Origin: Pelagomonas calceolata
Lineage: Eukaryota; Sar; Pelagophyceae; Pelagomonadales; Pelagomonadaceae
Reading direction: 5' to 3'
DNA length: 64,000 nucleotides
NCBI GenBank assembly: GCA_918797485.1
Contig: CAKKNE010000001.1
Location: forward strand, 62,001 to 126,000
Under the pieces are notes generated by a model. The model was not told the origin of the DNA and did no database searches. It saw only the letters and a list, made by a program, of their open reading frames with translations. Shown in pieces: positions 1 through 64,000 of the stretch. The position numbers were made by a program, and so were the translations under genes. Position 1 is the stretch's first letter, and every line of letters begins with the position of its first letter.

Positions 1-2
1 TG

Positions 3-434
3 GTCGAGACGCTCTTCGGCGACTACGAGTCCCTGGCCGCATTACTGAGAGCGCCTCAACTCAAAGACGTCGTCACGCTCGCCGAGCAGCCGGGCCGGCC
101 GACCTCATGGTGCGCCTCGCTCAGACAGAGACGCCGGAGCGGGCCCAGCCGGCGGTCCGCGAGGCCCTACGTTCGTGGTCAGCTTAGAAAGGTACGAGGC
201 CACCTTCGCGAGGACGTGAGCGTGCAAACTTTGGTGCGCATGACGGACGACGACCTGGCGCCTGCGGAAGCTTACCAAAGGGCCGCGGGTGCAGATCCTG
301 GCCTGGGCGAGCCGCTGACTGATATCAACCCTATGCGTGTGCCGCGGGCTCCAGGCCTCCGGCGAAAAACGACCCCCCCCCATCGAGTCCCCCGCGCGGC
401 GGCGATATGCTGCCGTGGACGGGACACCTATTAA
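3..434 (+). CDS. 3' end of a TFIIS-central-domain-like protein (partial, uncertain)
   Basis: A reading frame open from the window edge ends at a TAA at 432-434. Its middle part (KVRGHLREDVSVQTLVRMTD and the residues after it) resembles the TFIIS central domain, in which a basic helix is followed by a segment ending in an RMT-type motif. That domain, found in elongation factor TFIIS and in PHF3/DIDO proteins, contacts RNA polymerase II. The last 40 residues are low-complexity and may be intron or UTR read-through. No start is visible because the gene begins outside the window. The family call rests on about 30 residues and could be chance. Confidence 0.27.
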   Translation, partial: VETLFGDYESLAALLRAPQLKDVVTLAEQPGRPTSWCASLRQRRRSGPSRRSARPYVRGQLRKVRGHLREDVSVQTLVRMTDDDLAPAEAYQRAAGADPGLGEPLTDINPMRVPRAPGLRRKTTPPHRVPRAAAICCRGRDTY

Positions 435-636
435 TAACCCCTATTATCTCGTGAATCTTTTTTGCCTTCGTCGATGGCGTGCTTGCCCCGATCCATTCCA
501 CGTGGAACCCGATCCGGCGTCGTCGTCTGGCGCCGAGGTATATATGAATAGTTTACTTCGGATGCCTGAGAAACCCGTTTTTCCGCCTTACTTATTGGCC
601 GAGACCCCTCCCTAGGCGCCGCGATAGTTCCCAGGC

Positions 637-662
637 GCTAGTATGTCTTACTTGCCGCTAGC
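637..662 (-). promoter_or_regulatory. GCTAG...CTAGC upstream motif, copy 1
   Basis: This is a minus-orientation copy of the recurring motif: GCTAG, a spacer containing GTCTTAC, then CCGCTAGC. It lies 354 bp upstream of the SNF7 start at 1016. The rest of 435-1015 holds no gene I can support. Confidence 0.5.
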
Positions 663-1015
663 TTTACAGCTTTACCAAGAGACAAAGATTAATTGGGGTT
701 ACGCAGTGCGGGCCCACAGCTAGCCGGCGACGCGTTAACTGTTAGCCGGAACCCTCCTGCGTGACAGCTTTCAGCTCCGCAGACCAGCGCTCGCCTCCGC
801 CCGCCGGAGAGAGCCGCTGCCTTGTCGAAACTTCGGCAGGTCTCAAGCGGACAGAGCGGCCGCGCGCGCCAGCCAGGGCGTGCGCTCAGCTCAGCTCGGG
901 AGACAGACGCCGCGAGCCGCCGCGCGTCTACGAGGGGCGCCGCCGATCGCGGTCAGCCCTCCGGGACGCCACGATAGGCAACGACAGCAGCAAATCGTCG
1001 GGCCAGCCGGCAAAC

Positions 1016-1695
1016 ATGAACCTCTTCGGGCGGCGGCGGTCGAAGCCGCGGGGCGCCCCGGCGTCAGGACCCGGCGCAGACGATCGTGTCGTTGCGGGGC
1101 ACCCTCGACACGTTGGAAAAGCGCCAGGCCCACCTCGACAAGCAAATCGCCAAGCAGGTCGCGGAGGCCAAGGCGAAGATGGCCAAAAAGGACAAGCGCG
1201 GCGCTTTATTTTGCCTTAAAAAGAAGAAGATGTACGAAGCGGAAATCGAGAAACTGAACGGCGCGCGCCTGACCCTCGAGTCGCAGATCATCGCGCTCGA
1301 GGGCACGGTGACGAATGCGGACACCGTCGCGGCGATGAAATCGGGAGCGACCGCCATGAAGCACGCAGCTGGCTGATGTCGACGCCGACGCCGTGGGTGA
1401 TTTGATGGACGACATCCAGGAGGAGATGGCCACCGCCGACGAGATCTCGGCGGCGATCAGCGCTCCTGGCGGCGATTTGTTGGGAGATGACGAGCTGCTC
1501 GACGAGCTCAACGAGCTCGAGGAGCACGAGCTCGAAAGTCAATTATTGGACGCGCCGCCGATCCCCGTGGCGCCCCTGCCCGATGCACCGCTCTCAATGC
1601 CTGCGGTTCCGACGCAGCCGCCGGCCGCACCCGCGAAACAGGAAGATGCGGATCTCGCCGCGCTGCGGGAGCTCGAGGCGGCGATGGCGATGTAG
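1016..1695 (+). CDS. SNF7: SNF7/CHMP4 (Vps32) ESCRT-III subunit, with two frame breaks
   Basis: This is the core filament-forming subunit of ESCRT-III, which drives membrane scission in multivesicular-body formation and cytokinesis on endosomal or plasma membranes. The sequence begins MNLFGRRR and continues with the basic helical hairpin (LEKRQAHLDKQIAKQV, then KKDKRGALFCLKKKKMYE). An acidic part follows (MGDLMDDIQEEM, then DELLDELNELEEHELE), ending in a proline-rich tail. Order and length (about 225 aa) match CHMP4. The frame changes once near 1050 and once near 1372, each a +1 shift inside conserved sequence. This suggests base-calling errors or a recent pseudogene rather than introns. The upstream motif at 637-662 may be its promoter element. 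Confidence 0.85.
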
Positions 1696-1798
1696 TCCTC
1701 GGAGTAACGATTGACCTTTGTAGCTCGTGTCTTTTCGCGCGCAGCCGTGTTTGCTCTTACTACCCCTAGTCTAACCCTTAAGATGGATAAGATGGATG

Positions 1799-2785
1799 TT
1801 ACATCGGCCTGCAAGAGTCTACCGCGCTGGTGCCGGGAGGGGGGAAGCGGGCAGCAGAAGGAAACCTAAAACCCCCCGCATGCAGCAGTTTCTCCCTGAA
1901 GTACTGCGTAAAGCGCAGATTAGTCGTCGTTCGAGGCTCTCGACGTAGAATATCCATCAGCATAGGTCCTTGAACACCGGGCGGGTTGTGAACGACCAAA
2001 GCTCGATTCCAACCTCTGTGCGCCTTGAGAACGTCGCACCCGTTTTCGATGAGGAACGTCGCCAGCTGATAATGAGCTTTGGTTAGCCGCCCCGCGGTGA
2101 GGCACCAGCAGAGAGGGGTCGTGCCGATATCGCACTTAGGGTCGATGTCGCGGCCCGCCGCCAGAAGTAGCCGGGCGAATTTCATCGCTTCGCCAGGGGC
2201 GTACACCGCCAAAAAGTGTAGCGGATGTTTTCCACTGGGTCCGATCGAGGCGTCGAGGTCCGCTCCATAGGCAACCAACGGAGAAACAAGTTCAAATCCC
2301 ACAAAGAACTTTTCAGCAAAGAACCCGTCATTCCTCGCCGCGAGCGAGGTGACCAGCCCAAGCGTCCGCCCCGCCGCCCTACGAGACGCCAGGTTAGCGT
2401 GGGCGCTCGATCGTTGTCCGCAGGATATGCTCCGCCTCGCGCACCGTGAGGCCGACGCCGCCGTAGCGTGACCTTTCGGCCACGTCCGTGCCCTTGCGCA
2501 GCGCCGTCCGCGCCTCCAGGTCCTTCCCGGCCGCGACGGCGAGCGGGGACCCACGGCGTGCGAGGCAATCTTTGAGAGCACGTCGGCCGGCAGGTGCAGC
2601 AAACTTAGTCTCGTGCGCGCCGCTTTGCGCGTGAGACCGAGGGCCGCGGCCTTCATGCACCGGAACGTGTAATCGTCGATGGCGCCGTCGTCGTGCAAGC
2701 GCTTCAATTTCCGCAGCGCCTCCTCGTCGATGGGATAGGGGCCCACCAGCGGGGCGGCGCGGGCGGCCGTTTGCGATTCATTCAT
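1799..2785 (-). CDS. Ankyrin-repeat protein with N-terminal F-box-like helix
   Basis: The start is ATG at 2785. The N-terminus has a charged helix followed by LSLLHLPADVLSKIASHAV, which resembles the short F-box-like segment of pelagophyte ankyrin proteins. The C-terminal half has degenerate ankyrin repeats (GPSGKHPLHFLAVYAPGE, CDIGTTPLCWCLTAGRLT, ATFLIENGCDVLKAH). Between about 2400 and 2560 the good coding sequence moves to another frame (LARRGSPLAVAAGKDLEART and onward) and then returns, so two compensating single-base breaks are likely. The expected role is protein-protein interaction, possibly as an SCF adaptor; the substrate is unknown. It is convergent with SNF7, about 100 bp away. Confidence 0.6.
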   Translation of the reverse strand: MNESQTAARAAPLVGPYPIDEEALRKLKRLHDDGAIDDYTFRCMKAAALGLTRKAARTRLSLLHLPADVLSKIASHAVGPRSPSRPGRTWRRGRRCARARTWPKGHATAASASRCARRSISCGQRSSAHANLASRRAAGRTLGLVTSLAARNDGFFAEKFFVGFELVSPLVAYGADLDASIGPSGKHPLHFLAVYAPGEAMKFARLLLAAGRDIDPKCDIGTTPLCWCLTAGRLTKAHYQLATFLIENGCDVLKAHRGWNRALVVHNPPGVQGPMLMDILRREPRTTTNLRFTQYFREKLLHAGGFRFPSAARFPPPGTSAVDSCRPM

Positions 2786-3199
2786 AGTCGCGTGTTGCGC
2801 GTTAGTTCGAGTTGCAATGTGACTGTCAGAGATGCACAGTCAGCTCTAGCAAATCGCTCTCGTATCCTTACAGTTAAGCAAGTGAGCGTAGTTGCCGCGA
2901 AATATAACCCTGACTACTGCTTTTGCTCGAAGTCTAGGAGATGAAGCGATACAGAGATGACGATGCAGCTAAAATTTTATCTGAACTCGCCTGGGCGACC
3001 CGTCCTACGACCTGATTCGACGCGCTCGGGCTGATCACGGAGGGTACGTACGGCACTATCGTCATGTTTTCGCGCCGCCGAGTTGCCTGGGGAATATCGC
3101 GCCGGCGCTCGACGCGAGCATGGATATCACAAAACGCCAACAGAAGCCACCGCCGCGACGTCCTGCGGGTCCTCGACGCCCGTCGCCGCGCCTACATCC

Positions 3200-5063
3200 G
3201 CACCGCCCGCCGATCACGGCCCGCGCCACGCGCGCCCGTCGACGACCGCGGCACGATGCCCCAGCGTAGCCCGCGCCCTCGCCGCACGGGTATAAGTTTT
3301 TGAGGGACACAGACTCGCATTCAGCATTGCGCACGACCCGTAACGGCGCCGACGTCCGCGTCTCGACGCCGTGGAGGATCGCGTCGTCGCCGACAAATCC
3401 GGGCATGGACCTTTCGAACGCGCCCGTCGCCGCGGCCCGCAGCGCGTCCGCCAAGGGATCTGGGAGTAAGCCGTCGTGCAATGACGCCTCGCGCACGCCC
3501 AATCTATAGGACGACGCCGGCGGCGGTCTCTGACGCGGCGCTTTCTTGTCGACGAAATCGGTCAGGCGCTGGACGGGGCAGACGTAGTCGCCGCCACCCA
3601 AGAGAGCCGCCTTCCTCTCCAACGACCGCTGGAAGGCGAGGACGCGCCGCGCACCCTTCGTTTGATCCAAGCACGGGTCGTCCGTCGCAACACTCACGAC
3701 CAGCGCCGCGTTCGCGAACAGCGAGTGCCGCCGCGAGTAGGACATGCCGTTGACGACCATCTCCGACGGTTTTGTTAGAGCTGGAACAACTTGCCCCCCA
3801 GGACACATGCAGAAACTATATATGGAGTGGTCGCCGACGTCCGCCGCGAGTCTATATGCCGCGACCGGTAACAGAGCCTCCGAGTCCCTCGACAAAGCTT
3901 CGTCGGTCGGGTGCCTTAACAGATTGGCCTTGTCGGTTCTAGAATTGCCCGTGACGACGCGGCAGGCGAGGTCGCCGTAGGCCAGACCATTCACCAACGA
4001 CTGCGGGTGCTCCACCCTAAAGCCGACCGCGACGGGCTTCGCCTCGAGTTTGGCGCCCGCGGCCTCGAGCGCGTCGTAGACGTCGTCGGCGCTGTGGCCC
4101 GCGGCGCAGACGACGGCGTCCGCATGTATCGTGGCCTCTCCGGCCGCCCAGCACGCGGGACGCCAGCGCGCTTTCGTTATTTTCCGTCTCGAGGCCCAGC
4201 AACCGCGTGCCGAAGCGCAGGTCCACGCCGAGTTCCGTCAATTGCCCGCGCAGCGACTTGAGGATGCCGATGAGGCCGTCCGTGCCGAGGTGCGGCGCGC
4301 CCTGCGTCAATATTTCCGAAGGCGCGCCGTGGCGCACGAAGGTCCGCAGGACCGCGCGGACGTCGCCCGAGTTGCGGCCGATGCGCGTCGTGAGCTTGCC
4401 GTCGGACCACGTGCCTGCGTCGCGTTCCCCCGGTCGACGGTCCCCACCACCACGCTTTCCTTAAGACGCCGCCGTCGCGCCCGCGCCGCCCTCGCCAAAG
4501 CAAAAGTTCGACTGCGCCTGGAGCTGGCGCCCCGCCATGAGCCGGCCGATGTCGCGGCCGCGGCGCTCGACGGGCTCGCCCGCGCTCGATCAGTGTCACG
4601 GCGCAGCCGTCGGAGGCGAGCTGCAGCGCCGCGAAGAGGCCCGCGGGGCCCGAGCCGACGACGACGACAGTGCGCTTCTTCTTCGTGTCCGTGACGCGCG
4701 CGGGCGCTACGGTCAAACCCTCGAGCCGCTCGCAGCGCCCGGCTGCTCAGCGAAGCGCCGGCGCACTCGACGTCCACGACGTAGGTCCAGCGCGGTTCGG
4801 GCAGCTTCTTCCGCACGTCGAGCGACTTGCGGACCACTCTTATTACTCGCCGGAGCCTCCCTTTTTGTCACGCGCTTCTTGCAGGCCTTCTTCAGCGCCG
4901 GCGAGAGCTGCGACGACGGCGCCGCGGCGCCGGGGTCCGCGCCCTGCGGCACGACGACGTCATATAAGCGGTAGGTGCCGTGGAGCTTTGTTGGTTGCTT
5001 CGTGCGCGGTGGCGCGATGAGTGCGGAGGCTGCTGTTATGAGTGCTAGCAGGCGTGGCGCCAT
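3200..5063 (-). CDS. FAD-dependent dehydrogenase of the COG2509 type, several frame breaks
   Basis: The ATG at 5063 opens a hydrophobic leader (MAPRLLALITAASALIAPP), probably an organelle-targeting sequence. The dinucleotide-binding Rossmann motif is clear (TVVVVGSGPAGLFAALQLAS, then a glutamate-ended strand ending TLIERG). Further conserved blocks are SNFCFGEGGAGTWSDGKLTT-like (shifted frame), HLGTDGLIGILKSLR, the segment ending FCMCPGGQVV, and the C-terminal LYPCGEGAGYAG. These are features of uncharacterised NAD(FAD)-utilising dehydrogenases; the substrate is unknown. The coding sequence passes through four or more frames, and the last 40 residues after GEGAGYAG are scrambled. It is therefore either a decayed gene or a poorly assembled one. 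The 3' limit is approximate. Confidence 0.75.
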
Positions 5064-5185
5064 CTCTTCGTAGCAGTGGTGCTCGGGTTAGCACTGCTAG
5101 CGCACACTCGCTCGAGGCGCAGCACTGCTGCACGATGGCTATCGTTCTGAACAGCAAACTTCACACAGCCGCGCTCCTGAAACTA

Positions 5186-5209
5186 GCTAGCTGCATGTAA
5201 GACACTAGC
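5186..5209 (+). promoter_or_regulatory. GCTAG...CTAGC upstream motif, copy 2
   Basis: This plus-orientation copy (GCTAGC, TGCAT, GTAAGACACTAGC) lies 123 bp upstream of the FAD dehydrogenase start at 5063. It also precedes the TPR-SUMO gene on the other strand. Confidence 0.6.
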
Positions 5210-5373
5210 ATTAGCAACAACTGGACCCTAGACGCCTCGCCGCCAAGCCAAAAATGATCCTCACAAAAGTGCGCCGCCCCACTGGCCCACGACCACAAGG
5301 CGAGGTGTATTGGATGTAACACCCGCCACAAGGGGCAGCACGCGATGCACGAGCCGGTGGGCGGAGGTGGACT

Positions 5374-5811
5374 TACGCGAAGGCGCTCTACAAGGACGGC
5401 GCCTCCACGCTCGACGATCTGCGCAAGGCCGTGACGACGCTCGAGGATGTGGTGCCGACCGCGCGGCGCGTGCTCGGAGGCGCACATCCTGTGACAGGTG
5501 CGATTGAGGCCGATCTGCAACACGCGCGAGCCGCGCTCCGCGCCCGCGAACAACCTTTGTTGCCGCTGGTCATCTCCGTCGCGGGCCCGCAGGGCGACGA
5601 AGTATACTTCAAGGTGAAGCCGACGACGCTGCTGCAAAAGATCTTCGACGCGTACGCCAATCGCAAGGGCGTCGCCGGCGATTCGCTGCGCTTCCTTTTC
5701 AAAGGCTCGCGCGTCGACGGCGAGCAGACGTGCGCGGACATTGGCCTGGAGGACGACGATCAGCTGAAGGCCGAGAATGCGCAGGACGCCGTCGCCGCGC
5801 GCGATGAGTAA
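5374..5811 (+). CDS. Kinesin-light-chain-type TPR end fused to a SUMO-like domain
   Basis: The frame opens inside a TPR-like block (YAKALYKDGASTLDDLRKAV, then EDVVPTARRVLGGAHPVTGA), the kinesin-light-chain repeat type common in pelagophyte genomes. It is followed after residue 60 by a Rad60/SUMO fold (GDEVYFKVKPTTLLQKIFDA, SLRFLFKGSRVDGEQTCADI, LEDDDQLKAENAQ). The protein ends AVAARDE with no Gly-Gly, so the SUMO-like part cannot be a conjugated modifier and more likely acts as a fixed interaction domain. No ATG fits upstream in frame, so the first exon is missing or broken. An ATG-like alternative lies at 5431. The upstream region 5064-5373 holds the motif at 5186 and no other gene. Confidence 0.6.
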   Translation, partial: YAKALYKDGASTLDDLRKAVTTLEDVVPTARRVLGGAHPVTGAIEADLQHARAALRAREQPLLPLVISVAGPQGDEVYFKVKPTTLLQKIFDAYANRKGVAGDSLRFLFKGSRVDGEQTCADIGLEDDDQLKAENAQDAVAARDE

Positions 5812-5826
5812 GACCGTACAAAAATA

Positions 5827-7952
5827 TTACACATCATCCATACACTCATCGACCCCGACCGCGCCGCCGCGCCCCGCCACCAGGAGCCTTCCACCGGAAA
5901 ACGCGACCGCCGCCGCGGCATCAAGATCCAAACAGCGCACGGGCGCCGCGGCGCGCAGGACGGCGTAAATCGGCGCGCGCCGCGTCGAAGACGAAGACGC
6001 GGCCGTCGACGGCCGCAGCCGCCAGGATGGGGCGCGGGCCGGGCCGCCAGGCCGCGTGCGCCCAGCGCGGCCGCCGCGGCGCGACGCCAAGCACCGGCGC
6101 CTCGCCGCGGTCGAGGCCCGGCGCGACGCACGCGAGCGCGCGCCCGCCCGCCGCGAGCAACCAGCCGCCTCCCGAAAATGCGACGACGCGCACCGGCGCC
6201 TGGAAGCCCGCCCAGGTCGTGACGTCGCCGCCTCCATATATTCGGACGGCCCCGTCGAGACAGCCCGCCGCGTAGCGACCTTTGCGAAGCGCGAGCGCGC
6301 ACACCGCGGCCGGAGACGCGAGCTTCGCGGTCGTGGCGTCGACGACGAGCAGCGCGTCGCTGCCGGCGGCCGCGCCGACGACGGCGACGCCGTCGGCCGC
6401 GGCGAGGGCCGTCGCGGGCCGGTCCAGCGCCAGCCGTTTGACGACGGCGCCCGTCCCCGCCGCGAACAGCACGACGCATCGCGGCGTCGTCGCGGCGACG
6501 ACGTCGGACTTCGCGAAGGCGACGCCGCGGACGGCCCGGTCCAACGACCCGTCTCCCAGTTCAACCGTCGCCGCGAGCGCGCCGTCGGCCGCTGCCAAGA
6601 CCTCGACGCGGCCGTCGTCGAAGCCGACCGCCACGTACTCGTCGCTCGCGGCCACAGCCGTCGCCGCGGCTTTGCAGCAGCGCGTCCAGCGGTCGGCGCC
6701 CGTTGTTGGGTCGACGGCGGCGATCGACGCGTCGTCGACGAGGACCGCGACGCGCGCCGTTGCGGCCACGAGCGTCGCGCCTCGCCCGCGGGACCACGCG
6801 ACCGCGGCCGGCGGCACAGATACGCGCCGCAGGAGCGTCGCGGGCAGGCGCAGCTCGTCCGTCTCGCGCTTTACGAGGGGCAACGCGCGCGCGCAGTGGC
6901 GGTCGCCCGCGCCACCGAGGTCCACGCAGGGCGGCGCGCCCGCGCCCGCGACGGCCGTCCAGTCGCCCTCGCGCCAGGACCGCTCGCGGAGCACGCGGTC
7001 GCCGAAGCCGGCGAACCGCGCGTCGATGACGCGCGCGCGGACGCCGTTGACGCGGATGAAGAAGCGCGAGTAGGCAACCCAGAACCGCTCGTGCGCGCGC
7101 ACGCGGACGCGGAAGAAGCCGAACGAGTGCGGGTCGAGGTCGCCGCGCCACAAATCCCGGACCTCGAAGCGCGGCGCGCGGCCGTCGGCGGCGATGAGGG
7201 CCTCGAGGTCGAGGGTCTCTTTTGTTGGTTTCCATTGCGGCGGCGGCGGCGCGCAAAGGCCGTCGTCGGTCGTCGTCGTCCTGATCCGCGGCGGGCCGAG
7301 GAGCGGCGGCCTCCGTAGACGCAGCGGCACGTCGGCCGCCGGACTCGCGGCGCGTCGTCGCCGAAGCCGCAGTCGGGCAGCCAGCCCTGGGCACGCGGAA
7401 GATCGAGTCGCCGGGCGGCTGTGCGGCGCGCGTCGATGGCGGCGACGGCCGTGGCGCCGCAGTACCTGTGCGTTTGTACGTTACCGTCTACCGGCACGCC
7501 ATCGCCGCGCCATCTATGCAAAGTCTGATTGCTACGCGGACGCCGAACGGGCGTCGTGAACGCCCAGTCCCAGGTGCTCGGCGCCGCGGACCTGCGCGAC
7601 CGCGTTTTACGCCGTCGAGCGGAAGGACGCCGCCAAGGACCGGTGCGGGATCGGCCGCGTCGAGGAGCGCCCAGCTCGGGCGCCGCGTGTCGAACGCGAG
7701 GCGCACGCCCGACGCGTCGTGGCGCAGCGCGAGCAGGTTCCGCCCGTAGAGCGCCTCCGGCAGCTCCTGGTTTGTCGCGCGGCCGAGGCCGAGCTCGCGC
7801 TTCCAGGCCACCTGGCTGTCGGCGGCGAGGCTCCGCTTCGCGACGCTCAGGATGGGGGCGCGTTTTGTTTTTATCGTCCAGTTCCCGGTCGTGTGGGTTT
7901 TTGTTATGGCTTTGCCGGCGGCTAGGGTTGCGGCTTGTTCGTCGGGGTACAT
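5827..7952 (-). CDS. TIP41-like protein fused to a C-terminal beta-propeller
   Basis: TIP41/TIPRL proteins bind PP2A-type phosphatase catalytic subunits and act in TOR signalling. From ATG 7952 the first exon has WTIKTKRAPILSVAKRSLAA and LPEALYGRNLLALRH, aligning with the TIPRL start. A middle piece holds WDWAFTTP, and the core HERFWVAYSRFFIRVNGVRA with DRVLRERSWREGDW matches the conserved TIP41 block. Without any stop, the same open frame (7330 to 5921) continues into about 300 residues of WD-like blades (DEYVAVGFDDGRVEVLAA, LRKGRYAAGCLDGAVRIYGG, AAVDGRVFVFDAARA). One frame break near 5975 leads to the true end (GGAVGVDECMDDV). An intron lies around 7466-7548 and contains the GCGATGGCGT core. 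Exon phase near 7540-7620 is unresolved. Confidence 0.72.
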
Positions 7953-8952
7953 TCTTTTTTTTTTGTTTGGGAGAGCTTGTGCCGCCCACGATTGCGGTGT
8001 GCTGCCGCGTAGACCGGCGTTCGTGCGGCGTTGCTGGTACAGCGTCGGTAGGCCGCAGAGGCGCAGTACACGCCGGCGTATGCCAATACAGCGGATGACG
8101 CGCTTTGTTTGTTTTGGCAGCTGTGCTCTCTCAGTGGTATTTTTTTGCACGGCCGTAGCGCTGGCTTTTTTGGACTTTGAGCTTTGGTTGGTGTTCGGTG
8201 GAGTCCGTGGGCGATTCCTGTGGCAGCGTGGCCACGGCTTGGCCGGTTCAGAGCCTCTAGCTTGGCCCTCTAGCTTTTGGCCCTTTAGCTTTGGCCCACT
8301 TGTTGTTTGGCGCGCGGACGAATTTCCGTCGCACTATACAATTTCATTATTTCCTCCACCCGGAATCGCCTCTGGCGATTCCGGGGCGCCGCGTTCGACG
8401 GCCGCTCGCCTTTGCCCGTGCCCCCTAGACGTGGCCCCCCTTTGTTGTTTGGCTCGCGGCGCGACCGTCGCACTATACGGGTCAGTTTTTCACCCGGAAT
8501 CGCCTCTGGCGATTCCGGCGCCTGCGTTCGACGGCCGCTTCGCCCGGCCGTCGACGCGGGCGCGACCCCACCCCCGACCATGCGCGAATTTTGGGGGGCT
8601 TTAGCCCCCCCCATCTTCACCGCATGAGAGTGCCCTTGTGACTTGTAGGTCAAGCCCGACGGACCGGTGCCCGCGCCGACCTTTGCCTCGGGCGCGTGCC
8701 TTTTGTGAGGCCTTGTGTTGGCCTTTCGGTCCCGATCACAGCCGCGCCGCGAGGCCCAGGCCGCGGTCGTCTGCTCGCACGCTTGCAGACAACCGCGCAA
8801 GCAGCGTCGTCTCAAATGTTCCGCGCGCGGCGCGTGCAATCTCTCGAGAGCGTGGTAGTATTTCTACCCCACCGGCACGCCGTCGTCCCGCTTACGCCAT
8901 CGACGCGACACGCCATCGACGCGACCCATTTTGAAGAAGCGCCGCTTTCGCG

Positions 8953-9220
8953 CGTCGAACGCGAGGCGCACGCCCGACGCTTCGTGGCGCAGCGCGAGGA
9001 GGTTCCGCCCGTAGAGCGCCTCCGGCAGCTCCTGGTTCGTCGCGCGGCCGAGGCCGAGCTCGCGCTTCCAGGCCACCTGGCTGTCGGCCGCGAGGCTCCG
9101 CTTCGCGACGCTCAGGATGGGGGCGCGTTTTGTTTTTATCGTCCAGCCGTCTTTCGTTGTGTGCTTTTTTGTTATTGCTTTGCCGGCTGCTAGTGTGGCG
9201 GCTTGTTCGTCGGGGTACAT
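8953..9220 (-). pseudogene. TIP41 first-exon copy 2, detached
   Basis: From ATG 9220 the sequence repeats the TIP41 exon 1 (WTIKTKRAPILSVAKRSLAA, LPEALYGRNLLALRH, GVRLAFDAR) with very few changes and an open frame. It then runs into intron-like sequence containing two GCGTCGATGGCGT cores, with no second exon behind it. It keeps an upstream GCTAG...CTAGC motif at 9388-9411, so it may still be transcribed as a truncated product. Confidence 0.75.
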
Positions 9221-9387
9221 TTTTGCTTTTGTGAGAGCTGCTCTCTTAGTGGTTTTTTGTGCACGGCCGCCGTAGCGCTGGAATTTTCTTTGCTTTGAGG
9301 CTTGGGTTGGTTGAATGCGAGCCGTGGACGAGCGCTGTGTCTGCGAGGGCACGGCTTTGGGCTGTCCTGGGCTCGAGTGCGCCGTGG

Positions 9388-9411
9388 GCTAGCGGGCTGT
9401 AAGACACTAGC
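9388..9411 (+). promoter_or_regulatory. GCTAG...CTAGC upstream motif, copy 3
   Basis: GCTAGCGGGCT followed by GTAAGACACTAGC, 168 bp upstream of the ATG of the second TIP41 exon copy. The equivalent place in copy 1 (about 8240-8290) has several decayed CTAGC/TTAGC remnants. Confidence 0.6.
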
Positions 9412-10064
9412 AAGCAAGCGCCGTGCCTCGAGGCCCGTGTGTTTGTGATTGGCTCGCAGTAGAAATATTTTTATTATTTCCTTCACCCGGAATCGCCTCT
9501 GGCGATTCCGGGGCGCCGCGTTCGACGGCCGCTCGCCTTTGCCCGTGGCCCCCTGGACTTGCCCCCCCTTTGTTGTTTGGCTCGCGGCGCGACCGTCGCA
9601 CTATACAGGTCGTTTTTTCACCCGGAATCGCCTCTGGCGATTCCGGGCGCTGCTCGACGGCCGCTCGCCGGCCGTCGAACGCGGCGCGACCCACCCGACC
9701 ATGCGCGAATTTTGGGGGCTTTAGCCCCCATCTTCCCGCATGAGAGTGCCCTTGTGCATTTGTAGGTCAAGCCCGACGGACCGGTGCCCGCGCCGACCTT
9801 TGCCTCGGCGCGTGCCTTTTTGAGGCCTTGTGTTGGCCTTTCGGTCCCGATCACAGCCGCGCCGCGAGGCCCAGGCCGCGGTCGTCTGCTCGCACGCTTG
9901 CAGACAACCGCGCAAGCAGCGTCGTCTCAAATGTTCCGCGCGCGGCGCGTGCAATCTCTCGAGAGCGTGGTAGTACTTCTACCCCACCGGCACGCCGTCG
10001 CCCCGCTTACGCCATCGACGCGACACGCCATCGACGCGACCCATTTTGAAGAAGCGTCGCTTCT

Positions 10065-10329
10065 CGCGCGTCGAACGCGAGGCGCACGCCCGGCGTCGTG
10101 GCGCAGCGCGAGGAGGTTCCGCCCGTAGAGCGCGCCGGCAGCTCCTGGTTCGTCGCGCGGCCGAGCCCGAGCTCGCGCTTCCAGGCCACCTGGCTGTCGG
10201 CGGCGAGGCTCCGCTTCGCGACGCTCAGGATGGGGGCGCGGGTGGTGCGGATGGTCCAGCCGTTGTTCGCGTGTGTTGTTGTTATTGCTCGGCCTTTGGC
10301 TAGTGCTTTGTGGGCTCGTCGGGGTACAT
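10065..10329 (-). pseudogene. TIP41 first-exon copy 3, decayed
   Basis: The third copy begins with the same MYPDE start at 10329, but its frame fails within about ten codons. The WKRELGLGRATNQELP block is still readable around 10120-10190. It marks the distal end of the tandem duplication. Confidence 0.65.
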
Positions 10330-10339
10330 TTGGCAGCTT

Positions 10340-11640
10340 TTTGGCTGCCAGAGTGCAGGTGCTCTCCCGGGGTTTTGAAGGCTTAGGGCTGGTTTTTTTG
10401 GGCTGTGCGGCTCAGTGGCAGTCAGAAGCGGGCCTTGGGCGTCCTTAGCGCCTTTCTTGGCACGCAGCGGCCGGGCGGCACCCAGTCGCACGGGAAATCT
10501 CCGAAAAAGGGTTTTGCGTGACTCGGGATAAATGCGAAAGATCGACCGATGCCTCCTAGCCGCCACACCGCTTCTCCGAGAACGTGTTCATCATTGAACG
10601 CATCGATAGCCCGGGCTCGAATCCTGTTTTACACATTCAACGGTGACGTCATATTTCCCTGATGTCATAAGGAAAATAAAATTTCCTGAAAAGTCTAGTG
10701 GTTTATCATCTCCATCGAGGACCTCTCGTTGATCGCGCACACGCGACGAGCATGGACCGTTGGTGGCTTCTTTTTTGCATTTTTTGACGTTGAGGTGCCC
10801 TAGTTACCGAAAGGGGGGGGTGGGCACGTCAGAAGTCGCCATTCCCACAGTCCCCATTCGCCTCGCGAGCTCCGAGCCCGCGCCGGCGGTACTTGACGGC
10901 TCCGAGAACGGCCTGCAGGCCACCGACGGCCTGCTCCCTTCGCCGCGGACCCGCGACGACGTCCGCGCCGCCACCCAGAAGTCCGTAGTATCGCGGTCCG
11001 CACGTCGCCTCGCGAGCTCCGAGGCAACGCCGGCGGTACTTGACGGCTCCGAGAACGGCGTGCAACTCAAGGACGGCCCGATCCCGTGGCTGCGGGCCCG
11101 CGTCGACTTCCGCGGTGCGACGCAGAGTTTATTTCACGATGTCTCGGCGTCGACAGATCCCGGACATCGTCTGTGGCCTCTAAGTCCGATGTTATTTTGG
11201 GGCCATCGTTGCTGTTTGGAGGCAACCCTTCGACGACTAAGGACATTATAATCGCATTACTCACGCGCAGTTCGCTTGGTTACGACGCCGCGCCCCTGTC
11301 CGCTCCGAGTACACGCCGACTTCACTTTACTCCCTCTACAAGGGTCTGCCATTTTCGGCCAGCACGCTTCGGTGACCGGGGACCCGCAGCAACATCCGTG
11401 GCGGTACGCATACAACGATTTCAAGTCCATTAGCCCGTAACGTCATGGCATGCGACACGCCACTAATGTCACTTTTCGGCGTCTACATGCAACTCAAGGT
11501 CAAGCACACCCTCTTGCATTGACAAGGATCGAGAGCGATGCTCCTTCACGCCGTTTTCATTACCACGAATGCCCACGACAACCTTCGGACGATGCTCGCG
11601 GAGGCTCGCGGAGGCTAAGGTTGACCAATGTGGCCCAAAC
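10340..11640. other. Gene-poor stretch with a two-copy 147-bp repeat
   Basis: No gene is supported here. The block starting CCTCGCGAGCTCCGAG at 10861 recurs at 11008, a spacing of 147 bp. On the plus strand both copies read LASSE, then PAVLDGSENG, so they could be tandem exons. The frame is open on both strands because of composition, so coding status is undecided. The remainder (10560-10860, 11160-11640) shows nothing I can name. Confidence 0.5.
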
Positions 11641-11681
11641 TCCGTCAGGATGGTCCTCTCCTCTAAAAAAAAGGTTTAGAC

Positions 11682-11790
11682 AAAAAAAAAAGGACCAAAC
11701 GCCTTATCCATTAGGCCATGCGGACGTTTCAGTCCACAGAGGGATTCGAACCAGGTTTCCGACTGGTTAAAGTCGACTCAATCTTTTGCT
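11682..11790 (-). tRNA. Circularly permuted tRNA gene, probably tRNA-Arg, with a T-arm insertion
   Basis: On the minus strand the 3' half comes first. It holds AGATT, GAG, a 24-nt insertion (11753-11776), then GG, T-loop TTCGAAT, CCCTC, acceptor strand TGTGGAC and discriminator T. About 5 nt later the 5' half starts: acceptor GTCCGCA, TG, D-arm GCC-TAATGGATAA-GGC (A box), then GTTTGGTCC and a run of T (11682-11691) that fits a Pol III terminator. GTCCGCA pairs with TGTGGAC over 7 bp, one of them wobble. Removing the 24-nt insertion gives a perfect GAGGG/CCCTC T-stem. The anticodon loop would be joined from the two ends; GTCCT plus AG would give T33, anticodon CCT and A37, but the stem is only 4 bp. 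No second 5' or 3' half flanks it. A decayed tandem tRNA pair is the alternative. Confidence 0.6.
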
Positions 11791-12219
11791 TTCACCAATG
11801 AATAACCGGAGGAGCGTCTCCTTTATTTTTAAGCGATCTATCTCCTCAAAGGAGAGATCGCTGCTTCCCGAGGAAAACGGCCGCGATGTAAATTGCGCTA
11901 GGGGAAAACCTTTTTTTCGCGATTTGACCCCTGCCGCCGCGCGCGAATCGGCGAAACTACACCGGGCTTGCATCAGGCAGACCACAGCAGTGTGCCACAG
12001 CCGCGAGAAAAGCCTGCCGCCTCAAAAACCCCGCTGCACGCTGCAAAAAGCTGCCAACCTGCCAGCCATTGTGGCAGCCTCTCCTCGCGCATCTTCAAGC
12101 GAACGCAAGTCAAGAGGCTACGACCGCGCCGCTGACATCCCTGGCCCTGCGCTCCGCTGCTGCGCGCCGCGCCGTGACCACTGCCAAGCCACCCGCGGGT
12201 CCGTCGTATAGACACAACA
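11791..12219. other. Intergenic stretch with a targeting-leader-like fragment
   Basis: Around 12135-12210 the plus strand reads an arginine-rich block followed by AVTTAKPPAG. It is close in DNA sequence to the leader of the TauE/SafE gene at 15237 (LASRSTTARRALTTAKPP) and to the chimeric gene at 30028. It may be a duplicated presequence cassette. The rest of the stretch shows no gene. Confidence 0.4.
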
Positions 12220-13143
12220 ATGCGGGTATCGCTCCTATTCCTGCTCTCCGTTCACGCACAAGCCCTCTCAACCCCGCCAACGCGCCGGCACCGCCGATCA
12301 AAACTACGCAACGCCGCGAGCACCGCACCACAAGAAAAAGGCAATAATGCCTACCGCCTCGCGTCGGCGGCCTCCGTCGCGGCCTGGTCGGCCTGCGCCG
12401 TGACGGCGCTGTCGCGTCATCCGACGCTCGCGCTGCCGGCGGCGCACGCGCGCCTGTCCATCCTGCAAGCGTTGACGCCACTACCGCTGCTGACGGCGTC
12501 GTTCGAGGCCGCCCCCGACGATCGCACCGTACAGCTCGGCCTCGCTGCGGCGTCGACCTGGCTCTGCGCGGCCGTCGTCTTCGCGCCGCATTTCACGGCC
12601 ACCGCGGCGGCGCGCGCGCCCGGCCTCGCGCACATGGCGCACTCCGCGGCCATCACCTACCCCGCGCCGCTGCGGGCGGTCGCTGCTGCTGTCCACGGCG
12701 GCGCGGCGCTGCTCTGCGGCGCGGCCTTCGCGTCGTCGCCGCCGACGAAGGGTCGCGCGCCGTCGACGGTCTGGCGCGGAGTCGCTGCTGCCTTCGCGGG
12801 CTGGGCGCTCGTCGCGGCGCTGGCGCCGTTCCCGCTCGCGACGCTGCCGACGATGCTGGGCCGGCGCCTCTCGCGGGCCTTTGGCGCTTTTTCAGTGCTC
12901 TACGCGGCGGCGGCGCTCGCGCTCGCGACCGCGGATCAAAAAGTGCTCCGCCGCGGCGTCGCGCGCGCGGCCGCGGCGCACTGGGTCGCCGTCGGCGCGA
13001 AGCTCGTCGTGGAACGCAATTGCCTTCGCGAGTTCTACCCCTCGGCGTTCTCGCGGCCCGTCGCGTCGCTCGCCGCGCTAGTGACGTTTGCGGTGGCGCT
13101 TTTCGTGGCGACACGCGGCGACGGGCGTGATGGGGTGCGGTAA
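12220..13143 (+). CDS. Multi-pass membrane protein with N-terminal signal, unknown
   Basis: The ATG at 12220 opens a clear signal-type leader (MRVSLLFLLSVHAQALSTPP). About 45 basic residues follow, then some seven alanine-rich hydrophobic segments, for example the runs near residues 50-70, 95-120, 140-165, 190-215, 220-240 and 285-300. The protein is intact at 307 aa. A signal peptide followed by a basic stretch fits plastid or endomembrane import in algae with secondary plastids. No family motif is recognised. The gene is compact, without visible introns, and lies downstream of a presequence-like fragment that may belong to an older promoter or exon. Confidence 0.6.
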   Translation: MRVSLLFLLSVHAQALSTPPTRRHRRSKLRNAASTAPQEKGNNAYRLASAASVAAWSACAVTALSRHPTLALPAAHARLSILQALTPLPLLTASFEAAPDDRTVQLGLAAASTWLCAAVVFAPHFTATAAARAPGLAHMAHSAAITYPAPLRAVAAAVHGGAALLCGAAFASSPPTKGRAPSTVWRGVAAAFAGWALVAALAPFPLATLPTMLGRRLSRAFGAFSVLYAAAALALATADQKVLRRGVARAAAAHWVAVGAKLVVERNCLREFYPSAFSRPVASLAALVTFAVALFVATRGDGRDGVR

Positions 13144-13195
13144 TGGTTTGTGGGGGTATCTTGGCGCATCGGGTAGTCACTGTAAATTTTACTTA

Positions 13196-14933
13196 TTACA
13201 TGGCGTACTCAGTTTCCCTGCTGCTGCAATAATGCCTCCTGGAGCCAGTCCGGCGGGCCGCCGGGCGCGGCCACGAGCTGCCGGTCGAACCAGCCGCGAG
13301 AGTTTCCGGCGTATTCGCAAAAGGTCCCGAACTCGGGACTTTCGCGGGGACGCGAATGCCTTCAGCTCGAGGCGGGCCCTGTTGGCGTCGACGGGCGTGG
13401 CGGCCTCGATGAGTGGATCGAGAAACGCGCAGACGTTCCTCGCGGCCGCTCTCGTCAGCTCGGGCCTCGCCGTCGACCCGGGCAGCTTCAGCTGCTTCAA
13501 CAAATCGACGGGCCACGTCGGCGCCGCCAGCGGCGACGATCGCGTTGGCGTGGCGCGGCGCGAGCGCCTCGAGGACACCCAAGCACACATGCCGAAGTTC
13601 GTAGAGATTCGGGCCCGGCGTCGGATTGACGCAGCTCGCGGAGCTTCGACCAGCGGGACGATGACGTCGGCGGCGAAGTGCGCGAGAGAGCAAGCCGGCG
13701 TCCAGCATGGCCGACAGCGTTTCGACACACTGTTCGGCCGCCGAGACCCGGTGCTCCATGTCGGTCGGAGATCCCAAATTGGCGCTCCATGTCGGGCCGC
13801 CAGCCGCGGGCGGGAAACCAGCGTGAATTGCTACACGAAAAAATTGCTCTTTGCCGCGCAACTGCTCCGTATAGGCCGCGAGCGCGGCGCCGTCGAGAGA
13901 AACGACCTGTAGGAGCGCGCCGACGACGCGCCTTGTCGCGAACGCGCAGCGCGTCGCGGCGTCGACTTGACCAGGAGCTGGATGATGTGGCCGCAAGCCA
14001 CAGCGTGCCCGCGCGCCAGCATGTCTACGATGGCACCGACCATTTCGGGCGTGCAGAAGGCCTGTAAGGCCGCGTCGGTGAGGTCCTGGCCCGAGGCCCT
14101 GCCGGTGAGGTCCACGAGCGAAAATAGCGCGCACACAGCACTCGCGGCGGCCTTTTCATCGCCGCCGCCGAGGCAAGCGCCAAGGGCCGTGACCAGCGAC
14201 GCATCGACCAGCGAACGGTCGCTGATTCCCATGAAGAGCTCACGCAACAAACGGAACGTGGCCTCGCGCAGACTCGCGAGCTGCGGCGAGTCGCCGCGTG
14301 CCGCGAACACGACCGAGATGGGACTGAGGATGCCCAGCGACGCATATTCTCCACAGACGGCGTCCCGCGACGTCCCTAGCGCGTGCGGGTTTCCCGAAAA
14401 AAGAGGGTCCGTGCAGTAGCTGACCTTCTCGAGCGCGTCGGCACAGCTCTGAGCGAGCATGAAGGCGTCGATCTTCTCGACAGTCAGCGGCGCGTCCGCG
14501 GCGCCACCGAGCGCCACAGACACGGCGCGGTGGTAGGCCTCGACCGCGGCCGGGACGAAGCCGGCTTCGAGGAGCAGGGATGCGCCGTCGCACGCGCCGC
14601 GCCGTGCAAACTCTAAGAGGGAATAGGCCGCGTCGCAGGCGCGCTTCGAAGCATTGCGCGCGCGTAAGGGCCCGAAGCCCGCTTCTGACAACGGCGGCGG
14701 CGTGGTCTGGATGGCGTCGACGAGTCGCCGCCGCGGGGTCTCGCGTCGAGCGTCAGGCGCCCAACCACGTCATCAGGACTTTTGTCCGTGGGGTCGCTGA
14801 GCGCGAGCGACTTACTCACGGCATCTAAGCGCGCGGCTTGGACCGTGCCCACGCCACTCTGTCTCAATACATGCAGGGCTTTCAAGGCTTTCTCGCCCGC
14901 GTTGCTGGAGGTTCGCTGACGATTGGCCGCCAT
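13196..14933 (-). CDS. Armadillo/HEAT-like helical protein, unknown, with frame breaks
   Basis: From ATG 14933 (MAANRQRTSSNAGEKALKAL) the product is a long helical protein with leucine/alanine-rich helices. Segments include AYSLLEFARRGACDGASLLL, EATFRLLRELFMGISDRSLV, ASAVCALFSLVDLTG, EMVGAIVDMLARGHAV, RHVCLGVLEALAPRHANAIV and ARNVCAFLDPLIEAATPVDA. The pattern of paired helices ending in small loops resembles armadillo repeats, but no diagnostic residues confirm it. Coding sequence crosses frames near 14700, 13900, 13680 and 13450, so there are several indels or short introns. The function is unknown. It is divergent from TauE/SafE, with about 300 bp between the two starts (14934-15236) and no motif found there. 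Confidence 0.5.
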
Positions 14934-15236
14934 GACTGTCGTCTGGGCGTGTGCAGCCTGTACGATATATATCTCACGCTAGGGGAGCCGGGTAATGCAC
15001 CACGCTCTCGAGGAGGTCGCCTGCAGCCTCTCCAGCTGCAGCACACAAAGGCGTGCAATCTGCCGGCCAGGCGTGGCACGGCCGTCGTTTTCCAACTCGC
15101 GTGACTCCTATTCACAGTGCTGCGCAATCTCGCGCCGCCTCCCGGTCGAGCCACCGCGACGCCACACCACTGCTCAAGGCTGTCATCACAGCCGCCGCGC
15201 CACGCATCGCGTAGCCGTGAACAAGGACTCGTAAGC

Positions 15237-16076
15237 ATGCTGCTCCGCACTCTCGCTAGCCGCTCCACCACCGCGCGCCGCGCCCTGACCACCGCCAAGC
15301 CGCCAGACCCGGCCGCGCACACGATGGCCGCCGTCGGCGCGACGGCCGGGACGCTCGGCAGCCTCGCGGGCATGGGCGGAGGCTTTGTCGCGATTCCGCT
15401 CATGACCCGGCTGGGAGTCTCGCAGCACACGGCCCACGGGACTTCTCTCGTCGGCGCCGTCTGCACGGGCGCGGCGGGCGCCGCGGCCTACGCGGCCGAC
15501 GGCGCCGTCGACGTCAAGGCGGCCGCGGCCGTCGCGGCGACGGGCGCGCTGACGGCCGCCGCGGGCGCGCGGGCCGCCGCCGCGTTGAGCGCTGCTACGC
15601 TCTCGCGCGCCCTCGGCGCCTTCATGCTCGCGGTCGCGCCGATCGTGCCCGGCCGCAACCAGATTCTCGACGCCATCGGCGCGACGGACCGCACCAAAAC
15701 AGGAGACGACCCGGTCCGCGAGGTCGTGCCGCTGCTCGGCGTCGGCGCCGCTGCGGGCTTTCTCGCGGGTTTGTTTGGAGTCGGCGGCGGCGCGGTCGTC
15801 GTGCCGCTCCTGGCCCTGGCGACGGACCTCGACCACAAGACGGCGCTGGGGACGTCGCTCTGCGCCATGGTGCCCACGGGCGTCGCGGGCGTGCTCGCGC
15901 ACCGACGCCTCGGCCACGTCAAGCTCGCGGCCGCGGCGCCTCTCGGCCTCGGGACGTGCGTCGGCGCCTTCGCCGGCGGCCGCCTGGCGTCGGGCCTCGA
16001 CGAGGAGCCGATGCGCCTCGGCTTCGGCGCGCTCATGGTCGCGCTCGGGGCGAAGACGTTGCTGAAGAAGCCGTAG
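15237..16076 (+). CDS. TauE/SafE-family membrane transporter
   Basis: TauE/SafE proteins are small membrane permeases thought to move sulfite, sulfoacetate or related anions. The 279-aa product starts at ATG 15237 with an arginine-rich leader (LASRSTTARRALTTAKPP) suited to organelle import. It then has two inverted-symmetric halves. The first starts GATAGTLGSLAGMGGGFVAI with MTRLGVSQHTAHGTSLVG; the second starts GVGAAAGFLAGLFGVGGGAV with ALATDLDHKTALGTSLCAMV. The GxGGGxxxVP-type glycine motifs and the HxxAxGTSL motif occur once in each half, as expected. The gene is intact and intronless. A partial copy forms the 5' end of the chimeric gene at 28813-30028. Confidence 0.85.
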   Translation: MLLRTLASRSTTARRALTTAKPPDPAAHTMAAVGATAGTLGSLAGMGGGFVAIPLMTRLGVSQHTAHGTSLVGAVCTGAAGAAAYAADGAVDVKAAAAVAATGALTAAAGARAAAALSAATLSRALGAFMLAVAPIVPGRNQILDAIGATDRTKTGDDPVREVVPLLGVGAAAGFLAGLFGVGGGAVVVPLLALATDLDHKTALGTSLCAMVPTGVAGVLAHRRLGHVKLAAAAPLGLGTCVGAFAGGRLASGLDEEPMRLGFGALMVALGAKTLLKKP

Positions 16077-16247
16077 TTGTGTTGTTGTAACTAATTATTA
16101 TTTCTCCCTGTGTCTTCTTCGGATGGCTGCGGCCGCGCGCGGGTCTCGCGCTTGCGCACACAGTGCCAAAAGGCACATAGAGCTACGCTCAGTGGCGCCG
16201 CGAGCGGTCGAATTTGCGCGCGCCGCGCGCAGCGGCACCTCGCCACC

Positions 16248-16789
16248 ATGGCCGACGCTGCCCGCGAGGACAGAGAGCGCCTCGGCAAAAGAAGGTTGGC
16301 GGAGTTCATAGCAGAATGCGAAGAAGCGAGTGAATCGGAGAGGAGACGGGAGGAGAGGAACCAGCGGCGGGCCGAAGAACGGAGGGAGGAAATGGAGGCC
16401 GAGCGCCGCCGCCGGATTGAGCGCCGCGCGGAGCCGAGAGCGGAGACGCGCGCCGCGGGCGGCGGCGCCGACTGGCAGCCGGAGCGCCACATCGAGCCCG
16501 CCCCGGAGTCGCCGCCCCGCGACGCTACCGATGGAGTCGTCCCCTCCGAGCCGACGGCGAGCGCCCCTTCCGCGGCTCTTCAGGCGACCTCGCCGCGGAG
16601 CTCTCGGAGCTCGAGGCCTTGAAAAAGTTTTTCGCGGCTTTTGACGCCCTCATCACGAACCGCGACGTCAAGGCCACGTGGGAGATGATTGAGCGATTAC
16701 CTGTCGATGTGGGGCCCCCTGGTACTACCCTCCGCGATTGCTACCGCAAGGCCCGCGGCCTCATCGATGCGGGCTCGGACTCCGCGTAG
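16248..16789 (+). CDS. MADAAR-family coiled-coil protein A (frame-broken)
   Basis: The ATG at 16248 sits in a CCACC context and opens MADAARED, followed by a very charged helix (RREERNQRRAEERREEMEAE). One reading ends at 16622. A shift near 16600 gives a better tail (LEALKKFFAAFDALITNRDV, then ATWEMIERLPVDVGPPGTTL) ending at 16789. The upstream 55 bp and the region after the stop (about 16835-16900) are nearly identical to those of the next gene, showing recent duplication with UTRs. The function is unknown. The long charged helix suggests a coiled coil. Confidence 0.5.
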
Positions 16790-17107
16790 GCAGCGGCCAC
16801 CAGCCGGCGCGGCCTCCTCCGAACCTCCCCCTTTGATATCCCCTGATGTGCAAGAAAACCGAGCGCGCCCCGCCGCGCCCGTGGTCTCCTGGTAATGTCA
16901 TCCCCATGTAAATAATAGTACTACACTCATAGTCTATGCAGCATGCGACGAAGCCAGCGCCGGCAGCAAGTAGAGCCCGCAGGGACCGTGCGGGTTCACG
17001 CCTCAGGTGATCAGGTCGCCTGGCCTCTCCTTTAAGCGCCACAAATTGCGCGTGGCGCCGCGAGCGGTCAAATCTGCGCGCGCTGCTCGCGACAGCACCT
17101 CGTCACC

Positions 17108-18142
17108 ATGGCCGACGCTGCCCGCGACCAGCGCGAAACGACCCTGGCGCTTCGAGGGGATGTGGAGGAACCGGGTGCGGACGCCGGCGGCCCCGCGCCG
17201 TACCGGGGGAAAGATTTCGACGAGCTGAAGGCCAAGTTGGAGGCCGCGGACGCGGAGGTCAAACGCCTGAACCAGGTGAACTTCGAGCTCTTGAACGCGC
17301 AGCACGACGCCGTGTTGGCGAAGCTATCCCAGAACGAGTGCGCGAAGCAGGCGCTATGGGACTTCGCAGAAGTGGCCGGAGACGAAGACGAGATCAGGCA
17401 CGATCGAAGCGTGCGCGAGGCGCTACTAACCGAATCCCAGATCAAAAAGCAAGGGCTGCTCGAGCGTTTAGCACAGAAGCAGAATGCGGGCACGCGCCGC
17501 GCCCGCGGCGGCGTAGACCTGGGCGGACCCGGGCCCGGGCACTATATCGCGATCGCCGAGCTGAAGGTGGCGCTGGGGAAACTAGAGGTCAAACTGGAGG
17601 CCGCGCAGACGGAGAACGCGCGCCTGCACCAATTGAACCTCGAGCTCGTGACGGCGCGGCACGACGCTCTGCTCTCGGAAGTCGCTCGCCCAAAGAAGCG
17701 CGCCCGCGTCGAGGACGGCAACGTCGCCGCCGACGAGGCGAAGCCCGCGATGCAGGCTGCATGTGAATGTCCTGTAGAGGAAGCCGAAGATAGGTATATG
17801 CAACTCAAGTCCGACTTCTTGGTAACACAACGGGAGATCGAAATGCTCGGTACGCTCGACCGCACGGCTCAGGAGCAGAACCACCTGACGCGAAATGGCC
17901 TCGGCGGCGTCGACGCCGGCGGACCCGGGCCCGGGCACTATGTCGAGATGGCCGTGCTGAAGGGAACGGTCGGGAAATTGGAGATCAAACTAGCGGCCGC
18001 GCAGAAGGAGATCGCGCGCCTGAACGAGGCTCTTCAGGACGTGTTGCGGACGCGGCTCGACTCCGCGGTCGCCGAGCTCGCGGCGAGCCTCGCGCAGAAG
18101 AAGCGGTCCCGCGTCGACGACGACGCCGCCGCGAACCTGTAG
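17108..18142 (+). CDS. MADAAR-family coiled-coil protein B with internal repeats
   Basis: The ATG at 17108 opens MADAARDQRE and an intact 344-aa frame. Three copies of a coiled-coil repeat are visible (FDELKAKLEAADAEVKRLNQ, IAELKVALGKLEVKLEAAQT, MAVLKGTVGKLEIKLAAAQK). The last two are preceded by the linker GGVD-x-GGPGPGHY. A basic, nuclear-signal-like segment (PKKRARVED) lies at about residue 195 and a similar KKRSRVDDD near the end. The gene shares 5' and 3' flanks with its neighbour at 16248. The product is probably a nuclear self-associating protein, but no known family is recognised. Confidence 0.65.
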   Translation: MADAARDQRETTLALRGDVEEPGADAGGPAPYRGKDFDELKAKLEAADAEVKRLNQVNFELLNAQHDAVLAKLSQNECAKQALWDFAEVAGDEDEIRHDRSVREALLTESQIKKQGLLERLAQKQNAGTRRARGGVDLGGPGPGHYIAIAELKVALGKLEVKLEAAQTENARLHQLNLELVTARHDALLSEVARPKKRARVEDGNVAADEAKPAMQAACECPVEEAEDRYMQLKSDFLVTQREIEMLGTLDRTAQEQNHLTRNGLGGVDAGGPGPGHYVEMAVLKGTVGKLEIKLAAAQKEIARLNEALQDVLRTRLDSAVAELAASLAQKKRSRVDDDAAANL

Positions 18143-18378
18143 TAGTCGCGTGTCCCTCCCCCTACTTGATGTGCAAGAAAACCGAGCGCGCCGCGCCGCG
18201 CGCCCGTGGTCTCCTGTTAAATTGAATTGACCTTCTACTTTTCTCGCTGAGATCTGTAGCTATAAAGATTGAATGGGTAGAATCGCTCGGAAGCGCATCC
18301 ACAGCCGCGTGCGGGTGCAATCAAAACGGGTTTTTTACAGCTTCCGACCGCAGCCGTTTGCGACAAGCGGCGAGCAAA

Positions 18379-19482
18379 ATGGCTCGCCCAAACACCAAAC
18401 GGCTCCTCCCGATCCTCCTCGCAACGGCTGCGCGAGCGCTGCTTCCCCCACGGCAGCATGGCATCAGCATGAGGAGAGCACCACCCTGCCAACCAAAGCG
18501 CCGCAGAACCAAAGCACCAAACGCCGCAGCGCGCACGGCGCCAAAGCGACAGACGACCGCGCTGTCCGCGTCGAAGGACGAAAACGTCGGGAAACAAGGC
18601 GCCGTCGCCGCCGCCGAGCCCTTCGTCGAGGCCGAGGCCGGGTTCATCGACGGAGCCGCCGGTCCGGCGGCCGCCGCGGCGCCGCAGCCAACGGCCATGG
18701 ACGCCGTAACACTTGTAGCGGTCGCCGCGCCACCTTCAAAGACGAAGCCAAAACCCGACAAAAAACGGCAACAAAACAAAAGCCCCCAAAGCCTCAAGGT
18801 CGCCGCCGCGATCATAGCCCTCGCCGCCACGGCGCCGGTCCCGACGACCCTCTTCGCCTGGCACCCCGCGCTCGCGGCGCTCTCGCTCCCGCTCGCGGCG
18901 GCCGCGGGCGTCGTCGTCGCGGGCCGCGCCGCCGCCGCGAAGCGCGCCTCGGGCGCGGACCGCCGCGCGACGCTCGAGCGGCGCGTCAAGCTGCACTTTG
19001 TGCTGAGCGCGGCGGCGTCGTGGTGCCTCGTGCTCTCGACGGCGGCCGTCTTCCTGTCGAAGGCCCAGGCGCGGCGCCCCCACCTCGTCAGCGCGCACGC
19101 GCGGGCCGGCGCCGCCGCCCTGGTCGCGTGGTTCGGCGCGCTGCTCGCGGCCGAGCTCAAGGTCTGGCGCGACGGGCCGCCCTGGCGCGCCGCGCCGCGC
19201 TTCCTCTGGTCGGACCAGAGCCACCGGCGCCTCGGCGTCGGCGCGCTGCTCGTCCTCGGCGGCGCGGCGGCGACGGGCCTCGCGCTGACGGGCTTCGGCG
19301 GGCGCCTCGCGGCGCCGCGGCGGCGGACCGCGCTCGCGGCCGTGTGCGCTGGTTTTGTTCTCGAGGCCTACGACCGGCGCCGTGACTTCGCGAAGGTCCT
19401 CGGGCGGCTCCCCCGGCGGCGCGCCGCGCCCGGGGAGGCGGTCGCCGCCGTCGTCGTCCCGGAGCCGGGCGCGGCGCACTAG
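18379..19482 (+). CDS. Cytochrome b561-like membrane protein with targeting leader
   Basis: The ATG at 18379 opens a signal-like leader (MARPNTKRLLPILLATAARA), then 120 basic, low-complexity residues and a C-terminal domain of about five membrane segments. Conserved histidines fall in a b561-like order: FAWHPALAALSL, KLHFVLSAAASW, VSAHARAGAAALVAW and QSHRRLGVGALLVLGG. In cytochrome b561 proteins four such histidines hold two hemes for transmembrane electron transfer, often with ascorbate. The leader plus long hydrophilic spacer suggests import into a secondary plastid, but that is inference. The gene is intact. An upstream in-frame TTG is not a credible start. Confidence 0.6.
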   Translation: MARPNTKRLLPILLATAARALLPPRQHGISMRRAPPCQPKRRRTKAPNAAARTAPKRQTTALSASKDENVGKQGAVAAAEPFVEAEAGFIDGAAGPAAAAAPQPTAMDAVTLVAVAAPPSKTKPKPDKKRQQNKSPQSLKVAAAIIALAATAPVPTTLFAWHPALAALSLPLAAAAGVVVAGRAAAAKRASGADRRATLERRVKLHFVLSAAASWCLVLSTAAVFLSKAQARRPHLVSAHARAGAAALVAWFGALLAAELKVWRDGPPWRAAPRFLWSDQSHRRLGVGALLVLGGAAATGLALTGFGGRLAAPRRRTALAAVCAGFVLEAYDRRRDFAKVLGRLPRRRAAPGEAVAAVVVPEPGAAH

Positions 19483-19732
19483 TTTTCCCGTGAGGATTGT
19501 GTATATTTGTAGTTTGATTCCTATGGGTCGCGGCGATGGCGTCGACGCGTCTGATGCGTTTGCCAAAAACTTGTGCTGTCGTCTGCATTAAGCCCTGTGT
19601 CGCAAGAGCGATCGCTTACTCGCGGACGAGTCTCGATCGTCCCGGTTCGCGCAGGACGCGCGCGCAGTCTGTCGTGCTCCTTTGTGGGCCGTTGCTTGCA
19701 AACTCGACCTCTGACAGCTGATCAAGTTGACC

Positions 19733-20297
19733 ATGCTTGTAGCCCAAGCCGCATGGCGCGTCCAGGGCCGCGCCTTGCGAGACGCCTGGCACCGCGCCGA
19801 GATGGACAAAATCGACGCGCAACGGAAAGAATCCGCGGCGCTCGCGGTCGAAGCCCGGCGCGACGGAAAGACGCGAGCTGCGCGCGGACGTCGCAGACAA
19901 AATCAAATCATCGGATTATTTCAAGAACATAGAACGCCTCATGGCGCACTGCAACTCGCCAGCCGCCTGCCGGGAACAGAAGGAATTACTAGAGGCCCAG
20001 AGCGAAGCAACGGCAGCGGCTATTCAAGTTGTGGATGGCATTTGGAAAATGACCGAAGCAGACGCAAGGGGTCGGGAGGCTAGTGCCAGGGCGAAGATCG
20101 CGCAGGCGGAAACCAAATGCTTCGCGGAGGTATGCTACGAGGAGGCGCACGCGCGCATGGAGGCGAGGCTCGCGGAGGTGCAGGCGGAGGTCGCGGAGGC
20201 GCAGCTGAGAAATGAACGCGCGCGGGACGCGCTCGCGGCCTATCGTGCGGAGTCGCTGGCCAAGCGCCGCCGCGTCGACTCGGAGGCTTCCTCGTAA
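19733..20297 (+). CDS. Coiled-coil protein, unknown, one frame break
   Basis: From ATG 19733 (MLVAQAAWRVQGRALRDAWH) the product is a continuous charged helix. After a shift near 19870 it continues in the frame holding VADKIKSSDYFKNIERLMAH, the region around REQKELLEAQSEATAAAIQV, and a glutamate/alanine-rich coiled coil (EARLAEVQAEVAEAQLRNER). It ends in a nuclear-signal-like KRRRVDSEASS. Composition and ending resemble the MADAAR proteins at 16-18 kb, so it may be a distant relative. The preceding 19483-19732 shows nothing else. Confidence 0.5.
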
Positions 20298-20312
20298 CTT
20301 GCAATTTTTATA

Positions 20313-20549
20313 TTATGTGTCGTCCGCGCATTTCTCGACCGCGACCGCGACGGCCTCCTTGTATTTTTTGTCGGCGTAGTATTGCTCCGCGTTGCCGCCG
20401 CGGTGGATACGTTTACAAATCTGCTTGTGGCCGCGGCGCCAGTGGTCATGCTGGCAAGTTTTGTTGCAGTACCTCGTTTTGCATCTAACGCATCGCGGCG
20501 CGTTGTGGGCCAGTGGGGCGGCGCAGGCGGCGCAATTTGTGAGGATCAT
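20313..20549 (-). CDS. Truncated MYND zinc-finger protein
   Basis: The ATG at 20549 opens MILTNCAACAAPL. The eight-ligand MYND pattern follows (CAAC, RCVRCKTRYCNKTC, HDHWRRGHKQIC). The product ends after VAVEKCADDT, only 78 aa. In pelagophytes this MYND plus AVAVEKCADDT segment is usually the start of a longer protein, so this copy is probably a truncated fragment. MYND fingers bind proline-rich partners. Its 3' end is convergent with the coiled-coil gene, 15 bp away. Confidence 0.65.
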   Translation of the reverse strand: MILTNCAACAAPLAHNAPRCVRCKTRYCNKTCQHDHWRRGHKQICKRIHRGGNAEQYYADKKYKEAVAVAVEKCADDT

Positions 20550-20624
20550 TTTGCGTTGGCGGGGTCTGTGAGGGTCGCGGCGGCGGCGCGTAAGCGTGAG
20601 AAACCCGTTTTGTTGCTTTTTCAA

Positions 20625-22062
20625 TTCCCGCGAGAGACGCGACCTAGAGCTGTTTGAATGTCGTTCGGTTCGCTAATGGTCCAATGAGATCGATACGACG
20701 TTTCCTGAGAAGGCGAGGAACATACTCGCGGAAGTGCCCCGCTGCGACATTCGCGGATGAGTCTTACGTGTTGCCACAATACACCAGCGATTGACGCTGC
20801 CATCCACCGTCCAGATAGGACATTATATCAACTCCAGCCCAGTTTTCATACACAATCGACGGAACCGGAGCCGACGGCCCGCGCTCGGAGGGCGGGAGAA
20901 GAATTCCACTAGACAACTCCCGAGTTTATGTTCGTTTCCTTCCGTTTGTTAGTGGTAGAGTCCATCTAACCCGCATCGGCGCCCACTGAGCTATTTTAGA
21001 TAGTCCGTTAGAGCCGCGAGATTCGTCGTCTTCGCGACCCCACGTTTTATGTTAAACGAGCATTGGAACTGAACCCGCGAGTATCAGCGACGCCACTACC
21101 CAGATGGACCATAACGCCGTCGTTCTATGCACGATCGACCGACCTGCCCGTTCTCCGCGGACGACGGTGCGTACGCGGGGCACTGAATTGGCCCCAGACC
21201 GGTGGATTATAAAGTAAATTTGCGTTTCAGGCGCTTTTATTGTGGGACGGGCCAGATAACCGGCCTGAGCGGCTACTACATTGCTCGAGACCCCACGATG
21301 CTCGGCGCGGGTCGTCCATCCTGCGACCCCACTATCTTCTACAGGGGGACATAGATCTTGGATCTGCGACCATCAGCCCGTGTACCTTCACCATGGACCA
21401 TGACGCGATCATTTTTTCCATGACCGACGGACTTGCGCGAGGTCCAGATAAAGATGTTCACGTCCCGAGCGTGAGCAGCCAAAAGCACCCTTCTTATGAT
21501 GTAGATGTCATATACTTGTAATTGACTATCGCTGGGGTAGTATGGGGTCCAACGAGACCGTTACGGCGACTACTGGGGGCCCTCGGGTAATTGACGTTTT
21601 TTACGGGAACGGGGCGCCATCGGGCCCAAATTGTTTACTTTTTCGGATGCAGATCGGCTCCCGGACTCCCTCGGGGGTAGGTCTGTGGTCGGGTAGTCGC
21701 CTACGCCGGATGCGCCGGTGCTTGGGGCTCTCCAGAGAGCTCTGGATCCAAAACCTTGGCATTTTGTGCTACAGACATCTGGCTTGAGATGCATCTTGGC
21801 AGATGTATCTCTGGCGGGAAGCGCCCGCGCATGCGGCGTAGGCGATTGCACATGTATTTAACCGACCATAAGCGGCCTCGGGGAGACCTCAGGACCACGA
21901 ATCGACAGGATTCCACCGACGCGCCCGCCATGGCGGCGTCGTCAATATCGCGACATCAAGAAATTAATTTTTTTGGCCCGCAGTATGTGTCCCATTGATC
22001 GCTTTGGACCAGTAGCGAACCGAACGCTACTCGAGCGACTGCATGTCGTTTCCTGCTGGCTT
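20625..22062. other. 1.4-kb gene-poor stretch, lower GC
   Basis: No supported gene on either strand. Base composition is visibly less GC-rich than in the flanks. A weak internal similarity (ATGGACCATAACGC near 21105 and ATGGACCATGACGC near 21393, with related sequence after each) suggests an old duplication of about 290 bp. No transposon protein, terminal repeat or RNA gene was recognised. Confidence 0.4.
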
Positions 22063-22086
22063 GCTAGTGCCTTACATGCCGCTAGC
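22063..22086 (-). promoter_or_regulatory. GCTAG...CTAGC upstream motif, copy 4
   Basis: Minus-orientation copy (GCTAGTGCCTTAC, ATGC, CGCTAGC) 235 bp upstream of the start at 22321. Confidence 0.6.
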
Positions 22087-22320
22087 TCGGCGTCTGGCCG
22101 GCCACGGGGTAGTGAGCTTTTACGCACATCTGGTCGCCGTACGCTGGCGCAGGAGTGCCACAGCACATACGCCATCGACGCTGCCGCAGCGCTGCGGGTC
22201 ACCGCATACCCACAAACCAGGGTGTGCTCCTCAGTGACCAACCTGAGAGCACCGTCTCTCGGCGCGCACAGATCGAAATAGGCCACCAGTGACAGAGCTG
22301 CACGAACAGCAAGAGCCAAT

Positions 22321-25114
22321 ATGACGACCAACGTCGCCGACGACGAGGCCGCGCGGCTCGCGGCCCTCATCGGCGACTCGGACTCCGCCGATTCCGCGGA
22401 CGAGGCCGCCGAGCCCCCGCCTCGGGACGCCGGCCGCGCGCCGACGCCCGAGCCCGAGACGGACGGCGAGGAGCGCGCGCCGAGCGCATTCCTATTCGGC
22501 GAGCTCTGCCGCGTCCGCGAGCGGGCTGCGAAGTCCGAGGTCGAGGCCCAGGCCCTCGAGCGCAAGCTCTCCATGGCCGAAGAATTACGGAGCGTCGACG
22601 TCGCGCGGGCCCGCGCCGCGTCGTCGCGCGCGCTCGCGGAGGCGCTCGCGGCGCTCCGGCGCCGGGCGGCGCGCGACGGCGGCGACGACGGCGCCGACGC
22701 GGACGCCGCCGCGGAGCGCGACGAGGCGCAGACGTGGGACCGGCGCGCCGAGGGCTGGGCCTACGAGCGGAACCAGCGCCTCGCGCGGCTCGAGGCGGCC
22801 TGCGACGAGGCGCGGCGGGCCTGGCGCGGCGAGCCCTACCGGAACGGCGACGGCGTGGCGCGCCGCGTCGTCGCCGCCGTCGAGGCGTGCCTCGCGCACC
22901 GCGCGGCCGCGGGCTACGCGGCGTTCCTGCTCGAGGTCCGACATGCGGTGTCCATGCGGCGCCTTCACCGTCGCGGCGATGGCGTGCTGGTGGGAGCGCG
23001 CTGCGTCGCGTTCCACGCCATCGCGGGGGAAGACGCCTCAAAAAAAACGCAGGCTGGGGCCGCGACGGCCGTCGCCGCGGCGCGCGCCAAGGACGGGCAG
23101 GCCGCGCGCGGCGCGCGCGAGGCCGCGATGCGGGCCGTCGCGCGCGCCCAGGACGCGCGCCTCGGGCGCTGGCTCGGCCGCGTCGGCTGGTAGTGCCCCG
23201 GCGTCTTGTCCTTCGTCCCGCCAATACGCCATCGCAGCGACTCGGACGCCATCGCCACGACTCGGACGCCATCGCCGCGACCCGGACGCCATCGCCGCGA
23301 CGGTCGTGCGCACAGGGGCCGCGGCCGCCTCGCGCTCATCGAACTGCTCAACGGCGGCGCGCTCGCCGCGAGCCTCGCGGCGCTCGCGGTGGAAGAAGAG
23401 CCGCAGCTCAAGCCGGCGGAGCACGCCGTCGCGCACTACGGCGCCGGGGCGTTGTTTGCTGATCCACGGTTCTGAGGCGGCGTCCTTGCACGTCTTCGAG
23501 TCGCGTCGATGGCGTCGACGGCCCGGCGACTGTCTCTTCGTTGCACGGCAGAGGGGTCTCTCGAATGCGCCGCAGAGCCGCGACTCGTCTCGATTCCCCT
23601 CGACGGACCGTTCGCGACCACGCCCACGCTACCGCCGCGCTGCCCCAAGCCACGACCACCGCAGGTGCGCCAAGCGCGCGTGCGCGGCACTGGCGGCGCT
23701 CGAGGCCGCCGGCGTCGAGTTCCGGCTCCGGCACGCGCGCGCGGCCCTCGAGCGGCTCGACGCGGCGGGCGCGCCGCCGGCCGCGGCTGCGCCCGAGCCG
23801 GGCGACGAAGACGACGACGACGCCGACTCCGTGGCGTCGGGCCCGTCGCGCGTCGCCGACCTCGGCGCGGGCTCGGTCCGCTTCGGTGCGCACGCGGCGG
23901 ACGCGTCGTCGCCTCGCACCGTTCCCGACGTCCCCGAGGACCCCTGGCCGTCGCCCCGTCTCGACCCGGCGTCTCGTCGTTTTTCCGCGGCGGCGTTCCT
24001 GCGATTCAAGTCGTACTCACACAGGGGCCCTCGCCGCGCTGCGCCGCGCGGGCGCGCGGTCCGCCGGCACGCTCGCGCTCGACGGTCCTTTGCGGCGTCC
24101 GCTTTTCAACTTCGAGGTGTTATCGCGCGGCTCCTGCCCTGCCTCCGCGGCGATACTCTGTCGAGCGCATCCTCGCTGCATGTAGCCCTCGGCTGCCCGG
24201 GCGCGACGGGTTCGCGGCGGGCGGAAAGGCCTAGAGACGACGCCATCGACGCGACCGCGAAACGCAGGCGAGGGCGCGCCCTGGCGGCGCTGCGTCGTGG
24301 AGCCCCGGGGCCTCGGCCAGTGGCTGCAAGCGGCCGACGAGGCCGGCGTCGCCGTCCGCGTGCGGCTCCGCGACGGCGCGGCCGAGCACGTCGTCGTCTG
24401 GCAGTGGCAGTCGAAGTCGCGGCGGCTCGCTTGTATTGCGCCGGCGTCTTGTCGTTTCCGCGGCGTCGTTCCTGGCCGATCCAGCGGGCGAGCCTGTGGG
24501 CGTGCTTGAGGCGGTGCCAATACGCCATCGCCGCGACCCACCGCCAAGACGCCATCGCCGCGACCCGGACCTACGCGCAGGGGCGCTCGAGGCCGGCGCC
24601 GGCGCCGTGCCGGCCGCGCCCGAGGTCTGGTCCAGTGTGGAAATCAACCAGCGACGCCATCGACGCGACGCCAATTCAGCCAGCACGGAAGACGGGGATT
24701 TCCACAAAGGTCTGGTCGGCGCCGGACCACGTCGCCGGCGCGGACCGCGACCTCGGCCCCGTCCGCGAGAGCTGGGCCGTCGTGCGCGGCGACGCCGACG
24801 TCGCGCTCGTCTGCCGCCTCGCGCCGCAGCGGCGGCCGCTCGTCCGCGCGCGGTCCGCGCGGTTCCGGGTGGCGGCCCTCGACGCGACGCGCTTCCACGC
24901 GCGGGGCCTCGCGGCGGCGGCGGCGTCGGCGTCGGACGCGGGCTGGCGCGTCGTCGACGGCGGGCGCGACGACGCGGCGTCGCACGCGGCGGCGAAGCAG
25001 CTGGCGAACGCGTCGGCGTTTCTGGACGTGGAGCGGGCGGTGGAACGGGTGTTTGGTTCTTCTTCTGCTTCTGCTGCTTCTGCTGAGGAGGGGCCTGGGT
25101 GGTTCGTGTTTTGA
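22321..25114 (+). CDS. Intron-rich gene of unknown function (coiled coil, then alpha/beta domain)
   Basis: From ATG 22321 the first exon encodes an acidic start, then a long charged helix (FGELCRVRERAAKSEVEAQA and onward). Introns with clear ends are 22936-23052 (length divisible by three, no stop), 23190-23315 (GTAGTGCC to GTGCGCACAG, four tandem ACGCCATCGCCGCGAC-like units) and 24637-24709. Later exons include LALIELLNGGALAASLAALA, the segment ending ADLGAGSVRFGAHAADAS, GLGQWLQAADEAGVAVRVRL and the last exon (HVAGADRDLGPVRESWAVVR) ending at 25114. DLGAGS recalls a methyltransferase motif I, but no other methylase motif was found. A partial copy exists at 28813-29700. Exons between 23440 and 24570 are only approximate. 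Confidence 0.5.
24633..24709 (+). mobile_element. Introner element with 8-bp target duplication, copy A
   Basis: The target duplication GTCTGGTC lies at 24625-24632 and 24710-24717. The 77-bp element starts CAGTGTGGAAATCAAC and ends GGATTTCCACAAAG, giving an inverted repeat of about 11 bp. Inside lies CGCCATCGACGCGAC. Splicing from GTGGAAATC (24637) to AAAG (24709) joins EVWSS to VWSAPDHV in frame, leaving 4 nt of element plus the duplicated 8 nt in the mRNA. Confidence 0.85.
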
Positions 25115-25168
25115 CTTTGTTAGTGGCACTTGTGGACCATAAGAATATTAGTGCATGCTAGCTAGATA

Positions 25169-25855
25169 CTAGGGTTCCGCGGCCGCGCGGGCGTCGACGA
25201 GTTCGTCGAAGGCCGCTCGAAGCATCGGTTCGTAGGTCGTAGGGTAATAACCGAAGGAAGCCCAGTATACATCGGGCGATCCCAGCCCGTCGACGTACGC
25301 CATGATCTCCTCGGCAGTCCAAATGGGGTCGGGCATGGTGATGTGGGTGGATTTCCAGGCATTCGAGTTCGGGCTCGGGCGGAACTCGTCGGCGTCCGGG
25401 AAAACGTCCACGGCCACCAAGTTGCATTTGCAGACACGATGTTTATATTGCCAGGGCCGCAATTTTGCTATGATCTTCATCATGAGTGTTATGTATCTAC
25501 TCTCGTACATGCCCTGAGAAAAGCGCGGCCGGTCCAAGAGAGCGACCACCAGGCACGTCGCATCGGGTTCTGTGTAGTAGAGCAGCGAGGGGTTGCCCAC
25601 GACGTCGGCCAACGACTCCTCTTCCGGCCGGCCCCACCAGGTGCCGGGGCCTAGCGGCTCCTCGGGGCGGCCTTCGAGGTGCTCGTGCGTCCAGTGCGGC
25701 AGGGTGGAGCCGTCCGTCGTATAATACCGCTCGCCTTTCTTGAAGACCTGGGACTCTCGGTGCCCGGGCACCCGCACAATTCCTTCCCAGTGAACGCCGC
25801 CCCTGGGGGCGGGCTGGAGGAGGGCGCCTGTAACTGCAGCTATCAAAGCGGCCAT
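25169..25855 (-). CDS. Hypothetical protein, intact, unknown family
   Basis: The ATG at 25855 (MAALIAAVTGALLQPAPRGG, possibly a weak leader) opens an intact 228-aa frame. It is rich in aromatic residues (GERYYTTDGSTLPHWTHEHL, NPSLLYYTEP, RPWQYKHRVCKCNL, SPDVYWASFGYYPTTYEPML) and has no low-complexity sequence, so it looks like a folded globular protein. I do not recognise a family. Codon composition is less GC-biased than in its neighbours. The gap up to 26111 holds only a purine-rich tract with a short GA repeat (about 26038-26051). Confidence 0.6.
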   Translation of the reverse strand: MAALIAAVTGALLQPAPRGGVHWEGIVRVPGHRESQVFKKGERYYTTDGSTLPHWTHEHLEGRPEEPLGPGTWWGRPEEESLADVVGNPSLLYYTEPDATCLVVALLDRPRFSQGMYESRYITLMMKIIAKLRPWQYKHRVCKCNLVAVDVFPDADEFRPSPNSNAWKSTHITMPDPIWTAEEIMAYVDGLGSPDVYWASFGYYPTTYEPMLRAAFDELVDARAAAEP

Positions 25856-26111
25856 TTCGCGGTGTTTTTTTCTTGTGTGACGCTACTTAGGTACGCGGCG
25901 TGGAACCCCTCGGGTCCTCAAAACGGCCGCGCGGTCCGTGCGCCGCGTGCGCCGCGACGCGCGAGAGAAAAAAAAATTTCTTTCAATAAAAACGGGTTTT
26001 ACGGGTCCATACTTGCCAGGGCTGGAAGGTGCGGGTAAGAGAGAGAGAGAGTCTGTGCGGGGAGGGGTTCGAGGCCTCGAGGCACGAAAGATTAAGTTCA
26101 CAGGTACAAGT

Positions 26112-28359
26112 TTATTGCCGCGGTGACCCTAGCTTCTCCGCGACCTTCTCGGCCCTCTTCTTCGCGCGTTTGATGGCCTTGTCCCTGTCCCCTCGACCAA
26201 GAAGAGCAATCGGAAACACAGTTCCCCCGCGCTGATCCGCCGCCTCCTCGGCGCATTTTCCGCAGAAGATGTTCCGTTCTTGCGGCCGGCCCTCGTTGAG
26301 CAGATCGTACTCGGCCCCGATCGCCGCTTCGTCAACGCTACCGCCGACGTCGCCGAGCGCGAAGCTCGCCAAACAACCGAACCCGTCGTTTCTGAGACAG
26401 AAGGAATCGGGGTCGCCGCGGCCGCCGGGGCCGCAGCACAGTACGCTCGCCCCATGCATGTTAAACATAAACCACCCGACGGTCTCTGCATGAGCCCTCC
26501 CACAGTCTCCGCACAGCCAGGCCGTCCTCGTCTCCCGCAGGCCCCGGATAAGCCGAGCCACCGCCGTCGGCCGGTCCTCACCCGTGACGTTCGTAAATGC
26601 GACGCCGTAATACGGTCGTGCGCCGACTCCGGGGGTCCGCTCGGCCAAGCACTTGCCGTTGACACCGCCGCATTGATTCCTAGCTAAATGAGAGAGTTCG
26701 ACCGAGAACGCCACGTCCGCGTGGTTCACACACCACACGCGGGCCTCCTGTGCCGAAGCGCCGAAGACCTCCTGCAACATCGCCGAGCAAAGCATGCCAG
26801 CCGCCTGGCGCGGCGCATAGGCCGCTCTGTGGTCCTCGCCAAACACCATCTGGTTGTGCCGTGGTGGCTCCGACTTCGACCACCGCCGCTTCTCCTTCTT
26901 CTTGGGGGGCGGCGCCTCGACGGGCGGCGTCGGCGCGGCGGGCGGCGTCGGCGCGGCGGGCGGCGTCGCCTCGGCGGGCGGCGCCTCGGCGGGGGCGGCG
27001 TCGGCGCGGGGGGCCGCGTCGCCGCGGCGGGCGCCAGCGGCGCGGCGGCCGGCGCCGGCGGCGCCGCGGGCGGCGTCGGCGCGGCGGGCGGCGTCGCCTC
27101 GGCGGGCGGCGTCGGCGCGGCGGGCGAAGCGGGAGGCCGCGCGGCCGGCACCGCGACGCGCCGCGCCATGGGCGATGGCGCGGGCGGCACAGCAGCTGGC
27201 ACGGGCGTCACCGCGACGGGCGGCTCCGCGGCCGCCCTCGCCGCCGCCCACGCCGCTTGGGCCGCCTGCCACTGTTGGGAACCTGTGTGCAATAACCAGT
27301 GAGTTCGCAAACCGGAGTCGGGCCGTGAGATTCGCCACACTGGTCCGTGCCGTTCGAGACGTTGTCCCATTGCAACGCTTGATCTGCCGGATACTCGCCC
27401 TCATTGTGAGGGTCTAACTCGTGACCGGGCCCTTCTGTCCCTTGCTCGTCGTCCTCCGTCCGCGCGCGCTTTGCACCGTCGTCGCCCGCGGACTCGGTGT
27501 TGCGCATGCTCGAGGGGTGAGGTTTGCTGCCGAGGTTGGTGACCGTCACGCGCCGCGGCGGAGCCTTTTTTTTAGCTAAATTCAGGAGCGCCGGGGACCA
27601 GGCCTTGCGTACAGGCTTGCTCCGACCTAGCGCGTAGTTTGAAAGGTGCGTGCCATTGATCCGCAAAGCCTTGATCATCCCGGGCATGTGCTCCAGGTCC
27701 GCCTTCGGTGGCGTCGTTAGCGGCTCCGTGGGCTCGCCGCGCGGGCCGCGCTGGCTGCTTGACGTGGGCGCACTGTCTTCGACAGCCCATCCCTCCCATC
27801 CCTCGAGCCGCGCGATGAGCTCGTCCTTCGTGCCGGAGACCTTGAGGCCCTTGGCCTCGCACTTGGCCTTGAGCTGCGCTACGGTCAGCCCCTCAAGCAT
27901 CGTGCCTGTCGGCACGGGCCGGCAGACCGCAGGCTCGTCGTCGTCGACGTCCATCCCCGCGGCCCGCGTCGGCGTGCTCGCGGCGCGCGCGGCGGCGAAG
28001 GTGGGCGAAGGCGACGGCGAAGGCGACACAACCTGCAGCACGGGCGGCTCGGGCAGGGCGCGCTGCGGCTGCGACGGCTGGCGCGGCGGCGGCAGCGCCG
28101 GCTGCGGCGCGCGCGGCGCGGGCGCCTTGTTGCGCTTCTTGCGCGCCACCTTCCTCGGCACGCACTCGAGGGCGGCCTCCTCGTCCTGCGCCGGCGCGCA
28201 CTCGAGGGCGGCCTCCTCGTCCTGCGCCGGCGCGTCCTCGCCGGAGTCGTCGTCGCCTTCACACGTGCACCATTTCTGAGGGTAGCCGCAGCGACCGCAA
28301 GCTATCTGGTCGCCCGTCCGCTCGCTCTTGACGCGATTCATTTCGTCCCAGAAACTCAT
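26112..28359 (-). CDS. SAP-domain protein with PAT-rich middle and Cys-rich C-terminus
   Basis: From ATG 28359 (MSFWDEMNRVKSERTG) a short Cys motif follows (CGRCGYPQKWCTC). A duplicated acidic unit (APAQDEEAALEC) and a clear SAP DNA-binding helix pair come next (LEGLTVAQLKAKCEAKGLKV, SGTKDELIARLEGW). After frame changes near 27280 and 27000 comes a long Pro/Ala/Thr-rich tract, then a cysteine-rich domain (VWCVNHADVAFSVELSHLAR, TAWLCGDCGRAHAETVGWF, NIFCGKCAEEAADQ) and a basic C-terminus. SAP domains bind AT-rich or scaffold-attached DNA, so a nuclear role is likely. The C-terminal Cys pattern may bind zinc but matches no family I know. It could also be two adjacent genes. Confidence 0.55.
26916..27150. 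repeat. GC-rich minisatellite inside the SAP-protein gene
   Basis: Tandem short units around GGCGGCGTCGGCGCGGC and GGCGGCGTCGCCTCGGC encode the Pro/Ala/Thr tract on the minus strand (PPAEATPPAAPTPP). The frame change near 27000 sits inside this repeat, where replication slippage or assembly collapse is most likely. Confidence 0.75.
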
Positions 28360-28510
28360 TGTGCAGGGGGCTGCTACCACGCGCACGGGGCCGCCTCTGG
28401 TGCAAGCGCCAGGCTCTGAGCAACGCGGTCCTTGGCGGCCTCCGCGAACGTAACAGCTACTGCAATAACGGCAGTATACGCAGCACTGGCGGGCCGATTT
28501 TTGGTTGCTG

Positions 28511-28532
28511 GCTAGTGTCTCACAACTCTAGC
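28511..28532 (-). promoter_or_regulatory. GCTAG...CTAGC upstream motif, copy 5
   Basis: GCTAGTGTCTCAC, AACT, CTAGC, 152 bp upstream of the SAP-protein start and in the forward sense for that gene. Apart from this copy, 28360-28812 holds no supported gene. Confidence 0.55.
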
Positions 28533-28812
28533 TGGAGTCGTGCGCCGAACGCGAACGGACAGGCCGGCGGAGGCCGGCTGGCCGCCCTCGGATAAATTAC
28601 ATTACTATACGCACACCTTAGTACTACAGGAGACCACGGGCGCATAGCGCGCTCGGTTCGTGCGCGTCACATTGGGAAGGACACGGCGGCGTCGTCTCCT
28701 CGACGTAAGCCCGCTTCTTTGGCCGGACGGTCGTCGTCCGCGAGCGCGCCGTGGGCGAGTCCGTGCGAGGCAGCCCGCGAGGAACGCCGCCGCGACGCCG
28801 GCACCCACAGCA

Positions 28813-30028
28813 TCAGCATGTCTCTCTTGACCCCGAGGGCAACATGGGCGCGCCGATCGGCGCTCGCCGCGCCCAGACGACCCGCGCTCCCACGAGCATA
28901 CCGCCCGCCACGACAGCTCCGCACGCGACGCGGTGCCAGTCAGCGCGTCGGCAGCAGAGCGCGTCGGCCATCGACCGCAAGCCGAGGCGTTTGGCGAGCG
29001 GCGCGGCGTCGGCGTCGTCGGCGCGCACTAGCACGCGCAGCTCGCCCGCCGACGTCCAGACAATCACCGCGGGCGACGCTGTCGCGGCGGCGGCTCGCGC
29101 GCGGCGCGCGCCGACCGTCAGCGCTTCCGTAGCGGCCACAAGGACTCCACGACGCGGCGCCGCCAGGGCGCGCCCTCGGCGCCAGCGTGTCGACGGACCG
29201 CGCGCCCGCGCGCCGCAGCGCGGCGAGGGCCCCTGTGTGAGTACGACTGTCGCGCCGATGATGGCGTCCGGGTCGCGGCGATGGCGTATCGATGCGGTAG
29301 AGGACGGGCCGTGGGCTCCAGGCTTTGCAATGGGCAGCGCCTCAAGCACGTCCACGGGCCCGCCCGCGGGATCAGCCGTAGGCGGCGGCCCTGGGGTCGC
29401 TCGGTCGTAGGAACGCCGCGCAAACGACAAGGCCGTAGTGGCGTGAAGGCACGGCGGCGGACACCGAACATGTACGGGGCGACGGCCAGGGATCTTCGGG
29501 GACGTCCGCCGGCGCGCTCGGGGCTGGAACGGTGCGAGGCGACGACGTCCGCCGCGTGCCCGCTTGCCGGGGGCCGCACGTCGATCGCGTCGACGGCGAA
29601 GACGTCGACCGCGCCTCGGACGCGTGGCGCCGGCCGACCGGACCGAGCCCGCGCCTAGGTCGGCGACGCGCGACGGCCCCGACGCCACGAAGTCGGCGGC
29701 GTCGTCGTTGACGACGACCGGATCGGGAGCGACCGTGACGGCGGCCGCATTCACGTCGTCGGCGCCGGGGGCCGCGTAGTAGGCAGCGGCGTCGGCCGCG
29801 CCCATGCACATGACGTCGAGGGGAAAGGTCCCGTTGACCGCGTGGTGCGCGACGTCCAGCCGAGTCGTGAGTAGAATCGCGACGAAGGCCGCCCACCGCT
29901 ACGCTCCCGAGGGCGCCGGCCGCGACGCCGACGGCGGCCAGCGCGTGCGACTTCGGCGCGGGCGGCGTGGCGGTGGTCAGGGCGCGGCGTGTAGTGGTGG
30001 AGCCGCTGGCGAGGGAGCGGGGCCGCAT
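28813..30028 (-). pseudogene. Chimeric gene: TauE/SafE 5' part joined to part of the 22321 gene
   Basis: From ATG 30028 the leader (MRPRSLASGSTTTRRALTTA) and first membrane segment match the TauE/SafE gene at 15237. After one frame break near 29900 the match continues (DVMCMGAADAAAYYAAPGAD aligned with the TauE GAAGAAAYAADGAVD region). The same open frame then passes into ADFVASGPSRVADLGAGSV, the segment found in the 22321 gene, and on through its intron-like sequence (about 29240-29430) to a stop at 28813. Both parents are in this window. TauE function is lost because only the first quarter remains. Whether the chimera makes a protein is unknown. Confidence 0.65.
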
Positions 30029-31118
30029 GGTCGATCTCTTTGGGTGCTATACGTGCGCGCGCGCTCGGCGGATGTGCTGCAATGCGGCAGCCCTTGGGCA
30101 AGGCCGGTGAAATGCCGCCCTTTCGAGAAGAGCAAGCTTCTGCAGCGCTTTGCGACGGGCCCGAGGGATACGTCGGGCAGCGATGCGGGTCCCCGTGCGA
30201 CACGTGTGGGTGCAGCGGCGCCGCTCTCGTACACATATGTGACATGGTCCGGAGATGACATGGGTCCGGAGATGGTGTCCGGGAAACGCGTCGACGCCGT
30301 CGTTCGCTATTAGATACGTGGAACTACCTAGTTAATAAGACGGGTCCTGGCACCGAGCGCGCGGCCACCTGCGTCGGTCCGCCGCGCCGACGGCGTCGAG
30401 GGCATTCGCACGGCAGGCCACGTCGCCATGACCGCGAGTGCGAGGGCGCCGAGCGAAGCGGGGGCGCCGCCGACGCCGAGGGCGAGGGCGGCACGAGCAG
30501 TTCTCCGCGTGCCGGTCGCCGCGACAGCTCCGCACGCGACGCCCTCCCACAGCTACGCCAGCGTCGTACGCGCGCGCGCCGCTCGCCCAAGCTGGCGCCG
30601 CGACGCGCGCGCCGCTCCATAAACACGGCGCTCAAGGGCAGCGCCCAACAGCACCGGAATCACTGCAGCGCCGTCGACACGCGCGCTGCAGCCTCAAGCG
30701 CCAGTGTCCTCGTACGATGCCGCACCACCATCCCGCCGCAGCGCCGCCCCCACGTCGCTCTCCGCGTCCCGCACGGCGCCGTAGCACCCCCAAAAAGCCC
30801 AAATTTTGGATGACAGCGTCCCAAGCCAAAACCACGAAGCGCCCACCGTGCCGCTGCCTTGTTTGCGCGACGCAGCACCCGTGGGCAGCGGTATGAAGTT
30901 CCAGTACAATGCAGGCAGCCCCACAGACCCCAGACGCCGCGCGCCAACGTGCAAACGCGGAAAAAACCCCATTAACGTAATATATAGAGTAAAAAAATAA
31001 TTTATTCAATTAAAAGAGCACAGGGCCCCGACGGCGCGTCGACGGCGCACGGGGCCGGCCCGCCCGCCTTAATAGAAGTTGTTGGGCGAGCGTAGGCACG
31101 GCCTGGCTCAAAATGAGT

Positions 31119-31430
31119 ACGAGTTCTCGACGCTGCGCGCGACCGTTTCGTCGAAAACGGGCCAAGCTGTACTGTGGCACGTCGACGGCGTACTGCGAGG
31201 GCCGCCCCGCGTGGCCCGCGTGCCTCGGCGGCGTCTCACTCAAAGCCAAGCGGACAACAAGTACGAGTCCTCGACGCGGTGCGGAAGTACGGAAACGGGC
31301 CAAGCTGTACTGCGGCACGTCGACGGCGTACTGCGAGGGCCGCCCCGCGTGGCCCGTGTGCCTCGGCGGCGCCTCGGCGGAGTCTTGCTAAGGCCAGGCT
31401 GACAATCAGTACGAACTCAGCGCCGGCGTC
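31119..31430 (+). repeat. Tandem repeat of 142-148 bp, cysteine-bearing when translated
   Basis: Units begin with GTACGAG or GTACGAA at 31119, 31261 and 31409. On the plus strand two units read KRAKLYCGTSTAYCEGRPAW, then P-x-CLGG. The repeated cysteines suggest a possible small zinc-binding module, perhaps the remains of a transposase tail, but nothing else supports this. The third unit is truncated. Confidence 0.55.
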
Positions 31431-32444
31431 GACGCGCCAACTTCGCCAAGCCCCCAGCCCCCAACACTCAGTGCACCACGACGACTGCTACTGCTAAGAA
31501 CCTTCCGCCTAGCGGTGGCGGCGACCGGGTGTCGCCACGTACGGTGATGGCCATGAAAAGTACTGCGAACCCCCTATCTAGTACCCTACTGTGTATAATC
31601 ACCATTTTTGTGCAACCCATTATACCTAATACTTTTCCCAAGGCGAAATGCACGTCCAAATTGGCACTTTTTGGCCCTCTGCAGCTGCGTACCGTGCTGC
31701 AGCGCGCAGCCAGGCTCCCAGGGCAGCTGCCAAGCAGCAGCAGCGGCAGCTGGAGGCAACGTGCCACTTCGACACTCCACTTCCGATTTGGTGCATGAAG
31801 TTGCCCCTGGCCCCTTGCCCGTCACATGAACGCGAAATGCAGGTGCGGGCGGGCTCCGGTGCTCATTGGAACTCGCATGGCAAATTCGATTTTAGGCTAG
31901 GCAAGGTGCAGCTCGCGTGCGCACCGTCGTGCGCGCAGGCGCCTGGTTCTCGCTGCATCGACGCGCAGCCGACGGCCGCCGTGGCGCCTTTAGCTCGACG
32001 GCACTTAGGTTGACGCTCCACACCGGCGTACGGCGGCTGCGTGGACGCCGAGCAGGCGTGGCAGCGCGCTGCACGCGCACTCTGCTTCCAAGTCCGCAAA
32101 TTCCACTCCCCGGGCGGTGGACGGACCGCTACTAGAGGCGCTAAGTTGTTTACGTGGAATTGGAGCTCCCTCGCTACTTCTGTCGTGCCGCCGAGTCGGC
32201 GTGGCCTCGATCGGGCCGAGGTGACGTCGCATGTGCCTCTAGACCTGCAAAAATAAGTTAGTGGCGGGTCTTCGCCCATTTCCGCTGCCTGCGTACAGGC
32301 GAAGTTGTTCTTCAGGACAGTTAGATAGCCCGCTGCCGAGCGCTGCCTCGAACAGACCACGTTGAGTTGAAATTCGTGTCCACACCCGTCCATACCCTGT
32401 ATCGCGGCTCATCGGGGGCCCAAGACCAGCGACACGAGGTTAAC

Positions 32445-32800
32445 GCGTACGTTTTCACGACGCCGCGGGGTCGTCTTGACGTCGCGTTCAGAACGAGGCC
32501 AACGTCAAGCCCATTTCCCATCGACGCGGTTCCCCGCTTTACGCCGCTTTCCAGGAGGCCCGGGGCGCGCTCAGGCGAGGTCACGCGTCCAACGCGTACT
32601 AGATCGCGACGCCGCGAGGTCGTCTCGATGTCGCGCACTGAACGGGGCCAACACTGGAGCCGTTTCGAGTTCTCTCCTTATTCCGCTTTAAGGGACCTTT
32701 GATCGGGACCTGGACTACTACTAGGCAAGATGACGCCGCCATCGCGTACCGTTTAACGACGCCACGGGGTCGTCTCGACGGCGCCGGCGAATACGGGCGA
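32445..32800 (+). repeat. Tandem repeat of about 150 bp with a palindromic core
   Basis: GCGTAC at 32445, 32594 and 32744 is followed in each case by sequence close to ACGACGCCGCGGGGTCGTCT, which is nearly self-complementary (ACGAC...GTCGT). Spacings are 149 and 150 bp. Divergence between units is moderate. Confidence 0.6.
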
Positions 32801-33232
32801 TGCTGGGCGGCGCCGCGTCGATGGCGCGCAGGGAGGGCCGCCGCTCATAGCCCGCCCTCGGCAAGGTCGGCACACATCAGCGTGTCCGTACGGCGGCCGA
32901 CGTTGGCGTCGGCGGGCCCGGCTCGGAGCGCGGCGGATTCGAAAGGAAAGACAATGCCCTCCACGTGCGCCGTTCCGCCAACGGAGCGCCGAGGGACGGA
33001 ATGCGCACCCTTAACTTCGGCGCGGCTCGACGGCGCTCTCTGAGTAGGCGTTGCCTTCGGCGGGCTCGGTCGGCCGCGCGCGGCGGATCCGCAAGCAAAG
33101 CCAGGCTCCAGGCGCTCCAAGCCAACAATCAAGTCTCGAGTCTCCGCCTTGGCGGTCTCTAGCCTCAACGCACCTCACCGTGTCCGCACAGGTACGATTA
33201 GTTGCGATTGAGATAGAATTTTACTACTAATC

Positions 33233-33560
33233 TTACTTCTCTACATTATTTTTGGTAGGAAGCTGCGGCCGACTTTTTGTTCTCCTGAAAAAACACAGTG
33301 CTGCAGGCTCATCGTACTCGCAGACCCAACCGGCGCTGCCATAAAGGCCAAGGCACCTGCCCTGCGCTCTTTTGCTGCTCTGCTGCTGCTCGCTGAGCTT
33401 CAGCTGCAGGCTGCCCGTGGCCGGCGGCGCCTCGCCTGCTCGGCGCCGTGATGGAGAGACGCGCGCGACACGCGAGCAGGCCGCGGACAGCCGCAGCGCG
33501 AGCGCCGCAGCTCGCACGTCTTGAAACGAATGAGCTCGCGAGCGCGCCGACGACGCGCAC
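33233..33560 (-). CDS. Small hypothetical protein with arginine-rich leader
   Basis: A possible start at 33560 gives a leader-like segment (ASSFVSRRASCGARAAAVRG). After one shift near 33430 the sequence continues QLKLSEQQQSSKRAQGRC, then a hydrophobic-aromatic end (LGLYGSAGWVCEYDEP). The length is about 100 aa. It could be a small mitochondrial protein, but no family is recognised and the gene may not be real. The stretch 33561-34300 downstream shows no other supported gene. Confidence 0.3.
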
Positions 33561-34299
33561 GGCGACGGGAGGGTGCTACGTCGGCGCCAGGCGCGTCGGA
33601 GAATTTTATGTTGATGCCTGCCCCTTGGGGTGGTCGTTGTTCTTGGCTACGCGCGTGTATGTCCTGCTCGCGGGCTCACAGCGTGTCCGTGATCCACCCA
33701 AAAATGGCTGAGAATGGCTGTAACTCCTTCAAAGCGGTGCGCTCGTTTGTCTCGACGTGTCTGAGAGCAAAAAAAAGAGAGATCAGACAGGCAGGAATAC
33801 AAGTCGCTGTAGATAGCACTGACCACTATACTAACGAGGACGTCGTATTGAGCTCCCCGAGCCCTCGCATGCGTGAAAACACGTCTGCGTTCAGGGAATT
33901 GAACCGGAACCAGCAGTCCTTTGAGGACAGCTACTGGTCTCCTGCGTAACCTGGATCTCTGGTTGCACTTCTGTGAGCGCTGGTTTCCCGATGAGCGCAG
34001 CGCTTTTGAATCATTCTCTTCCGGAGGCCAAAAGCTGCTGCTGGTGCTCCGTCGCAGGCCACGCGCTGCGAGTGGCCACCACGGTCAGGGATGCAGTATT
34101 GAGAGCCCGCCTGAGTTCCGAAGTCGGACAGACGCCCTGGCAAGCGTCGCGGCGCACCAAAGATGATGGAGCATCAGTAGCAGGCTCTTTATCTCAAAAG
34201 GCCGGCGTCGCCACCGCCGCACTGATGCGAGGGTGCCAGATCCGCTTGCGGGACAGGGCGTCACGCGAGACGCCGCCGCGACACGTCGGAGAGCATTGA

Positions 34300-34620
34300 G
34301 CTGCAGCCGCGAGTCCGCGACCGCAGCCGGTCCGGCCGCTCTCGACGCGCAGCGCGAAGACCTCGAGCTTCAACACGGGCGGTCGCGGAAGCAAGATGTT
34401 TTGCTGAATCGCGTCGATGGCGTAAAATCGCGGCGATGGCGTGCTGGTGGGGTAGAAGTCCCTGGAGACGAATGTCGCGCACCGCGTGGTCGGCGCGGGT
34501 GCTGGTGCGTCACCCGCTACGAAAAGTCAGTAGGGGGCGCTCATGGTCGGCGGGCGGTCGCGCGCCGCGGTTGGCCGGCAAGTCGAACGCGGCGCCCGGA
34601 ATCGCCAGAGGTAATTCTAA
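34300..34620. pseudogene. Duplicated fragment of the LARP gene carrying an introner core
   Basis: 34310-34395 is closely similar to 34840-34960 inside the LARP gene (CGACCGCAGCCGGTCCGGCC and the following block, with the CTCGAGCTTC-ACACGGGCGG end). Next to it, 34407-34465 carries GCGTCGATGGCGT and GCGATGGCGTGCTGGTGGGG, the core seen in introns. A half hairpin element follows (34577-34605). It is a partial duplication from the neighbouring gene. Confidence 0.6.
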
Positions 34621-34636
34621 AATATACATATATCAA

Positions 34637-36763
34637 CTAATATATGTTACCACCACCGTGCGGAGGATCAGCAGGCAAAAACGACGGCACGAACTCCGCC
34701 ACCTCCGCCGAGAACCCAAACGGCTTGATCGTCCGCGTGCGAAGAAACCCCGTCGTGCCGTCGGGGCCCTTGGCCAGCTTCGACACGTCGGAGAACGGCT
34801 GCTCGGGCTCCGACGCCGACCTAGCTTTCAACCGCAGCCGCGACCGCAGCCGGTCCGGCCGCTCCTCGGCCTCGTCGACCTCGGCGCTCTCGGACGTCGA
34901 CCGCCGCTCCTCGACGCGCAGCGCGAGGGCCTCGAGCTTCGACACGGGCGGCGCGTTCCGTCGTTCGAGCGCGGCGGCCGCGAGCGCCGCGACGCGCGCC
35001 GCCTCGGCCGCGTCCTCGAGCTGCTTCTTCGACGGCTTCTTTGGCCGCGGCGCCCTTTCCACTTTCGTCGCGCGCGGCTTGCCCGGCGCGCCGTTCTTGG
35101 GCTCGCCCGTCGCGGGCGTGTACTCGAGGTAGTCGCCGAGCTTGAGCTTGAGGTTCTTCGGCCTGCGGAGGAGAGGCGCGGTCGCGGCGATGGCGTCGGG
35201 GGGGCTACGAGGCATCGGTGATGGCGTTGTCGCAGGCGCAGGCGTCCGAGAGTGCGCAGACAAAGGGACGCGGAAAAACGCACAGCTCGTTCATGTTAAA
35301 AAACGCGTGGTCGTCCTTGGACTTGGCGTCGCGCGGCCGGATGAAGCCGAACTTGCCTGCGGTTGGAAACGCGGTGACGGCGCGTCGATGGAAGCCGCGG
35401 ACACAGAAACACAAACCTTCCTTCAAATAAACGAGCTTGCCGCGCTGCCGGCCCTCGGGGATCTCCTCCACAATCACGGGCACGGGGACGACGGGTATTG
35501 GTGGAGGCGGCGGCGCCGCCGCGCGGCTCGAGCCCTCGGTCGCGCAGCGCTCGTTGAACTGGGGCTTTTTTTCTTTGGGCCGGGGTGGCAGGCCGGCGGC
35601 CTTCCTTGCTGCAGAAGGCGCCATGCCCGATTCTAATCGGACGCGCATGCCGAAGCGCCAGTTGTCCTCGTCGTTCAATTCCTCGACGGCGCGGATCGCC
35701 CCGAGTTCCTCGTCAAAAATAATCGACGCCGTCGGCGCGCCGCGCTCGTCCTCGCCGAGCTCGACGGCCTCGATGGTCCCGACCTTGGCGAAGGCTAATC
35801 TCAAAGCCGGCGCGTCCTTGCCTCGAATGTTCGTGACGGCGACGGCGCGGCCGCCGGCGGGGTTCGACTCGAGGAGCCTGCGCGCGGATGCGGGTCGCGG
35901 CGACGGCGTGACGGTGGGGTAGATGCTGGGCGCTTCGCCACAGGCTCAACGGCCGCGAGGCGCGGCCGCGGGATCAGCCGTAGCCGCGAGGGCGGCCGCG
36001 GGACTTTTCCGTAGGCTCAGCCGTGGAACGATGACAACACGCCGTCGCGCGGGAACGCCGTCGAGGCGCCGCCAAACACATAGAACAAAAGAAGACGCAG
36101 AAAAACGCACTCCCAAATTTCATCAGGCAGGTCCTGCGTCCTTACCACTCTCGGCCCCTGTTCATGATCCTCGACGCGGCAGATGAGCGTGCCCGGCTCG
36201 GCCGCGTCGATCGCCGCGCGGCACGCGTCTACTTTGTCAGCTTCGTTTTTTAACAATTCTTTGATCTTCTTGATGTCAACCACGGAAGCCAGCGGCAGGA
36301 ACAACGTATTTTCGTCCTCGTCGAGCATACTTCTCAACTTCCCGGGCGGGCAGGACTGGAGGCCGTCGTCCGAGAAGATGTACGAGACGTGTCTCCTCAA
36401 TTGCGCGTCGTACTGCTGCACGAGGTCCTGGGCCAGGGGCCGCTCGACGCACGCGTCACTGATGGAGACGAGTTCCGAGTCCTCCAGCGCGGCGCGGATC
36501 AGGGCTTCTCCGTCCTGGTTCTTGAGGAGAGATTTCAAGCGTGGCAATGCGGCGAGCTCGCTCAGCGGTAACGCATACTTGCCCGCGGCATTTATCTCCG
36601 ATAATTGCGCGCGGCCGAGCAGTAACAGCGCGTCGTCGGCGAAGAGCGCCTCGACCTGCTTGCGCAGCGCGGCCCTTTGTTTTTTTGTTTTCTTGTCGAC
36701 CGGTTGCTGTTTGGCTTGCTCCTGGAGGTAGGCCTCGACGCAGGCCTCGGCGGTCGTCGTCAT
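34637..36763 (-). CDS. La-related protein with RRM, cold-shock domain and SUZ-C motif (LARP6-like)
   Basis: LARPs bind RNA through a La motif plus RRM. Four exons (36763-36111, 35877-35417, 35356-35284, 35162-34637) join in phase to give 570 aa. In order: two winged-helix La-type segments (KKQRAALRKQVEALFADDAL; YDAQLRRHVSYIFSDDGLQS), an RRM (RAVAVTNIRGKDAPALRLAF), a cold-shock domain across introns 2-3 (RGKLVYLKEGKFGFIRPRDA, HAFFNMNEL, then LKLGDYLEYTP) and a SUZ-C-like KGPDGTTGF near the C-terminus. A La module followed by a cold-shock domain is unusual. Introns 1 and 3 share the donor GTGCGTTTTTCNGCG and contain the GCCGTCGCCGCGAC core, pointing to related insertions. The promoter motif at 36944 is shared with the divergent ankyrin gene. 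Confidence 0.8.
35878..36110 (-). mobile_element. Long introner-like intron in the LARP gene
   Basis: This 233-nt intron is homologous over most of its length to the 304-nt intron at 38169-38472. Both contain GGCTGAGCCTACGG, CGGCTGA(T/C)CCCGCGGCCG and, near the acceptor, CCAGCATCTACCCCAC followed by a GCC(A/G)TCGCCGCGACCCG core. Fragments of the same family occur near 24480-24540 and 29330-29400. Intron-sized homologues in different genes indicate mobility. Terminal duplications were not resolved. Confidence 0.65.
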
Positions 36764-36943
36764 TTGTTGCTGCGTTCGCGGCGACGGCGTCTCGCAGTGG
36801 TGTCGCTATCAAGGTGCTAGCCCGGCGCGAGGAATCACCGCCAGCCAGGCGTCTCGTCACGAGCGGTGCGTGGGTGGTCCGACGAGCGTGCTGAGCACCG
36901 GTACGCGGGAGATCAAGCAAGCTTAGCTCGCGCAAAGCTGAGG

Positions 36944-36967
36944 GCTAGTGTGTCAATAGAGCGCTAG
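36944..36967 (-). promoter_or_regulatory. GCTAG...CTAGC upstream motif, copy 6 (bidirectional)
   Basis: GCTAGTGTGTCAAT, AGAGC, GCTAG. It lies 181 bp upstream of the LARP start and 108 bp upstream of the ankyrin start at 37075, between two divergent genes. Confidence 0.55.
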
Positions 36968-37074
36968 GCTTGTGCTCCCGTTTTTCACCCAGGCTTTGCC
37001 GCTCGTCATCGCTGCGTCGGCTCCGCCGCCGATCTGCTGCGTTCTTCAACAAAGCCGACAGCGCGGCGCGTAGC

Positions 37075-37825
37075 ATGGCCCAGGAAGATCCGGGCCCGAT
37101 TTTTGCTGCTGTCAGGGCCTTCGACGCCGAAGCGTTGCGGCGCGAACTTGCGGCTGGCGGCGAGGTTGACATGCTAGAAAACGAATGGTCAACCACCACA
37201 CTTCTGCATTACGCGGTGTTTTGGCGGAGTAAGTACCCTGCGGAGGCGTCTTCAGGAGCGTCTCGAATGCATATCGGTGCTTCTGGAGGCTGGTGCTTCA
37301 GTAGACTTGGTTACCGATGGACGAACGCCGTTGCAATGGAGTGTGACAAGCAAGTCCGCGGCATACCACGCCGTCATCGCAATGCTCTTGGAGGCAGGCG
37401 CCGATCCTAATTTCACGGACAGGACTTGGACCTCTACTGAATATCATCGATCCGTGTTAGCCAGCGCAGCAGAGGAGGGTACGGCCGGCGCCGTCAGGCA
37501 GCTCATCGCTGCAGGCGCCGTGGATTTAGATCGAGCATTGGAGCTTGCGATTGGTAGTGGCAAACAACGCAATTGCGCTCCGCTCCTGCGCGCCGGCGCG
37601 GCACTACCGGCCGTAATAACCGCGCCGCCGCAGTATCCGCCAAGGCGCGGTTTCCCGCAAACGCGCGCGTACATAGAGAACATCCGCGCGGCGGGAGGAT
37701 ACAAAGCCTACGAGAAGGCCCACCGCCAGCGCCTCGTGGCGATGTTCCTCCCGAAATTCCCTGCGCTTCCCGTCGAAATGGTCGAGCGCGTCGTCGATTT
37801 TTCATGGGATATTGGGGGTCACTAA
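37075..37825 (+). CDS. Ankyrin-repeat protein, one frame break
   Basis: The ATG at 37075 opens MAQEDPGPIFAAVRAFDAEA and the first repeat (TTTLLHYAVFWRSK). After one shift near 37265 the frame carries repeats (LLEAGASVDLVTDGRTPLQW, AMLLEAGADPNFTDRTWTST, AVRQLIAAGAVDLDRALELA). The C-terminus is one often seen in pelagophyte ankyrin proteins (YIENIRAAGGYKAYEKAHRQ, then LPVEMVERVVDFSW), which resembles an F-box-like helix. The expected role is a protein-binding adaptor. The frame break may be an assembly error, since both sides are well preserved. Confidence 0.7.
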
Positions 37826-37932
37826 TGTGAATGAATTGTTATTTCAAGTTCAAGAAATGCTCGGGCGCGTCGCCGAGATTCACTAATGTGCATTGTTATT
37901 GTAACACCACGCAGAGGAGCGCGGGCCAAAGG

Positions 37933-38817
37933 TCAGGCAGGCGCGGGAGGACCAGGCGGCGGTGGCACGGATGCGAGCGCCGCCGCGAGCTGCGCGTCGA
38001 AATCCGGCGCGGGCGCGGGCGCCGCGACCAGCGCGCTGAGCGTGTAGGCGTTCGCGGGGTCGTAGGGCGGCACGCCCGCCCGCCGCCTCAATTCCTCCAC
38101 TGTTTTCTCGAGCGTCGTGACAAGCTGGTCGGCCACGTCGGCCATCTGTTGGATTTCCCGGTCCAGGCCTGCGTCGATGGCGTCCTGGTGGCGGGTCGCG
38201 GCGATGGCGTATTTGTGGGGTAGATGCTGGCCCTCAGCCGTCGAGCGGCCGCGAGGTCGTGCGCGTGGCGCTCCAACGCAGGCTCCAAACGGCCGCGGAG
38301 CTCGGCCGCGGGGTCAGCCGTAGGCCACGAGTGGGGACCTCGCCGTAGGCTCAGTCGTCGAGCGGTAGCTCGGCCGTGGGCTAGATCATGAGCGCGGCGG
38401 TCCGCCGTCGCAGGCCAGAACCGTCGAGAGGGCTAGAAGTAGAAAGCCAAAAAAGGGACGCGGGACGCAAACGCATCGCCTCCGCCGCGAGAGCGTCCTG
38501 GTCGACCGCTTCTGGGGGCCGCGCGGGCGGCGGTGGCGCGGGCGTCGCGGGCGTCACGGTCGTCGGAGGCATCGCGGGCGGCGCCCACGCGATGCCTCCG
38601 ACGCCCGCGGGCGGCGCGGGCGCCGCCCGCGCGCGCGTGCCGCCGCGCCGCCGTGGCTGCCGCGGTGCTTTTTGCGGGCGTCGTCGCACGCGTCGCCGAC
38701 GGGCTTCGTTTTGGGCCGGCGCTGCGACCGCCGGCGCTTCGGCGGCCCGTGGTCGTCGCGCGGCGGCGACGGCCGCGACACGGAGAGCAGGAGGTCGACT
38801 TCCGACGGCGTTTCCAT
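37933..38817 (-). CDS. Hypothetical nuclear protein with a 304-nt introner
   Basis: From ATG 38817 (METPSEVDLLLSVSRPSPPR) a basic stretch follows (PKRRRSQRRPKTKP), then a Pro/Ala-rich tract. One frame shift occurs near 38625. Exon 1 ends at 38473 (AEAM) and exon 2 starts at 38168, joining in phase 1 to REIQQMADVADQLVTTLEKT and a helical segment. The C-terminus is Pro-rich and ends GPPAPA at 37933. A coiled coil plus Pro-rich tails recalls small Mediator-type subunits, but no family can be assigned. Confidence 0.5.
38169..38472 (-). mobile_element. Long introner-like intron, sister of 35878-36110
   Basis: The donor is GTTTGCGTCC and the acceptor GACGCAG. It shares GGCTGAGCCTACGGCGAGG, the CCGCGGCCG blocks and CCAGCATCTACCCCAC with the LARP intron. 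The acceptor-side core (GCCATCGCCGCGACCCG, then ACGCCATCGACGCAG) is the general intron core of this window. Confidence 0.65.
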
Positions 38818-39030
38818 CAACAAAAGTCAGTGGTCATTGGTTCAAAGCTGAGAGCAGGCCGCTCCGGCTCAGTTTCGACGATTACGCGTCGCAGGCGTTG
38901 TTTCGGAGAGTCGCCGTGACTAATCTCGGACCGTTCGTCAAACAGGCGCTCACGCACGTCGTGCCAAGTCGGCAAATTCACAGGAACCCGTTTTACGCAC
39001 GCGGGACCGAAATATAAAATACAAGTAGAC

Positions 39031-41968
39031 TTAGAACCCCGCAAGCATCCCATCACTCCTCCTGCGAGAAGACGACCACCGCCTCCGCCGCGATGAAGAA
39101 GGAGGCGCAGCGACGCGGACGTCGCGCCGTAAATCGGCGGGAATTTCATCCAAGAACCGCGACGCCTCCATTTGCCTTGAGACGCCCCACGTCAAGCGAG
39201 TCCTAGCCCGCGTCAGGGCCAGCGACTCCTTGGCCCGCGTCATGGCCACGTACAATAAGCGCCGCTCTTCATCCACAGCTTGGGCCAATTCCTCGCCATC
39301 CTTATCAGCAGTGGCGTAGTAGTGCGGCAACAACCCCTCTTCGCAGCCCGCAATGATCACGGTCTGGAACTCGAGGCCCTTCGACGCGTGGACCGTCATG
39401 AGGCGAACTTTAGGGGGTGTCTTCTCCTCAGTGTCGTCGGCGGCCATGTCCTGGTCCTGGACGAGCGCGAGCGTGTCCAGGAACTCGACGAGCTCGCCCG
39501 CGGCGTAGGGCGCGGCGAGGTTGGCCAACTCCCTCACGTTCCGCCAGCGGTCGGCGCCATCCACAGATTCATGTCTCAGGTAGTGCTCGTAGCCCGTGCG
39601 GGCCTGCGTTGTATTAAGCGTCGACGGCGGCGCGGCGATGGCGTCGCGTCGATGGCGTCGCGTCGACGGCGTCGCGTCGACAGCGTATCTCTGTGGCGGC
39701 GTCGAGGCGCACAAAACGCCATCGCCGCGAGGCGCCACACACGTCGAAGGGCCAAGGGACGCCGCGCACGCACCAGCACTTCCAGTAAAAACCAGGCCAT
39801 CGACCCCACGAGGGGCCCGGCGTGGCCCTCCTCGGCGGGGATTGGTGTTGAAGTCGCCTGTTGTAGCTCTCGCAACTCATCCAAAGCATCGGTAAACACC
39901 TTGAGGTTGGAAGCCGCGCGCGCGGGCACCGGACTCTTCGCGTTGGCCGCGGCGTGCAGCATGCCCTCTCCACCCTCGAGAGCTTGGACCCGTAATCGCT
40001 CGAGAGAGCGAGGCCCGACGGCCCGCGGCGGCACGTTCGCAACCCGCTCAAAGGCATCATCATCCTTCGGATACGCGAGTAGTAGTCGTAAATACGCGAG
40101 GACGTCGCGGATCTCCTTCCTCTCAAAAAAGCCTTTGGCGTGCAACAACTGGTACGACACGCCGGCCTTGAGCAGCTCCCGCTCGACGGCTCGCGACTGG
40201 GCGTTCGTCCTGTATAAAACAGCGACGTCGCCCTCGGCTCTCACACACACATCGGCAATCCACCGCGCCTCGTCGTCCTGGTCCTCCAGCTCGACGATCG
40301 ACGGCACCAACGAGCCTTCGCGCCCTTCCAACGACAGAGCGTCCCTTCTACGAGTTGTAGATTCGACGACCGCCGACGCCGCGGACAAGATCGGCTGCGC
40401 GGAGCGGTAGTTCCTCTCCAGTTTAAGTAATCGCGCCCCGAAATCATCGTCATACCGCTGCTGGTTCTCGTAGTCGGCCCCGCGCCACCCGTAAATGGCC
40501 TGCGTGGCACGGACACCGTCGTGATGTGGCCGCGGCTCTCTCGCGAGGCGCGTAGACTCTCTGATGATCAGTGACGATGTGGTGTCGCGTCAACGCCATC
40601 GCCGCGACGGCGTCACGGTCAAGTTCATTCACAACGCCGCGCCACGGACCTGGTCGCTGTCGCCGACGACGAAAACACTATCCGACGCTAAGAGTTTGAG
40701 GACGTCGTACTGCACGCCGTTCGTGTCCTGGAACTCGTCCACTAACACATGCTTCCAGCGGCCCGCGTACTTGGCTCTTGTAGCAGGTGAGTGCTCCAGG
40801 AGCCGCGCCGTCAGCGACAGCATGTCGTCGAAGTCCACCGCGTTGCGCTGCTGCAGCGTCTTTTCATAGAGATCGAAAACTCTCGAGACGATGCGGTCGC
40901 CGTATCCCTCTTTCGTAAGGTCCGCATATGATGATGCGTCGAAGCCCGCGTTTTTTAGGGACGAAATCGCGGACTGGACGCGCGCCGGTTTTATTTCCGA
41001 CTTGTCCCAGCCTAAGCCTACGGGAGGCTTCTCGGCGATGCAGCGGCCACCTGCGTTGTACGACGGTCTCTCACGCGACGATGGCCCCGACGCGGTCCGA
41101 AACGGCTCGAAATCGAAAACGAAACCACCCACGGCCTCGTGAAGATGGCTCAAGGACGCCGCCGCACACAGAGCTTGATCATCGCGGCCTGGTCGTAGAC
41201 CGCGAAGCCGCGCTTAATAGGAGACTCGAGCGCTTCCACGTCGTCGCGCAGCATCGTCAAACAGACTCGATGAAAGGTCCCGACGCTGATGGACGAGGCG
41301 TCCTGGGGGTTTATTTCCTCTTCCAATCGCTCTCTTAACTCATTGGCAGCTCGGTTCGTGAAGGTCAAGGCGAGCACCGACGACGCGCGCGCGCCGCTCT
41401 CCACCAAGTGAGCCACTCGTCGCGTTAACACTCGAGTTTTCCCCGTGCCGGGGCCGGCGACGACTCGTATCGGTTCCGTAGACGCTTCGACGGCGGCGCG
41501 CTGCTGGTCGTTCAGCTTCAGCGGTGGAACGCGCTTCACCTCCTTCTCTTCCACTACTGGTGGTTCCTTTTTCACGGCGTCGAGGATCGTGTGCCTTTGG
41601 TCGCGCGTTTTCTGCTGATGGCATGGCTTGCACAACGCTTGCAAGTTCGACAGGGCGTCCGAACCATTGAGCGCCACGGGCACGATGTGGTCGATCTCGT
41701 GCTCCGGCGGCAGCAAGCAGCCGCAGCCCGCGCAGAGGTACTGTTGATTGAACGCGACCGTCTTCCGCGTTTTGGCCGGTAAAGGTAATCGTTGCGGTTT
41801 CGCTACTACAGAAGCGGCGGCGGCCTCGAAGTTCGTTGTTAGTGGTTCGGCGCTCGTGGACTTCTTCGCGGCTCGGAGCACGGCGCGCGGCCGCCGGGAG
41901 GCTGCTCTGGCCACCAGCGCGCCAGCTCGGAGCGCGAGCATCGCTGCCACCACTGTTCGGATCATCAA
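39031..41968 (-). CDS. HNH nuclease domain fused to a UvrD/PcrA-type DNA helicase
   Basis: Four exons (41968-41170, 41050-40650, 40499-39774, 39603-39031) total 2,499 nt and give 832 aa without any break. The arginine/alanine-rich leader suggests organelle import. Residues about 70-125 form an HNH domain (FNQQYLCAGCGCLLPPEHEI, DHIVPVALNGSDALSNLQAL, CKPCHQQK). An SF1 helicase follows: LNDQQRAAVE (Q motif), GPGTGKTRVLTRR (Walker A), VLALTFTNRAANELRERL, LVDEFQDTN (Walker B), VVGDSDQ-AIYGWRGAD, VAVLYRTNAQSRAVE, VRLMTVHASKGLEFQTVIIA and LLYVAMTRAK (motif VI). UvrD/PcrA enzymes unwind DNA in repair. The added nuclease could couple cutting to unwinding. Introns of 119, 150 and 170 nt contain GTCGACGCGACGCC cores. 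Confidence 0.9.
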
Positions 41969-42063
41969 GGAGAGGTCATAGGCAGTCGGGGAGGCCTCGA
42001 AACCAGGTTGCTCCGACGCTGCCTTAAACGGCTCGGACCGCGGGCTTTCCGCTCAAAATCGGA

Positions 42064-42087
42064 GCTAGCGTGTCGTAAGACACTAGC
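42064..42087 (+). promoter_or_regulatory. GCTAG...CTAGC upstream motif, copy 7 (bidirectional)
   Basis: GCTAGCGTGTC followed by GTAAGACACTAGC lies between the divergent UvrD (96 bp to its start) and phosphatase (167 bp) genes. A half site (TTGCTAGTGG) follows at about 42102. Confidence 0.65.
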
Positions 42088-42253
42088 ACGCCTCAGATTT
42101 TTTGCTAGTGGCTGCCCAGCTATAGCGAGGTCACACATCGGGCAGCGTCAGACGACTTGAAATCCATCGGTCTCGGGCGTGCAGCGCTCGGCGAGAGCGC
42201 ACCAGCACCGCACAGCCCGACAGAGGGGCAGCCACAAACAAGCAGCAGACTCC

Positions 42254-43416
42254 ATGGGCCGCCGCGGCAAAGCGATCGGCGCCGCCGCGAAGAAGAGCCG
42301 CCGGCACCTCGACACCATGCAGGCGAAGCAAAAAAAGCCACCGCCCGTGGCGCGGGGGGAGTGCCTGACGCTTCCCGTCGACGACCGTGTGGAAATCAAC
42401 CTGAACGCCATCGAGCAGACGCAGCTACGGAAGCACATCGAAATTTGATTTCCACACAGGTCGACGACGACCTCACATCCATAGAAGCGGCGGACCTGCC
42501 TTCACTATTGCCGACGGCCACGGTCGTCGACGCGAGTCGCACGAAGGGCTACCTCCTGGACAGCGTCCACGTGCCCCAACACGAGTGGGACTTCCTCACG
42601 CCCGAGGCGCGAAAGCTGTGCGAGGCCAATCGTAAATTGATCTTCCTCGACGTGAGGAGCGCGCGGGCTGTGAGAAGGGAGTATCCGAATTTGGACGTGG
42701 CCGTCGTGCGGGGCGGCTTCGACGCGTGTTTGGCGGCGCTCCCATCGAATCTATTTCGAGGCGTGGACGAGGAGCGGCGCCTCGAGCCCTACTGCCTTTA
42801 TCTCAAAGATAGGCGCCACCTCGACTGGGCGGCGGGTTTAGATGACGATGAGAGAGGGGCCGAGGTCCGGCGCATGCACCGGCTGCCCGTCGACGTGACT
42901 CCAAACCTTTACTTGGGCGACGCCGGGTGCGCCGCCGACATGGAACGGCTCAAAAGCTTGAGTATTACGCACGTGCTCAACTGCGCCGCCGGCGAGACGC
43001 GCGACATGAGTGCCGTTTATCTTCAGCACGGTATACGGAGTATGGCCGTGGCCGCGAAGGACAATGAAAACTGTGCTTTGTTGGATGGCCACGTCGACGT
43101 CGAGGCCTTCCTATCAAAAGCGCGGACGTCGGGAAGAGTCCTGGTGCACTGCGTCCAGGGTTTGAACCGGAGCGGCCTGGTGGTCGCGGCCGCGTTGGTA
43201 AGAGACGGCGTATCTGTCATTGACGCCGTCCGGACTTTGAGGGCGCGGCGGGGCAACGACGCCCTCTCGAATACGAACTTCCAGCGGCGGCTCGTGCGCT
43301 ACGCGGCTCGGCTCGGGCGACTCGGGCCGGTGCCTGACGTTGTGGTCTCGGAGGCGCGTCCCGCGGCGCCGGCGCCCGCTCCGCCGCCTACGGGGGGTTG
43401 CTGCCTGGTGAGCTAA
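42254..43416 (+). CDS. Dual-specificity protein phosphatase with rhodanese-like part and CAAX box
   Basis: Exon 1 (42254-42388, MGRRGKAIGAAAKKSRRHLD) and exon 2 (42460-43416) give 363 aa. Residues 75-190 resemble a rhodanese-like segment (KLIFLDVRSARAVRREYPNL). The catalytic domain starts LPVDVTPNLYLGDAGCAADM and has the signature VLVHCVQGLNRSGLVVAAAL, where Cys and Arg of HCxxGxxRS are present, preceded by a DNENC loop where the general-acid Asp is expected. Such enzymes remove phosphate from Tyr and Ser/Thr in MAPK-like proteins. The C-terminus CCLVS has a CAAX box (C-L-V-S), predicting farnesylation, with a neighbouring Cys for palmitoylation, so the enzyme is probably membrane-anchored. 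The single intron is an introner with intact target duplication. Confidence 0.88.
42385..42459 (+). mobile_element. Introner element with 8-bp target duplication, copy B
   Basis: The target duplication GTCGACGA lies at 42377-42384 and 42460-42467. The 75-bp element starts CCGTGTGGAAATCAAC and ends TTTGATTTCCACACAG, with inverted repeats GTGTGGAAATCAA/TTGATTTCCACAC. Splicing GTGGAAATC (42389) to CACAG (42459) joins PVDDR to VDDDLTSI. The duplicated DD codons are visible in the protein. Confidence 0.92.
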
Positions 43417-43564
43417 GTTGTACTTGATGTGTTCCTAGGTCGACCGGCCGACGCGCGCACGCGTGTTCCCTTATGGGTTTCCCCCCATTTCCTTGTACTA
43501 GTAATCCGAAACCCGTCGACGCTAGTGCAACCACCCGCGCAGGGCTCTGGGGCGCGTTTCCGCA

Positions 43565-43586
43565 GCTAGCGGCGTTAGGCACTAGC
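43565..43586 (+). promoter_or_regulatory. GCTAG...CTAGC upstream motif, copy 8
   Basis: GCTAGCGGC followed by GTTAGGCACTAGC, 181 bp upstream of the start at 43767. Confidence 0.6.
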
Positions 43587-43766
43587 AAGCAGACTTGTCG
43601 ACACGACCTTTGCGCTGCCCGTGCAGCTAACCGTGCTCACCTTACAGGCACGACCACAGTTACTCGTCGTCGCAGCACCCCCACGCACAGCCTGGCACCA
43701 CCCGACCACAGTTGAAGACAGTCCTTGTCGCTGCAGCCTGGGTAGCACTCGACTGCAAACGCAACC

Positions 43767-44546
43767 ATGCCTTCCCTCAGCAAACTCCTTGTAACCCTAG
43801 CGGTCGCCGACGGCTTCCAGAAGCCTTCGTCGATAAGACAAGCAACAAAACTCAGCGCGTTAACGACGCCCGACATGGTCAGCATCTACGGCCGCCTCTC
43901 CGAAAGCACGTGCGTCGCCGAGGACGGCGAGACGACGCAAACCGCCAAGAAACCGAAGTGGATTCCCGCGTATAGTTTCAGGAAAGATCACGTCCCGACG
44001 TGGATGGAAGTGTTTGCGGGCAAGGAAAGCATTTCCCTGGCCGAGTTCGAGGAAGGTTTACAAGCACTGCCCTTCGCGGACCCCTGGCACTCGCCCAAGA
44101 GCGAGGCAGCGCAGACCTACTCGCAGGCCGGCGGCCGGGCCGTCTTCGCTTTGTTAGGTGGCGAGGATTCACTGAGCCTAGACACGTGCGAGGAGAAGCT
44201 CATGGAGCTCGCGCCCGAGAACGACGGCGTGACCTGGCAGGACTTCCAGATCGCGCTGGTCGAGCTGGGCCAGACTCGGTCGCGCGACTGGGACGCGTTC
44301 GTTGACGGGGGCTGGGAGGACCTCCTCGAGGACGACGACTGGGAGGCCTCGAAGGACGACGAGGGCGCGAACCAGCTCATGACGGACGTCGGCGCCGCGC
44401 CGCCGCCGCCGCCGCCGCCGCCGCCGGGCGGCGCCGCCGCCGCCGCCGGGAGGGGCTCCGCCGCCGCCGCCGCCGCCGCCCCAAAAAACGGCGGGGGGCA
44501 TCTACCTGGGATAGTAGGCGCGGGTAAGAGAGTCGACGTATCTTAG
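43767..44546 (+). CDS. EF-hand-like protein with targeting leader and polyproline tail
   Basis: The ATG at 43767 opens a leader (MPSLSKLLVTLAVADGFQKP). The central part has two helix-loop-helix-like blocks (ESISLAEFEEGLQALPF; DSLSLDTCEEKLMELAPEND then GVTWQDFQIALVELG) reminiscent of degenerate EF-hands, but the calcium-binding loop residues are incomplete. A very acidic stretch follows (GGWEDLLEDDDWEASKDDEG), then polyproline and polyalanine encoded by a (CCG)n-type repeat at about 44398-44480. The gene is intact, 259 aa. Function unknown; it may be a plastid or secreted calcium-related protein. Confidence 0.5.
   Translation: MPSLSKLLVTLAVADGFQKPSSIRQATKLSALTTPDMVSIYGRLSESTCVAEDGETTQTAKKPKWIPAYSFRKDHVPTWMEVFAGKESISLAEFEEGLQALPFADPWHSPKSEAAQTYSQAGGRAVFALLGGEDSLSLDTCEEKLMELAPENDGVTWQDFQIALVELGQTRSRDWDAFVDGGWEDLLEDDDWEASKDDEGANQLMTDVGAAPPPPPPPPPGGAAAAAGRGSAAAAAAAPKNGGGHLPGIVGAGKRVDVS
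44398..44480. repeat. GCC/CCG trinucleotide repeat in the 43767 gene
   Basis: An imperfect run of CCG and GCC triplets codes for polyproline then polyalanine/glycine. It is likely to vary in length. Confidence 0.8.
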
Positions 44547-44590
44547 GGTGGGCCATGGCGTATTTGTGTACAAAGGGGAGGAGGGGCTTC

Positions 44591-45332
44591 TCAGTAGACG
44601 AAAGGCACGAATTTCGCCGTCGTCGCGGCGTACTTGGGGAATTCCTTCGGGTAGCGGTCCGCGAGGTACTCGTCGAGGCCCGGGATGTGCATGAACACGA
44701 ACAACGCCGTCATGACGGGCACCGCCCACCACGTCCACGACACCGCGAGGCCGCTCGACGCGAGCGTCCAGCCCGTGAACAGGAGCGTGTCGCCGAAGTA
44801 GTTGGCGTGCATCGTCAGAGACCACAAGCCGCCGGTCATCAGCTTACCCTTATTGGCGGGCTGTTTCTTGAAAATGTAGCGCTGGGACTCGCCGATGGTC
44901 GAGAATCCCGAACCCACGACGTATAGCACGATGGCGGCGGCCGTCACGGGCGCCGAGCACTCGTCGACCTTGCCGCGGGCCATCGTGTAGAAGATCGACG
45001 GGATGAAGAAGACGTAGACGATGGGGATCTCGTGCCAATCCGGCGGACGGGACCACAGCACGAGCATCGCTGGTAGAGGCGGGCCACGTAGACGATGCCG
45101 AAGACCAGGAGCGTCTGGTCATTGCACTCTATCGCCGGTATCAGCCTGCGTGAATCCATCGTCGCGAAACCGCGCTCGCTCTGTGACACGTCGCATCGAT
45201 GGCGTGGATCGGAAACACCGGGGCGCACTCAAGCGCGTACCACGCAATGGTCGCGAGGACGAGCGCCGAAGCGATGCCGGCTTTGAGCGCCCATTGGGAC
45301 TTGTCGAAGCGCCAGGCGTCTTTGATGGCCAT
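44591..45332 (-). CDS. DUF1295 / steroid 5-alpha-reductase-like membrane enzyme
   Basis: Exon 1 (45332-45241, MAIKDAWRFDKSQWALKAGI) joins exon 2 from 45145 across a 95-nt intron (GTACGCGC to TTCACGCAG, with CGCCATCGATGCGAC inside). Exon 2 has membrane segments (TLLVFGIVYVARLYQ, IPIVYVFFIPSIFYTMARGK, AAAIVLYVVGSGFSTIGESQ). The family ending is clear: LMTGGLWSLTMHANYFGDTL and LDEYLADRYPKEFPKYAATT. DUF1295 proteins belong to the NADPH-dependent reductase/ICMT-like superfamily, and the HANYFGD block is typical. One single-base break occurs near 45070, between RLYQ and MLVLWSRP. The substrate is unknown. Confidence 0.75.
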
Positions 45333-45631
45333 TTTTTACGCAGTTTTGTGCAACCGGGGAACGCGCCTGCGCGGAGGCCAGGCCGCTCGATTTTGCTGCT
45401 GAATTTGGCAGCGCTGTCGCGCCGCGCAGCGCAGTTTCGCTGCGAACCGAGTAAGGACTCAATCGAGATGCTCTACGCTGGCTCGTACGCAAAGGTTTGC
45501 GAAGGTGGGCGGAAATATGGACACACCAAAAACGAGGCAGAGCTCAGCTGATGGGTAAATCTCGAGCTGAGCAAACTTCCTGTGGTTGAACTGCCCGCTA
45601 CGGCCGAAATCACACGTCTCGCGAAGCGTCG

Positions 45632-46655
45632 CTACGTCTCTCGACCATCAGCGTACGAATAAATTGCGGGAAACTCGCAAACTGGCCGCGGCGCGCCATC
45701 GACGCAACGAATAGAATATAGCGCGCATCGACAAAAAGGCAGACTAAAATTGCGCATGCGAACAAGATCCACCTTCCCGGAAGGCGCCGGCTCCTGGACG
45801 TACGCCAGCGACCGCAGCGCGCCGATGATCTCCACCCTATCATCCTCGCCGGACCCCAGTCCCAATAAAGGCTCCGGTGGCAATTGGACAGAAGACGCGT
45901 GCCGCAGCAACGGCCCGAGCCGAATCAACGCGTCGTCGCAGGGCCAGCGCAAGGGATGACCGGAAGGAAACGTCTCCGGCCCCATGCGCGCGCCACGATA
46001 TAAGCCGCCGGATCCTCCATGCCAGGCCCGCTCTCCACGGATTTGTGCGCGAGGACCATTTGTAGAGCTTGGGCGTCGGTGTCGCACCATGCCTCAAAAA
46101 CAGCAACGCGATCGTCCGCAGGCCCAATCCCAAACCCTCGTGGGGCCGGTCGTCGGACGGGACCAATTGTAAGCCAGGCAACAAGCAGCAATCACAGAGA
46201 GCTTCAAGGACCTCCTTCGACCAGCTCACCGACGGGTTCGGCAGGCCCGCTCTTTTCAGAGCGTCCTCGCCCAACCGGAAGACGTTCGACAGTTCCGACG
46301 TCAACGACTGGATCGGCGCATTTAGAGCATCATCTCTCCCCAGACATGTTTTTTTATGTCTAGCCCAATCCGTTCTTTGACAATCCTTGCTACAGTACGA
46401 CGCCTTGCCGCAGCGGCCGCAGCGTCGCGTCGCGCCCGGCCGCAAGCACGCCGCGCAGCACCTCAATGCTGATGCCGCGTCGGCCTTGCGCTCCCTTTGT
46501 TTAGTAGGAGGCGCGAAGGCGGTGCCGTCGAGGCACTGCCTTACTAAAGCGCTCTTGCCGAATTGGCTCGTCGGCGTGTGGCTCCTTAATACCGCGTCGG
46601 CCGCTCGGTAGGCGTGCCGATGCGGCGGCGTCTGGGACGTGTCCATCGCGCTCAT
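45632..46655 (-). CDS. MYND zinc-finger protein, two frame breaks
   Basis: From ATG 46655 (MSAMDTSQTPPHRHAYRAAD) the MYND finger lies at about residue 60 (CCAACLRPGATRRCGRCGKA, SYCSKDCQRTDWARHKKTC). A helical region follows (SLTSELSNVFRLGEDALKRA, then KEVLEALCDCCLLPGLQLVP). Good coding sequence then moves through other frames (QALQMVLAHKSVESGPGMED; then DDALIRLGPLLRHASSVQLP and GEDDRVEIIGALRSLAYVQE) to a stop at 45632. MYND domains mediate protein contacts in transcription and methylation complexes. Partners are unknown. The C-terminal frame order is a best reading, not proven. The gap 45333-45631 shows no gene. Confidence 0.6.
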
Positions 46656-46831
46656 CGCTGCGTCGCGGCGCCCCTCCCTGCTCCTTGGGATATGCTGTAT
46701 TGAACCCCAAAGCGTACCCGAGAGCAGCAAAGGTTAGCGAGCACTGTCCATCGAACGAACAGCGCCCGTCTCTACGTTACTGGCACCGCTGATGGCACAC
46801 AGCGAGCGCGGGCGCGCGCGATCGCGACGAT

Positions 46832-46853
46832 CTAGCGGAGTGAAAGACACTAG
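46832..46853 (+). promoter_or_regulatory. GCTAG...CTAGC upstream motif, copy 9
   Basis: TCTAGCGGAG followed by TGAAAGACACTAGA is a weaker copy, 177 bp upstream of the MYND start and 340 bp upstream of the WW gene start at 47193. The rest of 46656-47192 shows no gene. Confidence 0.4.
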
Positions 46854-47192
46854 ACTTGAACGACGCCTGCGGCCAGAGGTCTTGTCAGACGGATACGGAA
46901 GAATCGAATGCAAAGACGACAGCTTCAGACAAATTCAGGAGCCCCCCTAATTTTTTTTTTTGCGGTGCCATTTTGAATAATTAAGAGCTCCTAACTCAGC
47001 GCGTAAGCTGCCGCTGGCCCGCAGAGATTGTGTGCAGGCCACACGCATTGCGCCCATCAAGTGCCACGTGAAGAGCGCTGTCAAAAACCGCTCAGCGCGC
47101 CAAATTAGCTGTGCCGCCAAATCAGCTGTAGCAAACGCAGCGCGCATCTATAAAGACAGCGCACGCCGCCGACGCTAGGCGCCGCACAAAAA

Positions 47193-47960
47193 ATGGCGGA
47201 ACGCAAGCTCTCCGGCGTGCGCGTGTCGCTCCCGCGGTTGACGAGAGTACGAGCGGTCAGCCACGACCAGTACGGAGGCGCCACTTTAACCTACGACGAC
47301 GAGCGCCGCGACTACGAGCTCTGCAAGCTCGAGAGCGTGCCCGGCGTGCGCGAGGACGACCCGCTGAATGGCGCGAAGGTCGCGTTGCCACCTCAAAACT
47401 ACACCTGGGACGCCGAGCGGCTGCTCTGGGTCCATTCGAGAAGCAAGCAGCCCTACGCCGAGATGGCTCGTAGATCATTACCTAGATCGGATGAAGACGT
47501 TGAAAGGGACCCTCCCTCGGAAGCGATTGGATCGAGGTGCATGGCGTGGTCTTGGTCAGACGAGACACCCTCGTTGCGAAGGGCCACGGTCACGTCGCAT
47601 TCTTGCGAAGGCGATGATTTGGGTTTATTGGGAAAGTGGACCCTGACGCTATCATCTGCGGGCACGAATCGAAGACCAACTACGATAGAGGTAAGAGCGC
47701 CGGAGCTCCGAGCCGCGTTGGACCTGAGACACCATGTCGATTGTCGAGGAGAGCCACCAGCACTCTCTCCAGAACTACGCCGACAAGGCTGGTCCGCAAA
47801 ACAAAGTAGATCAACCGGCGACTGGTATTATGTTCATACCTCACCGAATGGAGGCGCGACGAGCCAGTGGGAGCGGCCCGGCTGCGACTGGCCCCAACGC
47901 TCCTTCTTGCGCGTGTTTGGGGCACCGGACGTCGACGCGCATCGATTCCCACCTAGATAG
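47193..47960 (+). CDS. WW-domain protein
   Basis: The ATG at 47193 (MAERKLSGVRVSLPRLTRVR) opens a 255-aa frame. Near the C-terminus lies a WW domain (RQGWSAKQSRSTGDWYYVHT, then SPNGGATSQWERP). It has the first Trp, the central aromatic pair and the final W-x-x-P that bind proline-rich ligands. The middle contains aromatic-rich segments (NYTWDAERLLWVHSRSKQPY) that may be a second, degenerate WW-like unit. The frame stops at 47958-47960 and another ATG follows 1 nt later in a different frame, so the two may be parts of one frame-broken gene or adjacent reading frames of one mRNA. Confidence 0.6.
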   Translation: MAERKLSGVRVSLPRLTRVRAVSHDQYGGATLTYDDERRDYELCKLESVPGVREDDPLNGAKVALPPQNYTWDAERLLWVHSRSKQPYAEMARRSLPRSDEDVERDPPSEAIGSRCMAWSWSDETPSLRRATVTSHSCEGDDLGLLGKWTLTLSSAGTNRRPTTIEVRAPELRAALDLRHHVDCRGEPPALSPELRRQGWSAKQSRSTGDWYYVHTSPNGGATSQWERPGCDWPQRSFLRVFGAPDVDAHRFPPR

Positions 47961-47961
47961 A

Positions 47962-48513
47962 ATGGAACGCAAGGCGGCGTTGGCTGCTTCCTGTCGCTCG
48001 AAGTACGCGGACTATGAACGGGCCCAAGAAGACAGGGCGACGGAAGCATCTTCTCGCGGTGAGGCACCTGATAGCGCTTTACAAACGTATGCCGCGTGGT
48101 GCCGCGCGCGATGCGAGGCGTACTACGAATCGCCGCCCCACTTGCAGCATCTGTCGGATGACGCGCCCGAACGGCGAGCCGACCTCGAGGCCCACGTGGA
48201 CACGATGTACGGCTTGATGCGCGAGTACGACCACGTCGCGAGTGACTCCGAGTTTAGTGATGAGAGTGAAAGTGAGGATGAAAACGAGGACTTCAGCGAA
48301 TTGGGTTTCAGTGATGTGAGGGTCCAGCGGTCGTCGAAACGAAGGAGGACGGAGCGGGTCCTGCGGAGTGGATTGGAGCAGTTCATCGACTCGCCGGGAG
48401 TGGCTTCCCGCATCTTGCACGGCGACGGCTTCAACCGGACGCGGTCGGGCGCGGTCTTCGGGGGGAAGCGCGACGAGAACTCGGACCTGCGCAAGCACCT
48501 CGACTTCGACTGA
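47962..48513 (+). CDS. Acidic hypothetical protein following the WW gene
   Basis: The ATG at 47962 opens MERKAALAASCRSKYADYER, and the frame is open to 48513. It has an acidic serine-rich stretch (SDSEFSDESESEDENEDFSE) followed by a basic segment (SSKRRRTERVLRSG), typical of nuclear proteins. The frame is also open far upstream (to 47734), where it overlaps the WW exon. No known domain is recognised. The 1-nt spacing from the WW stop is the main oddity. Confidence 0.45.
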   Translation: MERKAALAASCRSKYADYERAQEDRATEASSRGEAPDSALQTYAAWCRARCEAYYESPPHLQHLSDDAPERRADLEAHVDTMYGLMREYDHVASDSEFSDESESEDENEDFSELGFSDVRVQRSSKRRRTERVLRSGLEQFIDSPGVASRILHGDGFNRTRSGAVFGGKRDENSDLRKHLDFD

Positions 48514-48855
48514 GGAGCTTCCGGCCTAAGGTCCGTCTAGCTAGTCTTGTGTCCTCCCGCGTCGCGCCACGTCGAAATTCCCAATATGGCATAGCGCCCG
48601 CGCGATGGCGTGAAGGACCCGTCCCCGACTACAAAGCGAGCTCTCCCGCTCGGCGCGGGCCGGAGGGGGGGGGTAGCGCTTCAGCTGAGCCTTGCTCTCA
48701 CACTGCCAACTTGCTCCCCGGCTGAGGCGGCCGCACCAGACGCCGCCGAGCCCCGCCAGGCACGCCAGCGCTCGGATCGAGGTGGCCCTCACGCCTGGGG
48801 CGAGAAACCGCGCTGCCCGGAGTGCCAGCGAAGCTTACCAGGGGCAGCCTCCACG

Positions 48856-50106
48856 ATGCTGGCTCCCACGACGCCGCGAACGTCGCGGGCGCGCCGGCCC
48901 TGTTCGCGCGGCCGCGCGCGGCACTACGTCGCCGCGGCGGCCCCGGCCCCGGCGCCGTCAAGAGCGGACAGCCCCTACATCGACGTAGAGCCAACGAAAA
49001 AGACTCTACTAAAGACCGGCGCCGTCGTTCGCCTCCGGGCGGGGCCCTTCGGTATTTGCGACGCTTTTGACGCGAAGTCGAACACGTGGGCCGTGCGCTT
49101 TTTCGGAGAGACCGAAGAGCGGCTCGTGGGAGAAGCTAGATTAGTAGGACCCATGGACGACGCCGAGGCCTTAGACGAGGCGACAAGAGCCCGAGACCGG
49201 GCCGCCGTGCGCGCGCTAATTCAAAGGCGGCCTCCGCCCGAGAGGCAAGAACGCGTCTCCAGGGATTTCGACCAAGAAGATTTCCATTGTCCGGTCTGCA
49301 GAGAACTACTGTACCAACCCGTCATCAAGCAGTGCGGCCACGCGGCCTGCTTTCTATGTACGCACAAGGCCATGGACCAGCTCTGCGATAGTGCGTGTCC
49401 CTTGTGTCGCGCGCCGTTCCGGCATCTCGGGGCGGTCTGTGAGCCTTTACATAACTTTATCTGCCGGACCTTTCGTAATGAAGAGACAGAGGATGAACAT
49501 TTCTGCTGTCGGACCTGCGGCGCCCCCGGTTCCGTTTATGTGGGCAACTGCGGCCATGCGTTATGTGAGGACTGTCGAGACCAGGACTGTGCTTGCGGCG
49601 CGAGGCGTGTGTTCACGCCTCGCGTGCCCTGCGCTCTCCTAGAGCTCGCGTCCCACAAAACAAGGGCGCCGGCGGGCGCACCTCGACAGTGCTTGGAGGC
49701 GCCGGCGCCGGAACGGGCACTGAGCGACGAAACCCCGTACGTGCACTTCGGCGTGGGCTGCGACGGCTGCGGCGCCTTTCCTATTAGGGGGGCGGCGTTT
49801 CGGTGTCTCGACTGCCCCGACGCCGTGGGCTTTGACCTCTGCGCGGAGTGCCGCGGCTCTTCTCTCGTCGTGAGCGGGCGCTTCGACCAGGGGCATACGT
49901 CAAATCATCGCGTAGTGGAACGCGAGCAGGTGCGGACGTGGTTGCATGAATTGCAGGCCGCGAATCCCCAGCTCGGCGTCCACGAGGTCTTAGATATCGC
50001 GCGGATGCAATTGCAGGCCGCCGCGCCGCCGCCGCCCGACGACTCGTCGTCCGACGACGAGTCCTTTTCCCGCTACGGGCCGGGCGACCCGCCGCGGACC
50101 GCCTAG
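48856..50106 (+). CDS. RING-RING-ZZ E3 ubiquitin ligase, PRT1-like
   Basis: The first in-frame ATG is at 48856 (MLAPTTPRTSRARRP), giving 416 aa. RING 1 (residues about 140-180) reads CPVCRELLYQPVIKQCGHAA then ACPLCRAPF. A second treble-clef RING-like unit reads CCRTCGAPGSVYVGNCGHAL, then CEDCRDQDCACGAR. A ZZ finger follows (VGCDGCGAFPIRGAAFRCLD, FDLCAECRG, then the terminal H-x5-H of HTSNHRV). Two RINGs followed by ZZ is the layout of plant PRT1, an N-degron ligase for aromatic N-termini, so a similar role in protein turnover is likely though not proven. The C-terminus is acidic and serine-rich. The gene is intact and intronless after 48856. Confidence 0.78.
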   Translation: MLAPTTPRTSRARRPCSRGRARHYVAAAAPAPAPSRADSPYIDVEPTKKTLLKTGAVVRLRAGPFGICDAFDAKSNTWAVRFFGETEERLVGEARLVGPMDDAEALDEATRARDRAAVRALIQRRPPPERQERVSRDFDQEDFHCPVCRELLYQPVIKQCGHAACFLCTHKAMDQLCDSACPLCRAPFRHLGAVCEPLHNFICRTFRNEETEDEHFCCRTCGAPGSVYVGNCGHALCEDCRDQDCACGARRVFTPRVPCALLELASHKTRAPAGAPRQCLEAPAPERALSDETPYVHFGVGCDGCGAFPIRGAAFRCLDCPDAVGFDLCAECRGSSLVVSGRFDQGHTSNHRVVEREQVRTWLHELQAANPQLGVHEVLDIARMQLQAAAPPPPDDSSSDDESFSRYGPGDPPRTA

Positions 50107-50201
50107 TAGTAGCCCTCTTCTTTTGTGTAATCGTCCGTTCTTTTGCGTTTTTCTTTACGTGCGGGACTAGTCTAATGTTACGTGCGGGACAAGTGATTTT
50201 T

Positions 50202-50223
50202 GCTAGTGTCTTACAACGCTAGC
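50202..50223 (-). promoter_or_regulatory. GCTAG...CTAGC upstream motif, copy 10
   Basis: GCTAGTGTCTTAC, AA, CGCTAGC, 253 bp upstream of the start at 50476. Apart from this copy, 50107-50475 holds no supported gene. Confidence 0.6.
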
Positions 50224-50475
50224 CGAGCTTTGGGATTATGTGCCCGGGGGGACGGTCTCGAGACCGACCCGAGCTCTCGCATTTGTACCCGCTGAGGTCC
50301 GCAGTGGCCTTCCTGCGCTGTCAAAAGTACCGTACTGCTGCTGCGGCCTCGAGGAGGCGCGAGTTACGTGTGGACGGGCACGCAACACAAACCAAACCAG
50401 CCTGCGGCAAAAAAAGAGAAGGCAAAGGAGGCCGCGCTGCAACAGGACGCTGCGTCGACGCCGCCGCCGCGGACC

Positions 50476-51297
50476 ATGGCCTACTGCGGCCCGACCCAGC
50501 TACGCAGCCAGGCGGCCCGGCCGAACCGGAGCAACCACCCGCCGCTCCGGGTCGTGATCCTGGTCACGTCGTTCGATCCATCCCCAACGCCAAAGAAGAA
50601 GATCCCGCGCCTCGAAATACACGGCGAGGACGGCGACGGCCGGAGCCGGTGCGTCTTCTGGCGGGGCGAGGCCGAGGCGGCTGTGAATTTGGTGGAGGTC
50701 GGCGCCGTCGTGTCGTGCGTCGTCCAGCGGAGCGACTGTGATGGTGCGGTCGTCGTGTGCGAGGGCTGCCGCGACTTGAGGGTCGAGTGGCGCGCCGGCG
50801 ACGCGCCCCATGCAAAAGCGGTCGTCCAGCGCGTCGCCGGCGCGGCGCGGCCGGCGAAGCGGCCGCGGCCGGCGCCGCCGGCCGGGAGCTACTGGTCTCC
50901 CTTGCCGCTGGGCGCGGCCGTGCAAAGTCCGAAAAGCGTCTGGACGCGGGCCGCGATCAGCGTCGCGCAGCCGCGCATCGGGCGGGGCGAGTCGGATCAA
51001 GCCGTGGGCCGGCTGCTGATGATGGTCCTGAATGGCGACGCGCCGCTGATCTTGCGCTTGCGCGGCGACGACGGCGCGTCAATTGATTGTAAGGCCACGC
51101 CGCAACTCGCGCGCGCGCTCCATTTCTGCCTCAGCGGCGACGACGTCGACACGTGTGTCGCCCACGCAATCACCGCCGGGCAGAAGCACCGGCGCCTGCA
51201 GAATGGCATCCCGTCAATTGAGTGCAAGCTTTCACCGGGGCCCGTCGTCGCCGGGATAGCGCTCCTCAAGGAGGACGCGTCCTGGACACCCCCGTGA
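50476..51297 (+). CDS. Hypothetical protein with OB-fold-like N-terminus
   Basis: The ATG at 50476 in an ACC context opens MAYCGPTQLRSQAARPNRSN. The first 120 residues alternate strands in an OB-fold-like pattern (LRVVILVTSFDPSPTPKKKI, RSRCVFWRGEAEAAVNLVEV, GAVVSCVVQRSDCDGAVVVC), suggesting nucleic-acid binding. This is inference from pattern only. The C-terminal half (RLLMMVLNGDAPLILRLRGD) is unassigned. The stop at 51295-51297 lies inside sequence that looks like an intron (GTGATCGCG at 51294 to CGCGCAG at 51366, with CGCCATCGACGCGAC), so a further short exon overlapping the convergent gene is possible. Confidence 0.5.
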   Translation: MAYCGPTQLRSQAARPNRSNHPPLRVVILVTSFDPSPTPKKKIPRLEIHGEDGDGRSRCVFWRGEAEAAVNLVEVGAVVSCVVQRSDCDGAVVVCEGCRDLRVEWRAGDAPHAKAVVQRVAGAARPAKRPRPAPPAGSYWSPLPLGAAVQSPKSVWTRAAISVAQPRIGRGESDQAVGRLLMMVLNGDAPLILRLRGDDGASIDCKATPQLARALHFCLSGDDVDTCVAHAITAGQKHRRLQNGIPSIECKLSPGPVVAGIALLKEDASWTPP

Positions 51298-51349
51298 TCG
51301 CGTCCGCTCTTCCACGCCATCGACGCGACGGCGGCCCCGGGACCGCGTC

Positions 51350-52126
51350 TCACCCCCGCCGCGCAGCGCCGTTGAGCCAAACGTCGGGTGCCGCGGACCC
51401 CGGCGCGAGCCGCGCGTCGTCCTCCGCGCTGAGCTCCGGCTTGACGCCCCGCAGGTCGATGGACACGTCGTCTCCGGTAAATTCCAAAGTGGACACGCTC
51501 GCCGTCGGCACGGAGATTTCCGCGACGGGCGTGCTCGGCTCCGCGAACGACAGCAGCGACCGCGTGATGAAGAGGTGCGACACGACGACGGCGCACTCTC
51601 CCTCGTTAATAGAAGGTAACACGTCCTCCAGCAGGCACTTCTTCGCCCGAGCTTGCACTTCATTGACGGACTCGCCGCCGCCCGCGGGGTTGAAGTCGTA
51701 ATCATCTAAAAACCGTTGCATGTCCTCGCCCGGGTACTCCTTGCTGACTTGGTCGATGCTCTTGTCGACCCAGTCGCCCCTCCTAACTTCGCGGAAGGCC
51801 TCCCTCGCTTCTACACTCATGGATTTGCCGAGGGCTTCGACGGTGCGCTCGGCGCCGTACATGGCGCGCTTCATCGGCGACGCAAAAACGGAGGTCACCT
51901 TGCTGCCGAAGGTATCGGCGACGAACTGTGCGGCCGCTCGCGCCTCGGCCTCGCCTCGTTCGCTCAGCGGTACATCCACATCACCTCCATAAAGGCCGTC
52001 TGGGGTTAATCCTGCGGCTTCGCGGTTCACTGCTCCATGTCTCACGAGGATCACGGTCTTGGGGGCCAGGGCCAACGTGGAGGCGCAGAGCACCAGCGTA
52101 TTCTGGGCCGCTCGGAAGCGCTGCAT
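51350..52126 (-). CDS. Histidine phosphatase (phosphoglycerate-mutase-like), plastid or mitochondrial leader
   Basis: The ATG at 52126 opens a leader (MQRFRAAQNTLVLCASTLAL), then TVILVRHGAV, the RHG catalytic motif that carries the phospho-histidine. Further family features are PLSERGEAEARAAAQFVADT, VFASPMKRAMYGAERTVEAL and the second catalytic histidine in CAVVVSHLFITRSLL. The length of 258 aa suits a single-domain phosphatase. Substrates of this branch range from phosphosugars to phosphoproteins and cannot be told from sequence. The gene is intact, without introns. It is in the same orientation as a second histidine-phosphatase gene 350 bp upstream, but the two are divergent in sequence. 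Confidence 0.85.
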   Translation of the reverse strand: MQRFRAAQNTLVLCASTLALAPKTVILVRHGAVNREAAGLTPDGLYGGDVDVPLSERGEAEARAAAQFVADTFGSKVTSVFASPMKRAMYGAERTVEALGKSMSVEAREAFREVRRGDWVDKSIDQVSKEYPGEDMQRFLDDYDFNPAGGGESVNEVQARAKKCLLEDVLPSINEGECAVVVSHLFITRSLLSFAEPSTPVAEISVPTASVSTLEFTGDDVSIDLRGVKPELSAEDDARLAPGSAAPDVWLNGAARRG

Positions 52127-52475
52127 GCTTGCGTTTGATGTGTGAGTTTGTGCTGTGCAATTTTAGCAGCAGTGCAATTAGCAGCAGTGTTGCACGAACC
52201 GTGCCACAAGACCCAGCAGTTGGGTCTATGGTATGCGTGTGTGCCCGCCCGCAATAATGGGCGACGAATGCCAATGCGTGGGGCGAGTGCACCCTACTTT
52301 ACTGCGCGATCGCATGCAGCCGGGCTAGAGGGGCTATGCGCTAGGGTAAGCTTAGGTTTTACTAGTCCTAGCACCGTAACATCTAACAGCGTGCGTGATA
52401 TTTTCTCGCCACCAGTACGCCATCGACGCGCGATTAGGAACTTCTTACTTAAAACATATAAACACGCGAGCGACG

Positions 52476-53216
52476 CTACCCGAGCGGACCCAGCGCCCCA
52501 CCGTCAGCGTCGAACACGACGTGCGGGAACCCGCGCTTGAGATGGGACTTGCCCGGCACGCGCGTAAAGACCTCGGCCGGCGGCCGCGATCCGTACGTCC
52601 GGAGCACCACCTCGATCGCGTTCTGCATCGTCCCGTGGCCGAACGCGACGACGACGCGGTCGGGCGCGTCGAGCCCATGGACCCAAGCGGCCGCCCTCTC
52701 GAGCACGTCGAGCTGCGACTCGCCGTCGGGAGGCTTCGCAAGCACGTCGCCAGCCCGATGCGCGGCGGCGGAGGCGCGGTCCGCGCCCGAGAGGTCGTCG
52801 ACGGTCTTGCCGTGCCAGCTCGCGTGGTCGATCTCGACGAGCGCCTCGTCGACCGCGATCTCGGGAACCTCCAGGCCGCGGTCCGCTAAGACGGCTGTGT
52901 AGGCTTCCCACGTCTGAGCGCAGCGGTGCAGCGGCGACCGCCGGAAGCTGCACCTCTCGAGGCGGTCGCCGAAGGCGTCCAGAAACACCTCGGCGCCTTT
53001 GCCGGCTTCGACGAGCGACTCCGGTAACAGCGTCGCGTCGGGCCCCTCGGAGTGGTTCTGGAAGATCAGCCGTTGGTTCGAAGGCGTCCTACCGTGCGGG
53101 ATGAGCACGAGCGCTCCGACGCGCGGCCGCGGCGGCGCGAAACTCGCGACGAGCGTCGGCGCGCCCAGGGGCCCGAGGCGGAGGCCGAGGCGCGCGAGAC
53201 GCGCTGCAGTGGTCAT
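52476..53216 (-). CDS. Histidine-phosphatase-like protein with altered RHG motif
   Basis: The ATG at 53216 opens MTTAARLARLGLRLGPLGAP and a 246-aa intact frame. The N-terminal motif reads LVLIPHGRTPSN: the His and Gly are kept but the Arg before His is Pro. Other family blocks remain: ERCSFRRSPLHRCAQTWEAY, DEALVEIDHASWHGK and the distal VVVAFGHGTMQNAI. Loss of the phosphate-contacting Arg suggests weak or altered catalysis. The start codon overlaps the stop of a 70-codon reading frame by one base (TAATG), suggesting translation from a shared mRNA. The 3' flank 52127-52475 holds an ACGCCATCGACGCGC core at about 52419 and no gene. Confidence 0.72.
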   Translation of the reverse strand: MTTAARLARLGLRLGPLGAPTLVASFAPPRPRVGALVLIPHGRTPSNQRLIFQNHSEGPDATLLPESLVEAGKGAEVFLDAFGDRLERCSFRRSPLHRCAQTWEAYTAVLADRGLEVPEIAVDEALVEIDHASWHGKTVDDLSGADRASAAAHRAGDVLAKPPDGESQLDVLERAAAWVHGLDAPDRVVVAFGHGTMQNAIEVVLRTYGSRPPAEVFTRVPGKSHLKRGFPHVVFDADGGALGPLG

Positions 53217-53428
53217 TACTTTTTCAGCGGCGGCAGCGCGTACTTCTGGGCCGAGTCTCTTGCTTCGCGCAGTTGCCGGCTCGCGTCCTCGTGCGCCTCC
53301 TGCTCGACCTTGCTGACAGCGTCGTGCGCAATGACCCAAGTATAATATTTGAAGAGGTTGCCCGCGATGAATAACCCGCCGGCGCCGAGCCAGAGTCTCT
53401 TTACGGACGGCTGGAGTTTAGACCACAT
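53216..53428 (-). CDS. Small single-pass membrane protein overlapping the next start
   Basis: The ATG at 53428 gives 70 aa: a basic start (MWSKLQPSVKRLW), one membrane segment (LGAGGLFIAGNLFKYYTWVI) and a charged C-terminal helix (SKVEQEAHEDASRQLREARD). The layout fits a small mitochondrial inner-membrane subunit, but no family is recognised. Its TAA (53218-53216) shares an A with the ATG of the downstream phosphatase-like gene. An in-frame GTG at 53470 would extend it by 14 residues. Confidence 0.5.
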   Translation of the reverse strand: MWSKLQPSVKRLWLGAGGLFIAGNLFKYYTWVIAHDAVSKVEQEAHEDASRQLREARDSAQKYALPPLKK

Positions 53429-53928
53429 CAATGCTGCCACAGCTGGCAGTAAGGTGCTAATCGAACGCACGGATGCAATAGAGCGCGAAGCCTCGTCGAG
53501 CGTTCACCAGGCTTGCTGGCCGCAGCCTGCACCCTTTGTCGTGTGACGATGCCGGCCGTGCGCGTGCGTGAGCATCAGCCAAGCCAGCCACCAAGCTGCA
53601 AGAAACAAAAAGCTGGCGCGGCAGAAAGGAAGGGTCAAGCCAGCGTCGGAGGTCTCTATTGTCTTGCTGGAGACGACTTCTATGAAGGATCGCAGATTTC
53701 GTAGCGGTATGCATACTAGCTTGTAAAGAGGACGACCGCGAGGCAGCCCGTACACGGCCGCGCTCGATTGCTAGCGCTGCCACCGAACGTTGGCAAGCCA
53801 GCAATCGAACCCTCCGGCAGCGCTGCGCGCGTCGAGAAGTCCTCGCTGCACGCCGTCGTCGCGTTTAGCCGCGCGCAAATAAAACCTTGCAAAGAGAAAG
53901 ACCGCTGCGCGGCACCTAGGCAGCCACC
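53429..53928. other. Divergent intergenic region upstream of CCT5
   Basis: About 500 bp separate the small membrane protein start from CCT5. Weak half-motifs (ATACTAGCTTGTAA near 53713 and GCTAGCGC near 53770) resemble the recurring upstream element, but no full copy is present. No gene is supported. Confidence 0.4.
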
Positions 53929-55684
53929 ATGTCCATGGTCTTCGACGAGTACGGCCGGCCCTTCATCATCCTGAAGGAGCAGCAGGCCAAGAGTCGCATC
54001 AAGGGCCTGCAGGCCCAGAAACACAACATCATGGCGCATGGCGCTCGGTCTCCGGCTTGCTGCGAACCTCATTAGGCCCAAAAGGGATGGACAAGATGAT
54101 GGTCTCGCCCGACGGCGACGTGACGATCACGAACGACGGCGCGACCATCTTAGATAAGATGGCGGTCGAGCACCAGGTCGCGAGATTACTTGTGGAGTTG
54201 TCGCAGTCCCAAGACGACGAGATCGGCGACGGGACGACGGGCGTTGTCGTGTTAGCTGGTGCTTTGCTCGAACAGGCCGAGAAGTTGCTCGATCGCGGAT
54301 TGCATCCCGTGCGAGTGGCGGAAGGCTTCGAAGCGGCCTGCCAGGTCTCGCTAGAAACCCTCGAGAAGATCGCGGACACGGTGCACTTCGAGAAGAAGGT
54401 GGATGATAAAGTACTGGTCGAGACGGCGTCGACCACGCTCTCGTCGAAGATCATCAACGTGCACAAGAGGAAGATGGCGCAGATCGCCGTACGCGTTTCC
54501 GTGTCTGACACTTCAACGTGGCGGCGACGGCGCGGCCGCGTCGCGTCGACGGCGTCGCGGGCCTCGCAGAGCGTGCTGTTCGAGTTTGGGTGGAAACGAG
54601 ACGCGTCGCTTCCACAACGCAGGTCGACGCCGTGTTAAGTGTCGCGCAGACGGTGGGCGACCACACGGACGTGAATTTCGACCTGATCAAGATGGAGGGC
54701 AAGCCCGGCGGGCGGCTGGAGGAGACGGAGCTGATCAAGGGCATCGTCATCGACAAGGACATGAGCCACCCCCAGATGCCCAAGGAAATCCGGGACGTGA
54801 AGATGTGCATCCTCACGTGTCCGTTTGAACCCCCAAAACCCAAGACGAAGCACAAGCTCGACATCAGTTCGAAGGAGGACTACGACAAGCTTTTTCAGCG
54901 GGAGCAGGCCTACTTCGGGGACATGGTCGAGCAGTGCAAGGCCTGCGGGGCGAACCTCGTGATCTGCCAGTGGGGCTTCGACGACGAGGCGAACCATTTG
55001 CTGTTGCAGGCGGAGCTGCCCGCGGTGAGATGGGTCGGCGGCGTCGAGCTCGAACTCATTGCGATCGCGACCGGTGGCCGCATCGTCCCTAGATTCTCGG
55101 AGCTCGATGCGTCCAAACTAGGCCGGGCCGGAGTCGTGAGGGAGGTGTCCTTCGGCACGACCAAAGAAAGGATGCTGGTGATCGAAGATTGCGCGTCCTC
55201 AGAAGCGGTCACAGTACTGGTGAGAGGCGGCAACAAGATGATCGTGGAGGAGGCGAAACGGTCGTTACATGACGCCATGTGCGTCGTGCGGAACTTGGTG
55301 AGAGATAATAGAATTGTGTACGGTGGAGGGGCGGCCGAGATCGCGTGTAGTGTGGCTGTCAGCAAAGCCGCCGACGCGGCGACGGGTCCCGAGCAGTACG
55401 CCATCCGGGCCTTCGCCGACGCGCTGGACGACGTGCCCATGGCCCTCGCCGAGAACAGTGGTTTGTCGCCGATCGCCGAGCTCACCGCGGTCAAAGCGGC
55501 TCAGGTGGCACAAAACTGCCCGTTCCTCGGCGTCGACTGCTTGCAACAGGGCACGAACGACATGAAGCGCCAGAAGGTCTTCGAGACGCTGATCGGGAAG
55601 CAGCAGCAGGTCCAGCTCGCGACGCAGGTCGTCAAGATGATTCTGAAGATCGACGACGTCATCATGTCCGGGGCCTACGCCTAG
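53929..55684 (+). CDS. CCT5: T-complex protein 1 subunit epsilon (CCT5)
   Basis: CCT5 is one of eight ATPase subunits of the cytosolic chaperonin that folds actin and tubulin. The ATG at 53929 lies in a CCACC context. Exon 1 (53929-54488) and exon 2 (54623-55684) flank a 134-nt intron (GTACGCGTTTCC to AACGCAG). Landmarks: [51 protein letters not shown], then [70 protein letters not shown] and [19 protein letters not shown]. One missing base near 54030 (between HNIMA and the [10 protein letters not shown] frame) would restore a 540-aa protein, so it is probably a sequence error. Confidence 0.93.
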
Positions 55685-55726
55685 GTCTCTCCCCTTCTTG
55701 ATATAAGTGGGGTTCGTTTTTACATC

Positions 55727-56539
55727 TTACCCGGTCTCCCGCCAGTAGGAGAGGATGTTCCACACAATACCATTGTCGCCCTGGCGAAGGACGAACTCGA
55801 GGGCGAGCTGCTGCCGCGCGTCGTGACCGCGCGGCCTCCGGCGCGTGCGAGGAAGCTTGGCGCGGCCGTGCGCGACGAGGGACCTGATCCGGAGGATTTG
55901 CCGATGTCCGGCGCGACAATGGGCCTTCCAGGAGCCATGCTGGCGCACACTTGCCACTAGTTCTTCGATTGCAGTGGTGTGCTCGCCATAGCGCGTAGGA
56001 TCCCGTCTTCGACAATCCCGCAAAGCGTCGTCGAAGGAATGATACGCGCCACAGGCAGAATCCAGCGTTGCGCCTGATCTGAGAAGTATCTTTACGATCT
56101 CTACATGGTGCATTTGACTAGGAACCGTGTCCGATATAATTCTACCAAGCGGTCTCACCTCATCATTATCTTCTGCATTTACCTGCGCGCCAGCGGCGAC
56201 GAGCACAGATACATACTCTGGGGAGGCACCCCGCGATGAACTAGCAAAATGCAGCGCTGTGGATCCCGAGACACGACTCGCAACGTCGAGGCGGGCTCCC
56301 CGTGAGACTAGGTAGCGGGCAATCCTGACGTGGTCTTCAGTGAGCACATCGCCGTAACCGCCCGAAGCCCACAAGAGAAGCGACCAGCCGTCCTCGTCGA
56401 GGTCGTTAACAGAACGCGGAGCCAACTCGCTACCGCCGTCTAGCCAAGCCTTGACCCGTTCGAAGTCTCCTTCGTTGGCGGCCTCTCCGATCGCCTCTGG
56501 AAGTACCCCTGCTGCTTCTTCTTCCGAGTCGCTATTCAT
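55727..56539 (-). CDS. Ankyrin-repeat protein, intact
   Basis: The ATG at 56539 opens an acidic start (MNSDSEEEAAGVLPEAIGEA). The 270-aa protein has about four ankyrin repeats (DEDGWSLLLWASGGYGDVLT, ARYLVSRGARLDVASRVSGS, TALHFASSSRGASPEYVSVL, VAAGAQVNAEDNDEVRPLGR, VEIVKILLRSGATLDSACG). A basic C-terminal tail ends in an F-box-like helix (LALEFVLRQGDNGIVWNILS). Base composition is less GC-rich than in neighbouring genes. It is a likely protein-binding adaptor with unknown partners. Confidence 0.75.
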   Translation of the reverse strand: MNSDSEEEAAGVLPEAIGEAANEGDFERVKAWLDGGSELAPRSVNDLDEDGWSLLLWASGGYGDVLTEDHVRIARYLVSRGARLDVASRVSGSTALHFASSSRGASPEYVSVLVAAGAQVNAEDNDEVRPLGRIISDTVPSQMHHVEIVKILLRSGATLDSACGAYHSFDDALRDCRRRDPTRYGEHTTAIEELVASVRQHGSWKAHCRAGHRQILRIRSLVAHGRAKLPRTRRRPRGHDARQQLALEFVLRQGDNGIVWNILSYWRETG

Positions 56540-56769
56540 TTGGTGGTTGATGCGGTGAGCTCCTACGCCTAGTTTTTGCGCCGCACGCCAGTGCTTGGCT
56601 CTGCAGCAGCGCGCCGATATGACCCACCCAAGAAGTGTGCAAGGCGCTACGCTGCACCAGGCCCTTAGGCGTCGCCGATTTCGCTCGTAGGCTGTTCAGC
56701 CGCGGTCGGAGCACTGCTGCGCCAACCGGTGTGACGCCTCGTCAACAAATGCGCGCTTTTGGCCGAGCT

Positions 56770-56795
56770 GCTAGCGGCATGTAAGACACACTAGC
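56770..56795 (+). promoter_or_regulatory. GCTAG...CTAGC upstream motif, copy 11 (bidirectional)
   Basis: GCTAGCGGCAT, GTAAGACACACTAGC lies between the divergent ankyrin (231 bp) and myotubularin (213 bp) genes. It carries an extra AC relative to the consensus. Confidence 0.65.
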
Positions 56796-57007
56796 CAGCA
56801 CTCCCTGCCGCAACAAAAAAGCCAAAAGCTGTGCCCCAGGACAGCCTTTGTATTGTAGAGGAGCTACACTTAGTGACCCAATCGCCACGCTTGCGCTGCT
56901 TCAACCGCTTCGGGCCGAGGGGCCGCAGACAACTCGCAGAGCAGCAGAGAGACCTCAAGCCCATCAGGAGGTGCAAGGCCGTGTCGGAACACGCCGCCGC
57001 GCAAAGA

Positions 57008-59561
57008 ATGGCCGCGAGACCCTGGATGGACGACGGCGCGAGCCAGCACTGCCTGCTCTGCCACCAGGCTTTTAGCTTTACGAACCGGAGGCACCACTGC
57101 CGGAGCTGCGCGCGCTTGGTCTGCGGCGCCTGCTCGAGCCGGAGCATGCGTTTGGAGAGCATCCAGCGGCCCTCGTCCTCAATACGAAATGTAGGGACCC
57201 AGCTGGCCAAGACGACGCTGGCCACGGCCGCCTCGATGCTCACCACCACTACAAATGAATCGGAGCGCGTCTGCGACGACTGCTGGGCGCGGCTCGGCCG
57301 CGGCCGGAGCGCGACGCCGCCGCCTCCATCACATCACGCCGACGATGATGTAGCGTATGATGCTGAATTGATGGATGTGGCCGCCGACGGTATCAGAAAC
57401 ATAGCTCTGGAAGTACGGGCGCCCGACGGCCGCGTGCTCAGCGACGGGAATTCGTTCAGTATGACATTGCCATCATCAACGCGCGTCGCGGGCGCCTACG
57501 TCATTGTTACGGCTCGTGATAAGTCCAAGTCGTCGGCAGTGAGGGACGACGTCGTGGGAAGAGGTCGCGTCTTCCTCGAAGAAGGCCAACGACATATCCA
57601 GTTGCTGCGCGACGGTGGTGTTAAGGGCACCGTACTGGTCAAAGCGACGCGGTCCTCGGCGAAGAAACCTCTACAAGTCGCGACGATACCACCTCAAACG
57701 TCGAAACACATGTGGCCCGTGGCTTTATCAGAGTTGTACCCGCCCGGGACCACGGTGCACGACGCCTGTTTTGAGCACATTAATGGTACCATAGTGCCCG
57801 CGTCAGAACAAGCTCTGGACGCCTTTGCCGACGTGGACAGAGGGTGCCTCATAGTCACGTCGCACCGTTTTTTGCACGTGGCTCATACGTTAGATGTTAT
57901 TAGTGTGCCGCACGCGTCCATCTTAAATGTGGAGGTCGTCCAGCGCGACGACGCGTTGGTGCTGGTGCTGACGACGCGGTCCTATAAATCAATAACGTTC
58001 TCGTCGCGCAGCGCCACCAATCGCGACTGGAGCTGGTGCCGCTCCGAGTGGCAGTGGCGCGTCGGCGAGGACCGCTTCTATGCGAGGCCGGAGGCTGTTG
58101 TGATCTGCGTGGAAATCAAATTTTGGACGCCCCACGCCATCGATGCGATGTTGTCTCCGTAGTAACCTAGCTCACTGGTTGATTTTCACACAGGTTGTGA
58201 CGGCGGATCACGACGATAATGACGATGAAGATGAGGACACGGAGCTGCTCTCGAGGCTCGGCCTGAATGATCTCGACGACCGCGCATTGAGACGGAATCG
58301 GCTGAAGCGCTTCATCGAACCTCAGAAGGAGCGGGCGCCGTCACAAAGCGGCGCCGACGTCGACCTAGGAGCAGAGTTCGCCAGGCAGGGCGTGGCCACC
58401 GACGCGCGCTGGCGCTTTACGCAAGCGAATTCGAGTTATGACCTTTGTGCTACGTATCCTCCTCTGCTCATCGTGCCGGCGGCGTTGAGCGACGCCCGAC
58501 TCAAGGAAGGGTCCAGATGGCGGTCCAAGCGGCGCGTACCTGTCTTGACCTGGTACGATCGAGCTAGTGGTGCGGCCTTAATACGAGCATCCCAACCAAA
58601 GTCCGGCATCACGGGCGCTCATGTGGATGACGCCGCTCTCCTCCATGTGCGCGCGGCCGCCGCGCGGAGCCGCGGCGCCGTCGCGGCGCGCTTGGACGAC
58701 CCGACGGCTTTTGATGATGAGGAAGGTTTTGCGAATAGTTCGCCGTACAAATCCACGACGGCGCCGATCTTGCGCATCTGCGACTGTCGTTCTATTGTAG
58801 CGGCCAAGGCGAACCAATTGGCCGGCCGGGGCCACGAGACTACCTCCAAATTAGGTGGTTCGAGGGCCGCGACGCTCGAGTTTCTGGATCTGGAGAACTT
58901 CCACGTCATTCGCAACGCCAAGAAACGGTTGTCAGAAGCTTCGACCTTGGAGGACTACTACCGCGCGTTGCACGAATCGCGCTGGCCCGTCTACGTCCAA
59001 GCACTAATTAGTGCAGCGAAGGTCGTCGCGGATCATTTGGACAGAGGCGATCCTTGTTTTGTGCACTGTAGCGACGGCTGGGACCGCACGCCGCAAGTGT
59101 GTGCTTTGGCTCAAATAATAGTGGATCCCTACTTTCGAACAATAAAAGGCTTCGCCGTGCTCATAGAAAAGGACTTCTGCGCCTTCGGCCACCCCTTCGC
59201 AATGAGAAGTGGATCGAAGGGCGAGGGCGAAGCCGGTCCGGTCTTCGACCAGTTCCTGGAGTGCGTGCAGTCGCTGCGGCGGGGCGCGCCGGCGTCCTTC
59301 GAGTTCACTGAATCATTACTGGCGTTGCTCAAAGAACACGTGTATTCGCGGTTCTTCGGGAACTTTCTGAGGGACTCGGATGCGGAGAGGTGTGGAGACG
59401 ACGCCGTGAGTGTGTGGAGGGTGGTTGAAAGTGATCCGGGGCGCTTTTCTTCGCCGGTCTACGACTCTTCTGCGAGTAGAAGGCTCCCGGTCCTCTCGAA
59501 ACCGTCGGCGGATGTTGAACTAGAGCTGTTGAGGGCGCGTATACGGGCGCTCGAGAAATGA
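57008..59561 (+). CDS. Myotubularin-family phosphoinositide phosphatase with N-terminal FYVE finger
   Basis: Myotubularins remove the 3-phosphate from PI3P and PI(3,5)P2 on endosomes. Exon 1 (57008-58108) and exon 2 (58194-59561) give 822 aa. A FYVE-type zinc finger comes first (SQHCLLCHQAFSFTNRRHHC, RSCARLVCGACSSRSM, CDDCW). A PH-GRAM-like region follows (RGCLIVTSHRFLHVAHTLDV), then the phosphatase domain (RWRFTQANSSYDLCATYPPL, YYRALHESRWPVYVQALI). The active site is HCSDGWDRTPQ, with Cys, Asp and Arg of the family signature present, so the enzyme is probably active. Animal myotubularins usually carry FYVE at the C-terminus, so the N-terminal position is unusual. The single intron is an introner with target duplication. 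The start is the first in-frame ATG. Confidence 0.9.
58105..58193 (+). mobile_element. Introner element with 8-bp target duplication, copy C
   Basis: The target duplication is GTTGTGAT at 58097-58104 and GTTGTGAC at 58194-58201 (7 of 8 identical). The 89-bp element begins CTGCGTGGAAATCAAA and ends TTGATTTTCACACAG, with CGCCATCGATGCGA inside. Splicing GTGGAAATC (58109) to CACAG (58193) joins EAVVIC to VVTADHDD in frame. Confidence 0.9.
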
Positions 59562-59576
59562 CTGTTGTGTCTAAGT

Positions 59577-60040
59577 TTATTTGTCTTTATCCTCTTCCGA
59601 GTCGGAACTACTAATACTCCCCGCATGAAAATGGCTGTGGTCGTGGTCCTCGTCGTCCGAATCGGGCTCGGGCAGCTGCATGATGGACTCGGAGTAGGCG
59701 CTCATGGCCGCGAGCGCGACCTGCGCGTGGTACTCTCGCGCCGCGGCGACGGCGCCGAGCGTCCCGCGTCCACGCCATCGACGCGATCTCGGCCTCCGCG
59801 CCGTCGACGCGATATTCGTGGATAGAAGACGCCGCCGCAGACGCCGACGGCGTAGAGCCCGAACGCGCCGAGGAGCGCCAGGCACGCCCGCTCGATGCTC
59901 CGGTGGCCCGCGTACCTGGCGCCGCCGAACGTCACAATAACAGCGACGAGGCCGTAGGTTGTAATCTGGTCCCGCCGTGCCCGCCGCGCCTCGTCCTCGC
60001 GCCTTATCCGCGCCATCATCCGGGTCTCGCGGTCGCTCAT
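59577..60040 (-). CDS. Small two-helix membrane protein, unknown
   Basis: Exon 1 (60040-59831) and exon 2 (59720-59577) join in phase 0 to give 117 aa; the 110-nt intron runs GTCTTCTATCC to GCGCAG and contains two GCGTCGA-GGCG cores. The product has a charged start (MSDRETRMMARIRREDEARR), two membrane segments (YGLVAVIVTFGGARYAG; ACLALLGAFGLYAVGVCGG) and an acidic, histidine-bearing tail (PEPDSDDEDHDHSHFHAGSI). Function unknown. Its 3' end is convergent with the myotubularin gene, only 15 bp away. Confidence 0.65.
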
Positions 60041-60214
60041 GATTGTTGCAGTCTTGTGAGAGCAGTCTGGCAGAGTGCTGTGTTGAGCCCTGTGGTCAAG
60101 CACCCGAGTTGTTGATGCTTGTGCAGCTTGGTGCGCTGCAATGCAGCACTATCGAAATTCTACTGTGCGTATATATGCTGTAACAAGCGTGCACGCGCGC
60201 CGAGCTGGCAGCTT

Positions 60215-60236
60215 GCTAGCGGCGTAAGGCCACTAG
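60215..60236 (+). promoter_or_regulatory. GCTAG...CTAGC upstream motif, copy 12 (bidirectional)
   Basis: GCTAGCGGC followed by GTAAGGCCACTAG lies between divergent genes, 175 bp from the start at 60040 and 232 bp from the start at 60468. Confidence 0.55.
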
Positions 60237-60467
60237 GAAGCCAGACGTACAACAGCAACCGCAGCTAGCGCAACGCACAAGTGCTATAGCTAAAGGCTGA
60301 CCAGCATAAAAGAGACATTTCAACCCACCTTTCGACGGGTCCTTGCTGCGCACCGATCCACGCGGCAGCCGAGTTCACTCTCCTCAAATACCAGGCTCTT
60401 TCGGACGCGCCGCCCGACGCGAAGCGGCGCCAGCTCACGCCATCGACGCGACCGCGTACCATCCGAG

Positions 60468-61440
60468 ATGATCACACGGTGGCTCTTGACAGCACTCCTG
60501 CTCCGGCCCGCAACCGGCCTCGCCAAGGGCGGCTTCGCGGCAACCAAGCCGAAGAAAAAAACCAAGAAGGCCCCGAAGGCCCCGAAGCCCCTGGAGCCCC
60601 TGCCGCCGGGCCTGGACGGCGTCCCTCCCGTCTCGAGGTTCGAAGTCCTCAACGCTGATGGCATAAAACCGCAGTTCACGGGAGCCTTCCTCATAGAGGA
60701 CGAATCGGTAGCCGACGACCTCGTGAAGGAGTTTCATGGGAGGCCCCAGCTCCGAGGCATGGTCTCGAACGCGGCGAACGGCGAGCCCGTCGTCGACACG
60801 TCCGTGAAGGACTCGCTGGAGATGTCCTTTCCCGCGAACGATCCCTCTATTGCTTGGAGAAGGTATCTGCTCTCACTCAAAGCGGCCATGGGTCTTTATC
60901 TCGAGGACTACCCGTATGCCGGGGCTTATGGAGCGTTCTCCATCACGGGACGGACGAACGTCCAACTGTATCCGCCTTCAGGGGGCTACAAGACGTTTCA
61001 CACCGAGCGCACGGGCCGGGGCGAACCCGAAGGCAGTCGTCATTTGGTGTTCATGACCTATCTAAATGATGTCACTGATGCCGGTGCCGACGCGGCGTCT
61101 TCACTGAATCTTGAACGTGACGTGGACATTGGCCCTTGCGCCATCTTCATGAATCGTCTCCATCTTCCGATGAAGTGAGTGGTCGCTTTTCGGATTTTGA
61201 GTCTCTGGAAGACGTCGGGGCCGTCGCGGCATGTCGGAGAGCACGCGGTCGCGTCGATGGCGTCGCGACTGCGTCGTTCCCGCGCAGGTGGGACGGAGTT
61301 CTGCCACCAGAACCTGATCGTGCAGCCGAAGAAGGGCTTGACTCTGATTTGGCCGGCCGATTGGACGTTCACGCACCGCGGCGTGCCGTCGCCGACGCAG
61401 GAGAAGATCATCACTACCGGGTGGTCGCGTGCTGCGTTTA
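60468..61440 (+). CDS. 2-oxoglutarate/Fe(II) oxygenase, prolyl-hydroxylase-like
   Basis: The ATG at 60468 opens a signal-like leader (MITRWLLTALLLRPATGLAK). Exon 1 (60468-61083) and exon 2 (from 61288 after a 204-nt intron, 61084-61287) build the double-stranded beta-helix core. It reads NVQLYPPSGGYKTFHTERTG, HLVFMTYLNDVTDA-GGTEFC, QPKKGLTLIWPADWTFTHRG and QEKIITTGW. Iron ligands would be the His and Glu of FHTE and the His of FTHRG; the basic residue for 2OG follows in RG. The enzyme hydroxylates an unknown substrate, likely in the secretory pathway. The acceptor was fixed at 61287 (CGCGCAG) by phase. After TGW the frame stays open through a decayed introner to 61688, so the true end is unsure. 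Confidence 0.8.
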
Positions 61441-61486
61441 GAAATCAATTGCAACGCGATTGGGACTCACTGGTTGATTTTCCACG
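61432..61486 (+). mobile_element. Decayed introner at the end of the oxygenase gene
   Basis: CTGCGTTTAGAAATCAATTG at the left and GACTCACTGGTTGATTTTCCACG at the right (shown in shorter form: CTCACTGGTTGATTTTC) match the two ends of copy C at 58105-58193. The splice sites have changed (GTGG to GTTTAG; CACACAG to CCACGG), so it probably no longer splices. Confidence 0.65.
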
Positions 61487-61532
61487 GTTCATTTTCGTAG
61501 TGGCGCGAGCAAATATACTGTCCTTAAGACTG

Positions 61533-62082
61533 CTACTTCTTTTTCTTGCGGGCGGGCGACTTCCTCTTGGCGGGCGACTTCTTGGCGGTCGGTTTCTTCG
61601 CGGGCCTGCGCCGGGGTTTCGCGTGGCGCCGCGGCGACGGCGCGGCGGTGGACGCCGGGCTCGCACGACTTCTTGGCGGCGGGCTTAGCCGCGGGTTTCC
61701 GGGCCGCGGGTTTCGCGACGGTCTTCTTTTTCACCGGAGATTTGGCTGCGGGCTTGCGCGCCGGCTTCTTCGCGGGCCTGCGTCGGGGACCGGTCGACGC
61801 CATCGATGCGACGACAATCGCGCCACGGACGCCGAGCTCGTACGACTTCTTGGCCGCCGGCTTCTTCTTTTTGGCGGCGGCCGGGGGCCCGCTGCCCGAT
61901 CCCGCGCGGAGCCGCGCCAGATCGTCGCGGCTCGCCTTGTCGATGGGCTCCTCGTAACTCTTGAACTTCGACGCTTCGTACTTGAAGTACAGCTTCTTCG
62001 AGTCGCTGCGCGCGATGTAGCCCGGGTACCAGGTGCCGTTCACCTCGTAGTCGACCGAATCTCCTACGACCCATTTGACCAT
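61533..62082 (-). CDS. Tudor/Agenet-like domain with histone-H1-like basic tail
   Basis: Three exons (62082-61844, 61777-61667, 61605-61533) join in phase 2 to give 140 aa. The first part is a Tudor-like barrel (MVKWVVGDSVDYEVNGTWYP, GYIARSDSKKLYFKYEASKF). The rest is a Lys/Pro/Ala tail of AAKKSPAKKP-type repeats, as in linker histones or kinetoplastid/dinoflagellate basic chromatin proteins. It is likely a nucleus- or chromatin-binding protein. Both introns (66 and 61 nt) interrupt the identical context AAKKS|PAKKP, begin GTACGAGC and GTGCGAGC, share CGGCGTCC and end CGCAG, so intron and exon may have been duplicated together. The gene is convergent with the oxygenase. Confidence 0.75.
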
Positions 62083-62315
62083 GGCTGTGCTTTCTTCAGG
62101 CGTAGCACTTGCCTCCGATGATTCGTTCGCCCCGATTTTGCAAATCGGAGCAGGCTGAGAGCAGCCTCTCTGGTGCTCGATTGGTGGGCGTCGGGCAAAT
62201 GTGCAGCGCGCGCAGCTAGCTGGGATACGCGTGGGCACAAATAATAGGCTTTTAGCCGCCTGGACGACCGCTGGGCCAGCGATCAGAGCCAAAAAAAAGA
62301 GGCGCCGAGGTCGGA

Positions 62316-62336
62316 ACTAGCGAATGTAACACACTA
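62316..62336 (+). promoter_or_regulatory. GCTAG...CTAGC upstream motif, copy 13 (bidirectional)
   Basis: ACTAGCGAAT followed by GTAACACACTAG, 234 bp from the Tudor/H1-like start and 195 bp from the DEAD-box start. Confidence 0.5.
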
Positions 62337-62530
62337 GGAAGCTCTCCGACTCTGTGTTCAGTGGGCGATACGCGTGCGTGGACGCCTCTGGCTGCCGCAG
62401 AATCGCTTCAGGCTACACCCACGCCGTCACCGAGCGCTGCTCCGGTTTGTGGCAATAACGCGAGCGTGGCTGCTTAGGCTGCACTTGCTACACCCAGCCT
62501 CAAACGCCGCCGCAGCGAAGGACGGACAAA

Positions 62531-64000
62531 ATGGCGCAGCAGTCCTTCGCCGCCCTCCGCCCGACGCTCAGTCAAGCAACGTTAGCCTGTCTACGAGATG
62601 ACTTCCACTTTTCAACAATGACGCCGGTCCAGGCCGCCTCATTACCTCTCCTCTTGACGCAGAAGGACGTCGTCGCCGAAGCAGTGACCGGATCGGGCAA
62701 GACGATTGCGTTCGCCGTCGCGGCGGTCGAGGCTACTGCGCGTCTGGAGAGAGGACCTATTCGTGTTGTCTGCGTTTCTCCAACAAGGGAGCTCGCGGCT
62801 CAAACCTCCCGAGTCTTCGCCACGCTGTGCAAAGCGCATTCACTCAACAGCGAGTTGATCACGGGCGGTTCAACAGTGGAGGCGCCGGAACGATGCGATA
62901 TACTAATAGCGACGCCCGGTAGACTTGATGACTTACTGTCAAGAGCAATCCTAGACGTTTCCGGTGTTGAATTACTCATTCTAGATGAGGCTGATGTCTT
63001 GTTAGGCTGGGGTTTGCCTTACAGATCGATCGCATCATGAAACGCTTACCTCGACAAAGAAGGACGTGTCTCTTCTCGGCAACGCAAACGCGAGCAGTCC
63101 GCGACTTGGCGAGGGCGGGATTGAGGAACCCCGCTTCTGTCTCGGTCAAGGTCAACTCTGGATCTGAGACGGGCAAGACGCCCACAGAATTAGTTTCGCA
63201 GCACGTCATTTGTCGCGCCGAGGACAAGCTACGATGTGCCCTGGACTTACTCAAAACAGCGAGGAAGTCGTTAGTGTTCTTCGACTCCTGCGCCGCCGTA
63301 GACTTTTTTGGAAGGGCTCTCAAAGCCGCGAACGTGGGAACGGGCCTCCCTATCATAAACGCGTTGCACGGAAAATGGCGCCAAAAAGAGGAGGGCCGTC
63401 TGGGCCCAGTTCCGCGAATGTACTTCCGAGAGGGTCGCGCTGCTGTGCACGGACGTCGCGGCGCTGGGCCTCGACGTGGGACGACGTCGACCTCGTGATC
63501 CAAGTCGACGCGCCGCAAAAACCCGACACTTTTGTCCATCGCGCGGGGCGGACGGCGCGGGCTGGTCGTAGTGGCAGGGCGGTTTTACTACTAGAGCCCC
63601 ACGAGGACGCGTACCCGGAGTTGTTGAGACTGCGGGGGGCCGCTACTACGTCTGTAGAAGTTGAGGTGACAGGTGCTGATGAGTTGAGAACATCTCTGGA
63701 AGAAGCGTGCATCAAAGATCGAGCCATCCTCGAGAAGGGCACGATCGCCTTCACTAGTCATGTGCGAGCGTACTTGGAGCACCGGCTGCCGTACATCTTT
63801 CGGTGGGAGAAGCTAGACGTCGGTCAGTGAGTCAGCGTCCGTTCTGAACTTTTCAGTTGCGTCGACGGCGCGCCGCGCCGCCTCGACGCCGTCTTCATGA
63901 TCACGCGAGAGCCGTGGCCGTGTCGCGACGCTGTCGTTCACGCACAGGCTCGACGGCGCGGCTCTACGCTCTGCTGAAGCTGCCGGACATGCCGGAATTG
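62531..64000 (+). CDS. DEAD-box RNA helicase of the DDX55/SPB4 type (3' end outside window)
   Basis: SPB4/DDX55 helicases act in 60S ribosomal subunit assembly in the nucleolus. The ATG at 62531 opens MAQQSFAALRPTLSQATLAC. Motifs: MTPVQAASLPLLL (Q), EAVTGSGKTIAF (I), SPTRELAAQ (Ia), IATPGRLDDLL (Ib), ILDEADVLL (II), CLFSATQTRAVRDLARAGLR (III), HRAGRTARAGRSGRAVLLL (VI). The SPB4-type tail follows (RAILEKGTIAFTSHVRAYLE, RLPYIFRWEKLDV). The last exon starts at 63948 after a 125-nt intron (GTCAGTGAG to CGCACAG) and reads LYALLKLPDMPEL, matching the family. Three single-base breaks (near 63012, 63385 and 63470) interrupt otherwise well conserved sequence. Confidence 0.88.

Follow-up and report, generated by a model that had tools for sequence, protein, structure and literature searches.

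Permuted tRNA genes are a known kind of gene, and 34 of them had been recorded by 2014 in seven species, six algae and one archaeon (PMC3978253). The Amorphochlora nucleomorph and Auxenochlorella have been added since; the known hosts comprise green and red algae, nucleomorphs of chlorarachniophytes and a single archaeon. According to PMC3978253, the intervening sequence of the known genes measures 1-74 bp, and in most of the C. merolae genes a TATA-like sequence lies no more than 50 bp ahead of the 3' half. The same review describes green algae as having almost no ectopic introns and calls C. merolae unique in combining permutation with ectopic introns, an example being its tRNA-Gly(CCC), with the junction at 37/38 and an intron at 55/56. 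The permuted genes in Table 1 of that paper have at most one intron each and junctions at 15/16, 20/21, 37/38, 50/51 or 59/60.

The window analysed here, a stretch of DNA of 64 kb, very probably holds two genuine circularly permuted tRNA genes of the nucleus, a tRNA-Arg(CCG) gene interrupted by two extra introns and a tRNA-Asp(GTC) gene interrupted by three. The resemblance to the C. merolae permuted genes (PMC3978253) extends to the 3' half coming first, a short spacer, a BHB at the junction, a T-run behind the 5' half and, within one half, an additional T-arm intron. However, both genes differ from the entries of the 2014 table in their two and three introns, respectively, and in their junctions at 30/31 and 36/37; permutation together with two or three introns, and either of these junctions, are absent from that table (PMC3978253). 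The tRNA-Ile(UAU) of C. merolae has three introns with BHB motifs in the D-, anticodon- and T-arms, as here, but is not permuted (PMC9602550), whereas the tRNA-Asp gene adds permutation to three introns and thus comprises four cuts.

Permuted genes are likewise known from Ostreococcus, Micromonas and the nucleomorph of Bigelowiella, although in Table 1 of PMC3978253 20 of the 21 green-algal and Bigelowiella genes have the junction at 37/38 and 20 are intronless. The nuclear or nucleomorph genes of Amorphochlora and Auxenochlorella share permutation with those reported here, and Thermofilum pendens combines permutation with an intron, as here, but with the junction at 59/60 and an encoded CCA, which neither of the present genes encodes (PMC3978253). 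In style, both genes most closely resemble those of C. merolae, with more cuts per permuted gene. In the open-access literature, covered mostly through titles, abstract openings and selected passages, no stramenopile was reported to have a permuted tRNA gene in its nucleus.

Layout and junctions of the tRNA-Arg locus

At the Arg locus, the 3' segment GGTTCGAATCCCTCTGTGGAC, with the T-loop and acceptor strand, lies upstream of the 5' segment GTCCGCATGGCCTAATGGATAAGGCG on the minus strand, with a gap of 5 nt after the discriminator base, an order and a gap that an earlier note on this DNA had read in the same way. Its further claims of acceptor strands pairing over 7 bp, of a perfect T-stem after excision of 24 nt (11753-11776) and of a T-run immediately after the 5' half were borne out: the acceptor strands pair 7/7 (one G-U), the T-stem pairs 5/5 once that segment is excised and the run is T10. 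The D-stem pairs 4/4. The four exons (see the table) tile into a 73-nt cloverleaf in which every stem is paired (G-U included), and this cloverleaf is also the minimum-energy fold. By reading, the conserved bases U8, A15-U48, G18G19, U33, a purine at 37 and TTC54-56 are present, and the discriminator is U73, which is unusual for tRNA-Arg.

Segments of the probable permuted tRNA-Arg locus (11682-11830) and tRNA-Asp locus (33769-33965), in the order in which they lie on the minus strand
Gene	Segment	Coordinates	Strand	Details
tRNA-Arg	Leader, junction BHB strand	11813-11830	-	AAAGGA intron-side helix, GACG central helix, CT bulge on the intron side
tRNA-Arg	Exon, positions 31-37	11806-11812	-	CCTCCGG, anticodon CCG
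tRNA-Arg	Canonical intron, 37/38	11791-11805	-	15 nt; relaxed motif, 3/4 central pairs
tRNA-Arg	Exon, positions 38-51	11777-11790	-	
tRNA-Arg	T-arm intron, 51/52	11753-11776	-	24 nt (the earlier note's excision); weak motif, 2/4 central pairs
tRNA-Arg	Exon, positions 52-73	11731-11752	-	B box intact; discriminator T73
tRNA-Arg	Intervening sequence	11726-11730	-	5 nt; predicted to be removed at the mature ends
tRNA-Arg	Exon, positions 1-30	11696-11725	-	A box intact
tRNA-Arg	Trailer, second junction BHB strand	11682-11695	-	TCCTTT, into T10 Pol III-type terminator
tRNA-Asp	Leader, junction BHB strand	33948-33965	-	AGAGATC intron-side helix, CAGG central helix
tRNA-Asp	Exon, positions 37-51	33934-33947	-	
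tRNA-Asp	T-arm intron, 51/52	33906-33933	-	28 nt; 4/4 central pairs, exon-side helix absent
tRNA-Asp	Exon, positions 52-66	33891-33905	-	B box
tRNA-Asp	Acceptor-stem intron, 66/67	33860-33890	-	31 nt; central helix 4/4
tRNA-Asp	Exon, positions 67-73	33853-33859	-	CGGGGAG, G73
tRNA-Asp	Intervening sequence	33841-33852	-	12 nt
tRNA-Asp	Exon, positions 1-22	33819-33840	-	A box intact
tRNA-Asp	D-arm intron, 22/23	33800-33818	-	19 nt; full hBHBh' form
tRNA-Asp	Exon, positions 23-36	33786-33799	-	Anticodon GTC
tRNA-Asp	Trailer, second junction BHB strand	33769-33785	-	GATCTCT and T8 run

In the folded Arg precursor, the leader AAAGGA pairs with the trailer TCCTTT, beyond which come a bulge of 3 nt (TGG) and another helix, GACGCT/GGCGTT. 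In the minimum-energy fold, this second helix comprises 6 pairs, 7 nt lie in the bulge after it and, at full length, the D-arm is paired with the leader, so that the precursor fold is not the cloverleaf. The fold only hinted at the answer, and the cut sites were first picked by eye from a BHB reading with a central helix CGTT/GACG (4/4, one G-U), bulges TG|G and CT|C and an intron-side helix of 6 bp. The usual rule places cleavage behind the second nucleotide of each bulge, which puts the end of the 5' half at position 30 (11696) and the beginning of the 3' half at position 31 (11812). The ends had previously been placed at about 11691 and about 11790; both have to be moved, the latter since 11791-11805 is a further intron. 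After removal of this intron, C31 pairs with G39, a base that had seemed mismatched, the anticodon stem of only 4 bp described before becomes one of 5 bp and the anticodon, tentatively given as CCT, resolves as CCG, which is still Arg. CGG is the commonest Arg codon (7/21) in the CCT-epsilon exons read, supporting a gene with this anticodon.

With the cuts fixed, the pairing of the central and intron-side helices at the 30/31 junction was equalled by 5/4000 dinucleotide-shuffled flanks and by none of 624 other cut pairs. The motif of the 37/38 intron was equalled by 213/4000 shuffles and 53/371 other cuts, and that of the 51/52 intron by 696/4000 and 79/533. As the cuts had first been found by eye, the Arg junctions were also enumerated systematically, allowing an optional extra intron and requiring a 5-bp anticodon stem, Y32, U33 and R37, together with a central helix of 4 bp and no fewer than 4 pairs on the intron side. 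All three solutions with an Arg anticodon shared one junction and the anticodon CCG, exactly one of them having the 37/38 intron, and when any anticodon was allowed there were 6 solutions, all at that same junction. Shuffled sequences gave solutions with the 37/38 intron in 9/3000 cases, with any Arg anticodon in 32/3000 and with any anticodon in 221/3000.

Joins near 11790 were rejected. ARAGORN named them Arg(cct), Lys(ctt) and others, but in each case there was a mismatch in the anticodon stem, U33 was missing or the loop was poor, and such names give weak support because ARAGORN named tRNAs for many arbitrary joins. The idea that the leader is an inverted copy of the D-arm was also discarded, as its pairing energy was reached by 154/2000 shuffles (430/2000 without the T-run); the local alignment score, reached by 14/2000 shuffles with the T-run, was driven by that run, because the count rose to 396/2000 without it. 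Two further features were read at this locus, a 5-bp hairpin CGACT/AGTCG seen by eye within the 51/52 intron, and a TATA-like sequence, TTAAAAATAAAG, at 11821-11832, overlapping the leader strand of the BHB helix.

A second probable permuted gene and features common to both

The tRNA-Asp(GTC) locus, absent from the earlier note, was reached through a B-box search of the window that gave four matches (at least four were found in 6/100 shuffles). Its five exons tile into a 72-nt tRNA, drawn by ARAGORN as tRNA-Asp(gtc) with G73 and with pairing in every stem (G-U included), and its acceptor strands pair 7/7 once the 66/67 intron is removed. The central helix is 4/4 at all four junctions (36/37, 22/23, 51/52 and 66/67), where the intron-side helices measure 7, 3, 3 and 4 bp and those on the exon side 2, 3, 0 and 2 bp, respectively. 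In the same order, the pairing of central and intron-side helices was equalled by 0, 3, 0 and 0 of 4000 shuffles and by 0/624, 1/453, 2/579 and 1/603 other cut pairs, and enumeration of the acceptor intron gave a single solution for the real sequence, as against 0/3000 for shuffled ones. Two observations count against this reading, namely that the minimum-energy fold of the mature tRNA-Asp is another structure and not the cloverleaf, and that TTTT occurs within the 66/67 intron. By reading, this locus showed no TATA-like sequence in the 50 bp before its 3' half.

At both loci, the anatomy is read directly: the exons tile exactly into cloverleaves and BHB-type pairings place the rule-predicted cuts at exon ends. 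The permutation junctions of the two genes share a 4/4 central helix, 3-nt bulges, an intron-side helix of 6 or 7 bp and an exon-side helix of 2 bp. Overall, the central helix is 4/4 at 5 of the 7 junctions of the two genes, the relaxed 37/38 (3/4) and weak 51/52 (2/4) motifs of the Arg gene making up the rest, and the full hBHBh' form, with more than 2 pairs in both flanking helices, is found only at Asp 22/23 (3 + 3 bp), one of the seven. The spacers of 5 nt (Arg) and 12 nt (Asp) lie within the known range and are free of T-stretches, and runs of T10 and T8, respectively, follow the 5' halves. By reading, both genes have the eukaryal consensus U8, R15-Y48, G18G19, U33 and TTC54-56, and CCA is not encoded. 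The A box (8-19) and the B box (52-62) are each unbroken in both genes, in reversed order, with the introns at 22/23 and 51/52 just outside them, which suggests, from these two genes, that the promoter boxes for Pol III do not themselves tolerate introns. The original proposal of a permuted tRNA gene with a T-arm intron is thus strengthened by the junction BHB, the anticodon CCG and the presence of a second permuted gene in the window.

Default ARAGORN and Rfam gathering-score scans of the window returned no tRNA, so neither gene was detected, a result that disrupted genes would be expected to give. When introns of up to 3000 nt were allowed, ARAGORN called a tRNA-Gly at 29774-30535 and a tRNA-Arg at 38526-38657, the latter being judged a chance fold in a repeat of 80% GC. 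Runs with lowered thresholds gave 299 and 434 calls and were left out of the results.

Alternative explanations

An order in which the T-arm precedes the D-arm is common where tRNA genes stand in tandem, and in 73 of 80 viral loci with this order (the 80 listed out of at least 120) it corresponded to intact neighbouring tRNAs. The present loci could accordingly be decayed tandems, in which an upstream gene without its 5' half and a downstream gene without its 3' half form a non-functional back-to-front pair; a permuted gene could also plausibly have evolved from such a tandem. However, acceptor pairing of 7/7 across neighbours was found in only 2 of the 80 listed viral controls, whereas the Arg locus and the Asp locus without its 66/67 intron both reach it, and ARAGORN finds no intact outer halves beside either. 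In addition, BHB-type pairings stand at the exon ends of two independent loci in which all stems can form, making decay of a tandem very improbable. A gene permuted by descent of which the Arg copy is now a pseudogene is also unlikely, if somewhat less so: the 51/52 motif, with 2/4 central pairs, and U73 might mark lost function, but all spliced stems pair, the conserved bases are present and both the T-run and the junction pairing are intact.

That the resemblance arose by chance, or that the assembly is rearranged here, is scarcely credible. A scan of the window for D-arms matched only those of the Arg and Asp genes, a result that is not significant alone, given that at least two matches occurred in 16/100 shuffled windows, and the B-box count given above was likewise reached by some shuffles. 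A D-arm with a T-loop and a 7-bp acceptor partner upstream, in contrast, was found once in the real window and in 0/100 dinucleotide shuffles; this test detects the Arg gene but misses the Asp gene because of the intron in the acceptor of the latter. A tighter A-box pattern, written after both sites had been seen, gave 2 matches in the window versus a mean of 0.08 in 100 shuffles. As for the assembly, the same architecture with BHB-type pairings recurs at two loci 22 kb apart, and an assembly error would not create such pairings.

Scans of the viral contigs for exact Arg or Asp segments gave no match, and a further pattern in these scans gave four loci. In two viral contigs, at L062:874-925 (plus strand) and L011:5245-5299 (minus strand, near the contig end), a T-arm/acceptor segment is followed after 7 or 10 nt by a D-arm half; the acceptor strands are 7/7 complementary and neither half belongs to an ARAGORN tRNA, so that these may be permuted or degraded tRNA genes.

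Proposed processing and genomic setting

For two genuine permuted genes, we infer transcription, processing enzymes, a circular intermediate and aminoacylation along the pathway described for C. merolae in PMC3978253. Pol III would read the 3' half, the spacer and the 5' half as far as the T-run. The introns would then be removed by a tRNA-splicing endonuclease that recognises BHB motifs broadly; at the permutation junction it would take off the leader and trailer together, and a ligase would join the resulting ends to give a circular pre-tRNA. Excision of the spacer by RNase P and RNase Z would produce the mature ends, with CCA added afterwards. In C. merolae the 37/38 cut comes last (PMC3978253). 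With five reordered exons, the Asp gene would need four endonuclease events and circularisation for a single tRNA.

Tentatively, and with the balance slightly against it, a lineage that is neither red nor green algal, and may be a pelagophyte-like stramenopile, might have independently evolved or retained a routine shattering of its nuclear tRNA genes, with permutation and up to three BHB introns per gene. If true, this would imply a tRNA endonuclease of broad specificity and archaeal style and, as both tRNA genes accepted in the window are permuted and have several introns, much of the tRNA set of this genome may escape standard annotation. The two genes provide a test of how far a eukaryotic splicing endonuclease departs from the 37/38 rule and of whether permutation arose repeatedly. 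Because two standard tools overlook both at default settings, genes of this kind may underlie apparent gaps in the tRNA sets of algae.

The host genome is that of a eukaryotic nucleus, based on its protein families (CCT-epsilon, a FYVE-myotubularin and others) and on the GT-AG introns of the two genes read; one CCT piece searched against phages gave no match. The GC content of the window is 64.5%. For Pelagomonas, PMC9481584 gives 63.6% GC and introns of introner length, with a peak at 210 bp; the two spliceosomal introns read here, of 134 nt (54489-54622) and 94 nt (58100-58193), are shorter than that peak. The 15-mer ACGCCATCGMCGCGA, a pattern taken from the window itself, occurs at 25 places (e.g. 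8894, 24240, 39644, 51314 and 60437) versus none in 100 shuffles, and variants of it lie in both of these introns. The 15-mer may belong to a dispersed element, perhaps one resembling introners; a literature search for the motif yielded no paper linking it to an organism. Its recurrence and the GC content are compatible with a pelagophyte, and so with a stramenopile host, but a GC-rich red or green alga may equally fit. Elsewhere in the window, units of about 1.1-1.3 kb are arranged head to tail at 7684-10260 in two to three copies, pieces of which are 65-100% identical, and at 40632-42052 on the minus strand a single reading frame encodes an HNH domain followed by a UvrD helicase domain.
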